This document shows, one piece after another, positions 1 to 64,000 of a stretch of 64,000 nucleotides of DNA (its first letter is position 1; each line of letters starts with the position of its first letter). This DNA comes from Candidatus Desulfovibrio trichonymphae. GTDB taxonomy: Bacteria > Desulfobacterota > Desulfovibrionia > Desulfovibrionales > Desulfovibrionaceae. Location: contig NZ_AP017368.1 of assembly GCF_002355955.1 (NCBI RefSeq), positions 124,001 through 188,000 on the forward strand, written 5' to 3'. The notes beneath the pieces are model-generated. The model was not told where the DNA came from, ran no database searches, and saw nothing but the letters and a program-made list of their open reading frames with translations. A program made the position numbers and the translations under genes.

Positions 1-171
1 CTGTTCTTCGGGCTGGCGTTCGGCCTTGGCGGCATCGGCGCCGCCGTGCTGGGTAAAATAGCGGACAGCACAAACATCGACCTCGTTTACACAATCTGTT
101 CGTTTCTGCCGCTTGTGGGGTTGCTCACGTTTTTTTTGCCCGGCGAAACGCGAAAAATGTCCAAACGATAA
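1..171 (+). CDS. MFS transporter, C-terminal end (partial)
   Basis: The window opens inside a coding frame that reads 56 codons to a TAA at 169-171. The peptide is hydrophobic, with a glycine-rich helix, a short charged loop containing GKIAD, and a last helix ending in LPGETRK. The Gly-rich helix followed by G-x-(I/L)-A-D is usual for the last transmembrane segments of major facilitator transporters, and the wording resembles the fosmidomycin-resistance (Fsr) branch. The substrate cannot be told from this fragment. The gene starts outside the window, so its operon context is unknown. Confidence 0.55.
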   Translation: MFFGLAFGLGGIGAAVLGKIADSTNIDLVYTICSFLPLVGLLTFFLPGETRKMSKR

Positions 172-215
172 TTTAATCCTGTCATGATTTTTTCATCTTT
201 ACCCGAGAGGAAACA

Positions 216-830
216 ATGAAACCTTACACCCTTGCTCTGAGTCTCTCTCTTGTGATCGTCACAGCCGGCGCGACCGTTTTTACGTCCGGAAGCTTTGCTG
301 CGGAACCGGCTGAAAAGCGTATTGTTCTGCCGCAGCCCGCCGTCAGCGGGGGAGCGCCGCTGATGGACGCCATGTCGCGGCGCAAAACAACACGCAATGT
401 CAGTGAGAAACAGATTTCACAGCAGGATTTGAGCAATCTGCTCTGGTCCGCATGGGGCATAAATCGCCCGGACGGCAAACGTACCGTGCCCACCGCCAGA
501 AACCGGCAAGAGGCCATTGTTTACGTCGCCCTCAAAGAGGGAGTCTGGCGGTACGACGCCGCCGGGAATGCCCTGGTTCAGGTTGCGGAGACGGACGCAG
601 CGTCCAGGTTCGGCGCCGCTCCGCTGACCTTGCTGTACGCCGGACGCGCCGATGACGATGCCGGCGGTATGCATGTCGGGTCCATGTATCAGAACGTCGG
701 CCTGTACTGCGCCGCTGTCGGACTTGGCAATGTAGTGAAAAGCAGCGGGCGCGACGCGCTGAACACGGCCATCAATCTGCCGTCAGGCTACAAAATATAT
801 ATCATTCACTCCATCGGCTGGCCCAAATAG
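216..830 (+). CDS. Secreted nitroreductase-family (SagB-like) protein
   Basis: A 204-residue protein with a clear N-terminal signal peptide (hydrophobic stretch about 5-28, cleavage near SFAA). The mature part begins with a segment like PLMDAMSRRKTTRNV, the R-R-S-x-R-type motif that opens flavin-dependent nitroreductases, followed by SNLLWSAWGINR, where SagB/ThcOx-like members contact FMN. The end keeps the family pattern G-x-Q-N-x-x-L-x-x-x-x-x-G-L-G as QNVGLYCAAVGLGNV and closes with HSIGWPK. It probably binds FMN and carries out an NAD(P)H- or quinol-dependent reduction in the periplasm; the substrate is unknown. A GAGAGGAAAC ribosome site lies just before ATG 216. It stands alone between an MFS gene and a metallophosphoesterase. 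Confidence 0.75.
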   Translation: MKPYTLALSLSLVIVTAGATVFTSGSFAAEPAEKRIVLPQPAVSGGAPLMDAMSRRKTTRNVSEKQISQQDLSNLLWSAWGINRPDGKRTVPTARNRQEAIVYVALKEGVWRYDAAGNALVQVAETDAASRFGAAPLTLLYAGRADDDAGGMHVGSMYQNVGLYCAAVGLGNVVKSSGRDALNTAINLPSGYKIYIIHSIGWPK

Positions 831-890
831 GATTGCCGATTGCCCGCGCAAAAAAATATTTTGAACGCACCTATTCCTGATTTCAAGTCA

Positions 891-948
891 GTCATTCCCG
901 CGCTTCAGCCGCAAGCCCTCTGGGCCGCGGCTGAAGCGCGGGAATGAC
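891..948. repeat. Perfect 22-bp inverted repeat (REP-like hairpin)
   Basis: Two perfectly complementary 22-base arms, at 891-912 and 927-948, flank a 14-base loop. The left arm begins GTCATTCCCGCG and the right arm ends CGCGGGAATGAC. It fills most of the 133-base gap between two plus-strand genes. GTCATTCCCGC is a common core of dispersed intergenic palindromes in bacteria. There is no U-run after the stem, so a repeat element fits better than a classic intrinsic terminator, although it could still end transcription or protect mRNA. Confidence 0.75.
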
Positions 949-963
949 GCCCTGCTGAAAATT

Positions 964-2079
964 ATGTTTATACATCTGCCCGCTCTACTCATCTTTCTGT
1001 ATTTCCTGTACAGGATTATTCTCCCGCTGAAGGCGGGCAATGGCGGTAAAATCGCGGCTGCGCTCCTGCTTTTTTGCCTGTCGCAGCAGCATTTTTTCTA
1101 TCGGTGTTTCCTAGGCGGCATGGCCTCGCCGGAGCTGCCGACGCCGGCGCTGACGCTGTTGACGTGCATTTTTGTCTGGCTGCTGTTTTTTTTTGTTTTG
1201 ATGCTGCTGTATGATGTCGCGGCCTTAGGGAAAAAAAACGCGGCGAAAGCGGCGTTTTCTCCCGCCAGACGGCAGGTTCTGACAATCTGTCTGGCCGCTG
1301 TTCCGGCTGTGTACGGCGTGCGTCAGGCGGTGGCTGTTCCGGAAGTTCACCATTTGGAAGCGCGTTTGCCTTCACTTCCCCGCGAACTGGACGGCCTGTC
1401 TCTGGTGCAGATCAGCGACCTGCATATAAGCTCGCTCCTGCCCGCGCCGCGGGTTCGGACCGTGGTGGAGAAAGTCAATGCCCTGCAGCCTGATCTTGTT
1501 GTGTTGACGGGCGATATGGTGGATGGTCCGCCTGACCGCCGGGCAGGCGGTGCAGCACAACTGAAAGAGCTGCGCGCGCGATACGGCGTTTTCGGCTGCG
1601 CCGGCAATCACGAATATTACGCCGATTTTCACGCATGGATGAAAGTCTTCCCTACGCTCGGCATAACGATGCTGCTCAACAACCACAAGGTCATCCCTAT
1701 AGGTGGGCAGAATCTTGTGCTGGCGGGCGTCACCGATATTGTGGCGAAGCGCTACGCCCTGCCGATGCCCGACATCAGCGCCGCGCTGGCGGGCGCGCCG
1801 GAAAACGGCTTCCGCATTCTTATGGATCACCGCCCCGGCGGAGCTGCGGTCAATGCGCGCGCCGGGGTGGACCTTCAGCTTTCCGGGCATACCCACGGCG
1901 GGCAGATACTGGGCATGACGCTGCTCGTCGCGGAGTACAATGAGGGCTATTTGTCCGGATGGTATCAGGTGGGCAACATGCGGCTTTACGTCAGCCCCGG
2001 CGCTGGCTTGTGGGGCGGGTTTCCCGTCCGTCTGGGCGTGCCGTCCGAGATAGCGGCCGTCACTCTGCGCGCTGGCTGA
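964..2079 (+). CDS. Membrane-anchored metallophosphoesterase
   Basis: A 371-residue protein of the calcineurin-like (YaeI/YkuE type) phosphoesterase family. The N-terminal 125 residues contain about four hydrophobic segments (about 3-20, 30-38, 62-84 and 105-120). The catalytic domain follows with the complete dimetal motif set: SDLHIS (151-156), TGDMVDG (182-188), GNHE (214-217) and GHTHGG (308-313). In this family such enzymes hydrolyse phosphoesters or pyrophosphates; YaeI acts on UDP-2,3-diacylglucosamine and some relatives on cell-wall lipids. The active domain follows the last helix, and its side of the membrane cannot be fixed from sequence. It converges with gcvPB with only three bases between the stop codons. 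The substrate is unknown. Confidence 0.85.
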   Translation: MFIHLPALLIFLYFLYRIILPLKAGNGGKIAAALLLFCLSQQHFFYRCFLGGMASPELPTPALTLLTCIFVWLLFFFVLMLLYDVAALGKKNAAKAAFSPARRQVLTICLAAVPAVYGVRQAVAVPEVHHLEARLPSLPRELDGLSLVQISDLHISSLLPAPRVRTVVEKVNALQPDLVVLTGDMVDGPPDRRAGGAAQLKELRARYGVFGCAGNHEYYADFHAWMKVFPTLGITMLLNNHKVIPIGGQNLVLAGVTDIVAKRYALPMPDISAALAGAPENGFRILMDHRPGGAAVNARAGVDLQLSGHTHGGQILGMTLLVAEYNEGYLSGWYQVGNMRLYVSPGAGLWGGFPVRLGVPSEIAAVTLRAG

Positions 2080-2082
2080 AGG

Positions 2083-3531
2083 TTATCCCATATCTTCGGT
2101 AAGCACCATGCGCCGCGCGGCAGCGGTTTCATCCAGGCGGCGCACAGGCAGATTGCGCGGCGCTTCCGCCAAAGCACGCGGGTCGGCCTTGCCTTGCGCC
2201 ACGATCTCCCGCAAGGCTTCCACATACGCGTCCAGAGTTTCCCTGCTTTCCGTTTCTGTCGGTTCGGCCATCAGGCATTCCCTGACAATCAGCGGAAAAT
2301 AGACCGTCGGCGCGTGAAAGCCGCGCTCCAGCAGCGCCTTTGCGATATCCAGAGCGCGCAGCCCTTCCGGCGCGGAGGCGACGAATTCGTGGGCGCAGAG
2401 TTTGTCAAAGGGCACATCCAGCACATCTTCAAGACGTTTTTTCAAATAATTGGCGTTGAGCACGGCGTATTCTGCCACGCGGGCTAGCCCGTCTCCGCCA
2501 AGGCGAAGCATATAGGCCAGGGCTTTGAGCACCACGCCAAAATTCCCGTAAAACGGCGTCATAGCGCCGATGGACTGCGGCAGGTTGTCGTCAAGATAAA
2601 AACTGCCGTTCTCACGCACGGCAACACGCGGCGCCGGCAAAAAAGGCGCCAGCCGCGCGGTGACGCCCACCGGCCCTGAACCGGGACCGCCGCCGCCGTG
2701 CGGCGTGGCGAAGGTTTTGTGCAGATTGAGGTGCACGACGTCAAAGCCTGCGTCGCCGACACGCATCTTGCCCATAATGGCGTTCATATTGGCGCCGTCA
2801 TAGTACAGCAGGGCGTCCGCCCCGTGCAGTTCAGCCACAATGCGCGGCAGGTGCAGTTCCATGAGCCCAAGCGTATTCGGGCATGTCATCATCAGCCCCG
2901 CCACATCGTCACCGTGTTCGGCAATGACCGCGGACAAAACGTCCGGGTCAATCATGCCGTCGCGGGATTCAATGCTGATGATTTCAAAACCCGCCAGAGC
3001 GGCTGATGCCGGATTTGTTCCGTGCGCCGAATCCGGAATCAGTATTTTGGCGCGCTTTCTGCCTTTGGCCCGGTGATAGGCCGCCATAAAGCTGACGCCA
3101 GTGAATTCGCCGTTGGCGCCGGCCATCGGCTGCAGTGTGAAGGCCTCCATGCCCGTTATTTCACACAACCAGCGTTCAGCCTCATACAGACATTGCAGCG
3201 CGCCCTGCGCACACGCCTCCCCTCGCTCAAGCCGGGCCAGCAGCGGGTGCAGCCGGGCGAAGCCGGGCAGCGAGGCAACGTATTCTGTAAATTTCGGGCT
3301 GTATTTCATGGTGCAGGAGCCAAGGGGATAAAAATTGGCATCCACACTGTAATTGCGTTGGGAAAGTCCCGTGAAGTGCCGCACGACATCCAGTTCCGAG
3401 CATCGGGGCAGGAGCGGAGGATGAATGCGCAGCAGGCCGGCTGGCAGCATATGGGCGGCTGCCGGAGCGTCGGCGGAGTCCACCTGACACGCGCCGCGGC
3501 CGGGCACGGATTTGGCGAAGATGGTTTTCAC
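2083..3531 (-). CDS. gcvPB: Glycine dehydrogenase (decarboxylating) subunit 2
   Basis: 482 residues, the usual size for the C-terminal half of a split P-protein. The PLP-binding lysine sits in the canonical LNLHKTFATPHGGGGPG segment (K272). SHGTNPASA near 168-176 and YYDGANMNA near 243-251 are further conserved P-protein motifs. With GcvPA it decarboxylates glycine and passes the aminomethyl group to lipoyl-GcvH. The start ATG overlaps the gcvPA stop by four bases, which indicates translational coupling. It is the last gene of a minus-strand operon tatD-lplA-gcvT-gcvH-gcvPA-gcvPB. No dihydrolipoyl dehydrogenase is present in the window, so the L-protein must be encoded elsewhere. Confidence 0.97.
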   Translation of the reverse strand: MKTIFAKSVPGRGACQVDSADAPAAAHMLPAGLLRIHPPLLPRCSELDVVRHFTGLSQRNYSVDANFYPLGSCTMKYSPKFTEYVASLPGFARLHPLLARLERGEACAQGALQCLYEAERWLCEITGMEAFTLQPMAGANGEFTGVSFMAAYHRAKGRKRAKILIPDSAHGTNPASAALAGFEIISIESRDGMIDPDVLSAVIAEHGDDVAGLMMTCPNTLGLMELHLPRIVAELHGADALLYYDGANMNAIMGKMRVGDAGFDVVHLNLHKTFATPHGGGGPGSGPVGVTARLAPFLPAPRVAVRENGSFYLDDNLPQSIGAMTPFYGNFGVVLKALAYMLRLGGDGLARVAEYAVLNANYLKKRLEDVLDVPFDKLCAHEFVASAPEGLRALDIAKALLERGFHAPTVYFPLIVRECLMAEPTETESRETLDAYVEALREIVAQGKADPRALAEAPRNLPVRRLDETAAARRMVLTEDMG

Positions 3532-4859
3532 AGCATGTCTCCCAGTTCCTCGGCCAGCAATTCGATTTGATTACGGCTGTTTGCTTCAGTGCAGGCCAGC
3601 AACAACACGTTTTCCATACCCGGATAGTGCCGACCGACGGGATAACCCGGCACACAGCCTCTGTCCATAAGCCCGGCAACCAGCCCTTCCGCGTCTTTGG
3701 GCAGGCGCATGGCCACCTCATTGCCGAACGGCGCGTCGTTGAGCAGTTCCACCCCCCTGAGAGCCGTAAGCCGCCCAGCGGCGAAACGGGCCAAGGCCAT
3801 GCCGTGTTCCGCCTGGCGTACAAGGCCGTCCGGCCCAAGCAAAGACAGATGTATCAGAGCGCGCAGGGCACAGAGCGCCTGATTGGAACATATGTTTGAT
3901 GTGGCCTTGGCCCGGCGGATATGCTGCTCACGCGCTTGGAGGGTCAGCACATAGCCGGTGTTGCTGTCGTCGTCTGTTGTGCGTCCGACGATGCGGCCGG
4001 GCAGTTGACGAGTATGCTCTTTGCGGCAGCTCATCAGGCCAAGCCAAGGACCGCCGAAACTGAGCGGCTGGCCGAGGCTCTGACCCTCGGCCACAGCTAC
4101 ATCCGCGCCCATTTCACCCGGCGTTTTGAGCACTGCCTGCATGACAGGATAGACGGAAATAATGCCGAACGCCCCGTTCTCCCGCGCTGCTGCAAACACC
4201 CCGGCATAATCGGCAACAACGCCGAAAAAATTGGGATTCTGCACAATAACGGCCGCGCAGTCTTCGTTCACTGCCGCAGACAAGGCTTCCGAGCGGCTCA
4301 TGCCGTTTTTTTGGGGAATTGTCTTAATCGTGAGTTGAAGACCTGCGCAATATGTTGCGAGCATGGCCCGCCAGACGGGGTTCACAGCCTCATCCACCAC
4401 CAGCGCGCGGCGGCGTGTGGCGCGCACGGCCATCATGGCCCCTTCAAAAAGCGCCGTGCCGCCGTCGTACACCGAGGCGTTGGCGCAGTCCATTTCCAGC
4501 AGGCGGCTGACAGCCGTCTGAAATTCAAAGACGGCCTGCAGGGTGCCTTGAGAGCACTCAGACTGATAGGGCGTGTACGCGGTGTAAAATTCACTGCGGC
4601 CGGCCAACGCGTCTACGGCCTTGGGAATATGGTGGGCGTAAAAACCGGCGCCGAGAAAAGATGTCATCCCCGGCCTGTTTTTCGCGGCCAGTTTTTCAAA
4701 CATGGCGCAGACGGCGGCCTCGCTCTGCCCCTTGGGCAGGTTGAAATGTTTTGGCCGCATGTCCGGCGGGATGTCGGCAAACAGATCATCCAGACTGCGC
4801 ACGCCCACGACGGCGAGCATCTCCCGCAGTTCCTGCGGAGTGTGGGGAATGAAAGGCAT
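3528..4859 (-). CDS. gcvPA: Glycine dehydrogenase (decarboxylating) subunit 1
   Basis: 443 residues, matching the N-terminal half of the P-protein in bacteria with split GcvP. It begins with the typical MPFIPHTPQELREML segment, and has YTPYQSECSQGTLQAVFEFQT near 96-116 and a Gly-rich SFGGPWLG near 272-279, all family signatures. It forms the alpha-beta heterotetramer of glycine decarboxylase with GcvPB and acts in the cytoplasm. The gene starts 13 bases after the gcvH stop and overlaps gcvPB by four bases, so it is inside a tight operon. Nothing in the reading frame suggests damage. Confidence 0.97.
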   Translation of the reverse strand: MPFIPHTPQELREMLAVVGVRSLDDLFADIPPDMRPKHFNLPKGQSEAAVCAMFEKLAAKNRPGMTSFLGAGFYAHHIPKAVDALAGRSEFYTAYTPYQSECSQGTLQAVFEFQTAVSRLLEMDCANASVYDGGTALFEGAMMAVRATRRRALVVDEAVNPVWRAMLATYCAGLQLTIKTIPQKNGMSRSEALSAAVNEDCAAVIVQNPNFFGVVADYAGVFAAARENGAFGIISVYPVMQAVLKTPGEMGADVAVAEGQSLGQPLSFGGPWLGLMSCRKEHTRQLPGRIVGRTTDDDSNTGYVLTLQAREQHIRRAKATSNICSNQALCALRALIHLSLLGPDGLVRQAEHGMALARFAAGRLTALRGVELLNDAPFGNEVAMRLPKDAEGLVAGLMDRGCVPGYPVGRHYPGMENVLLLACTEANSRNQIELLAEELGDML

Positions 4860-4872
4860 GGCCTGCCGCCTT

Positions 4873-5259
4873 TTAGTGTTTTTCCGCGGCGCAAAAGGCC
4901 TCGTAGGCCGCTGCGGCCATCAGGTCTTTCGGATTGTCCGCCAGTTTGACGCGCGCCAGCCAGCCATCGCCGAATGGCGCTGTGTTCAGCGTTTCCGGAG
5001 CGTTTTCCAGCGCCGTGTTCACGGCGACAACCACGCCGTTGACCGGCGAGATCAGATCGCTCGCAGCCTTGACCGACTCTACGGAACCGAATTCCGTGCC
5101 GGCCGTCAGCCTGTCGCCTGCCCGCGGCAGTTCCACATAGGTGATGTCGCCCAGAGATTTCTGCGCGAACCAGGTGATACCGATCACGGCTTCTTCGCCT
5201 TCCAGCCGGGCCCATTCATGCGTCCTGCTGTAGAGCAGCTCTGTGGGATTGTTGGACAT
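4873..5259 (-). CDS. gcvH: Glycine cleavage system H protein
   Basis: 128 residues from the preferred start at 5259 (MSNNPTELLYSR). A longer reading to 5280 is open, but GAGGG lies five bases before the 5259 ATG, so the shorter form is chosen. The lipoylation motif is intact: VESVKAASD, with the modified lysine at residue 64. H-protein carries the aminomethyl intermediate on lipoamide between the P-, T- and L-proteins. The neighbouring lplA provides a plausible enzyme for loading the lipoate. Length and C-terminal pattern (YEAFCAAEKH) are normal for the family. Confidence 0.95.
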   Translation of the reverse strand: MSNNPTELLYSRTHEWARLEGEEAVIGITWFAQKSLGDITYVELPRAGDRLTAGTEFGSVESVKAASDLISPVNGVVVAVNTALENAPETLNTAPFGDGWLARVKLADNPKDLMAAAAYEAFCAAEKH

Positions 5260-5289
5260 GCTTACCCTCACAATGTTCAAGCCTGTTGT

Positions 5290-6372
5290 TTATGACGATT
5301 GCCTGCGGGCTGTGCCTTCTGTATAAAAAGGCAGTGTCGCGCGACGGGCATCCAGCCCAGTTCTTGCCGCACGGATCACAAAATGTTCGTTTCCGGCATG
5401 TGCCGCGTTCACCCAGGCAAAGGCAATCGCGCAACCGAGCGACGGCGCAAAGGAGCCGCTGGTAACGCGGCCGACCGGCGCGCCGTCCGGCAGTGTCACG
5501 GCATCGCTGTTACGCGCGGCGCGCCGGCCTTCCAGACACAGGGGAACAAGCCGCTCGCGTATTGTCATCGCGCCCGCTCTGCCCACATAGTCGGCTTTGC
5601 TCGTCAGCATGCGGCCCATATTGGCCTCCGCGGGGCTGTGCCTCTCGTCCAGCTCATGCCCGTAGAGGGGCAGGCCGGCTTCCAGGCGCAGGGTGTCGCG
5701 CGCGCCCAGACCAGCCGGTTTGACCCGGCTGTCCCGCAGCAAAACCGTCCAGAGGGCCTCCACATTGTCCGGAGAAAGATAGAGTTCAAAGCCGATCTCG
5801 CCTGTATAGCCGGTACGGCTGACCAGCAGCCGCGCGCCGTGAAAATCTGTTTTCCGAAAGGCAAAATAGGGCAGATCGCGAAAATTTTCCCCGAGCGCTC
5901 CTTCCAGAACCAGCGCGGACTCCGGCCCCTGCAGATCAATCTTGGCCGTGCCCGCGGAAATATCTGTCAATGCGACTGATTGCGGCAGTCGTTCACGCAG
6001 AACGGCGTAATCCCCGGCGGCGCAGGCGGCGTTGACCACCAGCATGAAGAAATCCGGCCCGAAGCGGTAAACAATGCAGTCGTCCAGCACGCCGCCCTCT
6101 TTGTTGAGCAGAAAACCGTAACGGCACCTGCCGGGAGCCAGCGTATCCAGATTGTGGCTTACAGCGCAAGCCAAGGCTTCATCCGCGCCTGGCCGCTCAA
6201 TGCGAAACTCGCCCATGTGGCAGATGTCGAAAAGCCCGGCGTGCCGGCGGGTGTGTTCGTGTTCGATCAAAATGCCCTCGTACTGAATGGGCATGAGCCA
6301 CCCGGCAAAAGGGGCCATTTTGGCGCCGTGCGTTTCGTGCCATGCGGCGAGGGGAGTACGCAATGCGGACAT
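5290..6372 (-). CDS. gcvT: Aminomethyltransferase (T-protein)
   Basis: 360 residues from the preferred ATG at 6372 (MSALRTPLAAWH), which has AGGA about eight bases upstream; an upstream in-frame start at 6444 would overlap lplA. The protein has the folate-binding T-protein signatures: AGLFDICHMGEF near 45-56, LDTLAPGRCRYGFLL near 74-88, SRTGYTGEIGFELY near 188-201 and the glycine-rich GLGARDTLRLEAGLPLYGHEL near 225-245. It transfers the methylene group from aminomethyl-lipoyl-GcvH to tetrahydrofolate and releases ammonia. It lies between lplA (22-base gap) and gcvH (30-base gap). Confidence 0.96.
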   Translation of the reverse strand: MSALRTPLAAWHETHGAKMAPFAGWLMPIQYEGILIEHEHTRRHAGLFDICHMGEFRIERPGADEALACAVSHNLDTLAPGRCRYGFLLNKEGGVLDDCIVYRFGPDFFMLVVNAACAAGDYAVLRERLPQSVALTDISAGTAKIDLQGPESALVLEGALGENFRDLPYFAFRKTDFHGARLLVSRTGYTGEIGFELYLSPDNVEALWTVLLRDSRVKPAGLGARDTLRLEAGLPLYGHELDERHSPAEANMGRMLTSKADYVGRAGAMTIRERLVPLCLEGRRAARNSDAVTLPDGAPVGRVTSGSFAPSLGCAIAFAWVNAAHAGNEHFVIRAARTGLDARRATLPFYTEGTARRQSS

Positions 6373-6394
6373 GCTTGTTCCTGGTTGCAGCAGG

Positions 6395-7390
6395 TTATAA
6401 TACGGAACACGCCTGCTCAACAAAGAATTGACGCATGGATTCATGGTCGCAACCGCTGAACCAGGTCTCCCAATCCAGATGGTTCAGCGCGTGTTCCAGT
6501 GCGCCGGGATCATGCCGGCGTCCGACGAATATTTTTTCCAAATCCTCAATGGAGGCGGTTGCGAAAAAATCTCCATGGATTTTACATGACTCAATGACGC
6601 CGTTGCGCACAGCCAGACGCTGTTCCACGCTGCCCCAGGGAAAACGTTCCCGTTTTTTTCTGGTGTACAGCGGCGAAGCCCCGTAATTCCAGTCCCACTG
6701 CCGGTACTTTGTTTCAGCCAGCGCTTCCGCTACGGCGCGGTCTCCAGGGTTCAAGCGCGCTTCACTCCGGGCGCAGCGACGCAGCAGACAGATTTTCAGC
6801 TTCTCCATTGTCGTCTCTTGCGCCCAGTATTCCGAAATATTGCCGACCCTTGCCCGGACTGAGGATATCCCTTTCGAACGGATTTTTTCAGAGTCGGCGG
6901 TCAGGGCTTCCGTCATGCGTTCAAAATCCACATCCACCAGCAATGTGCCGTGGTGCAGCGCCTTGCCCTGCCGCAGCAGCTGGGCGCTGCCCGAAATTTT
7001 GCGGCCTTCCGCTTCCAGGTCGTTGCGGCCGGAAATTTCGGCCGTCACCCCCACATCCGCCAGGGCTTCCTGCACAGGCAGGAGATAGCGCCTGAAGTCA
7101 GTCCTTGTCCTGCCGCGTGCGTTTTCCATGAAAGAGAAATTAAGATTTCCCCTGTCGTGATAGACCGCTCCGCCGCCGGTGATCCGTCGCACCACCTGCA
7201 GATTTTCACGCTTGACGAAACCGGCGTTCACTTCTTCGGCAGTGCACTGATGGCGACCCACAATGATGGACGGAGCATTCTGCCACAGCAGGAACAGACC
7301 TGGATGGCGCGGCAGCAGAGAAATGAACAGATGCTCCTCCAATGCCAGATTGAACGCAGGGTCAAACGAAGGAAGCGTCAAAAATTCCAT
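6395..7390 (-). CDS. lplA: Lipoate-protein ligase A family protein
   Basis: 331 residues from the ATG at 7390 (MEFLTLPSFDPA); the frame is open further upstream, but that part overlaps tatD and has no family similarity. The catalytic core is conserved: VVRRITGGGAVYHDRGNLNFS (about 67-87), the RRxTGGGAVYHD motif of lipoate ligases, and GRKISGSAQ with K134 as the expected lipoyl-AMP lysine. A C-terminal accessory domain is present, so it may use free lipoate and ATP directly. Its place in the gcv operon implies that GcvH is its main target. It could also be an octanoyltransferase (LipM type), but the length and accessory domain favour LplA. Confidence 0.9.
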   Translation of the reverse strand: MEFLTLPSFDPAFNLALEEHLFISLLPRHPGLFLLWQNAPSIIVGRHQCTAEEVNAGFVKRENLQVVRRITGGGAVYHDRGNLNFSFMENARGRTRTDFRRYLLPVQEALADVGVTAEISGRNDLEAEGRKISGSAQLLRQGKALHHGTLLVDVDFERMTEALTADSEKIRSKGISSVRARVGNISEYWAQETTMEKLKICLLRRCARSEARLNPGDRAVAEALAETKYRQWDWNYGASPLYTRKKRERFPWGSVEQRLAVRNGVIESCKIHGDFFATASIEDLEKIFVGRRHDPGALEHALNHLDWETWFSGCDHESMRQFFVEQACSVL

Positions 7391-7445
7391 CACAAAACGA
7401 CCCCCATGAAACACGGCGTCACTATGCCGCTCTTTTGCGAAGAAG

Positions 7446-8270
7446 TCAAAACAGGCCGAAAAAACGCCGCGCGTTGTCCCCGCATGTCCGCCACACTTCT
7501 TCCGGACTTGCGTCGCGCGCCAAGGCCAGAGCATGCGCCGTGAACACGGTGAAAGCCGGTTCATTGCGGCTGCCGCGCCAGGGCAGGGGCGGGAGGTAAG
7601 GGCAGTCGGTCTCCAGCAACAGGCGGTCGGCCGGAATGCGGGCCACGGCCTTGCGCAATTCCTCATTGGCTGTGTATGTCACAGGGCCGGGCAGAGAAAT
7701 ATGCCAGCCGTTGCCGAGAATGTGGTCGGCAAGGGCCGGGCCGCCTGTAAAACAGTGCCAGAGCAGGGGATAGCCCTGAAAACCCCGTGATTCCAATATG
7801 CACAGCGTCTCATCCTCGGCTTCGCGGCAGTGGAGCGCCACAGGCATGCCGAGTTCGCGGGCCATTGCAAGCTGGCTGACAAATGCTTTGATCTGCAGCT
7901 CCTTCGGGCAGTTCTTCCAGTGATAGTCCAGGCCGATCTCGCCCACCGCGCGTAAACGCGGCGCCGCTGCAAAGGCCGCGCGCATCTCCGCGAGGCTTTG
8001 CCGCGTGCATCTCATGCCGTCGCACGGGTGTATGCCCAGCAGAAAAAACACTTCGGGATGCCCGTCAAACATACTTTTCCGGACGGCGAAATCCTCGGGC
8101 CCGAGAAAGACATTGCCTATCCGGTCAAGACCCGCCGCCTTCGCGCGGCGCAAGACATCTTCCCGATCCGCGTCAAATTCTATACCGTCAAGATGGGCGT
8201 GGCTGTCTGCGCCACCGGACGGCAGCGCCAGCGTCAGGGGATCAATGCGGCGCGTCTTTTTGTGGCTCAT
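7446..8270 (-). CDS. TatD family metal-dependent hydrolase
   Basis: 274 residues of the TatD DNase family. Metal-binding motifs are present in order: ADSHAHLD (HxH at 24 and 26), GEIGLDYHW, ALHCREAEDE, HCFTGG and LLETDCPYLPPLP. TatD enzymes are TIM-barrel hydrolases with 3'-5' exonuclease activity on DNA or RNA; some also act on D-aminoacyl-tRNA. It is the first gene of the minus-strand run leading into lplA and the gcv genes, 55 bases upstream of lplA. A functional link with glycine cleavage is not obvious and it may simply share the promoter. No strong ribosome site is visible before the ATG. Confidence 0.92.
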   Translation of the reverse strand: MSHKKTRRIDPLTLALPSGGADSHAHLDGIEFDADREDVLRRAKAAGLDRIGNVFLGPEDFAVRKSMFDGHPEVFFLLGIHPCDGMRCTRQSLAEMRAAFAAAPRLRAVGEIGLDYHWKNCPKELQIKAFVSQLAMARELGMPVALHCREAEDETLCILESRGFQGYPLLWHCFTGGPALADHILGNGWHISLPGPVTYTANEELRKAVARIPADRLLLETDCPYLPPLPWRGSRNEPAFTVFTAHALALARDASPEEVWRTCGDNARRFFGLF

Positions 8271-8437
8271 GGATTTGTTCTGTCGTCATAATCAGCCGGC
8301 GATTTGCGGCACCAAGCGCGTCATCATAGACAACACGCGGGCGCGGGTCAACGGCGTTGCCGGCATTGCCCGTTGGTGCTATGCTGCCTCCTGACGCCTT
8401 GATGAAAACAGCGATGAAACATTTTTCCGGAGGCAAC

Positions 8438-9391
8438 ATGCATCTGCGCAAACGCGTTCTGGTCACCGGCGGTTCCGGCTTTCTGGGTTCACACCTGTGC
8501 GGGCGCCTGCTCAATCAGGGCCATGAAGTGCTCTGCGCGGACAATTTTTTTTCCAGCGCCCGCGCCAATGTTGAACATCTCATGGACAACAGGCGTTTTG
8601 AACTGATCCGTCATGACGTCACTTTTCCGCTTTATGTGGAGGTGGACGAAATATACAATCTGGCCTGCCCGGCGTCGCCCGTGCACTACCAGCACGACCC
8701 CGTGCAGACCATCAAAATCTGCGTTCACGGCGCCATCAACATGCTCGGGCTGGCAAAACGTCTCACGGCACGCATTTATCAGGCCTCTACAAGCGAAGTC
8801 TACGGCGACCCGGAAGTACACCCGCAGACGGAAGACTATTGGGGCCGTGTCAACCCGAATGGAATTCGCTCCTGTTACGACGAAGGCAAACGTTGCGCGG
8901 AGGCGCTTTTTTTCGCCTATTGGCGGCAAAGTGCGTTGCCCGTCAAGGTGGGCCGTATTTTTAACACCTACGGCCCGAGAATGCACCCCAACGACGGGCG
9001 CGTCGTCTCCAACTTCATTATGCAGGCACTGAAAAACGCCCCTGTCACCATCTACGGCAACGGCAGCCAGACACGCTCTTTTTGCTATGTGGACGATCTT
9101 GTGGAGTGCATGCTGCGTTTTATGGACTCTCCAGATGATTTTGTCGGCCCCATGAATATGGGCAACCCCGTCGAATTTTCCGTCATGGAGCTGGCGGAAA
9201 AGGTGATAGACATAACCGGCAGCCGCTCGCCAATTGTTTGCGAGCCGCTGCCGCGCGACGATCCGAAGCAACGCCGGCCGGACATCGCCCTTGCGCGTGA
9301 AAAACTGGGATGGGAGCCTGCTGTGCCGCTTGCAGAAGGCCTGAAAAAAACTGTCGCCTATTTTGAAAAGATGCTGCACTCAGGCATGTGA
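8438..9391 (+). CDS. uxs: UDP-glucuronate decarboxylase (UDP-xylose synthase)
   Basis: 317 residues from the ATG at 8438, which has CCGGAGG four bases upstream; longer in-frame readings lack this. It is a short-chain dehydrogenase/reductase of the extended type: GGSGFLG (11-17) binds NAD, and the catalytic set is T118 in [15 protein letters not shown] and YDEGK (Y147, K151). The motifs [33 protein letters not shown] and [14 protein letters not shown] are very typical of UXS. It converts UDP-glucuronate to UDP-xylose for surface polysaccharide. No glycosyltransferase gene is adjacent, so the end product is unknown. It is transcribed away from the tatD-gcv operon. Confidence 0.93.
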
Positions 9392-9575
9392 GGGGGATGT
9401 CCATGCCGGTCGGCTTCGACGCGCAGCCGTTGCCTGATGAACGGGGCATCCAGGCACTCTTGTCGCTCCGGCCTTGGTGCCAATGTCACGCGTACCAATC
9501 CTTTCGTATGAACCGTATGAACAAAACTGTGCACAAAAAAAGGGGCATGCGACTGTCGTCAATCCCCTGAGATTT
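9392..9575. other. Gap between uxs and tRNA-Pro, no gene seen
   Basis: The short open frames on both strands here have no recognisable similarity and no good ribosome sites. A CACAAAAAAAGGGGC stretch and a T-poor spacer lie just beyond the 3' end of the tRNA. Confidence 0.4.
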
Positions 9576-9653
9576 TGGTCGGGATGGCGCGATTCGAACG
9601 CGCGGCCTCAGCGTCCCGAACGCTGCACTCTAGCCAAACTGAGCCACATCCCG
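9576..9653 (-). tRNA. tRNA-Pro (anticodon CGG)
   Basis: Reading the minus strand, the acceptor stem CGGGATG (9647-9653) pairs with CATCCCG (9580-9586), followed by discriminator A and an encoded CCA at 9576-9578. The anticodon arm has loop TTCGGGA, giving anticodon CGG, which reads the proline codon CCG. The T-loop GTTCGAATC is standard. Confidence 0.95.
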
Positions 9654-9828
9654 AATAGTATAAGTTATACTGAACAAGTATAGGCTGCAAGACATTTTTT
9701 ATTCTCATTTTTTCAAAAAATTCAATATGGAAATTTTTCTTTAATCAGACAGGAAGATATAGAATCTTATCTGGGGTATTATAGATTTTTCTGAATCAAT
9801 TGATATAAAAGAGCGTTATCTACTTACA

Positions 9829-10956
9829 TTAGCAGGTATTTTTGTTAAATCTCAGATGCCCCATCAATCCACATTTCACATTGACCGAGCCTTCCGGCGG
9901 GTACTTATATTTTCTGAGCAATCGTTTCACTATGCGCCGCATATCAGCGCGGGCGGATTCTTTTCTTTGCCAGTCAATAGTCCTGCTTTTTTGCAGCAGT
10001 TCTGTCAGTTCCTTCGTCAAGGCGACAAGGTGTTCATTCTGGTTTTGATAATAGTCTTTGATCGCTTGCGGTTTTGTCAGGGCATCATAGAAAGCCGATT
10101 CTTCCGGCGAAAGCCCCATTGCTTCGCCTTCAGCGTTCGCGGCGGCCATGTCCTTCGCCATTTTGATCAGTTCAGCAATAACTTCCTCATTGGTGAGCAT
10201 CCCGTTGAGGTAGGCCTTCATAGCGCGGGAAAGCATTTCAGAAAATTTTTCCGATTTGACAAGATTTGTGCGCCGGTAGAGCGACACCTGTTCCGCAATC
10301 AGTTTTTTCAAAAGTTCAACGGCAAGATTGCGCTCTTTAATCTTAGATATTTCTTCCAGAAACTTGGGGTCAAAGAGGGAAAAGCCGGTTCCCACATCAG
10401 CAAAAAGGTTGATTACCCCTTCGCTCTGAATGCTCTGCTTAAGCAATTCATTGATAGCCGCATTGATCTCTTTCAAAGAAAGCGGCTTGCCCGGGCCGGT
10501 GATACGGGTCAGTAATGTTCTGACTGCTTCAAAGTACGCGGCCTCCATGCGTTGCTCAACATTTGCCAGACTGCGGCAAAGAGAAAGTGCCTGCCGCAGC
10601 AGCATAGCCTCCTTGATAAATGCCTGCTTCTTTTGCTCCTTGTCTGGGGAAGATAAAAAGTTCAACCCGCCGCTGATTGCTTTTGCCCGCTGGAAATCTG
10701 TACCGTTTGCGAATATGGAATAATCATAGCCGTGCATCAGTCCACGGCAGACTTCCAATTTTTCAATAAATTTCGGCAATGCGGTTTTTCCGATGTCAGG
10801 ATCGCCAAAATTCTTTTTGTCCCGGTTGGTATAATCGTTCATTGCCTGTTTGAGAGCGCCCGCAATGCCGACATAATCCACGACCAGACCGCCTTCCTTA
10901 TCCCTGTAAACGCGGTTCACGCGGGCGATGGCCTGCATGAGATTGTGCCCGGACAT
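9829..10956 (-). pseudogene. hsdR: Type I restriction enzyme HsdR, C-terminal part
   Basis: The frame encodes the C-terminal region of a type I restriction motor subunit: [26 protein letters not shown] (helicase motif VI, with QAIARVNR) followed by the long helical HsdR tail (EKLEVCRGLMHGYDYS, RRIVKRLLRKYKYPPEG). The reading frame is separated from the upstream helicase part by a one-base shift near 10,962-10,968, where ATMYV should run on into KPMSGHN. After YKYPPEG the last 19 residues no longer look like HsdR, so the 3' end is probably also altered. It is almost certainly non-functional as it stands. Confidence 0.85.
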
Positions 10957-12239
10957 GGGCTTGTGACATACATTGTCGCCAGGGAGGGTACGTCAAAGCC
11001 GGTCAGCCACATATCCACGACAATGGCTATTTTCAGCGGATCGTCATTATCCTTGAATTTTTTCGCCATCGCGTCACGATGCCGCCTGTTGCCGATAATA
11101 GGACGCCATTCTTCGGGATCGTCATTGCCGGAGGTCATCACTACTCCGACTTTCTCAGTCCATGCCGGGCGCAGTTCCAGAAGTTTGTGATAAATTTTCA
11201 CGGCGACAGGGCGAGAATAGGCGACAATCAGGGCTTTATCGGTCAATTCATGCTGACGCCCGTTTTCATAGTGCGCCACAATGTCTTCGCACAGTGCGCC
11301 TATCGTCTGCGGAGCGCCGAGGATGCTTTCCATCTGCCCGAGTTCTTTCTTGCTCTTTTCTATGGCATACGGCTCCGCATTCTGGGCCATGACATCATAT
11401 TCGGCGTCAATCAGCTTCAGAATTTCGGCATCAAGTTTCAGATGGATAACGCGGCTTTCGTAATAGACCGGGCGGGTTGCGCCGTCTTCCACCGCCTGCG
11501 TCATGTCGTAAACGTCAATATAGTCGCCGAACACTTCAATGGTGCTGCGGTCTTTGGAGGAAATCGGAGTACCGGTAAAACCTATGTATGTGGCATTGGG
11601 CAGGCTGTCCCGGATAATGCGGGCTGTGCCGATGGTGACGCGCCCGGTATCGGCGTTAATGTTGCCCTGATGGTTTTCAACAAATTTTGCGGACTGCACG
11701 AACATGCCGCCGCTGCCGCAGCATGGGTCATAAACTCTGCCGTTGTACGGCTTCAACACCTCAACCAGAGTACGCACCACGCAGGCAGGCGTATAAAATT
11801 CTCCGGCCCGCTTGCCCTCTTGTTCAGCAAAGCGGGCAAGGCAATATTCGTAGGCGCGCCCCAGAATATCTTTACTGTCTCCATGTTCCGCCATCTGAAT
11901 ATTGGTGAACAGATCAACCACATCACCAAGACGCCGTTTGTCCAGTTCCGGGCGGGCGAAGTTTTTGGGGAGGATGTCTTTGAGCCGCTGATTTTCTTTT
12001 TCTATGGCCCGCGCATCGTCAATGACCGTGCCTATTTCTGGAGAATGTGCCTTTCCGGCGATAATATTCCATCGGCCGGAGGGAGGAACGAAAAAAATCC
12101 GTTCTGCAATGTATTTCAGAAAGATCAGGCCAAGAACAACCTGCTTGTATTCCGCCGCATCAAGATTGCCGCGCAGGATACAGGCGGCATCCCATATCTG
12201 TTTTTCAAAACCGATCTCGGCTGTGTTCTGTTCCGCCAT
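10957..12239 (-). pseudogene. HsdM N-terminus fused to HsdR helicase part
   Basis: Residues 1 to about 196 are a type I DNA methyltransferase: the HsdM N-terminal helical domain, then [19 protein letters not shown] and motif I DPCCGSGG (171-178). From about residue 200 the sequence becomes Hsd[15 protein letters not shown] (helicase motif III region) and [20 protein letters not shown] to [15 protein letters not shown] (motifs IV-V). The deletion junction is near 11,640. Missing are the HsdM catalytic motif IV (NPPF/Y), all of HsdS, and the HsdR nuclease domain and Walker A box. The frame then shifts after ATMYV. This is a deletion scar of a once complete hsd locus. Confidence 0.88.
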
Positions 12240-12488
12240 CGTATTATATTACCTCATCCCCGTGTATTGTTACTGAACAATTCTTATCCAGAAATACCCA
12301 ATGACATCCTTTTCATGTAAGGGTAATACAAAGGTAAAATTTTTTAGATCATGCCCAGCTGAGAGGATTTTCCCTGAGCATTTTTAGTACCATTTTGTAT
12401 AAGTTCTCAACACGTTTTTTTGTCAGAACCAACAGTTTTCAGGGCAAGTCCGTGCTCGTGGACAAAGAACGCGGGGAGCGCGGCTGTC
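12240..12488. other. Gap between hsd remnant and ilvD, nothing seen
   Basis: The part next to the hsd remnant is AT-rich (TTACATGAAAAGG, AAATTTTTTAG) and becomes GC-rich toward ilvD. I see no gene, tRNA or strong hairpin. Confidence 0.35.
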
Positions 12489-14180
12489 TTACTGCGCAGC
12501 GTTCACACTGTAACACGCGCCTGTCGCCGCTGAACTGACCTGACGGGCGTAACGCCGGAGCACTGGGTAGGGACATTCTTTTTGCGGAACGGCAAGGCCA
12601 GCCCTGCGCCGCTCAAGTTCGGCTTCATTCACAAGCAGATCAAGTTTGCGGCACGGTATGTCAATATGTATCATATCCCCCTCCCGCACAAGGGCAATCA
12701 CGCCGCCCGCCGCCGCTTCCGGAGAGATATGGCCTATAGCCGCGCCGTTGGTGCCGCCGGAAAAACGCCCGTCTGTGAGCAGCGCCACATCTTTGCCGAG
12801 CCCCATGCCGGTAATGGCCGCTGTGGGCGAAAGCATTTCACGCATGCCAGGTCCGCCGCGCGGCCCTTCGTAGCGTATCACCACTCCGTCTCCCGGCTGA
12901 ATCTTGCCGTCCAGTATGGCGGTCATGGCGTCCTGCTCGGAATCAAAAACCCTCGCGCGCACATCGCGGCGCATCATTTCCTGCGTCACGGCCGACTGTT
13001 TGACCACAGCCCCGTCAGGCGCAAGAGAGCCCCGTAAAATGGCTATGCCTCCCTGCCTTGAATACGCCTGATCAACAGGCCGGATAACTTCCGGATCCAG
13101 AATGCGGGCGTTCAGAACCTTCAAATTTTCACCCACAGTCGCGCCGGTGACTGTCAGGCAGTCTTTATGTATCAGGCCGAGCTTGTCGAGTTCACTTATA
13201 ACAGCCGGGATACCTCCGGCATTGTCCAGATCCACCATAAAATGCTTGCCCGCAGGGGAAAGTTTGCAGAGATTAGGGCTGTTGCGGCTTATTTCATCAA
13301 AGATTTCCAGAGAAATGTTCAGTCCCGCCTCGCCGAAAATTGCCGGCAGATGCAGCACCGTGTTGGTGGAACAGCCCAGCGCCATATCCACAGCGACGGC
13401 GTTGGCAACGGCTTTGTTCGTCACGATGTCACGGGGGCGGATATTGCGTTCAAGCAGATGCATCACCTTTATCCCTGCTGTTTTTGCCAGACGCACGCGC
13501 GCCGCGCTCACCGCGGGAACAACGCCGTTGCCGGGCAGGGCCACGCCGATTGTTTCGGCGAGGCAATTCATGGAATTGGCCGTAAACATTCCCGCGCAAG
13601 CGCCGCACCCCGGGCAGGCTCTCTCTGCCAAGTGTTCCAGTTCTTCCTCACTCATGCTGCCGACACGCACACGGCCCACCGCTTCAAAAACGGTGATCAG
13701 ATCACCCTGAGTGTGCGGGTTCAGTCTGCCGGGCAGCATGGGGCCGCCTGAAATCAAAATAGACGGCATATTGAGGCGCAGCATGGCCATGAGCATGCCG
13801 GGGACGCATTTATCGCAATTTGGAATAAAAACAAGCGCATCAAAGGCGTGCGCACGCGCCATGATTTCAATGGAGTCAGTGATATATTCCCGCGACGGCA
13901 GTGAAAAGCGCATGCCTTCGTGATTCATGGCAAGGCCGTCGCAGACGGCAATGGCCGGAAATTCCAGCGGAGTGCCGCCGGACATGCGCACGCCTGCCTT
14001 GACGGCTGACGCCAGCGCGTCGAGATGCATATGGCCGGGAACCACTTCACTCGCGGCGTTGACCACGCCCACAAGGGGACGGTTTATTTCTGCCCTGGTC
14101 AGGCCCAGCGCGTACAACAAGGAACGGTGCGGGGCTTTTTCCAGACCATCTTTCATCTTCCGGCTGCGTTCGTCATTCAT
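12489..14180 (-). CDS. ilvD: Dihydroxy-acid dehydratase
   Basis: 563 residues, normal for IlvD. It dehydrates 2,3-dihydroxy-isovalerate and 2,3-dihydroxy-3-methylvalerate to the keto acid precursors of valine and isoleucine. Conserved Fe-S residues are seen at C122 ([10 protein letters not shown]) and C195 ([11 protein letters not shown]). The position equivalent to Cys49 of the [2Fe-2S] enzymes is glycine (EVVPGHMHL), which points to the oxygen-sensitive [4Fe-4S] form and fits an anaerobe. [27 protein letters not shown] near 470-496 is the other family signature. It lies 36 bases downstream of glnS on the same strand. ilvE is encoded elsewhere in the window. Confidence 0.96.
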
Positions 14181-14216
14181 ATTCTGTTCCTTTACGGCGA
14201 TAGCGGCGCATGCGGG

Positions 14217-15923
14217 TTATCCTTCCCTTTTCTCCAGCTTGGCCCAAGAGTCACGCAGTGTGACCGTGCGATTAAAAACCGGCATTTCGGCGGTGCTTTC
14301 CCTGTCTTTGCAGAAATAGCCCAGACGTTCAAACTGGACACGGTCCCCCACGCACGCGTCGGCCAGTGCCGGTTCCATCCATCCTCGCGTGCAGCGCAGC
14401 GAATCAGGAGTGACATTGTCCAGAAACGTTCCTTCCTCAGGCGCCTCGCCCGGATTCGCAACCGCAAATAACTGCTCATACAGACGCATGGTCGCAGGCA
14501 GGGCGTGCGCCGCCGAAACCCAGTGGATGGTGCCTTTGACTCGTCGGCCGTCCGGACTGCGGCCTCCTCTGCTTTGCGGGTCGTACATGCAACGCAGTTC
14601 CCTTACTTTGCCAGTCTCATCCAGCACGGCTTCCCTGCAAGTGATCAGGTAGGCGTAACGCAGGCGCACTTCGGCGTCTGGCGCGAGCCTGTGGTATTTT
14701 CTGGGCGGATTTGCGCGGAAGTCGTCCCGTTCAATATACAGTTCACGCGAAAACGGCACGTTGCGGGAGCCGAAAGCAGCGTCTTCCGGGTGATAGGGCA
14801 TTTCAAAAGTCTCCACTTGGCCTTTCGGATAATTTTCAATGATCACCTTGACTGGGTCAAGCACAGCCATGACGCGCGGGGCATGGTCGTTCAGATATTC
14901 GCGTATGCAGAATTCCAGCATGGCGACTTCAACTGTGGAATTTACGCGGGCAAGGCCGACGCGCGCGCAAAATTCGCGCAGCGCTTCCGGCGGCACGCCG
15001 CGCCTGCGTAGACCGCTCAGGGTGGGCATACGCGGGTCGTCCCAGCCGCTGACGCACCCGCTCTCCACAAGCTGAATTAGCCTGCGTTTGGAGAGCACGG
15101 TACAGGTCAGATTCAGGCGGGCAAACTCTATCTGCTGCGGGTGATACACGTTCAGTGCGTCCAGCACCCAGTCGTACAATTCTCGATTATTTGCGAACTC
15201 CAGCGTGCAGAGCGAATGTGTGATGCCTTCCAGCGAATCGGACAGACAGTGTGTATAATCGTAGAGCGGGTATATGCACCATGTTTTGCCGGTGCGGTGG
15301 TGTTCCGCATGGCGGATGCGATAGAGTGTGGGATCGCGCATCGCCGGATTGGATGAAGCCATGTCAATTTTGGCTCGCAGCACCCGCGCTCCGTCCGAAA
15401 ATTCTCCGGCGCGCATTCGTCGAAAAAGATCCAGATTCTCTTCCATGCTCCGGCTGCGCCACGGGCTTTCACGGCCTGGCTCCGTCAATGTGCCGCGGTA
15501 TTCGCGTATTTCATCAGCGGACAGATCGTCCACATAGGCCTTGCCCATGCGGATCAGTTGCTCGGCATATGCGTACAACTGCTCGAAATAGTCGGAAGCG
15601 TAAAATTCCCGTTCCTGCCAGTCCCCGCCGAGCCAGCGCACATCCTCACGGATGGAGTCAACATACTCGGTTTCTTCCTTTGCGGGGTTGGTGTCGTCAA
15701 AACGCAAATTGCACTTGCCGCCGAACTCGCCGGCCACGCCGAAATTGAGACAGATGGACTTTGCGTGTCCCAGATGCAGACAGCCGTTCGGCTCCGGCGG
15801 AAAACGCGTGTGCACACGGCCGCCGAAACGGCCCGAGGCGTTGTCGTCCTGAATTCTCGCGCGGATAAAATCCACACCGGGCCTGCCCGGCGTCCCGTTC
15901 TTGTCGTTGCCGTTTTTTGACAT
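14217..15923 (-). CDS. glnS: Glutaminyl-tRNA synthetase
   Basis: 568 residues, class I synthetase. The HIGH-like motif is [12 protein letters not shown] (45-56) and the KMSKS-like motif is VLSKR (276-280), both in the versions typical of Gln[18 protein letters not shown] (75-91), [26 protein letters not shown] (218-243) and the anticodon-binding beta-barrel region at the end ([23 protein letters not shown]) support glutaminyl rather than glutamyl specificity. It charges tRNA-Gln directly. The gene precedes ilvD by 36 bases and may be co-transcribed with it. Confidence 0.96.
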
Positions 15924-16138
15924 GCTGCGCTCCGCTGTTTTTTCCCGGTACTGCCAGCGGCAAAATACGCCAAGCGGCCATACGGGTCAATCATGCCGGT
16001 ATACCCTTTCTCTGTTCGCGTTATGAGCGCGACAGCCATGCAGCGTGCAACGCGCGTCGCCCTTGACAAGGCCTGCAAATTTACGCTAACAACGCTTGTA
16101 ATGTGACCATGCATGTCTTGTATGCGTTGCAGCAGCAC

Positions 16139-16233
16139 GGAGAGGTGTCCGAGTCGGCTGAAGGAGCTCGCCTGCTAAGCGAGTATACGGGCTTAAACCT
16201 GTATCCAGGGTTCAAATCCCTGCCTCTCCGCCA
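16139..16233 (+). tRNA. tRNA-Ser (anticodon GCT)
   Basis: Acceptor stem GGAGAGG (16139-16145) pairs with CCTCTCC (16223-16229), followed by discriminator G and encoded CCA (16231-16233). The anticodon loop CTGCTAA gives anticodon GCT, reading AGC/AGU. A long variable arm (about 16184-16204) is as expected for a class II tRNA. Confidence 0.97.
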
Positions 16234-16462
16234 ATTTTAAGTCCAGATAAACACAGAAAGGCCGGAACTCCTAAAAAACATAAGGATTCCGGAATGTTCT
16301 GTGATGGCGTTTATCAAAACACGATACCAGCAAAAACGATATGCTTTGCGGCTCAAGGCTTTCCGGTCGTGTTGGTATTTGAAACGGCAAGCTGTCTGAT
16401 ATTCGTGAAAGAAGCGTATTAAGTGGAAAAAGCGAAAATGGCGAATTTAGCGGGCAAAATAG
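16234..16462. other. Gap downstream of tRNA-Ser, no firm gene
   Basis: No convincing gene. A short plus-strand frame from 16,304 encodes a lysine- and arginine-rich peptide (MAFIKTRYQQKRYALRLKAF) of 31 residues without a good ribosome site. Because the region follows a tRNA 3' end and precedes a possible toxin-antitoxin remnant, it may be the scar of a lost insertion, but no attachment-site duplicate of the tRNA end is visible. Confidence 0.3.
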
Positions 16463-16712
16463 TCACAGCGCAAATTTTTCCTGGCATTTCCCTCTGAGAG
16501 CGGCCTTATACGCTTCAACCTGAGCGTTTGCCGCTATGTGGAGGATGCCTTGCCCGGCAGCCCAGTTCCTCCAATCCGGTTTCAACCTTACATCTGAACC
16601 AGCTTTCATCCTGTCGGTTTCTTGCGTCTTGTCGCACATATTCAGCCATAAACCCCTTCAACAATTCATCTCCATCACACACAATGGGCAAATGCGGTTC
16701 GCAATCCAGCAT
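16463..16712 (-). pseudogene. Possible antitoxin (stability determinant) remnant
   Basis: On the minus strand a frame from 16712 reads MLDCEPHLPIVCDGDELLKG, then AEYVRQDARNRQDESWFRCK. After the Cys-Arg-Ala near 16,550 it goes out of phase. A one-base shift restores a sensible tail (GILHIAANAQVEAYKAALRG) ending at a stop at 16,463. The ESWFRCKVETGLEE pattern resembles small ParE-partner antitoxins (stability determinant type), which contain W-F-R-x-K-V-x-x-x-L. I see no partner toxin. The assignment is tentative and rests on this short motif. Confidence 0.3.
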
Positions 16713-16788
16713 CTACGGACAATCATAGATATTCCTCTTTTCCAGGAGTACCTCTCTTTTTGCAGAATATAAAACAACAGGGTGCCCA

Positions 16789-18363
16789 TCAGCGGCAAGC
16801 ATCTTCCAGCAGACGCCGTTGCTGCTGCTCCATTGCCATGCGACGCCGCTCAATATCTTGCAAAGTTTTCTCTGCGGACAGCGCCAGTTCTCCCAGCGAA
16901 CCACTGTTGTCCACCATCATGTCACAGACGGCCTCTTTGCAGGCTTCAGGCCATTGCCAGGATTCCAGCGCCGCCGCCTTGTCTTCACTCCATCCGCGTT
17001 CTGTCATGGTGCGATGCATACGTTGTGCCGTCGGGCAGTGCACACCTATTGTCAGCGGCGCAGGACGGAAGGCGCCTTGCCAGCCGCATTCAAAATAGAG
17101 AGGCACTTCCGCCACTGCCGCAAAAAAACCTGCATTTTCCTGCTTTTTCCAGAATGCATCAAGGGCAACGCGTACCAGGCCGTGCACCATCTGCTCAATG
17201 TCGTGACGTAGCACTGTGTCCGCGCGCATGGCGGCGAACAGCGCCGTCTTGTCCACAGCGCCGGCCGCTGTCAACTGCAGGTTGCCGCATCGCTGCCCCA
17301 CCCACTCGGCAACTTCGCCTCCAGACGCGTATAAATCCGCCACAATGGCGTCGGCGCTGATCACGGGAAGCCCCGTATTTGCCAGATACCGAACAAATGT
17401 GGATTTGCCGCTGCCGGGATTGCCGACAACCACTATACGCTGTATACGGCGGCAGGCGGCAAGGGCGATCTGTATCATGTCCTCCGGCAACGGGCAGACA
17501 AAACGCATTTTTTTGTCTGTCTGCGGGTGTGTGAAGGACAGACGCCAGGCGTGCAGCATCTGGCGCGACGCGCGCGCCCGTATATTTTTGGGCGCATACA
17601 ATGCGTCACCCAGCAAAGGATGCCCCAGATGGGACAGATGTACGCGAATTTGGTGTGTGCGGCCTGTGTGAATGCACACTGTCAGCAGGGAGACGCTTTG
17701 ATCAGGAGCGCTCCAGAGTCGTTTCCAGGTTGTTTGTGCAGGTTTGCCGCCATGCGCCTGTGGAAGCACCGACATCTTGATCCTGATTGTCGGGTGCCGT
17801 CCCAGCGGCTCCAGACACTGCCCTTCGGACGACGGCATGCCGCTTACAATGGCCAGATATTCCTTGTAGACCTTGCGTCGGGCAAAAGCATCACTCAGGG
17901 CAAGACGCGTGGGTTCGTCAAGAGCAGCCAGCAAAAGACCGCTTGTGTCTTTGTCCAGCCGATGCACAATGCCCGGGCGTGATCCCCCAAGTCGGGTAAG
18001 TTGCGGGAAATGCCCAAGCAGGCGTTGCACCAGCGTGTTGTCCGGACAGGATGGGCAGGGATGCACAGTCAGGCCTGCAGGTTTGTTGCAGACAAGCAGA
18101 TACTCATCTTGCCAGAGTATTTCTACCCGGCGCTTTTCAGCAGTCAGTATCTTGTGCGCCGCAGGGAGGCGTAACGACACGCGCTGACCGAATCGTGTCC
18201 GGGCAGCGGGGCGTGTCATGACAAGGCCATCGATAAGGCACAATCCGGCAAGCACGGCTTTTTGCAGTGCCGCCCGTGACAGTTCAGGCACGGCGTCCCG
18301 CAAAACACGATCCAGCCGCTGCCCAACCGTTTTCTCGGTGATCAAAAGCTCAATGTCGTTCAA
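16789..18363 (-). CDS. RluD-type pseudouridine synthase / dephospho-CoA kinase fusion
   Basis: 524 residues with two enzymes in one frame. Residues 1-70 are an S4 RNA-binding domain and about 85-300 an RluA/RluD pseudouridine synthase with the catalytic motif HRLDKDTSG (134-142, Asp137) and HTGRTHQIRVH (232-242). From about 308 a P-loop kinase starts: GNPGSGKST (314-322), ISADAIVADLY in place of the CoaE IDAD motif, and PLYFECGW like the CoaE PLLFE motif. The first half would modify rRNA uridines; the second would phosphorylate dephospho-CoA. No stop or ribosome site separates them, so one polypeptide is expected. The start overlaps the upstream lipoprotein gene by four bases. Confidence 0.88.
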   Translation of the reverse strand: MNDIELLITEKTVGQRLDRVLRDAVPELSRAALQKAVLAGLCLIDGLVMTRPAARTRFGQRVSLRLPAAHKILTAEKRRVEILWQDEYLLVCNKPAGLTVHPCPSCPDNTLVQRLLGHFPQLTRLGGSRPGIVHRLDKDTSGLLLAALDEPTRLALSDAFARRKVYKEYLAIVSGMPSSEGQCLEPLGRHPTIRIKMSVLPQAHGGKPAQTTWKRLWSAPDQSVSLLTVCIHTGRTHQIRVHLSHLGHPLLGDALYAPKNIRARASRQMLHAWRLSFTHPQTDKKMRFVCPLPEDMIQIALAACRRIQRIVVVGNPGSGKSTFVRYLANTGLPVISADAIVADLYASGGEVAEWVGQRCGNLQLTAAGAVDKTALFAAMRADTVLRHDIEQMVHGLVRVALDAFWKKQENAGFFAAVAEVPLYFECGWQGAFRPAPLTIGVHCPTAQRMHRTMTERGWSEDKAAALESWQWPEACKEAVCDMMVDNSGSLGELALSAEKTLQDIERRRMAMEQQQRRLLEDACR

Positions 18364-19799
18364 AAACGTGCGTCCGCAGGCGTAGACAAGGTACGGAGAC
18401 GATCGCCGAAGGTCGTCGTCCGGTACAAATTTTTCAGTTCCATCCCGGGCGTGACAGATGTCACAACAGCCCGCCCGATGACAAGACGGCTGTTGTCGTT
18501 TTTGCCGTCAACAACGCGCACGCCCCATATATTGTGAAAAATGGCGGGACGTCCTTTATATTCCCCGACATAGAGAGCAACGTGACCACGCAGACCAACC
18601 AGGCTTAAAAAAGGCACGCCATGTGCCAGAACAGCTGCTTCTTTTTCCGGAAGGCTCAGTTCTTTCAGTGAGATGACAAGACCTGTGCGCGCCTGTGCAC
18701 CGGAATTGCGCGGCAGCCAGATGCCGAACGGTGTAAAAATTTCACGGGTCAGGGCAGAACAGTCCCTGGCTCCGAACATGCCGCCCCAGCCGTAGCGCTG
18801 GCCCATCATGACATTGCCCACATTAGCCGCATTGCCGGCAGTCAACGGCAACGGCTTCACCACGGCTTCGCCGCGAACGAGGGATACTTCGCTTATCCGC
18901 GCCGCGCCCTCTGATCCTTTGACGGGAAACAACACGCGCAAACCGCCGCCGGCATTTTTTCCGGACAAAGGCAGTACCGTGCCGATGTTGGCCAGAGAAC
19001 CGGGCAAACGCACATTGTCCCGCACCAAAGCCGTATAAGCGCCATTGCGGTAGAGCAGTTTAAAGCGGTCGTCCACAAACGCCACGTCATCCGCATCCAC
19101 CCAGCCGCCCGCAACCGGGCATTCCACGAAATGCCAACGTCCGTCGAGCGTCGTGTGCGTGATGAGAAGCGGCGTTCCCGGCGGCAGTTCCGAATACTGG
19201 AAATGGTCAAACGGATCTGTTCCGGGATCAAACGTTGCTTTTGAAAAACGAGGCTCATGTGTGGGCATTTCACGCAAGTCTGTTTTTCGCAGTGTGATTG
19301 CATGTTCCCGACGCGACGGAAAATTCCGCAAATGTGCATTACGCTTGAGGCTGTCCCATTCTGCCTGCAGCCACGGAACGCCGGCTTGCCTGTATCCACG
19401 AGCCGTGCGGAATATGACGGCCACGTCGTTCCTGTGCATGGAAGCGTTTCGCATGTCCCAGGCGCTGAAAAATATCTGGTTGAAGCGTGCGTCCAGATCT
19501 GCCTGTACTGCCCGGCTGATCAACTCCTTATCAAAACCTGCAATGGCAGCGTAGACATTTAAATCCTGTGGAAAACGGCGTATGTCGTCCACTGTCCCCA
19601 TCCATGCAGTCAATGCCGGCGCAGAAACTGGAGTCTTTAGTCTGCCTCCGCAGGACACGAGCATGAACAGGCAAAACAGCATCAAGCCGGCGTGTGAAAC
19701 GCGGCGTGAAGCCGGCCGTACCTGGTTCCACTCCATGGCGGTCAAAGAATCAATATGCGTATCCGGCAATGCGTTCTTTACCTGAAATTTTTTTGGCAT
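18360..19799 (-). CDS. SH3-domain NlpC/P60 lipoprotein peptidase
   Basis: 479 residues. A hydrophobic segment ends in LVSC (lipobox Cys50), so this is a lipoprotein, though the stretch before it is unusually long; a second in-frame Met at residue 22 (19736) would give a more normal signal. AGGA upstream of 19799 supports the long form. After an N-terminal domain there are SH3b-like segments (about 165-260, with GGWVDADDVAFV) and a C-terminal NlpC/P60 domain with Cys347 (GARDCSAL), His406 (RGHVALYVG) and His422. Such enzymes cut peptide stems of peptidoglycan. It overlaps the downstream fusion gene by four bases. Confidence 0.85.
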   Translation of the reverse strand: MPKKFQVKNALPDTHIDSLTAMEWNQVRPASRRVSHAGLMLFCLFMLVSCGGRLKTPVSAPALTAWMGTVDDIRRFPQDLNVYAAIAGFDKELISRAVQADLDARFNQIFFSAWDMRNASMHRNDVAVIFRTARGYRQAGVPWLQAEWDSLKRNAHLRNFPSRREHAITLRKTDLREMPTHEPRFSKATFDPGTDPFDHFQYSELPPGTPLLITHTTLDGRWHFVECPVAGGWVDADDVAFVDDRFKLLYRNGAYTALVRDNVRLPGSLANIGTVLPLSGKNAGGGLRVLFPVKGSEGAARISEVSLVRGEAVVKPLPLTAGNAANVGNVMMGQRYGWGGMFGARDCSALTREIFTPFGIWLPRNSGAQARTGLVISLKELSLPEKEAAVLAHGVPFLSLVGLRGHVALYVGEYKGRPAIFHNIWGVRVVDGKNDNSRLVIGRAVVTSVTPGMELKNLYRTTTFGDRLRTLSTPADARF

Positions 19800-19918
19800 A
19801 TTTATGATATCCTAAATGTGTACTTATAGATGCATATATTATTGCTGTCCGGTCAAGGGGTAAAAGTCCGAAATCTGGTAATCCTCTCTAAGGGTATTCA
19901 GAAGTAGAGCCTATGCCG

Positions 19919-20128
19919 CTAGGTTTCTTTGCTGGCAGGAGAAAGACCGCCGTTCGACTGTTTGGGTCGTTCGTTGTTATACATCCAAAGCCGGCGTGCA
20001 GCAAAATCCTGCACTTCCTCAAAAGTTTCAAAGAGATACTGATTGAGCCGGTCATAGCGCACTGTCCGGTTGCAGCGTTCAATATACCCGTTCTGCTGGG
20101 CTGTGACCGGTTTGGATATAGCGGATTC
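19919..20128 (-). mobile_element. IS3-family transposase C-terminal remnant
   Basis: On the minus strand an uninterrupted stretch of 69 codons reads QNGYIERCNRTVRYDRLNQY, then LFETFEEVQDFAARRLWMYN, NERPKQSNGGLSP and a TAG at 19,919. This is the end of an IS3-group OrfB (the N-x-Y-I-E-R-x-N-R-T motif with the final catalytic Glu, then Y-N-x-x-R-P). Upstream, a stop at 20,129-20,131 and an apparent internal deletion (ISK runs straight into the last motif) remove the rest. No terminal inverted repeats are evident. It lies just upstream of the suy locus and is an inactive fragment. Confidence 0.8.
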
Positions 20129-20131
20129 CTA

Positions 20132-20372
20132 CCTCCCTCTTTATAACACAATCCTGCAAATATGACCGCGTAATACGTACTGCGGGGAGCGAAAAGTCAA
20201 TCTTCATGCTTAAGCTCAATAGACATTCAGCAGGCGAATACTTCGCCCCTCTCAGCCAGGCATGGCCTTAATTTCATTCTTGCTCTGGAACAGCCTTTGC
20301 ACTATTGTTGAGCTGTCAGGATGTGTGTGGCGTTTTGTAATGACAAGCTCTGAATATGGAGAAGGAGAGAGT
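20132..20372. other. Upstream region of suyA
   Basis: No gene is seen. AAGGAG at 20,362-20,367 is the ribosome site for suyA. I could not identify a convincing sigma-70 or sigma-54 promoter by eye. Confidence 0.4.
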
Positions 20373-20657
20373 ATGTCCATTGATTTCGTTGTGCATGAAG
20401 AAGCCGATGGGGTCGGAGTTGTGGTGGTGGAAGGCATCAAGGCGGGACAGGATTGCACAGGCTGGATTATGCAGGAGGACAGAACTGTTGCCTGCAAGGT
20501 GCTTGATGATATTCCTATCGGGCACAAGGTGGCTCTGAGAGATTTTGTCGTCGGAGATACTGTGATCAAGTACAACACGGATATCGGCAGGGCTGTGGCA
20601 TCCATTAAAAAGGGCGGGCATCTGCATGTGCACAATGTAAAAACAAAGAGGTGGTAG
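20373..20657 (+). CDS. suyA: Putative (2R)-sulfolactate sulfo-lyase small subunit
   Basis: 94 residues from ATG 20373, which has AAGGAG correctly spaced; a longer upstream frame has no such site. The whole protein is one SAF-type domain of the UxaA/altronate dehydratase N-terminal family: IPIGHKVALRDFVVGDTVIKY and the closing GGHLHVHNVKTKRW. Stand-alone small subunits of this size occur in SuyA of sulfolactate sulfo-lyase and in UxaA-like two-part dehydratases. With the adjacent large subunit (3-base gap) it would eliminate sulfite from (R)-3-sulfolactate to give pyruvate. The substrate is inferred from the partner gene; a sugar-acid dehydratase is the alternative. Confidence 0.72.
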   Translation: MSIDFVVHEEADGVGVVVVEGIKAGQDCTGWIMQEDRTVACKVLDDIPIGHKVALRDFVVGDTVIKYNTDIGRAVASIKKGGHLHVHNVKTKRW

Positions 20658-20660
20658 GAG

Positions 20661-21821
20661 ATGCAAACAACATTTTATGGCTATCGCCGCGACAATGGTC
20701 GGGTCGGCATTCGCAATCATGTCGTCATCCTGCCGCTTGACGATCTTTCCAACGCCGCCTGCGAGGCTGTGGCCAACAACATCAAGGGTACGATGGCTCT
20801 GCCGCACGCCTATGGCCGTCTGCAGTTCGGCGAAGATCTTGATCTGCATTTCCGCACAGTTATCGGCACAGGCTGCAACCCCAATGTGGCCGCTGTTGTG
20901 GTTATCGGCATTGAGCCGGTCTGGACGCAGCGCATTGTGGACGGCATTGCCGAAACCGGCAAGCCGGTCGCCGGATTCGGGATTGAAAAACACGGCGATC
21001 TGGAAACAATTATGCTTGCGTCCAAAAAAGTCAAAGAATTTGTTCACTATGCCACAGAGCTGCAGCGTGTGAAATGCAAGGTCAACGAACTGTGGGTCTC
21101 GTGCAAATGCGGTGAATCAGACACAACTTCCGGCATCGCCTCCAACCCCACTGTGGGCAACGCATTTGACAAATTGTGGGAAGCCGGCGCGACAACGATA
21201 TTTGGCGAAACCACAGAGATCACCGGGGGCGAGCACCTTGTCATGGACAGGTGCGTCAATAAGGAAGTGCGGGCCAAGTTCAAGTTTTTCTTTGACCGTT
21301 ATGCCAAGGTTGTGGATGAGCATAAAGTTGATGATCTTTGTGACTCTCAGCCGACCAAGGGCAATATTGAGGGCGGCCTGACAACCATTGAGGAAAAAGC
21401 GCTGGGCAATGTTCAGAAAATAGGCCGCAAAGCGCCGGTCATCGGTTGCCTTGACAAGGCTGAAGCCCCAACCGGGCCAGGGTTGTGGTTCATGGATTCT
21501 TCTTCCGCCGCAGCGGAAATGGTGACGCTTGTTGCGGCAGCTGGCTTTGTTGTCCATTTCTTCCCGACAGGTCAGGGCAACATTATCGGCAATCCCATTC
21601 TGCCGGTGATCAAGCTTTCAGCCAACCCGCGCACTGTCCGCACAATGAACGAACATATTGACGTGGATGTTTCAGGCATTCTGCGCCGCGAGCTCAATCT
21701 TGATCAGGCCGGCGACAAACTGCTTGAAATGATGTTCCGCACCTGCAACGGGCGGAATACTTCGGCTGAAACACTGGGACACAGGGAATTCATCATGACG
21801 AAATTGTATGAAAGCGCCTAG
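20661..21821 (+). CDS. suyB: Putative (2R)-sulfolactate sulfo-lyase large subunit
   Basis: 386 residues, UxaA-family large domain. It opens with [20 protein letters not shown], and has [62 protein letters not shown] and ends [14 protein letters not shown]. These blocks match my recollection of SuyB more closely than altronate or galactarate dehydratases. Cysteines near 75, 148, 150 and 263 could serve iron binding. The product would release sulfite and pyruvate in the cytoplasm. Neighbours fit: SuyA directly before, a tripartite tricarboxylate-type transporter after, and a degraded Ldh2/ComC-type dehydrogenase. Sulfite would feed dissimilatory sulfite reduction in a Desulfovibrio-like host. 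Not verified by phylogeny. Confidence 0.75.
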
Positions 21822-21834
21822 CGAAGCAAGCGGC

Positions 21835-21892
21835 GCAAGCGCACAAAGCGTCGCCTGCCTGGAAAGCAGATGACGGCGCTTTGTGCGCTTGC
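21835..21892 (+). terminator. Strong hairpin after suyB
   Basis: Perfect 16-base arms (21,835-21,850 and 21,877-21,892) around a 26-base loop lie 14 bases after the suyB stop; C34 and G93 of this block extend it by one pair. The arm is GCAAGCGCACAAAGCG. A U-run is absent, so it may be a processing or stabilising hairpin as much as a terminator. It marks the boundary between the suyAB pair and the AT-rich small genes. Confidence 0.6.
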
Positions 21893-22008
21893 GGGGAGTT
21901 GCGGTGCCGCAGCGGTTGACTTTGACGGCAACACTGGAAATCTTCAATTAGTTAGATTGGGTGATGCTACTTCCCATAGAAATAAATATAATATAAAAAG
22001 GAGACTAT

Positions 22009-22305
22009 ATGAAATTTATCTTATTTTTGATTTTCGTCTTGATATTATTTGGGGCGTCGCCAATATGTAGTCATGCGGTAGTAAATATTTGTGGTCAACA
22101 AAACAACTCGGTAAAGGTCTACGTTGACGGTAAAGTCATTGATGCCGCAAATATCCAATGCAACCCTAAAGGAAGTAAAAAGGGTTCTGAAGGGTGGGTG
22201 ATTTACAGTACTGATGGGGCCGGATATCATTTCCCTCTCACCACAAGGATATTTGACAAAAGTACACGGAGTGAGATGAGATGTACACATTATTCTCATA
22301 ATTAA
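22009..22305 (+). CDS. Small secreted protein, unknown function
   Basis: 98 residues. A strong signal peptide (MKFILFLIFVLILFGASPIC, cleavage near SHA) is followed by a mature domain of about 75 residues with three cysteines (NIC, IQC, MRC). AAAAAGGAGACT before the ATG is an excellent ribosome site. I do not recognise the family. The base composition is clearly more AT-rich than the flanking suyB and tctC genes, which suggests recent acquisition or fast evolution. It is followed 11 bases later by a second tiny gene with a very similar leader, so the two look like a pair. A role in substrate binding or envelope stress is possible but unsupported. Confidence 0.65.
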   Translation: MKFILFLIFVLILFGASPICSHAVVNICGQQNNSVKVYVDGKVIDAANIQCNPKGSKKGSEGWVIYSTDGAGYHFPLTTRIFDKSTRSEMRCTHYSHN

Positions 22306-22316
22306 AAGGAAGACAT

Positions 22317-22460
22317 ATGAAAACTGTGGTATTTTTGATGATAGCTTTTGTGATGTTTTTGTCAATATCTGTTTGTAGTTATGCGGCAAGAGAAGATTAC
22401 ATGTGTAAAACATGTAAAATTCTTCATGTTGAAGACAATGGTACAAAAGTTGAAAAATAG
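22317..22460 (+). CDS. Tiny secreted CxxC protein, unknown function
   Basis: 47 residues, with AAAAGGAAG before the ATG. The leader (MKTVVFLMIAFVMFLSISVC, then SYAA) is strikingly like that of the preceding protein, including the VC/IC-S-x-A end. The mature peptide is only about 23 residues: AREDYMCKTCKILHVEDNGT, then KVEK, with one CxxC. It could be a miniature metal- or haem-binding peptide, a secreted signal, or the N-terminus of a truncated gene. AT-rich like its neighbour. Function unknown. Confidence 0.5.
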   Translation: MKTVVFLMIAFVMFLSISVCSYAAREDYMCKTCKILHVEDNGTKVEK

Positions 22461-22600
22461 TGGAAATCAGATGAATTCTTAACCAGGCAGACAAGGAGTG
22501 TGTCCCGTAGATTTGGATGCTCGGCACGGGTCTTAATTGAGGTTCGTTTGCGGTTGCCGCAATCCTAAGCCCCTGCATGAGCTTTAACCTGTTATATCAG

Positions 22601-22624
22601 TCGGAGGTTCCATCGGAGGTTCCA
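22601..22624 (+). promoter_or_regulatory. Tandem 12-bp duplication carrying the tctC ribosome site
   Basis: TCGGAGGTTCCA occurs twice in direct tandem (22,601-22,612 and 22,613-22,624), and the last A is the first base of the tctC ATG. Each copy contains a GGAGG Shine-Dalgarno core, so the gene has a proximal and a distal ribosome site. Slippage here would change the number of sites. Confidence 0.8.
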
Positions 22625-23571
22625 TGAAAACGCGTTTTTTTACGGCAGCTGCCTTGGCGGCAGCCCTGTTGCTGTCTTTGACGAACGGCGCGGCCTATGC
22701 CGAATATCCCGACAAGCCCGTCAACATGATCATCGCCTTCAGCGCCGGCGGATCAAGCGACGTGCAGGCCCGCATCATGCAGAAATACTGGGATAAACTC
22801 GTCCCGCAACAGTGGACCTTTGTCTACAAGCCCGGCGCCGGCGGTGCTATCGGTTTCGGCGAAATCGCCATGGCGAAAAAAGACGGTTACACCATCGGCG
22901 GCATCAACATTCCGCATCTGATCATCCAGGCTGTCACGCAAAAAGCGCAGTTCAAACTGGCTGATTTTGACTACATCTGTCAGGTGGTCAATGACCCGCA
23001 GTGTGTTGTAGTGCGCAAGGACAGCGCCCTGAAAAGCGTCAAGGAAATGTTTGATTACGCAAAGGCCAATCCCGGCAAGCTCAAGGTCGGGCTTGTCGGC
23101 CCGAACAGCGGGCACCATCTGATGTATTTCGACGTGCAAAAGAAGGTCGGCTTTCCTGTCACGGAAGTGTTTTACAAGGGTGCCGCAGACCAGAACGTGG
23201 CTCTGCTCGGTGGAGAGGTTGACGTAGTGTTCGGCAATCTGAACGACGTCATGCGCAGCCTTGAAGAGATGTGCGTGCTTGCCCTTGCCGGTGAAAAGCG
23301 CAACGACTTTCTGCCTGACGTGCCCACGCTGCGGGACGAAGGCTTTGACATCGTGTCCGACATACGCCGCGCCTTTGTAGCGCCCAGCGGCATTCCCGCC
23401 GGACACCTTGCCTTTTTACGCGACGCGTTCAAAAAGATATGCACAAACCCCGACTATCTCAAAGACATGAAAATAGCCGGGCAGCCGGCCGAATATCTGG
23501 ACGGCGAGGCATTGCTCAGGCACATGCAGTCGCTGGACGCGGACATCAAGGCCGCGTTCGCGAAAAAATAA
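22624..23571 (+). CDS. Tripartite tricarboxylate transporter binding protein (TctC family)
   Basis: 315 residues with a signal peptide (about 1-26, ending AAYA). The mature protein starts YPDKPVNMIIAFSAGGSSDVQAR, the hallmark of TctC/Bug periplasmic receptors (YP-x-(K/R)-P-(V/I) and F-x-A-G-G-x-x-D), and has the second ligand loop KPGAGGAIGFGEIA. The C-terminal block VPTLRDEGFDI is also typical. It would capture a carboxylate in the periplasm for the downstream TctA-TctB permease. In sulfolactate degraders such as Chromohalobacter, a transporter of this class (SlcHFG) is linked to suyAB, so sulfolactate is a plausible ligand here; tricarboxylates are the alternative. Confidence 0.9.
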   Translation: MKTRFFTAAALAAALLLSLTNGAAYAEYPDKPVNMIIAFSAGGSSDVQARIMQKYWDKLVPQQWTFVYKPGAGGAIGFGEIAMAKKDGYTIGGINIPHLIIQAVTQKAQFKLADFDYICQVVNDPQCVVVRKDSALKSVKEMFDYAKANPGKLKVGLVGPNSGHHLMYFDVQKKVGFPVTEVFYKGAADQNVALLGGEVDVVFGNLNDVMRSLEEMCVLALAGEKRNDFLPDVPTLRDEGFDIVSDIRRAFVAPSGIPAGHLAFLRDAFKKICTNPDYLKDMKIAGQPAEYLDGEALLRHMQSLDADIKAAFAKK

Positions 23572-23670
23572 TGCGAACGCTCGGCCGGCGCTGTTGCCCG
23601 GAAACGCGCTACCCGGACAACAGCGCCCGGCTGTTCTTTCATACCTATACTTTTTCCTGCAGGAGCGCTC

Positions 23671-25659
23671 ATGAATGACTTTATCCTGCCCGTCCTCGCG
23701 AATCTTTGCGATCCGCTGAATATTTTTTTGATGGTAGCAGGTCTTGCCGGAGGAATTATCATAGGTGCCTTGCCCGGCCTGACCGCCACCATGGGCGTCG
23801 CGCTCATGGTGCCCGTCACCTTCGCCATGGACGCGACAAGCGGCCTGATCATGCTGGGGGCCATCTACGCCGGCGCAATTTACGGCGGCTCCAATGCGGC
23901 CTGTCTCATCTGCACGCCCGGCACACCCTCTTCCGTCGCCACCACCTTTGACGGCTGGCCCATGTGTCAGTCCGGCAGAGCGGACAAGGCGCTGATCACG
24001 TCGTTGCTGTCTTCCTCTTTCGGCGGTACTGTCGGCAACGTCTTTCTGTTGTGTCTGGCCGCGCCGCTGGCCCGTTTCGCCCTCAAGTTCGGGGGGCCCG
24101 AATCTTTCTGGCTGTGTCTGTTCGGCCTGTCCACCATTGCCGTCATGTCTTCTGGCAATATGCTCAAGGGCCTTGTGTCTGGCGCCATAGGCATGCTGGT
24201 GGCCACAGTGGGGCTTGACCCCCACGCGGCGTTGCCGCGTTTCACGTTTGAGTATTATCCGCTGATCCAGGGCGTGGAAGTAATACCAGCCATGATCGGC
24301 CTCTTTTCCTTTTCACAGGTGCTCTATCTGATAGGGAGCTACAAGCCCTTTATCGCAACGTATAACCCGAACAAGGGCGCGTTCGGCCAAGTCGTGCGCG
24401 AGCTCGCCGGCAAATGCAAGGTGGTGCTCCTCCGTTCTTCCGTCATCGGCACACTGGTCGGCATGTTGCCCGGAGCAGGCGGCGAAATAGCCGCGATTAT
24501 CGCCTACAATGAAACCAAGCGCTGGGACAGGAATCCTGACCGTTTCGGAACGGGCGTCATCGAAGGGGTGGCTTCCAGCGAGAGCTCGAACAACGCCGTT
24601 ATCGGCGGTTCGCTCATTCCCATGCTCACGCTGGGCATTCCAGGCAGCGCGGTGGCCGCCGTCATTCTGGGCGCGCTGCTTGCCAAGGGCATACAGCCCG
24701 GCTTCAAGGTGTTCACGGTTACCGGCGATCTGGCCTACACGTTCATTATGTCGCAGTTCGTCGTCAATCTGCTCATGATTCCCATAGGCCTGCTGCTCAT
24801 CAAACTGCTTGTGCGCCTGCTCAGCATACGCCTGACCTTCGTCGCCATCGGCATCGTGATGCTCTCCGTCATCGGATCCTACGCCATACGCAATAGCATG
24901 CTGGATATCTGGATTGTCCTGATTTTCGGCCTGCTGGGTTACTTCTGCAACAGGGTCAAGTTGGACACCGGCGCCATGGCCCTAGGCATCATTCTCGGCC
25001 CCATGATTGAGGAAAATTTTGGCAAATGCGTCGGTCTTTCCAAGGCTTCCGGCGGCTCGGTCATCCAGGTGTTTCTGGAAAGCCCCATCGCCCTGTTGCT
25101 CATCGGCTTTACCCTGCTTTCACTGGTGACGCCCCTTTTGCTGGACTGGAAGCGTAAGCGCGCCGCGGCCGAAGGGCAGGACACCGGCGCTGCCGGCGTG
25201 GGGGTTTCCGGCGCCGCCAATGTGGCCGCCGGGATTTTCTCCCTGGCAGTCTCGGCCGCTTTTTACACGCAACTGGGCGAACTGGAAGGCGTCGGCAAAA
25301 GCTATCCGCTGCTTATCCTGTGCTTTATCACTCTTGTGGGGGGGTATGTGCTGCTCCACGGTCTGAATCAAAGGTGCAAGAGCGCGGGCGGTGCGCCGCA
25401 GAACGACGGGGAGCCTGTGGCGTACCGCCGTGTGGCGTTCATCGCCGCGGCCTCCGTCGTCTATGTGGTTCTCATTCCCATCCTGGGATTCTATGCGGTG
25501 AGCGCTGTTTTCCTTTTCGGATCGGCCATGCTGCTCAACGACTCGCAGACTTCGCCATTCAGGGCGGCCTGCCTGTTGACGGTGATCATGTGTACTGTCG
25601 TCTGGGCCGGCTTTGCCAAACTGCTGAATATTCCGACCCCGGAAGGGCTGCTGTTCTAA
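23671..25659 (+). CDS. TctA-TctB fusion permease
   Basis: 662 residues. The first 495 or so are TctA, the large membrane subunit of tripartite tricarboxylate transporters: GLPG motif variant IGALPGLTATMGVALMVPVTF near 30-50, GAIYGGSNAACLICTPGTPSS near 68-88, and GMLPGAGGEIAA and LTLGIPGSAVAA later, with about 11-12 transmembrane helices. From about 510, after a polar linker (KRKRAAAEGQDTG), a further four-helix segment of about 150 residues matches the small subunit TctB in size and hydropathy. The two subunits are usually separate genes. It is 99 bases downstream of tctC and probably co-transcribed. Confidence 0.88.
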   Translation: MNDFILPVLANLCDPLNIFLMVAGLAGGIIIGALPGLTATMGVALMVPVTFAMDATSGLIMLGAIYAGAIYGGSNAACLICTPGTPSSVATTFDGWPMCQSGRADKALITSLLSSSFGGTVGNVFLLCLAAPLARFALKFGGPESFWLCLFGLSTIAVMSSGNMLKGLVSGAIGMLVATVGLDPHAALPRFTFEYYPLIQGVEVIPAMIGLFSFSQVLYLIGSYKPFIATYNPNKGAFGQVVRELAGKCKVVLLRSSVIGTLVGMLPGAGGEIAAIIAYNETKRWDRNPDRFGTGVIEGVASSESSNNAVIGGSLIPMLTLGIPGSAVAAVILGALLAKGIQPGFKVFTVTGDLAYTFIMSQFVVNLLMIPIGLLLIKLLVRLLSIRLTFVAIGIVMLSVIGSYAIRNSMLDIWIVLIFGLLGYFCNRVKLDTGAMALGIILGPMIEENFGKCVGLSKASGGSVIQVFLESPIALLLIGFTLLSLVTPLLLDWKRKRAAAEGQDTGAAGVGVSGAANVAAGIFSLAVSAAFYTQLGELEGVGKSYPLLILCFITLVGGYVLLHGLNQRCKSAGGAPQNDGEPVAYRRVAFIAAASVVYVVLIPILGFYAVSAVFLFGSAMLLNDSQTSPFRAACLLTVIMCTVVWAGFAKLLNIPTPEGLLF

Positions 25660-25689
25660 GACAAGGAGCACGGAGGGTGAACACGTCGC

Positions 25690-26610
25690 TTGGAGACTGT
25701 GGTGGAAGCCTTGCTTGACGCCGAGCTTGACGGCATATCCTCACACGGCCTTTCCCGTCTGCCTTTTTACGCCGATCGGGCAATGTACGGCAAAGTGCGC
25801 GCGAACGCCGTTCCTGTGACGACAAACCCGGCTCTCGGCGTTGTGCTGGGTGACGCCTGTAACGGTTTTGCTTTTCCGGCCATAAACGCCGGTCTGGATG
25901 CGGCGTTTGCGCGCGTAGCGGAGCAGAGGGCGTCTGTTCGCTGGGTGTCAGGCGCTCGCACCACTGCGGCGTTCTGGGGCATTTTGTGGAAAAAATAGCC
26001 GCTCACGGACTGATTGGTCTGGCTTTTGCCAACTCGCCCGCCGCCATGGCCCCGTGGGGAGGGAGAAGGCGCGTTTTCGGCACGAACCCGTTGGCCTTCG
26101 GGGGGTGTCCGCGACTGCGGGGAGCCTGTCGTCATTGACCTTTCTTTGAGCGTTGTCGCGCGCGGCAAAGTCATGCTTGCCAGACAGTGCGGAGAAAAGC
26201 TGCCTCCCGGCTGGGCGTTGGACGTCGATGGCCGTGAGACCACAGACCCGGACGCGGCCCTTGCGGGCACTATGACGCCGCTGGGCGGGGCCAAGGGCGC
26301 GGCTTTGGCCATGATGGTGGAAATATTGGCCGCAACGCTCACCGGGTCGAGCCACGCGTCCGAGGCCAGTTCACTTTTTGACGCGCATGGGCCGCCGCCC
26401 AATTTGGGGTAGTTCTTTTTGCTGATTGATCCGAAGCCCTTCAACCCTGCGTTTCTGTCTCGGGTAGAGGCGCTGTGCAACGATGTTTTGAGTCAGGAAA
26501 ACACGCGTTTGCCGGGAATGCGACGGCAACAGGAGCGCCGCGCCAGAGAGCGCGCCGGTCTGAGCATTCCCGTCGGGCTGCTTGCCGAACTGCGGCGCTG
26601 CGCCGGCGTG
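25690..26610 (+). pseudogene. Ldh2/ComC-type dehydrogenase, frameshifted
   Basis: Pieces of one malate/L-lactate (Ldh2/MDH2) dehydrogenase are scattered over three frames: AELDGISSHGLSRLPFYADR (25,729 on), then SHHCGVLGHFVEKIAAHGLI and ANSPAAMAPWGG to GTNPLAFGG (about 25,950-26,100), then VVIDLSLSVVARGKVMLA to MTPLGGAKGAALAMMVEILA. A TAG at 26,410-26,412 interrupts PNLG-x-FFLLIDPKPF where Gln (CAG) is expected, and the tail continues to LLAELRR. The N-terminal 20-30 residues are missing, one frameshift lies near 25,945 and one in a G run at 26,100-26,105. ComC, an (R)-sulfolactate dehydrogenase, belongs to this family, so this may be a lost branch of the sulfonate pathway. Confidence 0.85.
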
Positions 26611-27572
26611 TCAGCTCTCGGCAAAGGGTTTCCAGAGCACGAACAGGGCGACGAACAACCCCGCGCACAGCGCGTACACCGTGTTGATGCCGAGCAGAGC
26701 GTTCAGGCTGTATGCCAGCAGAGGGCCAAAGGCCGCACCCATGTCCGTCAGCAGGGCATAGGCCATGAGCAATGAATGACCCCCCGCCTCTGCGGACGCA
26801 TTCGCAGCGCCTGTGTCCGCCAGGGTGGTCAATGCCGTGGCTGTGGCGCATGCGAACCAGAGGGGCAAGGGCAGTGGCAGGGCCAACAGGGCGAAAATGA
26901 CAGCTCCGCACCCGAAGGCGTACAGGAAAAGAAGCTGCCACCCGTAACGGGCGTCAGCGAGTTTTCCTGTCAGGGGTGCGAGCCAGGGTTCACAGCCCCA
27001 GCGCAGGGCCTGCAATATGCCGGCCAGCGTGGCCGTGCCCAGACTGAACACTACGGCACAGAAGCGCAGGCCGACCATGTCCGCCAGCATCCTCCCCCGA
27101 GCATGCCGGCGAGGCTCCCCAGGCGGTACAAGCCGTTGTACAGGCCTCGTGTCGTCGGTGTGGAGATTTTCAGGATACAGAACAGAGAGCCGAGGCGCAG
27201 CAGGGACCAGGCAAGACCCCAGACGCAACGGGCCAACACCCACCAGACAAGGCCCTGCAGGAAGCCGTAAGAAAGGGTGGTCAGTATGCCGAGCAGCATC
27301 GCGATGCAGACGCCCGTGCGTTCACTGATACGGGAATACAGGCGTCCGATGAAAGGGTTGAGGGGAAGTCGCACCAGGCGGTTGACCGAGAGCAGGGCCC
27401 CCACCTCCCACAACGAGGTCAGACCGGCCTGTTGAAAATACACGGGCAGCACAGTGTAGAGCATGGAATCGCCCATCAGGCACAGGGCGGTGACAAGCGC
27501 GAATACACTGATATGTCGTCTGTTTTTTGCATCATCCATGGCAAGTTGTCTGCGGATTCCATAAGAAGGCAT
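26611..27572 (-). pseudogene. MFS transporter, single frameshift
   Basis: Two overlapping minus-strand frames make one 12-helix major facilitator protein of roughly 360 residues. The first reads from the start to GSLAGMLGG and has SVNRLVRLPLNPFIGRLYSR, the MFS loop 2-3 motif. The second picks up at RMLADMVGL and runs through PWLAPLTGKLADARYGW to the end. They are joined across a run of five C (27,094-27,098 on the plus strand), so one inserted or deleted base separates them. This may be a true pseudogene, a phase-variable tract or a sequencing error. It converges on the dead dehydrogenase. ATGs at 27572 and 27539 are both possible starts. Confidence 0.8.
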
Positions 27573-27889
27573 CTCGTGAGCAAGCCCGCCCTGTGCGCCT
27601 GTCAGGATATAATAAACATGGCTCTAGAGCATCAGGTTTTTGGCGAGCAACCTTTTGAAGCTGCCGATAAGCTGCTCCAGCGGCTGATCGTATTGCCACT
27701 TGCCTGCACACCTCTGACAGGTTTCTGTGTGAGGGACTGTGCGTAAACTATCCAGTCCACAGCCATTGGATGCTTGCGGTACACACGCCGTATGCGATTT
27801 CGCCCGCGATGCTCAAAAAGGAATTCTCGCCCAAAGATTTTTCTGTCGAGGTCAACCAAACATGGCGCGTCCGCGCGTTGTATGCTCCT
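27573..27889. other. Degenerate intergenic segment
   Basis: No intact gene. On the minus strand several frames carry protein-like fragments, for example VYRKHPMAVDWIVYAQSLT and, one frame over, ETCQRCAGKWQYDQPLEQL followed by IGSFKRLLAKNLML, ending just before the MFS remnant. The change of frame in mid-sequence and the lack of a start suggest the eroded end of an unidentified gene or insertion element. I could not name the family. Confidence 0.35.
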
Positions 27890-28474
27890 TCATTTCTCCT
27901 TCACCGGTATCGACGACACAATCCCGGCCAAATGTTCGGCCATACGACATACCAGCGCGCTCTGCGCCCGGACGAAATCATCACAAGCATTGCCGTGCGC
28001 TGTTTCCTCATCTGCATACACACCTTGACAAAGAATTTCATCATGTTTGTTTTTCAACGTCCAGCGTGTTTCTATATGCGTCTTACCGGCCAATGTGCCG
28101 TCAAGGCGCTGCACGTCCAGAAAAAGAACCATATCGCCGCCCTCATCATCTGCAGCCGTCACGGTAATGCCGTTGGCAAAAAGACGCGGGGCAAGTTCTT
28201 CCCGCACAACGCGGCGTACGCCCTGACCCAACGGTTCAGCCCAGACATCGAACTGCGCTACCATAAGACGCGCTTTCCCGGCAACGCGATACACAATGCC
28301 GTTACGATCCAGATATTCCGGAACGACAACACGGGCAACGCGCAGACTCTTCGCCGGCAGACTGTCGGCTTTTACGGGAGTCACGGAACCCTCCAGCAGA
28401 TAGTACGCCACAGGCGTGCTGCGGCTGCACGCGACAAGCAGCATAACAAGCAAAAATAACGTCCGGCGCGCCAT
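27890..28474 (-). CDS. ABC-type transport auxiliary lipoprotein (PqiC/DUF330-like)
   Basis: 194 residues from ATG 28474, chosen because AAGGAG lies seven bases upstream; the ATGs at 28480 and 28495 are badly placed. A short signal peptide ends in LLVACS, a lipobox, so the protein is a lipoprotein. YYLLEGSVTPV and SLRVARVVVPEYLDRNGIVYRV match the ABC_trans_aux family, as in PqiC and the lipoproteins at the end of mce/mla operons. It probably links the inner-membrane Mla/Mce complex with the outer membrane. It is the last gene of the operon, 40 bases after mlaD. Confidence 0.82.
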   Translation of the reverse strand: MARRTLFLLVMLLVACSRSTPVAYYLLEGSVTPVKADSLPAKSLRVARVVVPEYLDRNGIVYRVAGKARLMVAQFDVWAEPLGQGVRRVVREELAPRLFANGITVTAADDEGGDMVLFLDVQRLDGTLAGKTHIETRWTLKNKHDEILCQGVYADEETAHGNACDDFVRAQSALVCRMAEHLAGIVSSIPVKEK

Positions 28475-28514
28475 TAGCATGCTCCTTATTCTCAAAATGT
28501 TATTCTCCTGTCAT

Positions 28515-29477
28515 TCAAGGCTTTTTGCCCCGCACTAAGACTTCGGGGTTGTGTTCCAGCATGTCGGCCAAATTGCGCAGAGAGCGTGCTGCGGATGTTC
28601 CTTCCTGCAACAGACGATGCAAGTCATGCACAGTCGGCGAATCCCGCCGCACAAGAGCTTCCGCAGAATTAGCAACGTGACGCAGTTGTGCGACCGTCTC
28701 AGCCAGAGCGCGCATGGCTTCGCGAAAGGCTTTCATGGCTTCGGGCGTTTGTTCGCGCACAATGCGGGCAGCACCATCAATCTGCGTCAGGGCGTCGTTT
28801 GCAGTTTTGATCATCTCGCCGTTTTGCAAAAGCTTTTGCGTCTGCGTAAACGTGTCGGCAAAGGCGGCTATCCCCTGCTTAAGTTTCCCGTCAGACAAGG
28901 CCAGAACAAGATCGTTCAGAACAACATCCAGAGAATGCAGTATCTGCTCAAGCGGCACCTTTGCCAGCGCGCGCTGCAACGCGTCAATGGGCGAAGGAAC
29001 AGTAGGAATTTCCAGTTCAGGAGTGGTAGAACGATACAAGGGCGTGGTTTCCGGATGAAAATCCAGCTCAATGCAATACTTGCCGGTAACAAAGCTCTGC
29101 AATTGCAAGCGCGCGCGCATGCCACGGTCCACCATTCGGCGCACCATTTCCTGCTCAAAATTTTCTGTAACGCCGGCCACACTGTCGTTGCGCATAATGG
29201 TTTTTTCATCAATGCGAATAAACACAGGTATGGCCACATTCTGCTTCTGCTCATCAGCCACAAGATTGATATGCGTGACGCTGCCCATGGGCACGCCGCG
29301 AAAAACAACTGGCGCGCCGATGGAAAGCCCGTTCACCGAACCATCAAAATAGAGCACATATTCCGTGTCATCACTGAAAAAACGTCTTGTGCTGAGCAAA
29401 AATAGACCCGCGACAAAAAGGACAAAGCCACCCAGCACAAAAGCGCCTACAGCCGTTTTATACCGCTGTGCATTCAT
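28515..29477 (-). CDS. mlaD: MlaD/MCE family lipid-binding protein
   Basis: 320 residues. One N-terminal transmembrane helix (about 10-28) anchors an MCE domain (about 38-115) with YVLYFDGSVNGLSIGAPVVFRG, the canonical start of MCE domains. The rest is helical and rich in Gln/Ala, as in PqiB/Mce relatives (for example TLLQNGEMIKTANDALTQI). It would form the periplasmic lipid-conducting ring on the MlaE permease. The start overlaps the mlaF stop by four bases. MlaD proper is shorter (about 180 residues), so this is the longer Mce-like variant. Confidence 0.87.
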   Translation of the reverse strand: MNAQRYKTAVGAFVLGGFVLFVAGLFLLSTRRFFSDDTEYVLYFDGSVNGLSIGAPVVFRGVPMGSVTHINLVADEQKQNVAIPVFIRIDEKTIMRNDSVAGVTENFEQEMVRRMVDRGMRARLQLQSFVTGKYCIELDFHPETTPLYRSTTPELEIPTVPSPIDALQRALAKVPLEQILHSLDVVLNDLVLALSDGKLKQGIAAFADTFTQTQKLLQNGEMIKTANDALTQIDGAARIVREQTPEAMKAFREAMRALAETVAQLRHVANSAEALVRRDSPTVHDLHRLLQEGTSAARSLRNLADMLEHNPEVLVRGKKP

Positions 29478-30238
29478 ACTTTTCCCCGTGTCAGAAAATG
29501 TCGGGCGTTGACTTCCGTTTTAGGATCACGCGCAAGATCAGCCGGCCTGCCGGCGGCGGTTACTGAACGGCTTTGTACGTCCAGATAGACACTGTTGTCA
29601 GCAATGGCAAAAATACTCTGCAATTCATGAGAAACAATCACACAACTTGTGTTCAACGTTTCACGCAGCTCCAAAATCAAATCATCCAGCATACGCCCGC
29701 TCACAGGATCCAACCCGGCAGAAGGCTCATCCAGAAAAAGAATCTGCGGATCCAATGCCAGCGCCCGCGCCAGCCCGGCCCGTTTGCGCATACCGCCGCT
29801 GATTTCTGAGGGATAATAATCCTCAAAGCCGGCGAGACCCGTCAACGCCAGCTTCAACAAAGCCTGCTCACGGATTTCCTGTTCCTCCAACTCCGTATAC
29901 TGTTGCAGCAAAAGTCCTACATTTTCCGCCAGCGTCATTGAACTCCATAACGCGCCGTTCTGAAAAAGCACGCCTACGCGGCGCATGACGTTGCGCCGCG
30001 CCTCTTGGTCTCCCCCCCAGAAATCCGTATCACCGTAAAAAATCCGTCCCGCCTGTGGCGCTTTCAAGCCCATGAGCACGCGCAACAATGAGCTCTTGCC
30101 TGATCCGGACACTCCCATAATACAAAAAATTTCTCCTGCGCGCACGTCAAAGCTGACATGGCGCATGAGCACGCGGCCGCCAAACCCCACCTGCAGATCG
30201 CGCGTGCATATCCTGACTTCGCACTCTTGCTGAAGCAT
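29474..30238 (-). CDS. mlaF: Mla/Mce lipid transport ATP-binding protein
   Basis: 254 residues, an ABC ATPase. Walker A is GVSGSGKSS (42-50), the Q-loop VLFQNGALWSSMTLAENV near 90-107 (the Q-N-G-A-L form is characteristic of MlaF/Mce ATPases), the signature SGGMRKRAGLARAL 147-160, and Walker B ILFLDEPSAGLDP 166-178. It drives phospholipid movement by the MlaE permease. It starts two bases after the mlaE stop and overlaps mlaD by four, so the operon is translationally coupled. Confidence 0.93.
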   Translation of the reverse strand: MLQQECEVRICTRDLQVGFGGRVLMRHVSFDVRAGEIFCIMGVSGSGKSSLLRVLMGLKAPQAGRIFYGDTDFWGGDQEARRNVMRRVGVLFQNGALWSSMTLAENVGLLLQQYTELEEQEIREQALLKLALTGLAGFEDYYPSEISGGMRKRAGLARALALDPQILFLDEPSAGLDPVSGRMLDDLILELRETLNTSCVIVSHELQSIFAIADNSVYLDVQSRSVTAAGRPADLARDPKTEVNARHFLTRGKV

Positions 30239-30240
30239 AC

Positions 30241-31395
30241 CTACACCCCCAGCACGGTGCAGACAACAGTTATCACGGCCGTTGCCACAATAATCCCTAC
30301 AAGAGCATGCACAACCGCCGTTGTCACGGCAAGTCCCACAGCTCCGGCGCTACGCCCGCAACGCATGCCGTGAAAACAGCCGGACAGCGCGATGATAACG
30401 CCAAAAAACGTTCCGTAAACAAGGCCGACAAGAACGTGCCTGAAAGGCGTCATCTGAACAGTGGCGTTGAGATATTCATACGGGTTCAGCCCCATCATCG
30501 TAACGCCCACCAAATAGCCGCCGGCTATGCCCATGATGTCGGCATACAGCGTCAGCAACGGCGTCATGGCAGTCAAGGCGAGCACACGCGGCAAAACCAG
30601 AAAATCCACAGGATAAATGCCGGCTGCGGAGAGAGCGTCCACCTCTTCATTTACCTGCATTGCGCCTGTCAGGGCAGCATAGGCCGCTCCAATCCGTCCG
30701 GACATGACCACACCAACCATCATGGCGCCCATAATGCGCAGCATGCCTATGCCGACAAGTCCTGCAACATAGACTTGCGCGCCGAACTGTGTTAACTGCA
30801 CCCACCCGACAAAAGCCAGAATCAGACCAAAGAGCAGACTTGTGAGCGAAACAATAGGCAGCGCCCGCACACCGCATTCGTGCACGACTTCCATGAGATC
30901 CTGCAGTCGCATATGAGACTGCCCGCGTACAAGACGCTGAAATGAAGCGACGATTTCCCCCAAAAAATAAAAAAAATCGGCAAGATCGGGGAGAAGGGCA
31001 AAAACCCGCCCCCCAAGAGCTGATAAAAACGTCTCGTCTGTTTGCCGCCTGATGACGTCCGCCCCCGCAGGAGCGGACAAGGCCAAGGACAAAAGCCGCG
31101 TGAGACCTTCTGGCAAATTGAGATTCACGGTGAGACCGCGCTTGCGCGCTGTCCTGATGACGCGCACAAGAAATACGAGCAGGCTCGTGTCCCACTGGTT
31201 CAAGTCATCCGCGTCCAGACTCAGCTCCCGCACACGCGCATCCGTAAAGCGTTGCAGAACAAAGTGTGCCTCTGCCGGCAAATTGTCTCCCATACACCAC
31301 CGACCGCACACGCTGACACGCAGAAGGCGGCCCTGTTTGCGGGTCTCTGCCTGCACAGACGCATGCGCTGCCACTTCCTGCGGATTTGATTGCAT
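30241..31395 (-). CDS. mlaE: MlaE-family permease with N-terminal STAS domain
   Basis: 384 residues from ATG 31395; the frame stays open to a TTG at 31467, and neither start has a clear ribosome site. Residues 1 to about 110 form a STAS-like domain (RVSVCGRWCMGDNLP, SLDADDLNQWDTSLLVFLVRVI). The C-terminal two thirds is the MlaE/YrbE permease domain with five to six helices: VRALPIVSLTSLLFGLILAF, GRIGAAYAALTGAMQVNEEVDAL (the conserved coupling helix) and PRVLALTAMTPLLTLYADIM. In E. coli the STAS protein is the separate MlaB; here it is fused, as in several deltaproteobacteria. First gene of the mlaE-F-D-lipoprotein operon. Confidence 0.9.
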   Translation of the reverse strand: MQSNPQEVAAHASVQAETRKQGRLLRVSVCGRWCMGDNLPAEAHFVLQRFTDARVRELSLDADDLNQWDTSLLVFLVRVIRTARKRGLTVNLNLPEGLTRLLSLALSAPAGADVIRRQTDETFLSALGGRVFALLPDLADFFYFLGEIVASFQRLVRGQSHMRLQDLMEVVHECGVRALPIVSLTSLLFGLILAFVGWVQLTQFGAQVYVAGLVGIGMLRIMGAMMVGVVMSGRIGAAYAALTGAMQVNEEVDALSAAGIYPVDFLVLPRVLALTAMTPLLTLYADIMGIAGGYLVGVTMMGLNPYEYLNATVQMTPFRHVLVGLVYGTFFGVIIALSGCFHGMRCGRSAGAVGLAVTTAVVHALVGIIVATAVITVVCTVLGV

Positions 31396-31578
31396 TATGA
31401 TAATATAATAGCCTGAGCATCCTGCACGCGCAAGCGCGTCCGCGCCGCAATTATAGGGCAACGACAAATATGCTTACGCCAGATATACAGTTGCAGCCGA
31501 TGGTTAACCATAAGACATCCTGACTCTTAGGCCGGCCCGTATACATTTGTAAGCACATAGACGTTGAGAGCATCGCTG

Positions 31579-31596
31579 TTTACAATTTATTGTAAA
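31579..31596. promoter_or_regulatory. 18-bp palindrome upstream of mlaE
   Basis: TTTACAAT and ATTGTAAA form perfect 8-base arms around TT. It lies about 185 bases before the mlaE start, within the gene-free stretch 31,396-31,812. It resembles an operator for a dimeric regulator, but no regulator gene is adjacent and the identity is unknown. The rest of the stretch holds no gene. Confidence 0.4.
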
Positions 31597-31747
31597 ATGT
31601 GTTCGCTCAATGGATGCCGGATGACGCGGCCATAACACCTATGAAAATATAGTATTAGAATTTGTGCCTCCGTGGTGTGGAACAACAGGCCGTATTGTTT
31701 CGGTTTGATTGTCTTTTCTCAAATTTTTTTAAATCTGTGGAGCATAG

Positions 31748-31769
31748 TGTGGGGCAGATTTGCCCCACA
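31748..31769. terminator. Hairpin downstream of tRNA-Glu
   Basis: TGTGGGGCA (31,748-31,756) and TGCCCCACA (31,761-31,769) make a perfect 9-bp stem with a 4-base loop, 44 bases beyond the 3' end of the minus-strand tRNA-Glu. There is no T-run directly after it in that direction, so its role as a terminator is likely but not certain. Confidence 0.5.
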
Positions 31770-31812
31770 AACAAAAAAGGACTTAGATTTTACTCTAATT
31801 CCTTGATTTTTT

Positions 31813-31888
31813 TGGCGTCGCCAACGGGATTTGAACCCGTCTTAACGGCTTGAGAGGCCGTCGTCCTAACCGGATAGACGATGGCGAC
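31813..31888 (-). tRNA. tRNA-Glu (anticodon CTC)
   Basis: Minus strand: acceptor GTCGCCA (31,882-31,888) pairs with TGGCGAC (31,817-31,823), discriminator G, CCA encoded at 31,813-31,815. The anticodon loop CTCTCAA gives CTC, reading GAG. T-arm GTTCAAATC is normal. Confidence 0.95.
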
Positions 31889-31951
31889 AGCGGGATAATG
31901 CTAGATAACGCAGGGAAAGTTGTCAAGAAATTTGATGCACTCTGGCGAGCG

Positions 31952-32206
31952 TCACACGCCGGTCTGTTTGTCGGGCTTCGGAGATCTGCGGTCGGCGTTT
32001 TGTTCGCGGAAGGCGCGCAAGCGCAGTTCATCCACAATGGTTTTTTCATAGTCCGGCGAGAAGTTAACTTCAAAGCGCAGATCCGAAGAGAGCAGGCGTT
32101 CGATGCGTTGCGTTTCTTCCCATATCTCCAGCAGTTCTTCGTTTGCCAGCGCTTTGACGCGTTCAGCAAATGAGGCTTCGTCGTAAAACGGGACACAGGA
32201 ACCCAT
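31952..32206 (-). CDS. Small conserved hypothetical protein
   Basis: 84 residues, with AAGGGGG before the ATG. It is charged and predicted helical (EASFAERVKALANEELLEIW, ETQRIERLLSSDL), without membrane segments or a signal peptide, ending in a basic, proline-containing tail. I do not recognise a domain. It stands between the large radical SAM gene and tRNA-Glu on the same strand as both. The strong ribosome site and clean helical pattern argue for a real gene. Confidence 0.6.
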   Translation of the reverse strand: MGSCVPFYDEASFAERVKALANEELLEIWEETQRIERLLSSDLRFEVNFSPDYEKTIVDELRLRAFREQNADRRSPKPDKQTGV

Positions 32207-32385
32207 GTTACCCCCTTTTTGCGTGAAGAAAATTTTGAACAGGTTTCAGCGCGATCAGCGTTTTGTCCATGACGTCACCCCTTCAGGCCGGGGTGCAGGC
32301 CGTCGCCAAGGTCGTCCATGTAAGCGCGCTCATCGGCGAGCGTCCTGTGAATATCCGTGCATTGGTGACGGTTGATGACATGGCG

Positions 32386-35049
32386 TTACAGGTTCGGCGC
32401 GGGCACGTCCGCGCCTGCGAAAATTTGCGCTGTTTTGGTGAGGCGCACACGTAAACGCAATGCGTCTTCCCGTCCCAAGGGCTTAAGAATCGCAAGGCAA
32501 AAGGCCAGAGGCGACAGATACACCGTACGCCAGTCCGCCGTAAATGTCACGGTCGCGCCGCCGCGCCGCGGTTGTTGGTTTTGCGCCGTGTCCGGCGGGG
32601 CGCTCTCCCAACTGTGGAGAATCGGCCGTATGTTCGTTGAGCGCAGCCCGTTTTTTGTCTTGCGCAAATAGGTAAAGGCGTCCAGCGCGGCAAACTGTTC
32701 GAAACACCGCGCGGCCGGGTTGTCGTCCTCACAGGCGTGCAGGCTGAGTGAAAATTTTTCCTTGGAGGCGAGTTCGGTACGGCGGCTTTTGATAAATTTT
32801 TCCACGCGAATAACGTCCATGCCTGGAGGAAGCACGGGGGAAAGGCGTTGCGCCACCGTCTCGGGAGCAAGGGCCGTGCGCAGCGTGATGACAAACCATT
32901 CGGCAAGACTTTGTACGCCGACCGGCAGGGCGCGGCCGAAAGAAAGCAGCGGCAGCGGGTGAAAACCCTGGGAAAAAGCCGACGGCAGGGCCGCGTGGCG
33001 CAGGGCTCGGTCCAAAACGGCCTGAAGTTCCAACTGGCTTAAAAAGGCACAGTCCTCTGTTTTACTGTGCCATATGCGGTAGGTTGCGGCCTTGACGGTC
33101 AGGGTGGCGGCGATTTGCGGCGGGCGATTTGCGCGCGCGCGGCAGATCAGCCGACCTTCGGCGTCGCGGGCGGGCAGGTAGGCGTCCTGATCGCGCATGG
33201 GAAAAACAAGACGGTTCGCGTGCGCGTTCGTTCCGACGCGCGGCAGACGGGAGGGCCCCGCTTTGGTGTCGCAGGCGCCGCACTGGCGGCAGACATTGTA
33301 GCGGCAATCCCCGGAAATTTTTTCCCTGAGAGCGCGGGCGCGTTCCCGCAACAGAAAATTTTCAGAAATGCCGGCCTCCAGATGGCTCCAGGCAAGCGGC
33401 GCGCCGGGCGTGCGCGGCCCTGTGAAGGCTTCCGCGTCAAGGCCGGATTCTTCAAGCGCCGCGAGCCAGGGTGCAAGGTCAAAGCTGTCCGCCCAACTGC
33501 AAAATACGGCGCCCTTGTGAAAGGCCTTTTCCACCACGTCCGCCATGCGGCGGTCCGCGCGGGACAAAATGCCTTCCAGCCGGCTCATGGCCGGTTCATG
33601 CCAGCGCAGCTTCAGGCATTTCTGCCCCCTGAAGATGTCGCGCAGAAGGTTGATTCTCCGGCTCATTTCTTCGGAAGATATCTGCGCTTCCCACTGAAAC
33701 GGGGTGAATGGCTTGGGTACAAAGGGCGACACGGCGGCCGTCACCTGCATGCGGGGCGCACCGCAGCCCGCCGCGTCGCGTACCTTGCGGCATAATTCGG
33801 CTATGGCGGCAATGTCTTCGTCCGTTTCCGTCGGCAGACCGATCATAAAATAGAGTTTGACCTGCCGCCAGCCGTGCTCCAGCAGTTTTTGCGCGTGCAA
33901 AAGCAGGTCTTCTTCGCTCACGCCCTTGTTGATGACGTCGCGCAGACGCTGGCTGCCGGCCTCCGGGGCAAGGGTGCAGCCTGTGCGGCGCAGCTCGGCC
34001 ATGCGTTCCAGAATTTCGTCGTCAATGGATCCCACGCGCAAAGAGGGAAGGGAAAGGCTCACCTGTTCGGCGGCGCAGTGGTCCAGCGCGTTGCGGCAGA
34101 GTGTCTTGAGGGCGGAAAAATCGCCGGCGCTCAACGCAAGAAAGGAAATTTCATCAAAGCCTGTTTCTTTGAGACAATCGCGCACTAGGGTCATGACGCC
34201 GGGCACAGAGCGTTCCCGCACCGGGCGGTAGACCATGCCCGCATGGCAAAAGCGGCAGCCCCGCGTGCAGCCCCGCGCTATTTCGAGCGTAAGGCGGTTG
34301 TGTACGGCGCCGACGGGCGTTATTTGTTTCACGGGGTATGGGGCCGTGTTCAGATCAGCCACAATGCGGCGCGAAGGGCGGGCATGGTCGGCAAAAAGGG
34401 GCGTCGGCGGGCCGCAGGGGCTTGCCGACGGGCCGAAAAGCGAGGGCACGTACACGCCGGACACAAGCCGTGTTTCGCGCAAAAGACGGCTTCTGCCCCA
34501 GCTGTTCTCCATCGCTGTTTCCAGCAATCGCAGTACATCGGGCAGGCTTTCCTCCCCGTCACCCAGAACCATGATGTCCATGAACGGGGCCAGCGCTTCG
34601 GCGGAGAGCAGCGCGCCGCCGCCGGCGATAACCAGCGGGCAGGCCGTCATGTCTTCAGGGCGGTTTGCTGTGCGCAGGGGAATGGCGGCCAGATCAAGCA
34701 TATACAGAATATTGGTGTAGCATAGCTCGTGAGTGACGGAAAAAGCGACGCAGTGCAGGTTTTTCAGTGGGGTGTCGGATTCCAGCGTGCACAGGGGGGC
34801 CTTATGGGCGCGCAGGACGGCGGCTGCTTCGCGTTCCGGTGCCATGACCCGTTCAGCCAGCCAGCGGGGACAGCTGTTGACTATGCTGTACAGTATCTTC
34901 TGCCCGAGGTAGGACATGCCCACTTCATAGGTGTCGGGAAAGGCCAGAGCGATGCGCAGATTCACGGCATCCGCATTTTTGTGGCAGGCGCCTTCTTCAA
35001 TGCCGGCGTAGCGGCTGGGTTTGGGCAGCAGGGGGAGGAGTTCGCGCAT
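32386..35049 (-). CDS. B12-binding-type radical SAM protein with DUF2344 C-terminus
   Basis: 887 residues. The N-terminal part (about 25-230) is the cobalamin-binding-like domain found in TIGR03960 proteins, then a radical SAM core with Cys261, Cys265 and Cys268 (ARGCTRGCRFCHAGMVYRPV). From about 640 onward there is a DUF2344 domain (TYRIWHSKTEDCAFLSQLEL, ALPSAFSQGFHPLPLLSFG). In many bacteria these two domains are separate neighbouring genes linked to ribosome assembly or RNase G; here they are fused. The reaction is not established for the family. The C-terminal 150 residues after the DUF2344 core show no recognised domain. Confidence 0.87.
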   Translation of the reverse strand: MRELLPLLPKPSRYAGIEEGACHKNADAVNLRIALAFPDTYEVGMSYLGQKILYSIVNSCPRWLAERVMAPEREAAAVLRAHKAPLCTLESDTPLKNLHCVAFSVTHELCYTNILYMLDLAAIPLRTANRPEDMTACPLVIAGGGALLSAEALAPFMDIMVLGDGEESLPDVLRLLETAMENSWGRSRLLRETRLVSGVYVPSLFGPSASPCGPPTPLFADHARPSRRIVADLNTAPYPVKQITPVGAVHNRLTLEIARGCTRGCRFCHAGMVYRPVRERSVPGVMTLVRDCLKETGFDEISFLALSAGDFSALKTLCRNALDHCAAEQVSLSLPSLRVGSIDDEILERMAELRRTGCTLAPEAGSQRLRDVINKGVSEEDLLLHAQKLLEHGWRQVKLYFMIGLPTETDEDIAAIAELCRKVRDAAGCGAPRMQVTAAVSPFVPKPFTPFQWEAQISSEEMSRRINLLRDIFRGQKCLKLRWHEPAMSRLEGILSRADRRMADVVEKAFHKGAVFCSWADSFDLAPWLAALEESGLDAEAFTGPRTPGAPLAWSHLEAGISENFLLRERARALREKISGDCRYNVCRQCGACDTKAGPSRLPRVGTNAHANRLVFPMRDQDAYLPARDAEGRLICRARANRPPQIAATLTVKAATYRIWHSKTEDCAFLSQLELQAVLDRALRHAALPSAFSQGFHPLPLLSFGRALPVGVQSLAEWFVITLRTALAPETVAQRLSPVLPPGMDVIRVEKFIKSRRTELASKEKFSLSLHACEDDNPAARCFEQFAALDAFTYLRKTKNGLRSTNIRPILHSWESAPPDTAQNQQPRRGGATVTFTADWRTVYLSPLAFCLAILKPLGREDALRLRVRLTKTAQIFAGADVPAPNL

Positions 35050-35121
35050 GGTTTTTGCCGGTGTGGAAATGGCATAAAAAAGGCGCGCTACGCCGCCTGT
35101 GAAGAGTCGTATTCAGTCCGC

Positions 35122-35460
35122 TTATATGATAAGTCCGCTGCCGCCCGCGCCGGGCGTCGCGCCGAACTGCAGCTTGCCGAGACCGCCCGCAACCGTCAGG
35201 TTGGTAGTGGCTTCAATGTATTTGTCCTGCAGTTCCTTGGGGGTATTGGCATAGCGGTACAAAAAGGCGGAGCCGTCCAGTGTGCCGGAGAAATTGGGCT
35301 CAAAGGGATAGCCATAGGGCATCATCATCATCTGCACGCCCTGCTGCGTTGGCACTGTCTGCAGGGCGGCCACCTCATTGAGGCAGTCCTTGCCCGTGTC
35401 GTATTTGCCGATGACCAGCTCGCCCGTTACCAGTTTCATCAAGCGGATATCGTACGCCAT
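35122..35460 (-). CDS. Conserved hypothetical protein (Desulfovibrio-type)
   Basis: 112 residues. MKLVTGELVIGKYD at the N-terminus and QTVPTQQGVQMMMMPYGYPF in the middle recall a short protein family I associate with Desulfovibrio genomes; the beginning suggests an Sm-like beta-barrel. The C-terminus ends in a glycine-rich tail. No signal or membrane segment is seen. It is 72 bases upstream of the radical SAM gene on the same strand and may be co-transcribed with it. Function unknown. Confidence 0.7.
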   Translation of the reverse strand: MAYDIRLMKLVTGELVIGKYDTGKDCLNEVAALQTVPTQQGVQMMMMPYGYPFEPNFSGTLDGSAFLYRYANTPKELQDKYIEATTNLTVAGGLGKLQFGATPGAGGSGLII

Positions 35461-35585
35461 ATAACATCCCGCGGGTTCAGGTTATTTTATATAAACTTTT
35501 TATAGCAAGAAGTTATATATAACCGTTTGTCGGGTCTGTGTCAAGTTTCAGTTGCTCTCAGACGCGAAAAGGCTACACTGGCTCC

Positions 35586-36371
35586 ATGCCGCACCACGAC
35601 GCTACGCAGAATGCAGTGCCGGACGATGTCCGCGCCGCGCTGGAACAGCGCCTTACCCATGTTTTTTCACGGCCGGCGTTGCTCGCGCTGGCCCTGACGC
35701 ATTCTTCCTTCGCCAATGAGTCAGGGGGCGGCCAGGAGCATAATGAGAGGCTGGAATTTTTGGGCGACGCCGTGCTTGAGCTGTGCGTCTCCACAGAACT
35801 GTTCCGGCGCTTCCCGGCCGCGCGTGAAGGCGAACTGACGGCCATGCGGTCAAAGCTGATCAGCGCCGCTGCTCTGGCGGCGCGCGCCCGTGCGCTGGGG
35901 CTGGACACGCTGGTGATGCTCGGGCGCGGAGAAGAAAATCAGGGCGGACGGAACCGCGATTCTGTTTTGAGCGACGTTCTGGAGGCTGTGGTGGCCGCCG
36001 TGTACGAAGATGGTGGCTTTGCGGCTGCATGCGCGGCGGTGGGGCGCATTTTTGCGCAGTGCTGGCCCCGCGCCGGCGAAGGGGCGCGAACGGCGCCGGA
36101 TTATAAAACGCGGCTGCAGGAAATAACTCTGCGCCTTTGCAAAGACAGACCGATATATGCAAGGCGGGCGGCGTACGGCCCTGAGCATGCGAAAATTTTT
36201 GAAGTCGCGTTGCGCCTGCCGGACGGCAGGAAATTTTTGGGCAGCGGCACAAGCTGCAAGCGCGCGGAACAAGATGCGGCGTGCAACGCTCTTGCGGCGC
36301 TTGAAAACGCAAATGCGAACGTGGCCGTGACGCCAGCTTCTCACAGCCGAGCGGTCGGCACAGACAAATAA
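35586..36371 (+). CDS. rnc: Ribonuclease III
   Basis: 261 residues from ATG 35586; a GTG 48 bases earlier is an alternative. The RNase III signature is intact: HNERLEFLGDAVLEL, with the catalytic acidic residues, then SDVLEAVVAAVYEDGG for the second acidic cluster. The C-terminal double-stranded-RNA-binding domain follows (APDYKTRLQEITLRL, CKRAEQDAACNALAAL). It cleaves dsRNA in rRNA maturation and mRNA decay. The ribosome site is weak (AAAGG, 13 bases upstream). It stands alone, divergent from the gene upstream and convergent with the lon side. Confidence 0.94.
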   Translation: MPHHDATQNAVPDDVRAALEQRLTHVFSRPALLALALTHSSFANESGGGQEHNERLEFLGDAVLELCVSTELFRRFPAAREGELTAMRSKLISAAALAARARALGLDTLVMLGRGEENQGGRNRDSVLSDVLEAVVAAVYEDGGFAAACAAVGRIFAQCWPRAGEGARTAPDYKTRLQEITLRLCKDRPIYARRAAYGPEHAKIFEVALRLPDGRKFLGSGTSCKRAEQDAACNALAALENANANVAVTPASHSRAVGTDK

Positions 36372-36388
36372 GCCGTTTGGCCCGGTCC

Positions 36389-36405
36389 GGGGGCGACACG
36401 CCCCC
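36389..36405 (+). terminator. GC-rich hairpin after rnc
   Basis: GGGGGCG-ACA-CGCCCCC forms a compact 7-bp stem 18 bases after the rnc stop. No U-run follows, so an intrinsic terminator is plausible but not proven. Confidence 0.45.
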
Positions 36406-36441
36406 TGGGGGACATCCTGTCAGCCTGTATATCAGGATTGC

Positions 36442-36624
36442 TTAGCCGCCTATGGGCTGTAAGGCCATCCTTGACAGCGAGTTGGCATACAAGAGTATGG
36501 CTACCGCGGTCAGAATGCGGGGATTTATCGGCCTGAATGTTCTGGTTGCTGTGTTCTCCAGCAGGTTTTGCATAGCGCCCAGATGCGCGTGTATTTTTTT
36601 TTGAAACAATGCGTTGTTGAGCAT
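36442..36624 (-). CDS. Possible 60-residue membrane peptide after lon
   Basis: A 60-codon minus-strand frame, 58 bases beyond the lon stop, has AAGGAAG nine bases before its ATG. The product is MLNNALFQKKIHAHLGAMQN, then a basic stretch and a hydrophobic segment (ILTAVAILLYANSLSRMAL). I do not recognise it. It could be a small membrane peptide translated from the lon transcript or a chance frame. Confidence 0.3.
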   Translation of the reverse strand: MLNNALFQKKIHAHLGAMQNLLENTATRTFRPINPRILTAVAILLYANSLSRMALQPIGG

Positions 36625-36681
36625 CGCCAGTGCTTCCTTGGGCTGCCTGCTGCTTGAAAATGCGGATTCAGGATGACGGGT

Positions 36682-39114
36682 TTACTGCGCGGGCCGGCTT
36701 TGGGCGGCGCTTCCGGCCGGGCGCAAGGAATGGCAGATGGGGCTCACCGTGGCCCGGCCGGAAAATATTTCTTCCGCCCCAGCGGCCAGCGCATGGGGCA
36801 GCACTTCATCAACGTGCTCCACAAAAATCAGTTCCAAATTTCGCAATACCTCGTCCGGCACTTCTTTCAAATCCTTTTTATTGTCGGCAGGCAGAATCAC
36901 GCGTTTAATGCTGCTGCGCCGGGCGGCGAGCAGTTTTTCCCGCAGGCCGCCGATGGGCAGCACTCTGCCGCGCAGTGAAATCTCGCCCGTCATGGCAACA
37001 TCATTGCGCACGGGGATGCCCAGAAGCGCCGAAGTGATGGAGGTGGCCAGCGTGATGCCTGCCGAAGGACCGTCTTTTGGGGTGGCGCCTGACGGCACAT
37101 GGACATGAATGTCCACCTTGCGGTAAAAACGCGGGGCAAGCCCCAGCAGGTCGGCGCGTGAACGCACATATGAAAGCGCGGCTTTGGCCGATTCTGTCAT
37201 GACGTCACCAAGCTGTCCCGTTGTGACGATGTGGCCTGCGCCGTTCATCAGGCTTGTTTCCACAAGCAGAATTTCGCCGCCGCGTTGATTGTAGGCCAGC
37301 CCTGCGCACACCCCAACCTGCGGGCTGTCTTCCCGTTCTTCATGTCGGTATTTTGTGACGCCGAGAAAAGACTGGAGGCTTGAACGGGTAATAGCGACGC
37401 ATTTTTCAAGGTCGTCTTCCTCAACAAGTCGTATGGCTGTTTTGCGGCACAGTGTGGCTATTTCCCGCTCCAGATTGCGCACGCCCGCTTCGCGTGTATA
37501 GGTGCGGATGATTTCAAGAACGGCGTTTTCTGAAAGACGGATATTGTGTTCCTGCAGGCCGTGCTCCGTAATCTGCCGCGGCAGAAGGAAACGTTGCGCT
37601 ATATGGCGCTTTTCTGTTTCAAGATAGCTTGAAAGTTCAATGAGTTCCATGCGGTCCAGCAAGGGCGGCGGTATGCTGTGCAGAGAATTTGCCGTGGTGA
37701 TGAAAAAAATTTTGGAAAGGTCGTATTCCAGATCAAGGTAATGATCCATAAACATGTTGTTTTGTTCCGGATCAAGCCCTTCCAGAAGGGCAGAGGCCGG
37801 GTCGCCGCGGTAATCTGACGTCATTTTGTCTATTTCATCAAGACAAAACAGGGGATTGTTGAATTTGACTCGTTTCAGCGACTGGATAATCTTGCCCGGC
37901 ATGGAGCCGACATAGGTGCGGCGATGCCCGCGTATTTCCGCCTCGTCGTGCACGCCGCCCAGCGACAGGTGCACATAGTCGCGGCCGGTGGCTCTGGCCA
38001 CGGATTTCGCCAGTGAAGTTTTGCCGACGCCCGGCGGGCCCACAAAGCATAAAATAGGGCCTTTGAGCCCATGGGAGAGTTTTTGCACGGCAAGATATTC
38101 CAGAATGCGCTCTTTGGGTTTTTCAAGCCCGTAGTGATCGCCGTCCAGAATGCCGCGCGCTTTTTCTATATTTATGTCAACATGTTTTAGATTGTTCCAG
38201 GGCAAATCCAGTATCCAGTCAACATAATTGCGCACCACGGTATATTCCGCGGAGGAAGGCGGCATTGTCCGCAGTTTTTTTACTTCGCCGAGCGCCTTCA
38301 GGCGGGCTTCTTTCGGCATGTCGCGTTCCCTGAGTTTTTGCGCAAGTTCAGCCACTTCCTCCTGGGGGTCGTCGTCGCGGCCCATTTCTTTATTGATGGC
38401 CTTGATCTGCTCGTTCAGATAGTATTCGCGCTGATTGCGCTCCATCTGCGTTTTGACGCGATTTTTGATGCGTTTTTCCACAGAGGCCAGGTCCACTTCG
38501 CCCTGCAGCAGTTCATACGCCCGTTCCAGACGAACCGTCACGTCGCAGAGCTCCAGCACTTCCTGTTTTTTGTGGTAATCCACCCTGAGATGCGGCACAA
38601 GGGCGTCCGCAAGCAGGCCGGGATCCTGCAGGGCCAGCATGGACATCAGGGTTTCCTGGGAAATTTTTTTGTTGTTTTTGCCGTATTCTTCCAGCGCTTC
38701 GTGCACGGCGCGCACCAGCGCCGGCAATTCGTCCCTGCGGGTCGTCGTCGCGCCGAGTCTGTGTATGCGCACAAGCACGCAACGCGCGCCTTCGTGCAGA
38801 TTCTCCCAATGAGCCCGGTACAGACCTTCAAAAAGTACCTTGATAGTGCCGTCCGGCAAGCGGAGCATCTGCAGAACACGGCTGACGACACCCACGGCGC
38901 ACAAATCGTCATCTTGGGGTTTTTCCAGATCGGCCTTGCGCTGGGCCACCAGAAAAATCTGCTTGTTGTAAAAATTCTGGGCGGCTTCAATAGCTTTTAT
39001 GGAAGGTTCCCGCCCGACAAAAAGCGGCATGACGGAGCGGGGGAACATAATGACCTCCCGCAGGGGCATGACCGGCAGTTCCAAGAAAGCTTCCACCCGC
39101 ATCGCGTCAGACAT
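36682..39114 (-). CDS. lon: ATP-dependent protease La (Lon)
   Basis: 810 residues, full-length LonA: N-terminal LAN domain ([20 protein letters not shown]), long helical segment, AAA+ module with Walker A GPPGVGKT (359-366), and a C-terminal protease domain with catalytic Ser684 (KDGPSAGIT) and Lys727 (LREKLLAA). It degrades damaged and regulatory proteins in the cytoplasm. It is the last gene of the minus-strand set tig-clpP-clpX-lon, an order shared by many proteobacteria, with a 110-base gap after clpX that could hold its own promoter. Confidence 0.97.
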
Positions 39115-39224
39115 GACTTCTCCCGATATGATCAGGCTGCAAAAATATCAATAATCAATGCAAAGGATTTTGTAAAACACTTACTGATTCCGGCGTCTGA
39201 TCGCGCGGCCGGCCGCCGGTGATT

Positions 39225-40502
39225 TTATGACGCCTTGTCTTTCCCAACATTGCGGTCCGCGTCGAGGTCTCCGTAAAACAGCACGGGTTCCTTGCCTTTT
39301 TCAATTACGGCACGGTTGATGAGGCACTCCCGCACATTGTTCATTGAAGGCAGCTTGAACATGATGTCCAGCATGATTTTTTCCATCACGTTGCGCAGGC
39401 CGCGCGCGCCTGTTTTGCGCCCAATGGCCTGCGCGGCAATGGCATTGAGCGCGTTCGGCGTAAAGCGCAGGCTTACGTGATCAAGTTCAAAAAGTTTCTG
39501 GTACTGGCGCACCAGCGCGTTTTTGGGCTCGGTAAGAATGCGCACAAGATCCGGTTCGTCCAATTCATCCACATGGGTAATAATCGGAATGCGGCCGACA
39601 AATTCCGGAATCAGGCCGAATTTGACAAGATCCTGCGGGTGAATTTTTTCCAGAAGTTCGGCCAAGGGAATATCGCGGGCGGCGCGCACTTTTGCTCCAA
39701 AACCCATGTAACCGCCGCTCACGCGCGACGCCACAATTTTATCAAGGCCCATAAAGGTACCGCCCACAATAAACAGGATATTGCCCGTGTTCATACGGAT
39801 AAATTCCTGCTGCGGGTGCTTTCGTCCGCCCTTGGGGGGGATGTTGGCCTCTGTGCCTTCAATGATTTTCAAAAGCGCCTGCTGTACGCCCTCGCCCGAA
39901 ACGTCACGGGTGATGGAGGGGCCGTCGCCCTTGCGCGAAATTTTATCTATTTCGTCAATATAAATGATGCCGTTGCCCGCGGCTTCAAGGTCGTAGTCCG
40001 CGTTCTGTAAAAGCTGCACCAGAATATTTTCCACATCTTCGCCCACATATCCGGCCTCTGTAAGGGTGGTCGCGTCAGTGATGGCAAAGGGCACGCGCAG
40101 CACCTTGGCGAGCGTTTTGGCAAGCAGCGTTTTGCCGCTGCCCGACGAGCCAACAAGAAGGATATTGCTTTTTTCAAGCTCCACGTCGTCGCCGATTGCA
40201 TTGGCGTAAAACACGCGCTTGTAGTGGTTGTGCACGGCCACGGAAAGAATTTTTTTGGCTTTGTGCTGACCAATGACGTACTCGTCCAGACGATTTTTTA
40301 TCTCCTGCGGCAAGAGCAGGCGCTCGTTGCCCTCAGGGGCCTCCCGCTGGTCGCGGTCGATAATGTTGTTGCAGGTCTTGATGCAGGAGTCACAGATGGT
40401 TGCAGTATCCCACACGATGAGCTTGCGCACCTCAAGCTCGTTACAACCGCAAAAAGAACAGCGCATGGGCTCTTTTGTCATGGTTTTTTGTGTTTTCGAC
40501 AT
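39225..40502 (-). CDS. clpX: ATP-dependent Clp protease ATPase subunit ClpX
   Basis: 425 residues. An N-terminal C4 zinc finger (Cys15, Cys18, Cys37, Cys40) is followed by the AAA+ unfoldase domain with Walker A GSSGSGKT (118-125), [18 protein letters not shown] and the pore-loop region near GYMGFGAK. It recognises, unfolds and feeds substrates into ClpP. The start is four bases beyond the clpP stop, so the two are co-translated. All key residues appear intact. Confidence 0.97.
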
Positions 40503-40506
40503 AGGT

Positions 40507-41118
40507 TCAGCCGTTCTTTTTCTGCGCCGTCATGTTGCGGCGTGAAACCAGCACGCGGTCGATAATGCCGAGTTCTCTGGCTTCGTCAGGTGTCAAAAAA
40601 TTGTCGCGTTCTGTGGCGGAGGCCACTTCCTCATAGGGGCGCTGCATATTTTCCGCCAGCATGCGGTTGAGTCGTTCCTTGAGGCGTAAGACCTCGCGGG
40701 CGTGTATCTCAATATCCGTAGCTTGCCCGTGGAATCCGCCCGAAGGCTGATGTATCATAATCTGACTGTTGGGCAATGCAAAACGCATGCCCGACTCGCC
40801 GGCCGCCAGCAAAAAAGCGCCCATACTGGCGGCTCGACCGATACAAACGGTAGAAACGGGTGACGAAACAAAGCGCATGGTGTCATAGACGGCCAGCCCA
40901 GCCGTCACCGAACCGCCGGGGGAATTGATATACAGGCTGATTTCCTTCTCCGGATCCTGAGATTCCAGAAAAAGCAGCTGTGCGCATATGAGCGAAGCCA
41001 CAGCGTCATTTACTTCAGACCCAAGCAGCACAATGCGATCCTTGAGCAGACGGGAATAGATGTCATACGCCCGCTCTGAACGGCCTGTGGTTTCAATAAC
41101 CATGGGAATTAACGACAT
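40507..41118 (-). CDS. clpP: ATP-dependent Clp protease proteolytic subunit
   Basis: 203 residues from ATG 41118 ([20 protein letters not shown]), preferred because GAGG lies just upstream; the frame is open to 41214, but that part overlaps tig. The catalytic triad is present: Ser98 (GRAASMGAF), His123 (IMIHQPSGG) and Asp172. [21 protein letters not shown] motifs are also conserved ([17 protein letters not shown]). It forms the tetradecameric barrel that works with ClpX. Gap to clpX is four bases, gap from tig 59 bases. Confidence 0.97.
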
Positions 41119-41177
41119 GCTTGCCTCACAGTTGCCCGACAAAGAGTTTGCTGTAATCCGCCGCAGTTTAGGTATAA

Positions 41178-42527
41178 TCATAAGCCTGTAAACATATTTT
41201 TTGATATTGCACATCCGCTGGCAGCGGCCTGACCTGCGCTTGGTTCCACTTCCTTCACGCGGGCCTTTGCGTAAACGAGCTCCATAGCCTTGTCGGCCAG
41301 CAGACGGTCACGCAAAGCAAAAATCATGCCTGAGCGTTCATACTGCTCGCGGAGTGTTTTAAAGTCATCCCCGCTCTGCAGGCTGGCTTGATAAATATGC
41401 GCGTTGATTTCCTGATCAGTGACGTCCAGACCTTCCTTCTTGGCAATAGAGAGCATAAGCACGTGATATCGCGTTATCTCTTCAGCCTGTGGCAGCACTT
41501 CCACGCATAGCGTGTCAGGGCTTTTGCCCAGTGATTCCAGACTCTTTCCATAGCGTTCCAAGCGGGCTTTCTGTGCGGCGAGCAGGGTGTTGATCTGTAT
41601 GTCCACCATGCTTTGGGGCAGGGGGAACTTCGTCATTTTCAGCAGTTTGTCCAGAATGTTTTTCTGGGTCGCGCTCTTGTTCAGGTCAGTGCGACTTTTG
41701 ACATAGCTGTCGCTGATATTTTGCTTGAGCTTGTCCACAGTTTCAACGCCAAGGCTTTTGGCCAGTTCATCATTGAGTTCCGGCAGCTTGCGTTCTTTGA
41801 TGGCGTGCACCTTGACCTTCATGGTCACGGTTTTTCCGGCCAGATCCCTGGCGAGAAAGTCGTCGGGAAAGCGGATTTCGCTCTCGCCTTCCTGCCCGTA
41901 CTGAATTGTTTTGACGAGAGCTTCAAAATCTTCCAGAGCCTGACGTTCACCCAGCGCCAGATTGAAATTTTCGGAGTTGACGCCTTCAACGGCTTTACCG
42001 TTTTCATATGCGGCGAAGTCGAGGCTCACCACCTGACCGTCCACGGCCGGACCAAGGCCGTCCACCGGCAAAAGCTGCGCGCGGTCGCGGAGGATTCGCT
42101 CTATAACATCTGTCACGACCTCTTCTTTGAGGACGACCTTTTCTTGTTCGGCATCCAAGCCCTCGTAGGGGGGCAGGTCAAATTCGGGCAGCACTTCAAA
42201 CTCAATGCTGTAGGTATAGCCGCTGCCCCGCTCAAGCGTGTTCGGCCCGTCCAGATCTATGCCGGACACGGGCGTCACGCCGAGCGTCTGCATAACCTCG
42301 TTGAGGTGCACATTGACAAGATCCTGATGGGCTTCTTCATAAATTTTTTGTCGAAAACGCTGCTCAATAACAGAGGCAGGCACTTTGCCCTTGCGAAAAC
42401 CGTCCAGCTGCACAGACGTTTTATACAGGGCCACAGCGCCCATGATGGCCGCTTCCACCTCCTGCGGCTCTGTTGTGATTATGACCTTTTTTCTGACGGG
42501 TGAAAGTTCTTCTACTTTATACTCCAC
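41178..42527 (-). CDS. tig: Trigger factor
   Basis: 449 residues. The N-terminal ribosome-binding domain has the signature [16 protein letters not shown] (42-57, GFRxGKxP), followed by a peptidyl-prolyl isomerase domain (about 155-240) and the C-terminal helical chaperone domain. It meets nascent chains at the ribosome exit. First gene of the tig-clpP-clpX-lon set; CTCCACGGGGAGCTCC before the start contains the ribosome site (GGAGCTCC on the minus strand). Confidence 0.95.
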
Positions 42528-43270
42528 GGGGAGCTCCTTTCAAGCGGCGTGACATCACGAAAATACCAGCGCCTGCCTTGATCGGGGCAAGGTTTCGCGC
42601 AGTCTTTGCTTTTTAACAAGTTTTGCGGAGATGTACACCTTTTGCCTGTTGTTCGCAACTATAATCCGTTCCCCGCACGGGGCGGAGGCATTTAAAAAGT
42701 CTGCAGAACGAAGGCGTGCTGAAAAGGAAACAGCCCGCCATGTTAAGAAGAAGCCGTCAAATCTTATGGATGCTGTAGATTGAACACACTGTCCACCAGG
42801 TGATATGCTGCTAACTTTATGTTAGTAAAATATTGCTGTCCGGCTGAGAGGTCAAGTGTACCAGTGTGAACTTGTTGGACAGATATGTCGAATTTGCTCG
42901 AAAATTTCTGACAGGCCAGCGGCAGATATACCACCACCGTGATGGTTCTGGACGAGAGGCTGAAGTGACTGCTCAGAAACTCATAAAATCTGCCGTTCTC
43001 CGTGTCGCGGCAGCTGATACGGCACAGGCGCAAGGCTTTGTTCCGGCTGACGACCTCAACTGGAAAATTCCCGAAACGATGCCGGGTACATGGAGAGCAT
43101 TCGAGATCGTCAGTTCAAAAAATCCTTGACTCGGGGGGCGGGTCTATACATGCCCTAGCGTCGTCAAAAGCAAGGCTTGTCATATGCGGCGTTTTTCCGT
43201 TACTTATTAATTTCGCAATGTATGCAAAAGATAACAGCATGGCGAAAACAGCGTTTTTGTGAGGTGAACT
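42528..43270. other. 743-bp gene-poor region between tig and ilvE
   Basis: This holds the divergent promoters of tig and ilvE but no gene I can name. Open frames on both strands near 42,764-43,129 have no recognisable family and no good ribosome site; the plus-strand one (VEFARKFLTGQRQIYHHRDG) reads like a shadow frame. A CCCCGCACGGGG hairpin sits near 42,674-42,685. A TTGACT at 43,126 is followed by TATACA only 13 bases on, which is too short for a standard promoter. A small RNA is possible but unproven. Confidence 0.4.
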
Positions 43271-44191
43271 ATGCAAACAACACAATTTATCTGGTTTGAC
43301 GGCAAAATGCTTCCCTGGGATCATGCCCGCGTGCATGTTCTCACCCATGCTCTGCATTACGGCAGCGCCGTTTTTGAAGGCATGCGTGCCTATTCCTGTA
43401 CTGACGGAACATCCGCTGTTTTTCGGCTTGCCGATCACTGCAAACGGCTTGTCAATTCCGCAAAAATTTTGCGTTTTGAACTGCCGTACAGCGCCGAACA
43501 TCTGGCCGTGGCCTGTGTGGAGACGTTGCAGGCCAACAAACTGACTGAAGGATATGTCCGCCCGCTTTCTTTTGTGGGATATGGCGAATTGGGCATCTAC
43601 CCAGGGGACAACCCTGTGCAGACAATCATCGCTGTCTGGCCTTGGGGGGCATATCTCGGCGCGGAAGCGCTAGAGAAGGGCATTCGCGTCAAAACAAGTT
43701 CTTTCGCGCGCATGCACGTCAACACGCTTATGACAAAAGCTAAAAGTTCCGGCAATTACATCAATTCCATACTCGCAAAAGTGGAAGCCAAGGGAGAAGG
43801 CTATGACGAAGCCGTCATGCTGGATACGGCCGGTTTTGTTTCTGAAGCGTCTGGCGAAAATATTTTCATTGTTCGCGACGGCATTCTTAAAACAACGCCT
43901 TGGACGTCCATTCTTGGCGGCATTACCCGTGACTCTATCATCAAGCTGGCCCGTGACGTGGGTTATCTTGTGGAAGAACAGCAATTCACCCGTGACGAAT
44001 TTTATATTGCCGACGAGGCATTTTTGACCGGCACGGCGGCGGAGCTCACCCCCATACGCGAGTTGGACCATCGCGTTATCGGCGCTGGCGGCGCCGGACC
44101 GGTGACCAGACGTTTGCAGAAGGAATTTTTTAAGGTGGTCAGGGGCGAAAATGTCGAATATGCCGACTGGCTGCATCGTTACAATGTGTAA
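43271..44191 (+). CDS. ilvE: Branched-chain amino acid aminotransferase
   Basis: 306 residues, fold type IV PLP enzyme. The Schiff-base lysine is K158 (TLMTKAKSSGNYINSIL), and SEASGENIFIVRDG near 196-209 is the second family signature with the conserved glutamate. HALHYGSAVFEGMRAY (26-41) is the standard IlvE opening. It performs the last step in leucine, isoleucine and valine synthesis. GAGGTGA lies before the ATG. It is followed after six bases by dnaX on the same strand, so the recombination-repair genes may share its transcript. Confidence 0.95.
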   Translation: MQTTQFIWFDGKMLPWDHARVHVLTHALHYGSAVFEGMRAYSCTDGTSAVFRLADHCKRLVNSAKILRFELPYSAEHLAVACVETLQANKLTEGYVRPLSFVGYGELGIYPGDNPVQTIIAVWPWGAYLGAEALEKGIRVKTSSFARMHVNTLMTKAKSSGNYINSILAKVEAKGEGYDEAVMLDTAGFVSEASGENIFIVRDGILKTTPWTSILGGITRDSIIKLARDVGYLVEEQQFTRDEFYIADEAFLTGTAAELTPIRELDHRVIGAGGAGPVTRRLQKEFFKVVRGENVEYADWLHRYNV

Positions 44192-44197
44192 TTCGTC

Positions 44198-45886
44198 ATG
44201 AGACACACATCGCTGGCCGCGCGCTACCGCCCGCAAACCTTTGCCGATGTGGCAGGGCAGGATATGGTCAAGGCTGTCCTCTCCCGCGCTGCAGCAGAGG
44301 GCAGGCCAGCGGCCGCCTATTTGCTGAGCGGCACACGCGGCGTGGGCAAAACTACCATTGCACGCATTTTCGCCAAGGCATTGAACTGTGAACACGCGCC
44401 GGTGTCGGAACCCTGTAATGAATGCCCTCAGTGCCGCCGGATTACGCAGGGAGCGTATGTGGATGTGGCAGAAATTGACGGCGCGTCCAACAATAGCGTG
44501 GACGACGCCCGTGCCCTGCGCGAAAATATAACGTATGCTCCCATGGAGGGCAGTTACAAGATTTTTATTATTGATGAAGCTCACATGTTGAGCCGTCACG
44601 CGTTTAACGCGCTTTTGAAAACTCTAGAAGAACCGCCGCCGCGTGTGGTTTTTGTGTTCGCCACTACGGAGGCTCATAGATTTCCGCTCACCATTGTCAG
44701 CCGCTGCCAGCATTTTGTCTTCCGCCATTTGACGGAAGAGGAGCTCTGCACACATCTGTCCGCTGTGCTGCGGAATGAGCGCATACCATTTGAGGAAAGC
44801 GCGGCGCGCCTTATTGCAAAACGTGCTGCCGGCAGTGTGCGTGACGGCATGTCGCTGCTGGATCAGGCGCTGGCTCTCGGCGGCGCGAGTCTGACAACAG
44901 CCGGAACGCGTGAGGTGTTGGGCATGGCCGGGCAGGAGATTTTTGCCGGTCTGTTTGACGCCATGCGGCGGCAGGACTGCACCGCCGTCGCGACAATCTC
45001 ACGGCAGGTTCTGCATGCCGGCTTGGATATAGGTTTTTTTGTGCAAGAGCTCGTCGGGCAGTTGCGCGGTCTTTTTTTGGCGTGCGAGGGCGGCGCTCCT
45101 GCGGTGCATGCCCTGCAACTGTCCGCTGACGAAGCGGCTTTTTTGCAGGCGATTGCGTCTGGTTTTTCCGCAGCGCATCTGCACTCGGCCTGGCAGATGG
45201 CGCTGGAGGCAAGGCGCGGTATTGTCTATCACCCTGAACCAGCGGCTGCCCTGGAGCTGCTTTTGCTTAATCTGGCTCTGCTGCCGCGGCTTTTGCCGGT
45301 GGATCGTCTGGCGTCCTGCCTGTCGGCGGATGCCGGGACGACGCACGATGCGCCTGTCAACACGGCCTACAACGCGCAGGCTGCACAGTCTGCAGCAGCG
45401 GCTTTGCAGGAGACTGCCGATTCGAATCCGTGCCCAGCAACAGAAGCCGCTTCCGCGCAAGTCGCATCCGCTTCGGACGTTGCGTCATACATGCCTCGTT
45501 CGACGAATTTTCGGCCGGACTGGGAGGCTTTTTGCGATTTTTGCGTTGCAGAACACAAAGTTGGGCGTCCATCGCCTCCACCGCACCTGCTTGTGGATGT
45601 GACGGCGGACTGGCAGGGGGAAGATCTGCGTCTGACGATCAAAAGTCAAATCCTGTACCGGCAGATGGAGTCGCAGCGCGCGGCGCTGCTGCACGCGCTT
45701 GCGGCCTTCGGCGCGCAGTGCGTGCACCTCACGCTGACAGCGCCGCCAAAGCCGCGTGGCGCGCGTGAGCTTATGGAACAATTCAGTCGGCATCCTGGGC
45801 TTCAGCCCTGTTTCGATGTGCTTGGGGCTACGCTGGAACATTGTACTGACCAGGCGCAAGTTGGCACCACGGATCTTCTTAGTTGA
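44198..45886 (+). CDS. dnaX: DNA polymerase III subunit gamma/tau
   Basis: 562 residues. AAA+ clamp-loader module with Walker A GTRGVGKT (45-52), a four-Cys zinc site (C64, C73, C76, C79), IIDEAHML near 119-126 and the sensor SRC at about 168-170. The C-terminal third has an Ala-rich linker and a domain that would bind the polymerase alpha subunit (tau part). No A-run frameshift site of the E. coli type stands out, so production of a gamma form cannot be predicted. It heads the classic dnaX-ybaB-recR order. Confidence 0.95.
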   Translation: MRHTSLAARYRPQTFADVAGQDMVKAVLSRAAAEGRPAAAYLLSGTRGVGKTTIARIFAKALNCEHAPVSEPCNECPQCRRITQGAYVDVAEIDGASNNSVDDARALRENITYAPMEGSYKIFIIDEAHMLSRHAFNALLKTLEEPPPRVVFVFATTEAHRFPLTIVSRCQHFVFRHLTEEELCTHLSAVLRNERIPFEESAARLIAKRAAGSVRDGMSLLDQALALGGASLTTAGTREVLGMAGQEIFAGLFDAMRRQDCTAVATISRQVLHAGLDIGFFVQELVGQLRGLFLACEGGAPAVHALQLSADEAAFLQAIASGFSAAHLHSAWQMALEARRGIVYHPEPAAALELLLLNLALLPRLLPVDRLASCLSADAGTTHDAPVNTAYNAQAAQSAAAALQETADSNPCPATEAASAQVASASDVASYMPRSTNFRPDWEAFCDFCVAEHKVGRPSPPPHLLVDVTADWQGEDLRLTIKSQILYRQMESQRAALLHALAAFGAQCVHLTLTAPPKPRGARELMEQFSRHPGLQPCFDVLGATLEHCTDQAQVGTTDLLS

Positions 45887-45929
45887 TTGATTTTACACGA
45901 TATTACAGGGAGAAGGAGAAGATCAGCAT

Positions 45930-46241
45930 ATGCGCAATATGAACGATATCCTGCGTCAGGCGCAGGTAATTCAGCAAAAGCTTGCCAAATTGCAGCAGGA
46001 AGCGGCGGAACGCGTTTACGAAGCCTCCAGCGGCGGCGGCATTGTCAGCGTCGCTGTTTCCGGAAAACAGGAATTGACGCGACTGACCATCGACCCCAAA
46101 GCCTTGGAAGGCGGCGATGTGGAGATGATGCAGGATTTGATTCTCGCGGCGGTCAATGAAGCGGGTCGTATTGCCCGCGAGACGCTGGAACGTGAAATGA
46201 ACGCTCTTTCAGGGGGCATCAAGTTGCCCGGCATGTTCTGA
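45930..46241 (+). CDS. YbaB/EbfC nucleoid-associated protein
   Basis: 103 residues, normal size. NDILRQAQVIQQKLAKLQQE forms the N-terminal helix and VSVAVSGKQELTRLTIDPKAL the conserved beta core, followed by EDLILAAVNEA-like DLILAAVNEAGRIARETLER. YbaB/EbfC dimers bind DNA and are found between dnaX and recR in many bacteria, as here. GGGAGAAGGAGAAG precedes the start. It ends one base before recR. Confidence 0.93.
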   Translation: MRNMNDILRQAQVIQQKLAKLQQEAAERVYEASSGGGIVSVAVSGKQELTRLTIDPKALEGGDVEMMQDLILAAVNEAGRIARETLEREMNALSGGIKLPGMF

Positions 46242-46242
46242 C

Positions 46243-46851
46243 ATGCACAAAAGAGCTCCGGAACCGCTTAAAGTCCTGGTGGAGCAGCTTGCCCGTTTGC
46301 CTGGGCTGGGGCCGAAATCTGCCCTGCGCGCCGCAATGGCGCTGCTGAAGTGGCCCGAGTCCGAGACGCAGCGCTTTGGGTTAAGCATACATAATCTGCG
46401 CGACAATCTGCATTTGTGTTCGCGTTGCGGCGGACTTTGTTCCGTTGATCCCTGCGTCATCTGCGCTGATGCGGTGCGCGTGCGCGATATACTGTGCCTT
46501 GTCGCGGAATGGGACAGCATGCTGACGCTGGATGAGGGGGGCTTTTATCGTGGCCAGTACATGATCCTTGGCGGTCTTCTTGAGCCGTTGGAGCATAGGG
46601 GGTCCGAGCATCTGGAGATTGATAGGCTTGTCCGGCGGCTTGCCGAAGGCGAGGTTGCGGAGCTTGTGCTTGCGCTCGGTGCCACGCTGGAGGCGGAAAA
46701 CACGGTCTCCTTCCTCCGGCGGCTCATTGGCGGGCGCTTCCCTCATGTGCGCGTTTCCCGCCTCGCGCAGGGAATTCCCCTTGGGGCGGAAGTTAAATAT
46801 ATGGACAGGGAGACCCTGCGTCAGTCGTTGCAGTATCGACAGGAGCTGTAA
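46243..46851 (+). CDS. recR: Recombination protein RecR
   Basis: 202 residues. Helix-hairpin-helix LPGLGPKSALRAAMALL at the N-terminus, a Cys4 zinc site (CSRCGGLCSVDPCVIC, about 52-67) and a Toprim domain (VAEWDSMLTLDEGGFYRGQYMIL). It helps load RecA on gapped DNA with RecF and RecO. It begins one base after the ybaB stop. The C-terminal Walker-B-like ISRLAQGIPLGAEVKYMD-type region is present as VSRLAQGIPLGAEVKYMD. Confidence 0.95.
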   Translation: MHKRAPEPLKVLVEQLARLPGLGPKSALRAAMALLKWPESETQRFGLSIHNLRDNLHLCSRCGGLCSVDPCVICADAVRVRDILCLVAEWDSMLTLDEGGFYRGQYMILGGLLEPLEHRGSEHLEIDRLVRRLAEGEVAELVLALGATLEAENTVSFLRRLIGGRFPHVRVSRLAQGIPLGAEVKYMDRETLRQSLQYRQEL

Positions 46852-46989
46852 GTTTTTTCTGGATATACTCTAAAAAAAGGGACAAGCTGCGCAATTGCGG
46901 GAATTATAGAAAATTTGAGCGCAGCAGGGGAAAATGCGTTTGTGACGCAATGCCGCTAAAGATGGAGCAGTCTCAAAAAGAACAGCGCG

Positions 46990-47559
46990 CTAACGGACAA
47001 CTCGGCGTACAGCCAGAAGCTTGTCGCGCCAATAAGGAACGGTTATGCTTTCCATGCGCACACGTTCTCCTGAGCGAGGACTGTGGATAAAGGTGTCGCC
47101 GCCTGCGTAAAGCCCAGTGTGCAGGCCTTGTGGGTTGCGCCCGGTGCGAAAAACAACAATATCACCCGGCAGCGCTGTGGAGCTGGACACGGCTGAGCCG
47201 GTTTTTGCCTGATCAACTGTCAATCTCGGAATATTCATGCCTACTTGTTTGTAAGCCCACCAGATAAGTCCAGAACAGTCAAATCCCTTTTGCGGCGATG
47301 CGCCGCCGGGCCTGTATTTTTTGCCCATCTGACTATAAGCGGCACGCACCGCTTTTTGCGCGGAAACCGGCGCGTCATTATTGCTCAAGCGTTGCACAGA
47401 GCCACAGCCCGTGAGCAAGGCTGCAGAGAAAAATGCAAGAACACAAATTCTTGCAAAGAGCAAAAATCTGTCATGCCAGAGTGTTAATACGTCACAGTTT
47501 GCAGATGACAGATTACGTATTTGTTTTTGTGCTGCGCACTTCATGATTGTTTCTCGCAT
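46990..47559 (-). CDS. NlpC/P60 (C40) lipoprotein peptidase
   Basis: 189 residues. A signal peptide ends in LLTGC (lipobox Cys52). The NlpC/P60 domain has the catalytic Cys95 (KGFDCSGLIWWAYKQ), His147 (LHTGLYAGG) and His159 (TFIHSPRSG). It likely cleaves peptidoglycan peptide cross-links or stems while anchored to a membrane by lipid. An alternative start is the Met at residue 6 (47544). It is smaller and simpler than the SH3-containing paralogue at 18.4-19.8 kb. It has no operon partner. Confidence 0.88.
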   Translation of the reverse strand: MRETIMKCAAQKQIRNLSSANCDVLTLWHDRFLLFARICVLAFFSAALLTGCGSVQRLSNNDAPVSAQKAVRAAYSQMGKKYRPGGASPQKGFDCSGLIWWAYKQVGMNIPRLTVDQAKTGSAVSSSTALPGDIVVFRTGRNPQGLHTGLYAGGDTFIHSPRSGERVRMESITVPYWRDKLLAVRRVVR

Positions 47560-47569
47560 GTTGCTTTAG

Positions 47570-47945
47570 AGCATCCCACCCTTGAAACAGTTCATATCCA
47601 CAAGATTTGAACCATGCCCTCCATCATCGGCTGAAATCAGATCAGGAGCTTGTGCGACAGCCTCTTCCAGCGATTCATATGTTCGTGCTTTCATTACCAC
47701 GCGGCAGCTGTTTTATCTTGCTCCACATCTTTTCCATGGGGTTCAGATCCGGGTTATACGCAGGCAGATAGAGAAGTTCGGCTTTTCTATTGGTTATGTG
47801 CTTGCGGACATCATGGTTTTTATGGGCAGACAGATTGCCATAATTATAATATCACCAAGTCGCGAAGTTGGGGCAGGAACTTGAGCAATACTAACCGCGG
47901 CTCCATCAATCACAATGCATTCCGTATTTTCTAGATTATGTCAAA
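47570..47945 (-). mobile_element. IS630-family transposase remnant
   Basis: On the minus strand the DDE end of an IS630-type transposase is recognisable: VIDGAAVSIAQV to GDIIIM, then one base out of phase LSAHKNHDVRKHITNRKAEL and LYLPAYNPDLNPMEKMWSKI (the conserved PDLNPIE box with the catalytic Glu). A lost base in the original ATG-GAC at the last Asp explains the first shift. A further shift near 47,675 restores the usual tail (ESLEEAVAQA, later WFKSCGYELF). The 5' two thirds of the gene are absent, so the element is dead. No terminal repeats are identified. Confidence 0.8.
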
Positions 47946-48438
47946 GGTTAATTGCTCTAGATGACGAAGATAACAGCCTGTGGGTACCGGACAGTTTTGT
48001 CCTGTTGAACGAAGTGGAGCCTAAAGCTGCCTTTTGACGTCACATGCTGTCTTAAGCGCAGCGGCCAGTTTTATGATATGGCTCTGAACGGCTATCTTTC
48101 TGAGATTGTAGGCAATGCTGTGACGGTTGAGACAAGCAGTGCCAGAATAGCTCTGGTGATGAAAAAAAGGCAGGGTTTTCTTTATTCTCGACAGAGCTGC
48201 GTCTTTCGGCGGCAGTGAACATCTGAATTTTTTTGGCCTCGGCACTGTACAGGAAATACAGTAGGACGCTGACGGCGAACTAAAACAGCTTCTTTGTACA
48301 GTGGTCTTGTGCCGGGCCGTGTCTTTGCTCTGTTCGGGATATAGGCGGACAGGTAGTTGATTTTGTGGTGGCGCGGCAGACAAGGCGGACCTTGTCAGGA
48401 CGGCGGCGAGTTTGTTATTGTGTTTTTAGGAGGCCGCC
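47946..48438. other. Gene-free stretch before tyrS
   Basis: A 120-codon minus-strand frame (48,021-48,383) is rich in Ser, Pro and Lys with no family resemblance, and I treat it as chance. TTTTTAGGAGGCC at the end is the tyrS ribosome site. No T-box or other leader element is seen. Confidence 0.4.
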
Positions 48439-49650
48439 ATGACGGACATTGATGAGCAGATGGCCCTTATCAAACGCGGTGCAGCCGAGCTGATAGGCGA
48501 GGCGGAGCTGCGCAAAAAGCTTGAGCGCGGCGCGCCGCTGCGCGTCAAGGTCGGCTTTGATCCCACCGCGCCGGATCTGCACCTCGGGCATACGGTAATC
48601 ATGCACAAGATGCGCCATTTTCAGGAAATGGGGCACACGGTCATTTTTTTGATAGGCGATTTTACCGGCCGCATCGGTGACCCCTCGGGCCGTTCAGAAA
48701 CACGTCCTCCGCTGACCGTAGCGGATGTGCTCGCCAATGCCGCCACTTACAAGGCGCAGGTTTTCAAAATTCTTGATTCGGAGAAAACTTTGGTTGAGTT
48801 CAACTCCCGCTGGCTCGGCGCAATGGACGCTGAGGATTTTATCCGGCTTGCATCCTCATATACTGTAGCCCGCATGATGGAGCGCGATGATTTTGAAAAG
48901 CGTTTTCGCGAACAGCGCCCCATTTCCATCCACGAATTTCTCTACCCGCTCTGCCAGGCTTATGATTCCGTCGCGCTTGAAGCTGATATGGAACTCGGCG
49001 GCACGGATCAAAAATTCAACTTGCTTATGGGCCGCAATCTTCATGCCCATTACGGCCGGGAGAGCCAGTGTGTACTGACTATGCCCTTGCTGAAAGGCAC
49101 GGACGGCGTGCGCAAGATGTCTAAATCCTACGATAATTACATCGGTATTGATGAGCCGCCCGCAGAAGTGTTCGGCAAGGTCATGGCCATTTCCGACGAG
49201 CTTATGTGGCGCTATTATGAACTGCTTTCCGTAAAAAGTCTTGAGGAAATCGCCGTCCTGAAAGCCGACGTGCTGGAAAACCGCCGGCACCCCAAGCTTG
49301 CCAAGGAAAATTTGGCCCATGAGATAACCTGCCGCTACCACGGGCAGGGAGCTGCGGACGAAGCCAGACGGGGCTTCAATGCGGTTTTTGCGTGCGGTGC
49401 CGTGCCGGAGGTTCTGCCTGTGCTGGTTTGCGAAAACGAAGATGAAGCGACTCCGCCTGCCTTTCTGGCGGCAGCGGGCCTTGTGAAAAGCCGCGGCGCG
49501 GCGCGGCGTCTTGTTCGAGAAGGCGCGCTCTCTGTCAACGGGAAGCGCTGGAATGACGAGGCCAGCCCTCTGCCCCCAGGGGAGCATGTTATCAGACTCG
49601 GCAAAAAACGTTTTCTGCGTCTTGTCGTGCGCCCGCGCCTGTCAGCTTAA
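48439..49650 (+). CDS. tyrS: Tyrosyl-tRNA synthetase
   Basis: 403 residues, the TyrS type with HIGH-like HLGH (48-51, in [13 protein letters not shown]) and an intact KMSKS (226-230). [15 protein letters not shown] and [13 protein letters not shown] are conserved tyrosine- and tRNA-site segments. An S4 domain closes the protein ([20 protein letters not shown]). AGGAGG sits six bases before the ATG. It charges tRNA-Tyr. The next gene starts 111 bases downstream. Confidence 0.97.
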
Positions 49651-49761
49651 AATCACGCGGCACGGAACGAATTCTGTAAAAATATTTTTTGAAGCCCTGC
49701 GCGGCATTTTTGTTCCATGACGTCCGGAAGGCTGAAACACAACAACAGGAGAGAGTTTCAT

Positions 49762-50859
49762 ATGTCATCCATTGTTTATTATGCGGATATTCACACACGT
49801 TCGCGCGAAGACAGTAAAATTGCAAAGGTGGCCCGTCTGTGCGACGCTGTGGGATTGAAAAAGATTATTAAAAAGAATGAATTGACAGCCATTAAGGTTC
49901 ACTTCGGTGAATACGGCAACGACACGCATGTAAATCCCTTATTTGTGCGTCAGGTTGTGGACAAAGTCATTGAAGCCGGCGGCAAGCCCTTTCTGACGGA
50001 CAGCACAACCCTGTATTCCGGTTCCCGCCGCAATGCCGTGGACCATCTGCAAACAGCCTACCGCCATGGTTTTGCCCCGTCTGTGGTGAACGCCCCTGTC
50101 ATTATTGCCGACGGCCTCTATGGCGAGAACGATGTGCCCGTGCGCATCAACGGCAAGCGTTTAAAAGAAGTCTATATTGCTAGGGAAATTCGCCGCGCAC
50201 CGGCCATGGTGGTGATTTCCCACTTCAAGGGGCATCAGATGGCCGGTTTTGGCGGTGCCGTAAAAAATCTGGCTATGGGCGGCGCCTCGCCGCGCGGCAA
50301 GCGGGCACAGCACGCCACCAATGTACAGGTGGATGTAAATATCTGTATCGGCTGCGGCAAGTGCGTCGGCGTTTGCCCGCAAAAGGCCCTTGCCATGCGC
50401 GATGGCAAGAGCGTGGTTGAGCTCAGCCGCTGTATAGGCTGTTTTGAGTGCATTACGGTGTGTCCCGTCAAGGCTGTGGATATGGACTGGGGCACAGAGC
50501 TCGCACCCTTTATGGAGCGTATGGCCGAATATGCCTACGGTACTGTCAAAGGCCGTAAAAAGCGCATCTGTTATATCAATTTTGTTCTGAACGTCACGCC
50601 GGACTGTGACTGTGCGGCCTGGAGCGATGTCCACCTTGTTCCGGATCTGGGCATTCTGGCTTCCCGAGACCCGGTTGCGCTGGACAATGCCTGTTTTGAT
50701 CTTGTCAAAGCCGCTCCGAGCCTTGATCCCGCGAAGGAAAAGGAAAAGGATTTTGACAAATTCACGGCACGCTGGCCCAAAACCCACGGAGAAATTCAAC
50801 TTGTCCACGGTGAGGCAATCGGCCTCGGCAACCGGCAGTACACTCTGCAAAAGATATAA
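49762..50859 (+). CDS. DUF362 protein with two [4Fe-4S] sites
   Basis: 365 residues from ATG 49762, which has CAGGAGAGAG eight bases upstream. The DUF362 domain (KVHFGEYGNDTHVNPLFVRQ, TDSTTLYSGSRRNAVDHLQT, VVISHFKGHQMAGFGGAVKN) is interrupted by a ferredoxin module with CIGCGKCVGVCP and CIGCFECITVCP, each giving four Cys ligands. The domain continues after it (DPVALDNACFDLV). Such proteins are common in anaerobes and are presumed to take part in electron transfer; a precise reaction is not known. It is cytoplasmic, with no signal peptide. Confidence 0.88.
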   Translation: MSSIVYYADIHTRSREDSKIAKVARLCDAVGLKKIIKKNELTAIKVHFGEYGNDTHVNPLFVRQVVDKVIEAGGKPFLTDSTTLYSGSRRNAVDHLQTAYRHGFAPSVVNAPVIIADGLYGENDVPVRINGKRLKEVYIAREIRRAPAMVVISHFKGHQMAGFGGAVKNLAMGGASPRGKRAQHATNVQVDVNICIGCGKCVGVCPQKALAMRDGKSVVELSRCIGCFECITVCPVKAVDMDWGTELAPFMERMAEYAYGTVKGRKKRICYINFVLNVTPDCDCAAWSDVHLVPDLGILASRDPVALDNACFDLVKAAPSLDPAKEKEKDFDKFTARWPKTHGEIQLVHGEAIGLGNRQYTLQKI

Positions 50860-50950
50860 TCCGCATATCGCCACTTCGGCACAATCAACAACATCATAGC
50901 ATGCCGCGGTGCCGTAAAGCGGCACATGCTGACGCGGCCACAAGGCCAGT

Positions 50951-51843
50951 ATGTCGCAGGACAACTTCACCCCCGTCAGTCTGGACAGACGCGAACAATA
51001 TTATGCCGTCTGGCAGCGCACGCCCCGCCGCTCGCTTGACTATACCTTGGCAAACCTCTGGGGCTGGCAGCAGTATTACGGCCTTGAATGGCGTTTTGAC
51101 GGCAATTTGTGCTGGCTGCGCCAGACGTTGCCCCTGCCTGTCTGCTGGGCTCCGGTGGGAGACTGGAACGCGGTGGACTGGCAGGCGTTGTCGGCGAAGG
51201 ACACCAAAAACGGCGACCATGTTTTTGTGCGTGTTCCGGAAGAGCTGGCGCAATTGTGGAAGGGCGCGCTTCCCGGCCGTGTGGAGGTGACGGAAGATCG
51301 CGGTCAGTGGGAATACCTGTACAAACAGGAGGAACTGGCGCTGTTGCCTGGCAATCGTTTTCACAAAAAACGCAACCATTACAACCGGTATATAAAGGCA
51401 TACGGCGAGCCTAACTGTCACGACATGGACGACGCCATGATTGAAGACGTGCTGGCTGTACAGGATGACTGGTGCAAGTGGCATGAATGTTGTGATTCCC
51501 CCTCACTCAGGGCGGAAAATGAAGCCATCAACCGTGTGCTGATGCACTGGAATTTGTTTCAGGGGCTTGTCGGCGTTTCTTTATATGTGCACGGTAAAAT
51601 GGTGGCGTTCAGCGTGGGCGAGCAGTTGGACGAGCAAACGCTCGGCGTGCATTATGAAAAGGGTTTGAACGGCTTTCACGGCGTGTATCAGACCATGAAC
51701 TGTCTTTTTGTCCGGCGCGAGGGCGCGGGGCGCGCGTATGTCAACCGCGCGCAGGACATGGATGAAAAGGGATTGCGTCAGGCAAAGATGACATATCTGC
51801 CGGCGGATTTTCTGCGCAAATACAAGGTGCGCCTGCGCAGCGT

Positions 51844-51847
<4 letters not shown>
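50951..51847 (+). CDS. DUF2156 (phosphatidylglycerol lysyltransferase-like) protein
   Basis: 298 residues, the GNAT-like DUF2156 fold. Typical segments are LDRREQYYAVWQRTPRRSLD, YTLANLWGWQQYYGLEW, RFHKKRNHYNRYIKAYGEP and QTMNCLFVRREGAGRAYVNRAQDMDEKGLRQAK, the last being the strongest signature (N-x-x-Q-D-x-(G/D)-x-x-G-L-R-x-x-K). Related domains move aminoacyl groups to lipids, but stand-alone members have no proved substrate. No membrane segments. Its stop overlaps the end of the opposite ABC gene, with which it shares a hairpin. Confidence 0.82.
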
Positions 51848-52809
<962 letters not shown>

Positions 52810-52812
52810 TGT

Positions 52813-53880
52813 TCAGTCCACCGTCACGCCCGCGGCGTTGAATGTCGCCATGTCATTGAAAGCAGCCGCGGCGCAACGCAGCAGGGGATAGGCCGCCGCT
52901 GCACCTGTTCCCTCGCCAAGGCGCATGCCGAGATCCAGCAGCGGTTTCGCGTCGCCTGTCAGTTTCGCGAGAGCTTTTGCGTGCCCCGGTTCCGCCGAGG
53001 TGTGGGCCAAAACGGCACAGCTCGCTGCTTCCGGGCAGATTTTCAGCGCTGCCGCATATGCCGCGCCGCAGATAAAACCATCTACCAGCACGGGCAGGCG
53101 CTGTGCGGCCGCTCCCAGCATGAGGCCGCAGAGCAGCACAATTTCAAAGCCGCCGAGAGCGGCCAGCGCGTTCACTGGATCGCCTGAACGCAAGATCTCG
53201 GCGTTGGCCGAGAGCGCCTGACGGACAACGCCGACCTTGTGCCGCACCATGGCCGCGTCCGCTCCCGCGCCGGGGCCGACGGCCGCATCCGGGTCAAGGG
53301 TCAGCAGGGCGCAGTACAGCGCGGCCGCGGCTGTGGAGTTGGCAATGCCCATCTCGCCGACGCCAAGGCAGGCGTAGCCCTGACGGACGCAGTCTGCAGC
53401 AGTGCTGACGCCTGAGGCGAGGCCCTTAAGGCAGATTTCGCGGGGCATGGCCGGGCCGAGGCTTATGTCCGTCGTGCCGTTGCCGAGGCGTTTGTCAAGC
53501 AGCATAGGGTGAGGTTCAAAAGGGCCGCCGGCGCAGCCCGCGTCAATCACGCGCAGATCCATGCCAACAGCGTGGCACAGCGCGTTCACCGCAGCGCCGC
53601 CGTTTAAAAAATTGTGCGTCATCTGGCGCGTCACCGCTTGCGGCACGGGTGAAACATTTTGCGCGGCAACGCCGTGATCTGCGGCCACAGTGAGCATGAT
53701 GGCCGGGTTCACGATAAGCGGCATCTGTCCCTCACGCATGGCAAACAGGCGCTTCGCCAGTTCTTCGAGTCGTCCCAGACTGCCGCGCGGCTTTGTGAGA
53801 CTGTCGAGACGCGTTTGCGCCTGCGCCAGATGCCGTTCCTGAAGCGGCTTGATATGCAGAGAAGAGAGAATACGCTCCAT
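52813..53880 (-). CDS. cobT: Nicotinate-nucleotide--dimethylbenzimidazole phosphoribosyltransferase
   Basis: 355 residues, the normal CobT length. The opening KPRGSLGRLEELAKRLF (30-46) binds nicotinate mononucleotide, GEMGIANSTAAAALYCALL lies in the middle, and the catalytic Glu323 is in GMRLGEGTGAAAAYPL near the end. It makes alpha-ribazole phosphate for the lower ligand of cobalamin. No other cob genes are adjacent and no cobalamin riboswitch core could be recognised upstream. AAGGAAG precedes the ATG. It is co-oriented and nearly touching the ABC ATPase downstream. Confidence 0.95.
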   Translation of the reverse strand: MERILSSLHIKPLQERHLAQAQTRLDSLTKPRGSLGRLEELAKRLFAMREGQMPLIVNPAIMLTVAADHGVAAQNVSPVPQAVTRQMTHNFLNGGAAVNALCHAVGMDLRVIDAGCAGGPFEPHPMLLDKRLGNGTTDISLGPAMPREICLKGLASGVSTAADCVRQGYACLGVGEMGIANSTAAAALYCALLTLDPDAAVGPGAGADAAMVRHKVGVVRQALSANAEILRSGDPVNALAALGGFEIVLLCGLMLGAAAQRLPVLVDGFICGAAYAAALKICPEAASCAVLAHTSAEPGHAKALAKLTGDAKPLLDLGMRLGEGTGAAAAYPLLRCAAAAFNDMATFNAAGVTVD

Positions 53881-54025
53881 GTATCTTCCTTAAAAAATTA
53901 TTCTCCTGCAGTAATATCCCGCGGATTCATCTTCCTTCTCGTCAGTATGTAGCTTATACGGCACAGGGACGCAAGAGCCTTTACGCCTGCAGCAGGAATG
54001 AGTTATATATGGCGGGGAGCGCATT

Positions 54026-55363
54026 ATGCTGATACTTCGTTTGTACGCCGCCTTGTCTGTCTGTTTTTTCCTGTACGCCGTCTGTCCGGCGTGCGCCGCG
54101 CCGGCTGAAACAAGCCCCAGGTTCACGCCTGTTGTGCGCGCAGTGCAGGCGGTTGCGCCTGCCGTGGTGAACATCACGAGCACGCATGTTATTGAAGGGT
54201 ACAGGAGTTCTCCACTGGAGCGTTTTTTCGGGCCGGATTTTTCGGGCGTTTTTCCTGGGGATCCGTCACGGAGTCAGAAACGCGTGAGCCTTGGCTCCGG
54301 TGTTATTGTGGACGGCACCAAGGGCCTTGTGCTGACAAATGCGCACGTTATTGCCGGCGGCGGTCAGGTTGTGGTGCGCCTTTTGGACGGGCGGGAATTT
54401 CCGGCGGCGGTCAGGGGCGCCGACACGGATTTTGATATCGCGGTGCTAGAAATTATGGGTGCGCGCAACCTGCCCACGGCGCGCATGGGGGATTCTTCAG
54501 ACATTCTGCCCGGCGAAACCGTTATCGCCATCGGCAATCCCTTCGGTTTCACCCATACGGTGACAACGGGCGTCGTGTCCGCTCTGGGGCGCACCATACG
54601 CAATGAGAGCGGCCTGTTTACAGACTTGGTACAGACAGACGCGGCCATCAATCCCGGCAACAGCGGCGGCCCCCTACTCAACATCGAGGGCAGCCTTGTC
54701 GGCATCAACACGGCTGTGGACGCGCGCGCCGAAGGCATCGGCTTTGCCATACCCGTCAACAAAGCCCGCCGCGTCATGGGCGATCTCTTGGGGCTCGGCA
54801 GGGTTGTGCCGCTCTGGCTCGGCCTCATGGTGCAGGACATAGACAGCCGCACGGCCATGGCGCTGGGCCTCAAGGAAGTCTCGGGCGTGCTTGTCAATAC
54901 AGTTTTTGAGGGCACGCCGGCGGCGCGGGCTGGCATTGTTCCGGGCGACATTGTGGAAAGCGTCAATGCCGCGCCGATGCATGACCGGCGTGATTACATC
55001 AACGTGTTGCGCAATCAGACAGACGGCGAAGATTTGCGCCTGCAACTGCGTCGTGTCGGACGCTCTTTCACCGTTGCAGTGCGGCCAACGCCCTTTGAGG
55101 ATGACACGGCCAGAGCGCTCATGGAGCAGCGATGGGGTTTTGTCGCGCATGCAGGCGGGGGCGGGTTGGCCGTCGCTTCCGTGCGTTCCGGCGGCCCGGC
55201 GAATTTTTTGCGCAAGGGCGATGTGATTGCCGCCGTGGGCGCTACGCGCGTAAACAGCATGAAGGATCTGCTGAACGCCTTTCGCCGGGAGCGTCTCGCA
55301 AGCCAAGTGTTGTTGCAGGTGCTGCGCGGCGGGCGGGCATATTACACGCGCCTTGTGCTGTAA
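54026..55363 (+). CDS. Periplasmic serine protease, DegP/DegQ (Do) family
   Basis: 445 residues with a signal peptide (about 1-25). The trypsin-like domain has the full triad: His107 (TNAHVIAGG), Asp137 (TDFDIAVLE) and Ser213 (NPGNSGGPLL). Two PDZ domains follow (about 265-350 and 360-445; PAARAGIVPGDIVESV, SGGPANFLRKGDVIAAV). The overall length and two PDZ domains match DegQ/DegP rather than DegS. It degrades misfolded envelope proteins. GGGGAGC lies six bases before the ATG. A monocistronic gene is likely. Confidence 0.93.
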   Translation: MLILRLYAALSVCFFLYAVCPACAAPAETSPRFTPVVRAVQAVAPAVVNITSTHVIEGYRSSPLERFFGPDFSGVFPGDPSRSQKRVSLGSGVIVDGTKGLVLTNAHVIAGGGQVVVRLLDGREFPAAVRGADTDFDIAVLEIMGARNLPTARMGDSSDILPGETVIAIGNPFGFTHTVTTGVVSALGRTIRNESGLFTDLVQTDAAINPGNSGGPLLNIEGSLVGINTAVDARAEGIGFAIPVNKARRVMGDLLGLGRVVPLWLGLMVQDIDSRTAMALGLKEVSGVLVNTVFEGTPAARAGIVPGDIVESVNAAPMHDRRDYINVLRNQTDGEDLRLQLRRVGRSFTVAVRPTPFEDDTARALMEQRWGFVAHAGGGGLAVASVRSGGPANFLRKGDVIAAVGATRVNSMKDLLNAFRRERLASQVLLQVLRGGRAYYTRLVL

Positions 55364-55487
55364 TTTTTTCATCCGCAGGGCATCTCTCTCGCTGTGACAC
55401 TTGACAGGAAAGCGGAGTACAGTTAACCATTTTAGACCGCTTCTGCAAATTGTGGCAAGACACCCTATGTTACTTCTGGAGGACACA

Positions 55488-55676
55488 ATGGGTTATTCTG
55501 TGACGGTTGATACTGACAAATGTGTTGGCTGTGGTGAATGTGTGGATGTCTGCCCCGTAGCAGTCTATGAGATCAAAGACGGTAAATCTGAACCAGCCAA
55601 CAGTGAGGAATGCCTTGGCTGTGAATCCTGTATAGAAGTGTGTGAAGCAAGCGCCATTGTTGTGGAAGAAAATTAG
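55488..55676 (+). CDS. 2x[4Fe-4S] ferredoxin
   Basis: 62 residues from ATG 55488, which has CTGGAGGA just upstream; the longer open frame has no ribosome site. Both clusters are complete: C12, C15, C18, C22 (CVGCGECVDVCP) and C42, C45, C48, C52 (CLGCESCIEVCE). The acidic, compact sequence closely resembles the Desulfovibrio ferredoxin used in pyruvate and hydrogen metabolism. Soluble electron carrier. The downstream YkgJ-type gene begins 23 bases after its stop, so they may share a transcript. Confidence 0.95.
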   Translation: MGYSVTVDTDKCVGCGECVDVCPVAVYEIKDGKSEPANSEECLGCESCIEVCEASAIVVEEN

Positions 55677-55699
55677 AAACCGTTTCGGCGAGTTATGAA

Positions 55700-56416
55700 A
55701 TGCCGCCGGGCGGGTGCGCGTCCGGGGCGTTTTTATGCGGAATTGCATTGCTGTCTGATCTGAGTGCTGTTTTTGTCGCTTGTGAGCAACTGCAGGCGGA
55801 GGCGAACGTCCTGTTCGCGCGTGTGCGCGCTGGACATCCTGACTGCGTGGTGTGCAAAGAGGGCTGCAGTGACTGCTGCCACGCGCTCTTTGACCTCTCG
55901 TTGGTTGAGGCCATATTTGTGAACAGGGCTTTTGCCGAGGCTTTTCCTCACGGGACGCAGCGTTCGGCCATACTTTCGCGCGCTTTTGAAGCCGACCGCG
56001 CCCTGACCCGCATAAAGCGCGACATGTTCCGCGCTGAAAAGGACGGCGATGCCCCTTTGGTCATTATGGGGCGTGCCGCGCAGATAAGACAGCGTTGCCC
56101 TTTGCTTGACGACGACAACTGCTGCTGTCTGTATGAACGGCGGCCCGTCACCTGCCGTATTTACGGCGTGCCCGCGTCCATTGCCGGGCAAGGGCACGTG
56201 TGCGGCTTTTCCGGATTTGAAAAGGGCAAGGCCTATCCCACGGTGCATCTGGACAAAATTCAGGCGCGGCTTGACCATTTGAGCCGCGACATAGCCGTTG
56301 CCGTGAAAAGCCGTTTCACAGAGTTGCACGAGGTGTATGTGCCGCTTTCCACGGCCTTGCTCGCCGTCTACGACGAAGCGTATCTGGGCGTCTGTCCGAC
56401 GGCGAAAACAGACTGA
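55700..56416 (+). CDS. YkgJ-family cysteine cluster protein
   Basis: 238 residues. The N-terminal half has CVVCKEGCSDCCHALF (about 50-65), and the centre CPLLDDDNCCCLYERRPVTCRIYG (about 131-154), both of the C-x-x-C-C / C-x-x-x-x-R-P-x-x-C-R type that defines the YkgJ/CxxCxxCC family, thought to bind an Fe-S cluster or zinc. No signal peptide. Function is not established. It is set between a ferredoxin and two further small genes that start 13 bases after its stop, suggesting a four-gene transcript. Confidence 0.8.
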   Translation: MPPGGCASGAFLCGIALLSDLSAVFVACEQLQAEANVLFARVRAGHPDCVVCKEGCSDCCHALFDLSLVEAIFVNRAFAEAFPHGTQRSAILSRAFEADRALTRIKRDMFRAEKDGDAPLVIMGRAAQIRQRCPLLDDDNCCCLYERRPVTCRIYGVPASIAGQGHVCGFSGFEKGKAYPTVHLDKIQARLDHLSRDIAVAVKSRFTELHEVYVPLSTALLAVYDEAYLGVCPTAKTD

Positions 56417-56429
56417 AGCGGCAAGGCGC

Positions 56430-56822
56430 ATGTTTGTCACTATTCCCGCAACGGTATTTCGCGACGGCTCGTTCAGAGAGCTTAATGAAGAGCAGGAGAA
56501 GCTCAAACGCGAAATTTATGACAAGATGAACCCTCGCCGCCGCAAATTTGTCGACCGCATCGGTTACGCCAACTGGGATCCTTTTCAACAGCCGAATGAT
56601 CCGCTGGATTTGCATACGGATATAAGCCGACGCACCACCGGGCGGCTGGTGAACGAATTTTTGCGTGATGCGGCGCAAAAAGGCCGCCGGGGCGACGACT
56701 ACGCCAAAGGCGCTCTGGAATGCGCGCTCGGCGTGGTCAGCAGGGATGAAAAATACATGGGTATTTTTGAGTTTTGTCTCTGGTATCACAACCTGTTGAA
56801 AAAAGAAGGACATATCGCATGA
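56430..56822 (+). CDS. Conserved hypothetical protein
   Basis: 130 residues from ATG 56430, preceded by a modest AAGGC site. The frame is open further upstream, but that part overlaps the YkgJ-type gene. The protein is charged and helical: RELNEEQEKLKREIYDKMNP, then RRRKFVDRIGYANWDPFQQP and NDPLDLHTDISRRTT. No membrane segment and no motif I recognise. The stop overlaps the TPR gene start by four bases (ATGA), so the two are coupled and probably act together. Confidence 0.72.
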   Translation: MFVTIPATVFRDGSFRELNEEQEKLKREIYDKMNPRRRKFVDRIGYANWDPFQQPNDPLDLHTDISRRTTGRLVNEFLRDAAQKGRRGDDYAKGALECALGVVSRDEKYMGIFEFCLWYHNLLKKEGHIA

Positions 56823-57445
56823 AAGAGCGTTATGACGATGTGGATGAATATATCGCCGACCTGAAAAACGAAATTGAAGGCAACGTCCAGTGCGCGAACC
56901 ATTATTACAACCTCGGCCTTGCGTTGCTCTCCAAGCGGGATTTTGTGGCCGCGGAAGACGCGCTGCTGAACGCCGTGCGTAACTCGCCGCATCTGGCTGA
57001 AGCCTTTGTGCAGCTTGGCGGCATATGTCTTCAACGCGACGATTTGGACGGCTGTTTGCGCTATAACGAAGAGGCGGCAAAGTGCAGGGCCAAATTCCCT
57101 GTGCCGTGGAGTAATATAGCGTTTGTACATTTGCAGCGCGGCGAGCCGGACAAGGCCATTGAGGCCGTCAAAAAAGCCTTGAAATGGGACACGAAATTCG
57201 TACAGGCAAAAAACGCGCTCGCAACGGCGTTGTATATGAAGGGGGATTTCAAGGCATGTGAAGAGACATGCAGGGAAATATTGCGTGAAGAACCTGCCTT
57301 TGCTCCGGCCTGGAACAATCTGGCGCTCGCCCTCTTTGATCAGCGGAACTACGCGGGAGCGGTGGAAGCCGCGGACAGGGCCGTGGAATTCGGCTTTGAG
57401 CCGGCCGAGGGTTTTCTGGAAGAATTGCGGCCGTGCAGGGCATAG
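56819..57445 (+). CDS. Tetratricopeptide repeat protein
   Basis: 208 residues, with TPR-like 34-residue units: NHYYNLGLALLSKRDFVAAEDALLNAV, AEAFVQLGGICLQRDDLDGC, VPWSNIAFVHLQRGEPDKAI, and PAWNNLALALFDQRNYAGAVEA. These make about five repeats over residues 20-195. TPRs form a superhelix that binds other proteins. It starts inside the stop of the preceding gene. No signal peptide is seen, so a cytoplasmic scaffold or chaperone role is likely; the partner is unknown. Confidence 0.82.
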   Translation: MKERYDDVDEYIADLKNEIEGNVQCANHYYNLGLALLSKRDFVAAEDALLNAVRNSPHLAEAFVQLGGICLQRDDLDGCLRYNEEAAKCRAKFPVPWSNIAFVHLQRGEPDKAIEAVKKALKWDTKFVQAKNALATALYMKGDFKACEETCREILREEPAFAPAWNNLALALFDQRNYAGAVEAADRAVEFGFEPAEGFLEELRPCRA

Positions 57446-57609
57446 AGTGCCTGCATTTTTGCCTGAATCTGCAATATATTATGGCAGGAGGAGAATTTTT
57501 TATATCCTATTATGAACGACTCAGGACTTTTCGGCATGTTTTGTGTGTATTTCAGCACAGGGTCTTATCCTCGCATTTTTTGTGACGCAAAACGGAAGGA
57601 GAACTCTGC
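57446..57609. other. Gap after the TPR gene
   Basis: A GC-to-AT transition begins here. I see no gene except an unsupported 72-codon frame beginning at 57,512. Confidence 0.35.
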
Positions 57610-57699
57610 ATGGATATGGAGTATCGTGTCCGTAATCACGATCTGGTCATTTGTCTGGAAAATCTGTACGACAAAATTGACGACTCTCTACTCTCATGA
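57610..57699 (+). CDS. Possible 29-residue small protein
   Basis: AAGGAG (57,596-57,601) sits eight bases before ATG 57,610, the best-spaced ribosome site in this stretch. The frame encodes MDMEYRVRNHDLVICLENLY, then DKIDDSLLS and a TGA. The adjacent frame continues with SHEEKHRVLQQS, so the gene may be a slightly longer protein broken by a one-base shift. I do not recognise it. It precedes the acquired restriction pair. Confidence 0.3.
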   Translation: MDMEYRVRNHDLVICLENLYDKIDDSLLS

Positions 57700-57950
57700 G
57701 GAAAAACATAGGGTTCTGCAACAATCTTAAATTATATTATGATAAGCGGCATGACATGAACTGCTCCTTGAATTCGAATCTGCGTGCAGACCGCCCTATT
57801 ATTTTGAAAAACATATCTGGGGATGTGTGTTAGTTTATGCTATGTTTAAAATTTTAGAGGATTATGCCATGTTATTTTTGAGAAAATCAATGGCACACAG
57901 GGCAATTTTGGACATCTTTTTAACTTTTTAGCCGGACAGCATTGGTAAAA
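57700..57950. other. AT-rich leader of the methyltransferase
   Basis: Strongly AT-rich with several short frames (for example MLFLRKSMAHRAILDIFLTF from 57,869, ending at a TAG). No gene is convincing; the promoter of the restriction pair probably lies here. Confidence 0.35.
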
Positions 57951-59525
57951 ATGGTTGCAACAGCAAAATTATTGACAGTAAAAGAAGCAAGTGAGTGGGC
58001 TACAAACTATATTGAAAAAAGTGTAACCCCTTCTAATATTACATATCTTATACAATACGGGAGAGTTAAAAAGATAGGTGAAAATGGTACTGCGCTAGTT
58101 TCCCAACGTGATTTGATGAATTATTACCAGTCATATAAAGGCTCACGCGAAGTGCATTTCAAAGAACGCCTAGGTGACGATTTGAATTGGGCACTGTCAT
58201 TTGAGCAATATAAGGAAGCTGAAACAACTAAACATGTCCATAGATTACATCCATATAAAGGTAAGTTTATTCCACAGCTTGTAGAATATTTTCTTGATGG
58301 CCATACTGACAACTTCAAGACTGAAACGTATTTTAACAAGGGTGATATAATTCTTGACCCTTTTTCTGGAAGTGGCACGACAATGGTACAGGCAAGTGAA
58401 TTGGGCTTGCACGCTATTGGAATTGATATTTCAGCATTTAATTCGTTAATAGGAAACTGCAAAGTCACAAAATACAATATTTCTGATTTGTGGTGCGAGA
58501 TAATACAGATAACAAATAATCTGGAATTTTTTATCAAAAATTCTCATATTGTCGAGTTTGAAGAAAAGCTTTTGCGAGAATTAAATGCTTTTAATAATAA
58601 ATATTTTCCTGTTCAAAATTACATATACCGCTTGCGAAATAAATTAATCAATGAAAGGGAATATGGAGTAGAAAAAGAAAAACTATTTTTATTAATATAT
58701 GAACGCTTAGTCAGTGAATATGGTATAAAATTACAGCAAGATAAAAGTAAAACTTTTTTAGATAAATGGTATTCACAACATATTCGCAATGAAATTGATT
58801 TGATTTTTGGAGAAATTAAAAAGATTCAAAATAGTAATACAAAAAAAATAATTAGTGTGATACTCAGTCGAACAATTAGGAGTTGTAGGGCAACAACTCA
58901 TGCAGATTTGGCTACGTTGATTAAACCTGTAACAACGACATATTATTGTAGTAAACATGGAAAAATATGTAAGCCTCTATTTTCAACTTTGAAATGGTGG
59001 AAAACGTATTCAAAAGATACAGTTAAACGATTGCTGCAATTTGATAAACTAAGAACTAATACATTTCAATGTTGTCTTACTGGTGATAGTAGGAATCTTA
59101 ATATTTTTGAACAAATAAAAAATAGAAATGAAAAGTTTAGTCATCTGCTTGAACAGCAAAAAATTAATGGTATCTTTTCTTCACCTCCCTATGTTGGGTT
59201 GATAAATTATCACGAGCAACATGCGTATGCTTACGATTTATACGGTTTTGAGAGGAGCGACGAACAGGAAATTGGGCCGCTTTTTAAGGGACAAGGTAAA
59301 GAAGCAAAACGAGGTTATATTCAAGGTATAAGTGATGTATTAAATAATTGTAAAAAATATTTTACAGATGATTATAATGTGTTTCTTGTAGCAAATGATA
59401 AATATAATATGTATCCAACAATTGCAGAAATCGTTGGAATGCAAATTATTAAACAATTTAGAAGGCCTGTATTAAATAGAACTGAAAAGGATAAAGCAGC
59501 GTATTCAGAAACAATATTTCATTAG
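57951..59525 (+). CDS. Type II DNA methyltransferase with N-terminal HTH
   Basis: 524 residues from ATG 57951 (a TTG nine bases earlier is in frame). Residues 5-70 look like an excisionase/MerR-type helix-turn-helix (TVKEASEWATNYIEKSVTPS). The methyltransferase follows with a motif X-like segment (HPYKGKFIPQLVEYFLDG), motif I DPFSGSGTT (about 136-144) and, after an insert of nearly 270 residues, motif IV SPPY (411-414). The order X-I-insert-IV and SPPY suggest an N4-cytosine or N6-adenine amino-methyltransferase. The insert would be the target-recognition domain. Very AT-rich. The next gene, ten bases on, is a restriction enzyme it should protect against. Confidence 0.82.
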   Translation: MVATAKLLTVKEASEWATNYIEKSVTPSNITYLIQYGRVKKIGENGTALVSQRDLMNYYQSYKGSREVHFKERLGDDLNWALSFEQYKEAETTKHVHRLHPYKGKFIPQLVEYFLDGHTDNFKTETYFNKGDIILDPFSGSGTTMVQASELGLHAIGIDISAFNSLIGNCKVTKYNISDLWCEIIQITNNLEFFIKNSHIVEFEEKLLRELNAFNNKYFPVQNYIYRLRNKLINEREYGVEKEKLFLLIYERLVSEYGIKLQQDKSKTFLDKWYSQHIRNEIDLIFGEIKKIQNSNTKKIISVILSRTIRSCRATTHADLATLIKPVTTTYYCSKHGKICKPLFSTLKWWKTYSKDTVKRLLQFDKLRTNTFQCCLTGDSRNLNIFEQIKNRNEKFSHLLEQQKINGIFSSPPYVGLINYHEQHAYAYDLYGFERSDEQEIGPLFKGQGKEAKRGYIQGISDVLNNCKKYFTDDYNVFLVANDKYNMYPTIAEIVGMQIIKQFRRPVLNRTEKDKAAYSETIFH

Positions 59526-59534
59526 CCGGCGTCG

Positions 59535-60221
59535 ATGCCTTTTCATTTTCGGCTATTGGGCAAAGATAAAATGGCCTTGTATTCATTTATTCATTCGTTG
59601 AGTACTAATTTTGGAACAAGTATTTTTGAACCTGTTGCTAAATTTTTAGCTAGTTTAAATTTTGTAAAAGCAGAAACGCAGCAAACTGCAGGATCTCAAA
59701 TTTCTAATGAAGCACAGAGAGTTATTCAGAGTATTATGGACGATCTCAGTAGAGCAGCTACAACTCCAAACAAAATCAAAGAAATAAAAGATATTAGAGC
59801 CGTTTGTAGCAGAGGAAAAATAAACACTGTAAAACCTACAAAAGTTGATCTGAAATTGGTTTCAAATAATGAAACAATTTATCTCATTGATATTAAAACT
59901 GCTAAACCTAATGCAGGCGCTTTTAAAGAGTTTAAAAGAACACTTTTGGAGTGGGTTGCAACTACACTTGCAGATCATCCAAATGCAAAAATTCAAACAT
60001 TAATTGCAATACCGTACAATCCATACGAACCGAAACCATATCATCGGTGGACTATGCGTGGAATGCTTGACCTTGATAACGAACTAAAAGTTGCAGAAGG
60101 GTTTTGGGATTTTCTTGGAGGGTGTGGTACCTACACTGAATTACTTGATTGTTTTGAACGAGCAGGGCTTGAATTACGACCTGAGATAGATGACTATTTC
60201 TTACGTTTTAACAATATATAA
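59535..60221 (+). CDS. Type II restriction endonuclease (TdeIII-like)
   Basis: 228 residues; ATG 59535 is used, with ATG 59571 possible. A PD-(D/E)xK-type core is visible as VDLKLVSNNETIYLIDIKTAK (Asp105, then Asp119-Ile-Lys121). FKRTLLEWVATTLADHPNAK and AIPYNPYEPKPYHRWTMRG followed by MLDLDNELKVAEGFWDFLGG recall the TdeIII family of restriction enzymes. The tight link and shared AT-rich composition with the methyltransferase make a type II restriction-modification pair. The recognition site cannot be read from the sequence. Part of an acquired island. Confidence 0.72.
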   Translation: MPFHFRLLGKDKMALYSFIHSLSTNFGTSIFEPVAKFLASLNFVKAETQQTAGSQISNEAQRVIQSIMDDLSRAATTPNKIKEIKDIRAVCSRGKINTVKPTKVDLKLVSNNETIYLIDIKTAKPNAGAFKEFKRTLLEWVATTLADHPNAKIQTLIAIPYNPYEPKPYHRWTMRGMLDLDNELKVAEGFWDFLGGCGTYTELLDCFERAGLELRPEIDDYFLRFNNI

Positions 60222-60223
60222 AA

Positions 60224-60245
60224 GATTAGAATTATATATCTAATC
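60224..60245 (+). terminator. AT-rich hairpin after restriction gene
   Basis: GATTAGA (60,224-60,230) and TCTAATC (60,239-60,245) form a 7-bp stem three bases after the restriction gene stop. It is AT-rich and weak; it marks the end of the acquired pair. Confidence 0.4.
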
Positions 60246-60291
60246 GCTGATGACTTCTAGTCAATATCGTGACTATACCATCTAGATAATT

Positions 60292-61353
60292 TTAATAGCA
60301 AAATGCTCTAAGCTGGCCGCAAGCGGCCTCAATATCCTGCCCCTTGCTTCTGCGAAAAACAGCCGTAATATGCCGTTTCCATAAACATTGTTCAAAAGCG
60401 AGTACGCGTGCCTTGTCAGGCGCTTCATACGACGCGCCTGTAATGGGGTTATAGGCAATGAGGTTGAGCTTGCCCTTGACGTCGCCAACAATGCGGGCGA
60501 GTTTTCGCGCATGTTCTGGCGTGTCGTTGACGTTGCGCATCAGCAGGTATTCCAAGGTGATCCGTTCCCGTGTCTTGAGTGGATATGTCTTGAGCGCCGC
60601 CAGCAGTTCATCAAGCGGCCAGCGCGCGGCTTTGGGCATGAGCCGCGCGCGCAGCGTCTGATTGGGCGCATGCAGCGACACCGCAAGGTACGCGAGGCCG
60701 CTTTCGCCGAGTGCTGCAAGACCTTTTTGAATGCCGCATGTGGAAACGGTAATGCGGCGCGGGGAAAAGCCGAGCCCTTGTGTGCTGTTCAGAGCGGCGA
60801 GCGAACGCATGACTTCGTCAAGATTGAGCAAGGGCTCGCCCATGCCCATAAAAACAAGATTGCGTAACGTGGGGCGGTCCGGCCGCGTATCCCCCAGATG
60901 GGCGCGAGCTACCAGTATCTGCCCCAGAATTTCGGCCATGTCCATATTGCGTTCAAAACCCGCCTGGCCGGTGGCGCAAAAAGTGCAGCCCATGGCGCAG
61001 CCGACTTGGGAAGACAGGCACTGCGTCCAGCGGCGCATGCCGTCGCGCGCATCAGAGGGAATCAGCACGCTTTCCACAAGCGCCCCGTCGTGAAGCCGCA
61101 GCAGAAATTTTGTCGTGCCGTCCTGGCTTTTCCTGATGAGCACGGTTTCAGGCCAGCCTATATATGCCCGCTCGGCCAGACGCGCCCGGCAGTCTTTGGA
61201 GATATTGCTCATGGAAGCAAAGTCACGGGCTGTTTTTTGCCAGAGCCATTGCCAGACCTGCACTGCCCGGAACAGCGGTTCACAGAGCTCGGTCCGCATC
61301 CAGTCCGTCAGTTCCCGCAGGGTGAAATTGAGCAGATTGATCACGACACGCAC
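60292..61353 (-). CDS. rlmN: 23S rRNA/tRNA adenine-C2 methyltransferase RlmN
   Basis: 353 residues. The radical SAM cluster ligands are Cys119, Cys123 and Cys126 (VGCAMGCTFCATGQAG). The additional Cys112 (QCLSSQVGC) and Cys345 (GQDIEAACGQL) match the mechanistic cysteines of RlmN. LVFMGMGEPLLNLDEVMRSL is a typical RlmN/Cfr block. It methylates A2503 of 23S rRNA and A37 of some tRNAs. RlmN is much more likely than Cfr, because no resistance context is present and this is a chromosomal housekeeping position. Confidence 0.96.
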   Translation of the reverse strand: MRVVINLLNFTLRELTDWMRTELCEPLFRAVQVWQWLWQKTARDFASMSNISKDCRARLAERAYIGWPETVLIRKSQDGTTKFLLRLHDGALVESVLIPSDARDGMRRWTQCLSSQVGCAMGCTFCATGQAGFERNMDMAEILGQILVARAHLGDTRPDRPTLRNLVFMGMGEPLLNLDEVMRSLAALNSTQGLGFSPRRITVSTCGIQKGLAALGESGLAYLAVSLHAPNQTLRARLMPKAARWPLDELLAALKTYPLKTRERITLEYLLMRNVNDTPEHARKLARIVGDVKGKLNLIAYNPITGASYEAPDKARVLAFEQCLWKRHITAVFRRSKGQDIEAACGQLRAFCY

Positions 61354-61400
61354 TGATCCGCGATGTTATATATGCTTTTGGTTGCCTGCACCGTCTTGTG

Positions 61401-62429
61401 TCAGCCGTCGACGGGCTGCGGCAAAGCCGTGCCGGCGCGCCGCAGTTTGCGGGTCTGCAGGCGCTGCAGCACAAAATCAGACAGTTTGACGCCGGCGGGC
61501 ACGGCAGAGAACGGAAATTCCGCCCGCCCCATATTGCGGTGACCGCCCGCTTTGCCTATGTCATGAAAGCAGGCGTCGGCGAGGCGGCCTATGTCTCTTC
61601 CGCCGTCGCCGCGAAAGACTACTACAACTACGCTCCTGTCAACGACGCCGCTGACGGCAATCCAGCGCAGGCCGTGCACCTTTGTGAAAAAATCCGCCAC
61701 GGCCACCAGCAGGTCCGCGCTGTTGACATTGTTCAGCGCGGCATATGCCCCGCTGCGGCAGTCAGTGAGCGAGCGGAAGGCGAGACCAAAGAGCGGCAGC
61801 CACTCACGCAGATATTCGCTACGGATGATCCTGCGCAGAAGGTTGTTGTCCGCATAACGCGAGAGCCATTGCCAAGCGCGCAGATCCCTGTCTCCACCGG
61901 CCCGTTCAAAGGTCGCCGTGTCGCTTCGGATGCCGTACAGCAGGGCCGTGGCGAGGCGGGCAGTAGGCCGTATTCGCAGGACGTGGAGAAAACGCGCCAG
62001 CATCGTACTGGCGGCGCCCAAGTCCGGACTGATAAAGCAGAACGTGTCCGCCGGAGCGGGGACGCAGGCTGCGTCGGGTGATGAAGGATGGTGGTCGATA
62101 ATCAAGGAAAAGGGAATCTCTTCAAAAGCCTTGTTGTGGTGTGGCTGCGAATCCACAATAGCAAAATGTGTGTACTGTGACGCCTTTTCCGGCTGCCAGA
62201 CTTTGACCGGAATGCGCAGATAGCGGATCATCGCCAGATTGTCCGGCCGAGTCACCGCATTGACGCGCATGATGTCAACGCTGTGCGTGCGGTGGAGCAT
62301 GATGCGCTGCAGGGTCAGGGCGCAGGCCAGCGCGTCGGGATCGGCATTGATTATGATGCACCAGCGATCCGTCTTGTCAAGACTTTGCCGCCAGTGTTTT
62401 ATGCGGGCAGTGTATTCGTTGTTCGTCAT
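61401..62429 (-). CDS. DHH-family phosphoesterase (NrnA-like)
   Basis: 342 residues. DHH-superfamily motifs in order: NADPDALACALTLQRIM (DxD near 29-31), AIVDSQPHHNKAF, LIIDHHPSSPDA (the DHH itself, about 107-114) and DTATFERAG; a C-terminal DHHA1-like half contains RNMGRAEFPFSAVPAGVKLSDFVLQRLQ. Relatives degrade short RNA oligonucleotides or pAp/c-di-AMP products; which applies here is unknown. AGGGAA precedes the ATG. It sits downstream of the M16 peptidase region on the same strand and 47 bases before rlmN. Confidence 0.85.
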   Translation of the reverse strand: MTNNEYTARIKHWRQSLDKTDRWCIIINADPDALACALTLQRIMLHRTHSVDIMRVNAVTRPDNLAMIRYLRIPVKVWQPEKASQYTHFAIVDSQPHHNKAFEEIPFSLIIDHHPSSPDAACVPAPADTFCFISPDLGAASTMLARFLHVLRIRPTARLATALLYGIRSDTATFERAGGDRDLRAWQWLSRYADNNLLRRIIRSEYLREWLPLFGLAFRSLTDCRSGAYAALNNVNSADLLVAVADFFTKVHGLRWIAVSGVVDRSVVVVVFRGDGGRDIGRLADACFHDIGKAGGHRNMGRAEFPFSAVPAGVKLSDFVLQRLQTRKLRRAGTALPQPVDG

Positions 62430-62515
62430 TTCTGTTCCCTGCCGGTATGCCCTGCGTTACCCGCCGCCTTGTCGGCACGGGCCGCAAATATGGGCAGCGC
62501 GGCTTTCACGCCAGG

Positions 62516-62827
62516 TCAGTGAAAAATTTTCGCCAGGTGCACGGCATGGTGGGGAAAACGAACCATTTGTTCCGGCAGATCTGAATCCAGCAGACAATCC
62601 TCACCATACCCCAAAAGATATTACACGTCCAGACAAAGGCCCAGCCCATAATCTCCAGGGAATCCGGCGCCCAGTTCCGCAATATCGCAACAGGCCACAT
62701 TTTTCGGCAGCAATGGCATACGGCTGCGGCTGTGCGGTTCGCAACGGATTCGCCGCATTGCATATTTGTACGCGTATCTTTCACTGCCCATTGCCGCAAT
62801 GGCTACAAAAGCTTTTGCACTGTCCAT
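62516..62827 (-). pseudogene. Small ORF with an in-frame stop, unknown family
   Basis: A single minus-strand phase of 104 codons, opened by an ATG that overlaps the M16 stop, runs MDSAKAFVAIAAMGSERYAY to GDYGLGLCLDV. A TAA (62,621-62,623) interrupts it, and it then goes on, without any shift, for 34 sense codons (YLLGYGEDCLLDSDLPEQMV, FPHHAVHLAKIFH) to a TGA at 62,516. Both halves look protein-like, so this is probably a gene broken by a nonsense mutation, or a 68-residue product with a chance extension. I do not recognise the family. Confidence 0.4.
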
Positions 62828-64000
62828 CCGCGCGTCTGTGCGGTTTCTTTTGCCTGCCGACCGCCAAGCACGCAGACAGCGCCTTTTTTTGCCACTTCCG
62901 CCAGCACGTCGGCAAATGCCCGAAAGTGCCTTGGCGTGACGGCGAACATTTCTTCGCGTATCTGCTGTCGGGTTTCGTCAGAATCGCGTGTCAGCCAGCG
63001 GAGCAAAGAGAGAGCCCCTTTTGCGTCGGGCAGCAAGTATGCGTCCATATCGCCGATGGCACCGACAATGGCGCGGGAGAGTTGTTCTGCGTCAGGAGTG
63101 ACGCTACGCAGAAAATCGGCCATGCCGTCAAAGGCGGCCAGAGTCTGATCAACATTGGGGTCGCGGTAGGAGGAACAGACAAGCGTGCCGCTCAGGCGGT
63201 CCAGCCCGCAGGAGGTGCCGTAGGCACCGCCGCGCACGCGCACTTGCTCCCAAAGCCGGCCCATGCGCAAATAGCGCAGAATCACACTTGCCGAGCCGTG
63301 ATAGCTGTAGCCCTGATCATAGATATTGGCGGCTTTGCCCACATAGTTGATCATGACAGGTGCCAGAAAGGCTTCGGCTTCCGGAAGGCTCATGGGCTGC
63401 GGCGGCAAGCTGTCGCCTTCCTCTCCTTCGGGAAGGGCGGCCAGCAGGGCACGCGCCTCGTTTTCGGCGCGGGCGATGCCGCAGCCCTCGGCCGTGCAGT
63501 CAAAAATTGCCCCGGCGCGGGCGAGGAGCAGACTGCGCAGTGTTTCCAAATCGCCGAGCAACGTTTCCGGCCGGGTTTTAAGCTGCTTGAGCAGATAGCG
63601 CACGGAATTAAGATATGTGAGGCCGCATGTGCGCTCGGCCAGAGCGTCCGCGCCGGTGAAGCGCGCGCGCAGCCTGAGGCTTACAGTCGCATTTCCGGCT
63701 GTCTGCAGAACGTATTCCAAACGGGCTTTCTCTTCCAGCAGCATCTGCTGCAGGCGTTCCGTCGCCGCTGCCGGGTCGTTCAAGTGCTCCAGCAAGATTT
63801 CCTGGAGGATTTGAAAAAGATCCGGAATTTTTTCATAAACCGTCTTTCCGGATATGCTCAAATAATTTATGATGCCGCGCTTGCCAAACGTTACGCCTGT
63901 CAGATGATTCGCCCCTACGCCGCCTGTTTTTGCCGCCACAAGTTCGCCGAATTGCGTAAAGTCGTGCCGTGCTGTTCCCAGTTCTGTGAGAGAGCGGACA
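62803..64000 (-). CDS. M16 (insulinase/PreP-like) peptidase, C-terminal part
   Basis: The frame is open to the edge of the window; upstream of the apparent GTG at 63939 the sequence continues sensibly (SLTELGTARHDFTQFGELVA), so the true start is beyond 64000. The visible 399 residues have the M16C-associated region: AAKTGGVGANHLTG (about 20-33) and later VRGGAYGTSCGLDRLSGTLVCSSYRDPN, the conserved R-G-G-A-Y-G block that lines the chamber of PreP-type presequence peptidases. The catalytic HxxEH would lie in the missing N-terminal half. It degrades small peptides. Downstream an interrupted small ORF overlaps its stop by 25 bases. Confidence 0.9.
   Translation of the reverse strand, partial: VRSLTELGTARHDFTQFGELVAAKTGGVGANHLTGVTFGKRGIINYLSISGKTVYEKIPDLFQILQEILLEHLNDPAAATERLQQMLLEEKARLEYVLQTAGNATVSLRLRARFTGADALAERTCGLTYLNSVRYLLKQLKTRPETLLGDLETLRSLLLARAGAIFDCTAEGCGIARAENEARALLAALPEGEEGDSLPPQPMSLPEAEAFLAPVMINYVGKAANIYDQGYSYHGSASVILRYLRMGRLWEQVRVRGGAYGTSCGLDRLSGTLVCSSYRDPNVDQTLAAFDGMADFLRSVTPDAEQLSRAIVGAIGDMDAYLLPDAKGALSLLRWLTRDSDETRQQIREEMFAVTPRHFRAFADVLAEVAKKGAVCVLGGRQAKETAQTRGWTVQKLL

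Follow-up and report, generated by a model that had tools for sequence, protein, structure and literature searches.

In Desulfovibrio sp. DF1, the lyase SuyAB, reconstituted with Fe2+, is reported to cleave sulfolactate (PMC6278857). The described substrate of this enzyme is (R)-sulfolactate, to which the (S) form is converted by SlcC and ComC (PMC10507020, PMC11131964). In Taurinivorans muris, SlcC, ComC and SuyAB are described together with a TTT transporter, SlcGFH, presented as a putative sulfolactate importer (PMC10507020). For ‘Ca. Desulfovibrio trichonymphae’ Rs-N31, which lives in symbiosis with Trichonympha agilis, a protist of the termite gut, the published account gives a complete genome of 1.4 Mb (54.8% GC) with 188 pseudogenes, pseudogenised lactate use and TctABC present (PMC7608387). 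We analysed a window of 64,000 nucleotides (GC 55.3%), bases 124001–188000 of the single-contig genome of ‘Candidatus Desulfovibrio trichonymphae’ (G000; 1,410,056 bases, 98.9% complete), which carries a putative sulfolactate desulfonation locus at 20373–26610 with the following features:

20373–20657, plus strand: suyA, predicted (R)-sulfolactate sulfo-lyase small subunit, 94 aa (family match, position beside suyB)
20661–21821, plus strand: suyB, predicted (R)-sulfolactate sulfo-lyase large subunit, 386 aa (Pfam, tree, invariant residues)
22009–22305, plus strand: lineage-restricted small secreted ORF, 98 aa (signal-peptide-like start, by eye)
22317–22460, plus strand: second small ORF, 47 aa, signal-peptide-like start (by eye)
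22624–23571, plus strand: tctC, TTT periplasmic binding protein (PF03401, E 1.4e-36)
23671–25659, plus strand: tctA-tctB fusion, TTT permease, 662 aa in one ORF (PF01970 (TctA), E 3.7e-137; PF07331 (TctB), E 3.8e-13)
about 25690–26610, plus strand: comC pseudogene, Ldh_2-type (R)-sulfolactate dehydrogenase (split Ldh_2 matches, internal stops)

A sequence-only reading of the window had named each of these genes, and all lie where it placed them. The arrangement is not a chance one, since related genomes repeat both the gene order and the identity of the proteins. The TctA, TctB and TctC domains of a TTT transporter are all present, with PF01970, PF07331 and PF03401 over cut-off. A scan for promoter-like sites gave 5 against a shuffle mean of 3.5, and none of them lies immediately 5′ of suyA. 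By eye, the end of an IS3-type transposase lies on the minus strand just 5′ of suyA (19888–20151), and positions 19803–20020, part of the transposase-like stretch, align at 85% upstream of suyA in locus L002 of the relatives. Beyond comC, a convergent minus-strand transporter gene (26611–27572, MFS-like by eye) has lost about 250 bases and is broken; its counterpart in the sister genome G009 is an unbroken 400-aa ORF (L121:5712–6914). A short minus-strand remnant at 27632–27859 resembles part of MetE by eye and is matched in G009 by a full 755-aa ORF (L121:3235–5502), in agreement with the report that Rs-N31 has only MetH (PMC7608387).

The two small ORFs occupy an AT-rich stretch between suyB and tctC (21950–22480, GC 34.7%). 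The 98-aa ORF matched no Pfam family, a second DNA copy was not found in the genome at E <= 1e-5, and a protein search returned two homologues, one of them from ‘Deltaproteobacteria bacterium AGMMS49974’. In loci L003 and L004 the suyB–tctC gap is about 0.2 kb and leaves no room for such ORFs. We considered these small secreted genes as pathway members and rejected them, on the lack of a family, of a second copy and of any place in the L003 and L004 gap. Different small secreted ORFs lie upstream of tctC in G009 (L121 11433–12503, minus strand).

The suyA product aligns with the N-terminal region of galactarate dehydratase (TIGR03248, E 2.6e-8; PDB 3k3s, E 4.1e-9), as expected for SuyA. It is encoded as a separate small subunit directly upstream of suyB, ending 3 bases before it, and the adjacency is repeated in relatives. 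SuyB carries two GD_AH domains, PF04295 (E 1.4e-33) and PF20629 (E 7.4e-87); no other protein of the genome matches PF04295 at E <= 0.001. For phylogeny, a 40-row tree combined the window protein, G009, 29 of 80 loci hand-picked for spread and four plasmid SuyBs with two proteins of one haloarchaeal locus, one E. albertii protein, and E. coli UxaA and GarD, each entered from residue 101. Within a 35-row SuyB group (support 100/99) that takes in Desulfovibrio, Cupriavidus pinatubonensis, Paracoccus versutus and Sinorhizobium mexicanum, the window SuyB joins G009 (100/98), and E. coli UxaA and GarD stand apart; the outgroup branches are very long and drew a warning from the tool. We know of no row in the tree that is an enzyme purified from that record. 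The C. pinatubonensis protein, 74.5% identical to the window SuyB, serves as an anchor because of its hpsN neighbourhood: its SuyAB-like genes adjoin annotated hpsN and hpsO and a TTT binding-protein gene. The 314 plasmid records matching SuyB comprised 13 at 60–80% identity and 301 below 60%; among the 25 matches listed, SuyB-like proteins reach down to 64.8% identity and the next one stands at 39.5%. The window SuyB keeps 144 of the 145 columns that are invariant across 34 other SuyBs, residue 124 being the sole exception. At 33 of these 145 columns the residue is absent from all five outgroup rows, and 21 are common to all five. A place among the sugar-acid dehydratases had been named beforehand as the outcome that would speak against SuyB; the protein falls outside the UxaA/GarD clade. 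As far as sequence can say, suyA and suyB would encode SuyAB, the (R)-sulfolactate sulfo-lyase.

SuyB was detected in 47 of 149 relatives (E <= 1e-100), and linkage was scored by direct tblastn on 35 loci (L002–L036). In 16 of these (L003–L009, L011, L012, L015, L019, L025–L027, L030 and L035), the examined flank of suyB contains a TctC orthologue with an identity of 60% or more. In the other 19 none was seen at this identity in the examined flank, some flanks ending at contig ends; long flanks without it (e.g. L014, L018, L022, L024 and L032) indicate that suyAB does without the transporter in some relatives. The full order is repeated in two Desulfovibrio MAGs that look termite-associated from their isolate codes, L003 and L004, in agreement with the earlier statement that a TTT transporter and comC accompany suyAB. 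L004 reads suyAB, tctC, tctAB, comC, and L003 has the same genes preceded by DhpA-like, DctM and SlaB-like genes; both share the suyA-suyB-tctC-tctAB (fusion)-comC order of the window but differ from it in that comC is unbroken. L005 reads LarA, DhpA-like, DctM, SlaB-like, suyAB, tctC, tctAB, slcC, and L006 is like L005 minus slcC. Neighbouring gene names are Pfam-backed at the family level only (Ldh_2, 2-hydroxyacid dehydrogenase, lactate racemase, aldehyde dehydrogenase, 3-hydroxyisobutyrate-type dehydrogenase and DctM), and the names DhpA and SlaB are putative, given by analogy with DF1. A contig of Nitratidesulfovibrio oxamicus carries two suyAB copies in tandem (L027:1852–5813).

Small genomes among the relatives vary. 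The sister G009 (1.4 Mb, 98% complete) has a SuyB 98% identical to that of the window; its suyAB lies at the end of contig C51 (apparently L002) and its tctC, tctAB and comC on C16, so that linkage there is not directly seen. G003 (1.6 Mb, 93% complete) retains tctC and tctAB as well as a suyB cut by the contig end; comC was found neither in the stretch examined nor genome-wide at E <= 1e-50. In G036 (1.6 Mb, 99% complete, about 40 contigs) neither SuyB nor TctAB was found.

The dehydrogenase gene is decayed, as had been proposed from the sequence: the Ldh_2 model matches it in three separate pieces, the start region is missing, the frame is shifted, and three stop codons (one TGA, two TAG) interrupt its alignment with an unbroken ComC. 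The gene is unbroken in L003 and L004 and also in G009, whose open frame extends past the usual end; its intact state in G009 makes the decay recent. Between the window and G009, suyB (dN/dS 0.08 by NG86, 0.11 by YN00), tctC (0.13 and 0.19) and tctAB (0.17 by both methods) are under purifying selection; values against L003 and L004 were near synonymous saturation and were not used. The constraint signal for suyA is weak (0.27 by NG86, 0.54 by YN00, over only 94 codons; 93.6% amino acid identity to G009). With L003 and L004 used for polarisation, the changes along the branch leading to the window fell 12/4/5 at codon positions 1/2/3 in the comC body and 13/12/30 in suyB, tctC and tctAB together (positions 1+2 versus 3, Fisher p 0.021, with small counts). 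The body-only count was preferred, the whole-gene comC count (17/10/9) including misaligned sequence at the start. From these counts, comC seems to have lost its codon-position bias and to be free of the constraint that still acts on the neighbouring genes.

We then considered which enantiomer the pathway could accept. SlcC occurs in 9 of the 149 relatives (E <= 1e-60), ComC in 28 (E <= 1e-50) and a LarA-type gene (PF09861, PF21113) in 22 (E <= 1e-60). Of these three, G000 and G009 have only ComC, and the G000 copy is broken; in neither genome did a search at E <= 1e-60 detect SlcC or a LarA-type racemase, a distant SlcC being possible. G000 also encodes a 308-aa 2-hydroxyacid dehydrogenase. 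The SlcC–ComC racemising route, which needs both enzymes working, is thus not complete in G000, and an alternative (S)-sulfolactate route was set aside when the SlcC and LarA-type searches came back empty at that threshold. The organism should be able to use only (R)-sulfolactate. Loss of comC had been proposed as the cause of such a restriction; single-enantiomer use stands, and comC loss as its first cause probably does not, because G009, with comC intact, also has no SlcC or LarA at E <= 1e-60, so the (S) route was probably incomplete before comC decayed.

The LarA-type gene was found in 22 of the 47 genomes with SuyB and in none of the 102 others, a contrast whose Fisher value (1.3e-13) overstates the evidence, related genomes not being independent. 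In 21 of the 22 it lies on the suyB contig, on the same strand and at most about 6.2 kb away; the contigs differ in G137. It is present in 12 of the 35 loci (L005 (2892–4148), L006, L011, L012, L014, L017, L022, L027–L030 and L032) and co-occurs with SlcC only in G028. Among these loci, L022 belongs to the cultured D. cuneatus DSM 11391. In G017, SuyB is matched at two places separated by about 9 kb, each next to a LarA match. The best solved relative of the protein is the malate racemase Mar2 (E 1.8e-56), and the suyAB-linked LarA homologue may be a one-step nickel-dependent sulfolactate racemase. In the literature searched, screened by title and abstract, we found no description of a sulfolactate racemase, or of a lactate racemase tied to sulfolactate, and ‘sulfo’ and ‘suy’ are absent from the main texts of two papers on the LarA superfamily, supplements aside.

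Sulfolactate respiration also requires a dissimilatory sulfite reductase, and G000 encodes DsrA in an open frame (631.9 bits against a cut-off of 392.85), which could take up sulfite as the terminal electron acceptor that had been suggested. The description of the genome as sulfite-reducing in type holds for DsrA and fails in that Sat and AprA, both with open frames in a genome search, mark it as sulfate-reducing; sulfate reduction has therefore not been replaced. From the locus and its linkage we infer the transporter substrate, the enantiomer restriction, the flow of sulfite to Dsr and the ecological role. TctC likely binds sulfolactate, and TctC and TctAB would import 3-sulfolactate. SuyAB, by its family, would cleave the (R) form to pyruvate and sulfite, with pyruvate serving as carbon and electron source. 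Sulfite released intracellularly requires no ATP-dependent activation, and Dsr would reduce it with electrons from H2 or pyruvate, avoiding the ATP cost of sulfate activation. We conclude that the locus is partly reduced but probably working in sulfolactate respiration. Counted against this are the 19 loci in which no TctC orthologue was seen, the weak suyA constraint, the contig split in G009, the two AT-rich ORFs between suyAB and tctC and the absence of a promoter-like site by suyA.

Several other explanations were weighed. It is barely credible that suyA and suyB specify a sugar-acid dehydratase in two parts, akin to UxaA and GarD: the superfamily and Pfam domains are common to both, and some sources label relatives ‘UxaA family hydrolase’ or ‘D-galactarate dehydratase’, but UxaA and GarD of E. 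coli are single chains of about 29% identity that form a separate clade and lack the 33 SuyB-specific residues, and the TIGR03248 score is 144.1 against a cut-off of 730.85, although this model describes a one-chain enzyme longer than SuyB. This identity was rejected on tree placement, the sub-threshold TIGR03248 score and the SuyB-invariant residues. For the transporter, the published account places TctABC of Rs-N31 among tricarboxylate transporters, read as citrate or carboxylate uptake (PMC7608387); ‘sulfolactate’ has no occurrence in the main text of that paper. Import of citrate or another carboxylate, with the position beside suyAB incidental, agrees with that listing, with Pfam families named for tricarboxylate transport and with the relatives that have suyAB without TctC-TctAB, yet we hold it doubtful, given that the orthologous transporter adjoins suyAB in 16 of 35 loci, a more distant TTT (35–37% identity) does so in L028 and L029, C. 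pinatubonensis has a TctC gene beside suyAB, and T. muris is reported to co-express its TTT with sulfolactate genes (PMC10507020). Sulfolactate import by TctC-TctAB would fit the gene context better than the citrate or carboxylate reading and, if true, would reassign the published TctABC.

The locus could also be decaying and no longer working, with comC the first gene to go. Two adjacent broken genes, comC and the convergent transporter gene, point that way, as do the weak constraint on suyA and the lack of suyAB and TctAB in G036, another small genome; this is nevertheless unlikely, since suyB, tctC and tctAB all keep their full length, their dN/dS over the time since the split from G009 is low, and SuyB retains 144 of 145 invariant residues. 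It is quite improbable, too, that SuyAB is fed otherwise, by imported sulfopyruvate or cysteate or by DHPS whose oxidation is encoded at another place in the genome. Dehydrogenases resembling those of the DF1 DHPS route do lie upstream of suyAB in L003, L005 and L006, but SlaB, DhpA, DctM, SlcC and LarA were unmatched at E <= 1e-8 in the 64-kb window, which was the extent of the DhpA and SlaB search, and without ComC the known route from sulfopyruvate to (R)-sulfolactate is closed.

If sulfolactate is indeed imported and split, this would be a possible respiration where sulfate is scarce, and sulfate in termite guts is reported to be low (PMC9137090). Retention of the importer and the lyase would give a third acceptor, supply carbon to a genome reported to lack lactate use and tie host sulfur chemistry to H2 removal. 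More speculatively, and with the balance somewhat against it, the symbiont might live partly on (R)-sulfolactate from the inside or surface of its host, as an internal sulfite source for H2 oxidation under low sulfate, with the published ‘tricarboxylate’ transporter as sulfolactate importer and comC loss marking a fixed one-handed supply. Across the relatives, a plausible course of reduction is one that retains import and desulfonation, with the DHPS and racemising arms variable or lost. The 2017 genome paper aside, we found in the literature searched no earlier description joining sulfolactate with a protist endosymbiont or, by title and abstract, with a termite.

The chemistry is thus known, and its setting in a reduced protist symbiont, well supported by the predicted genes, would be new. 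Desulfovibrio sp. DF1, which converts DHPS to acetate and H2S, is likewise described as using a two-subunit sulfolactate lyase feeding Dsr; DF1 forms its sulfolactate from DHPS via DhpA and SlaB (PMC6278857), whereas no such genes were matched in the window. Taurinivorans muris likewise combines SuyAB and ComC with a putative TTT importer, SlcHFG (PMC10507020), but is reported to have both SlcC and ComC, whereas in the symbiont genome SlcC was not found and ComC is broken.
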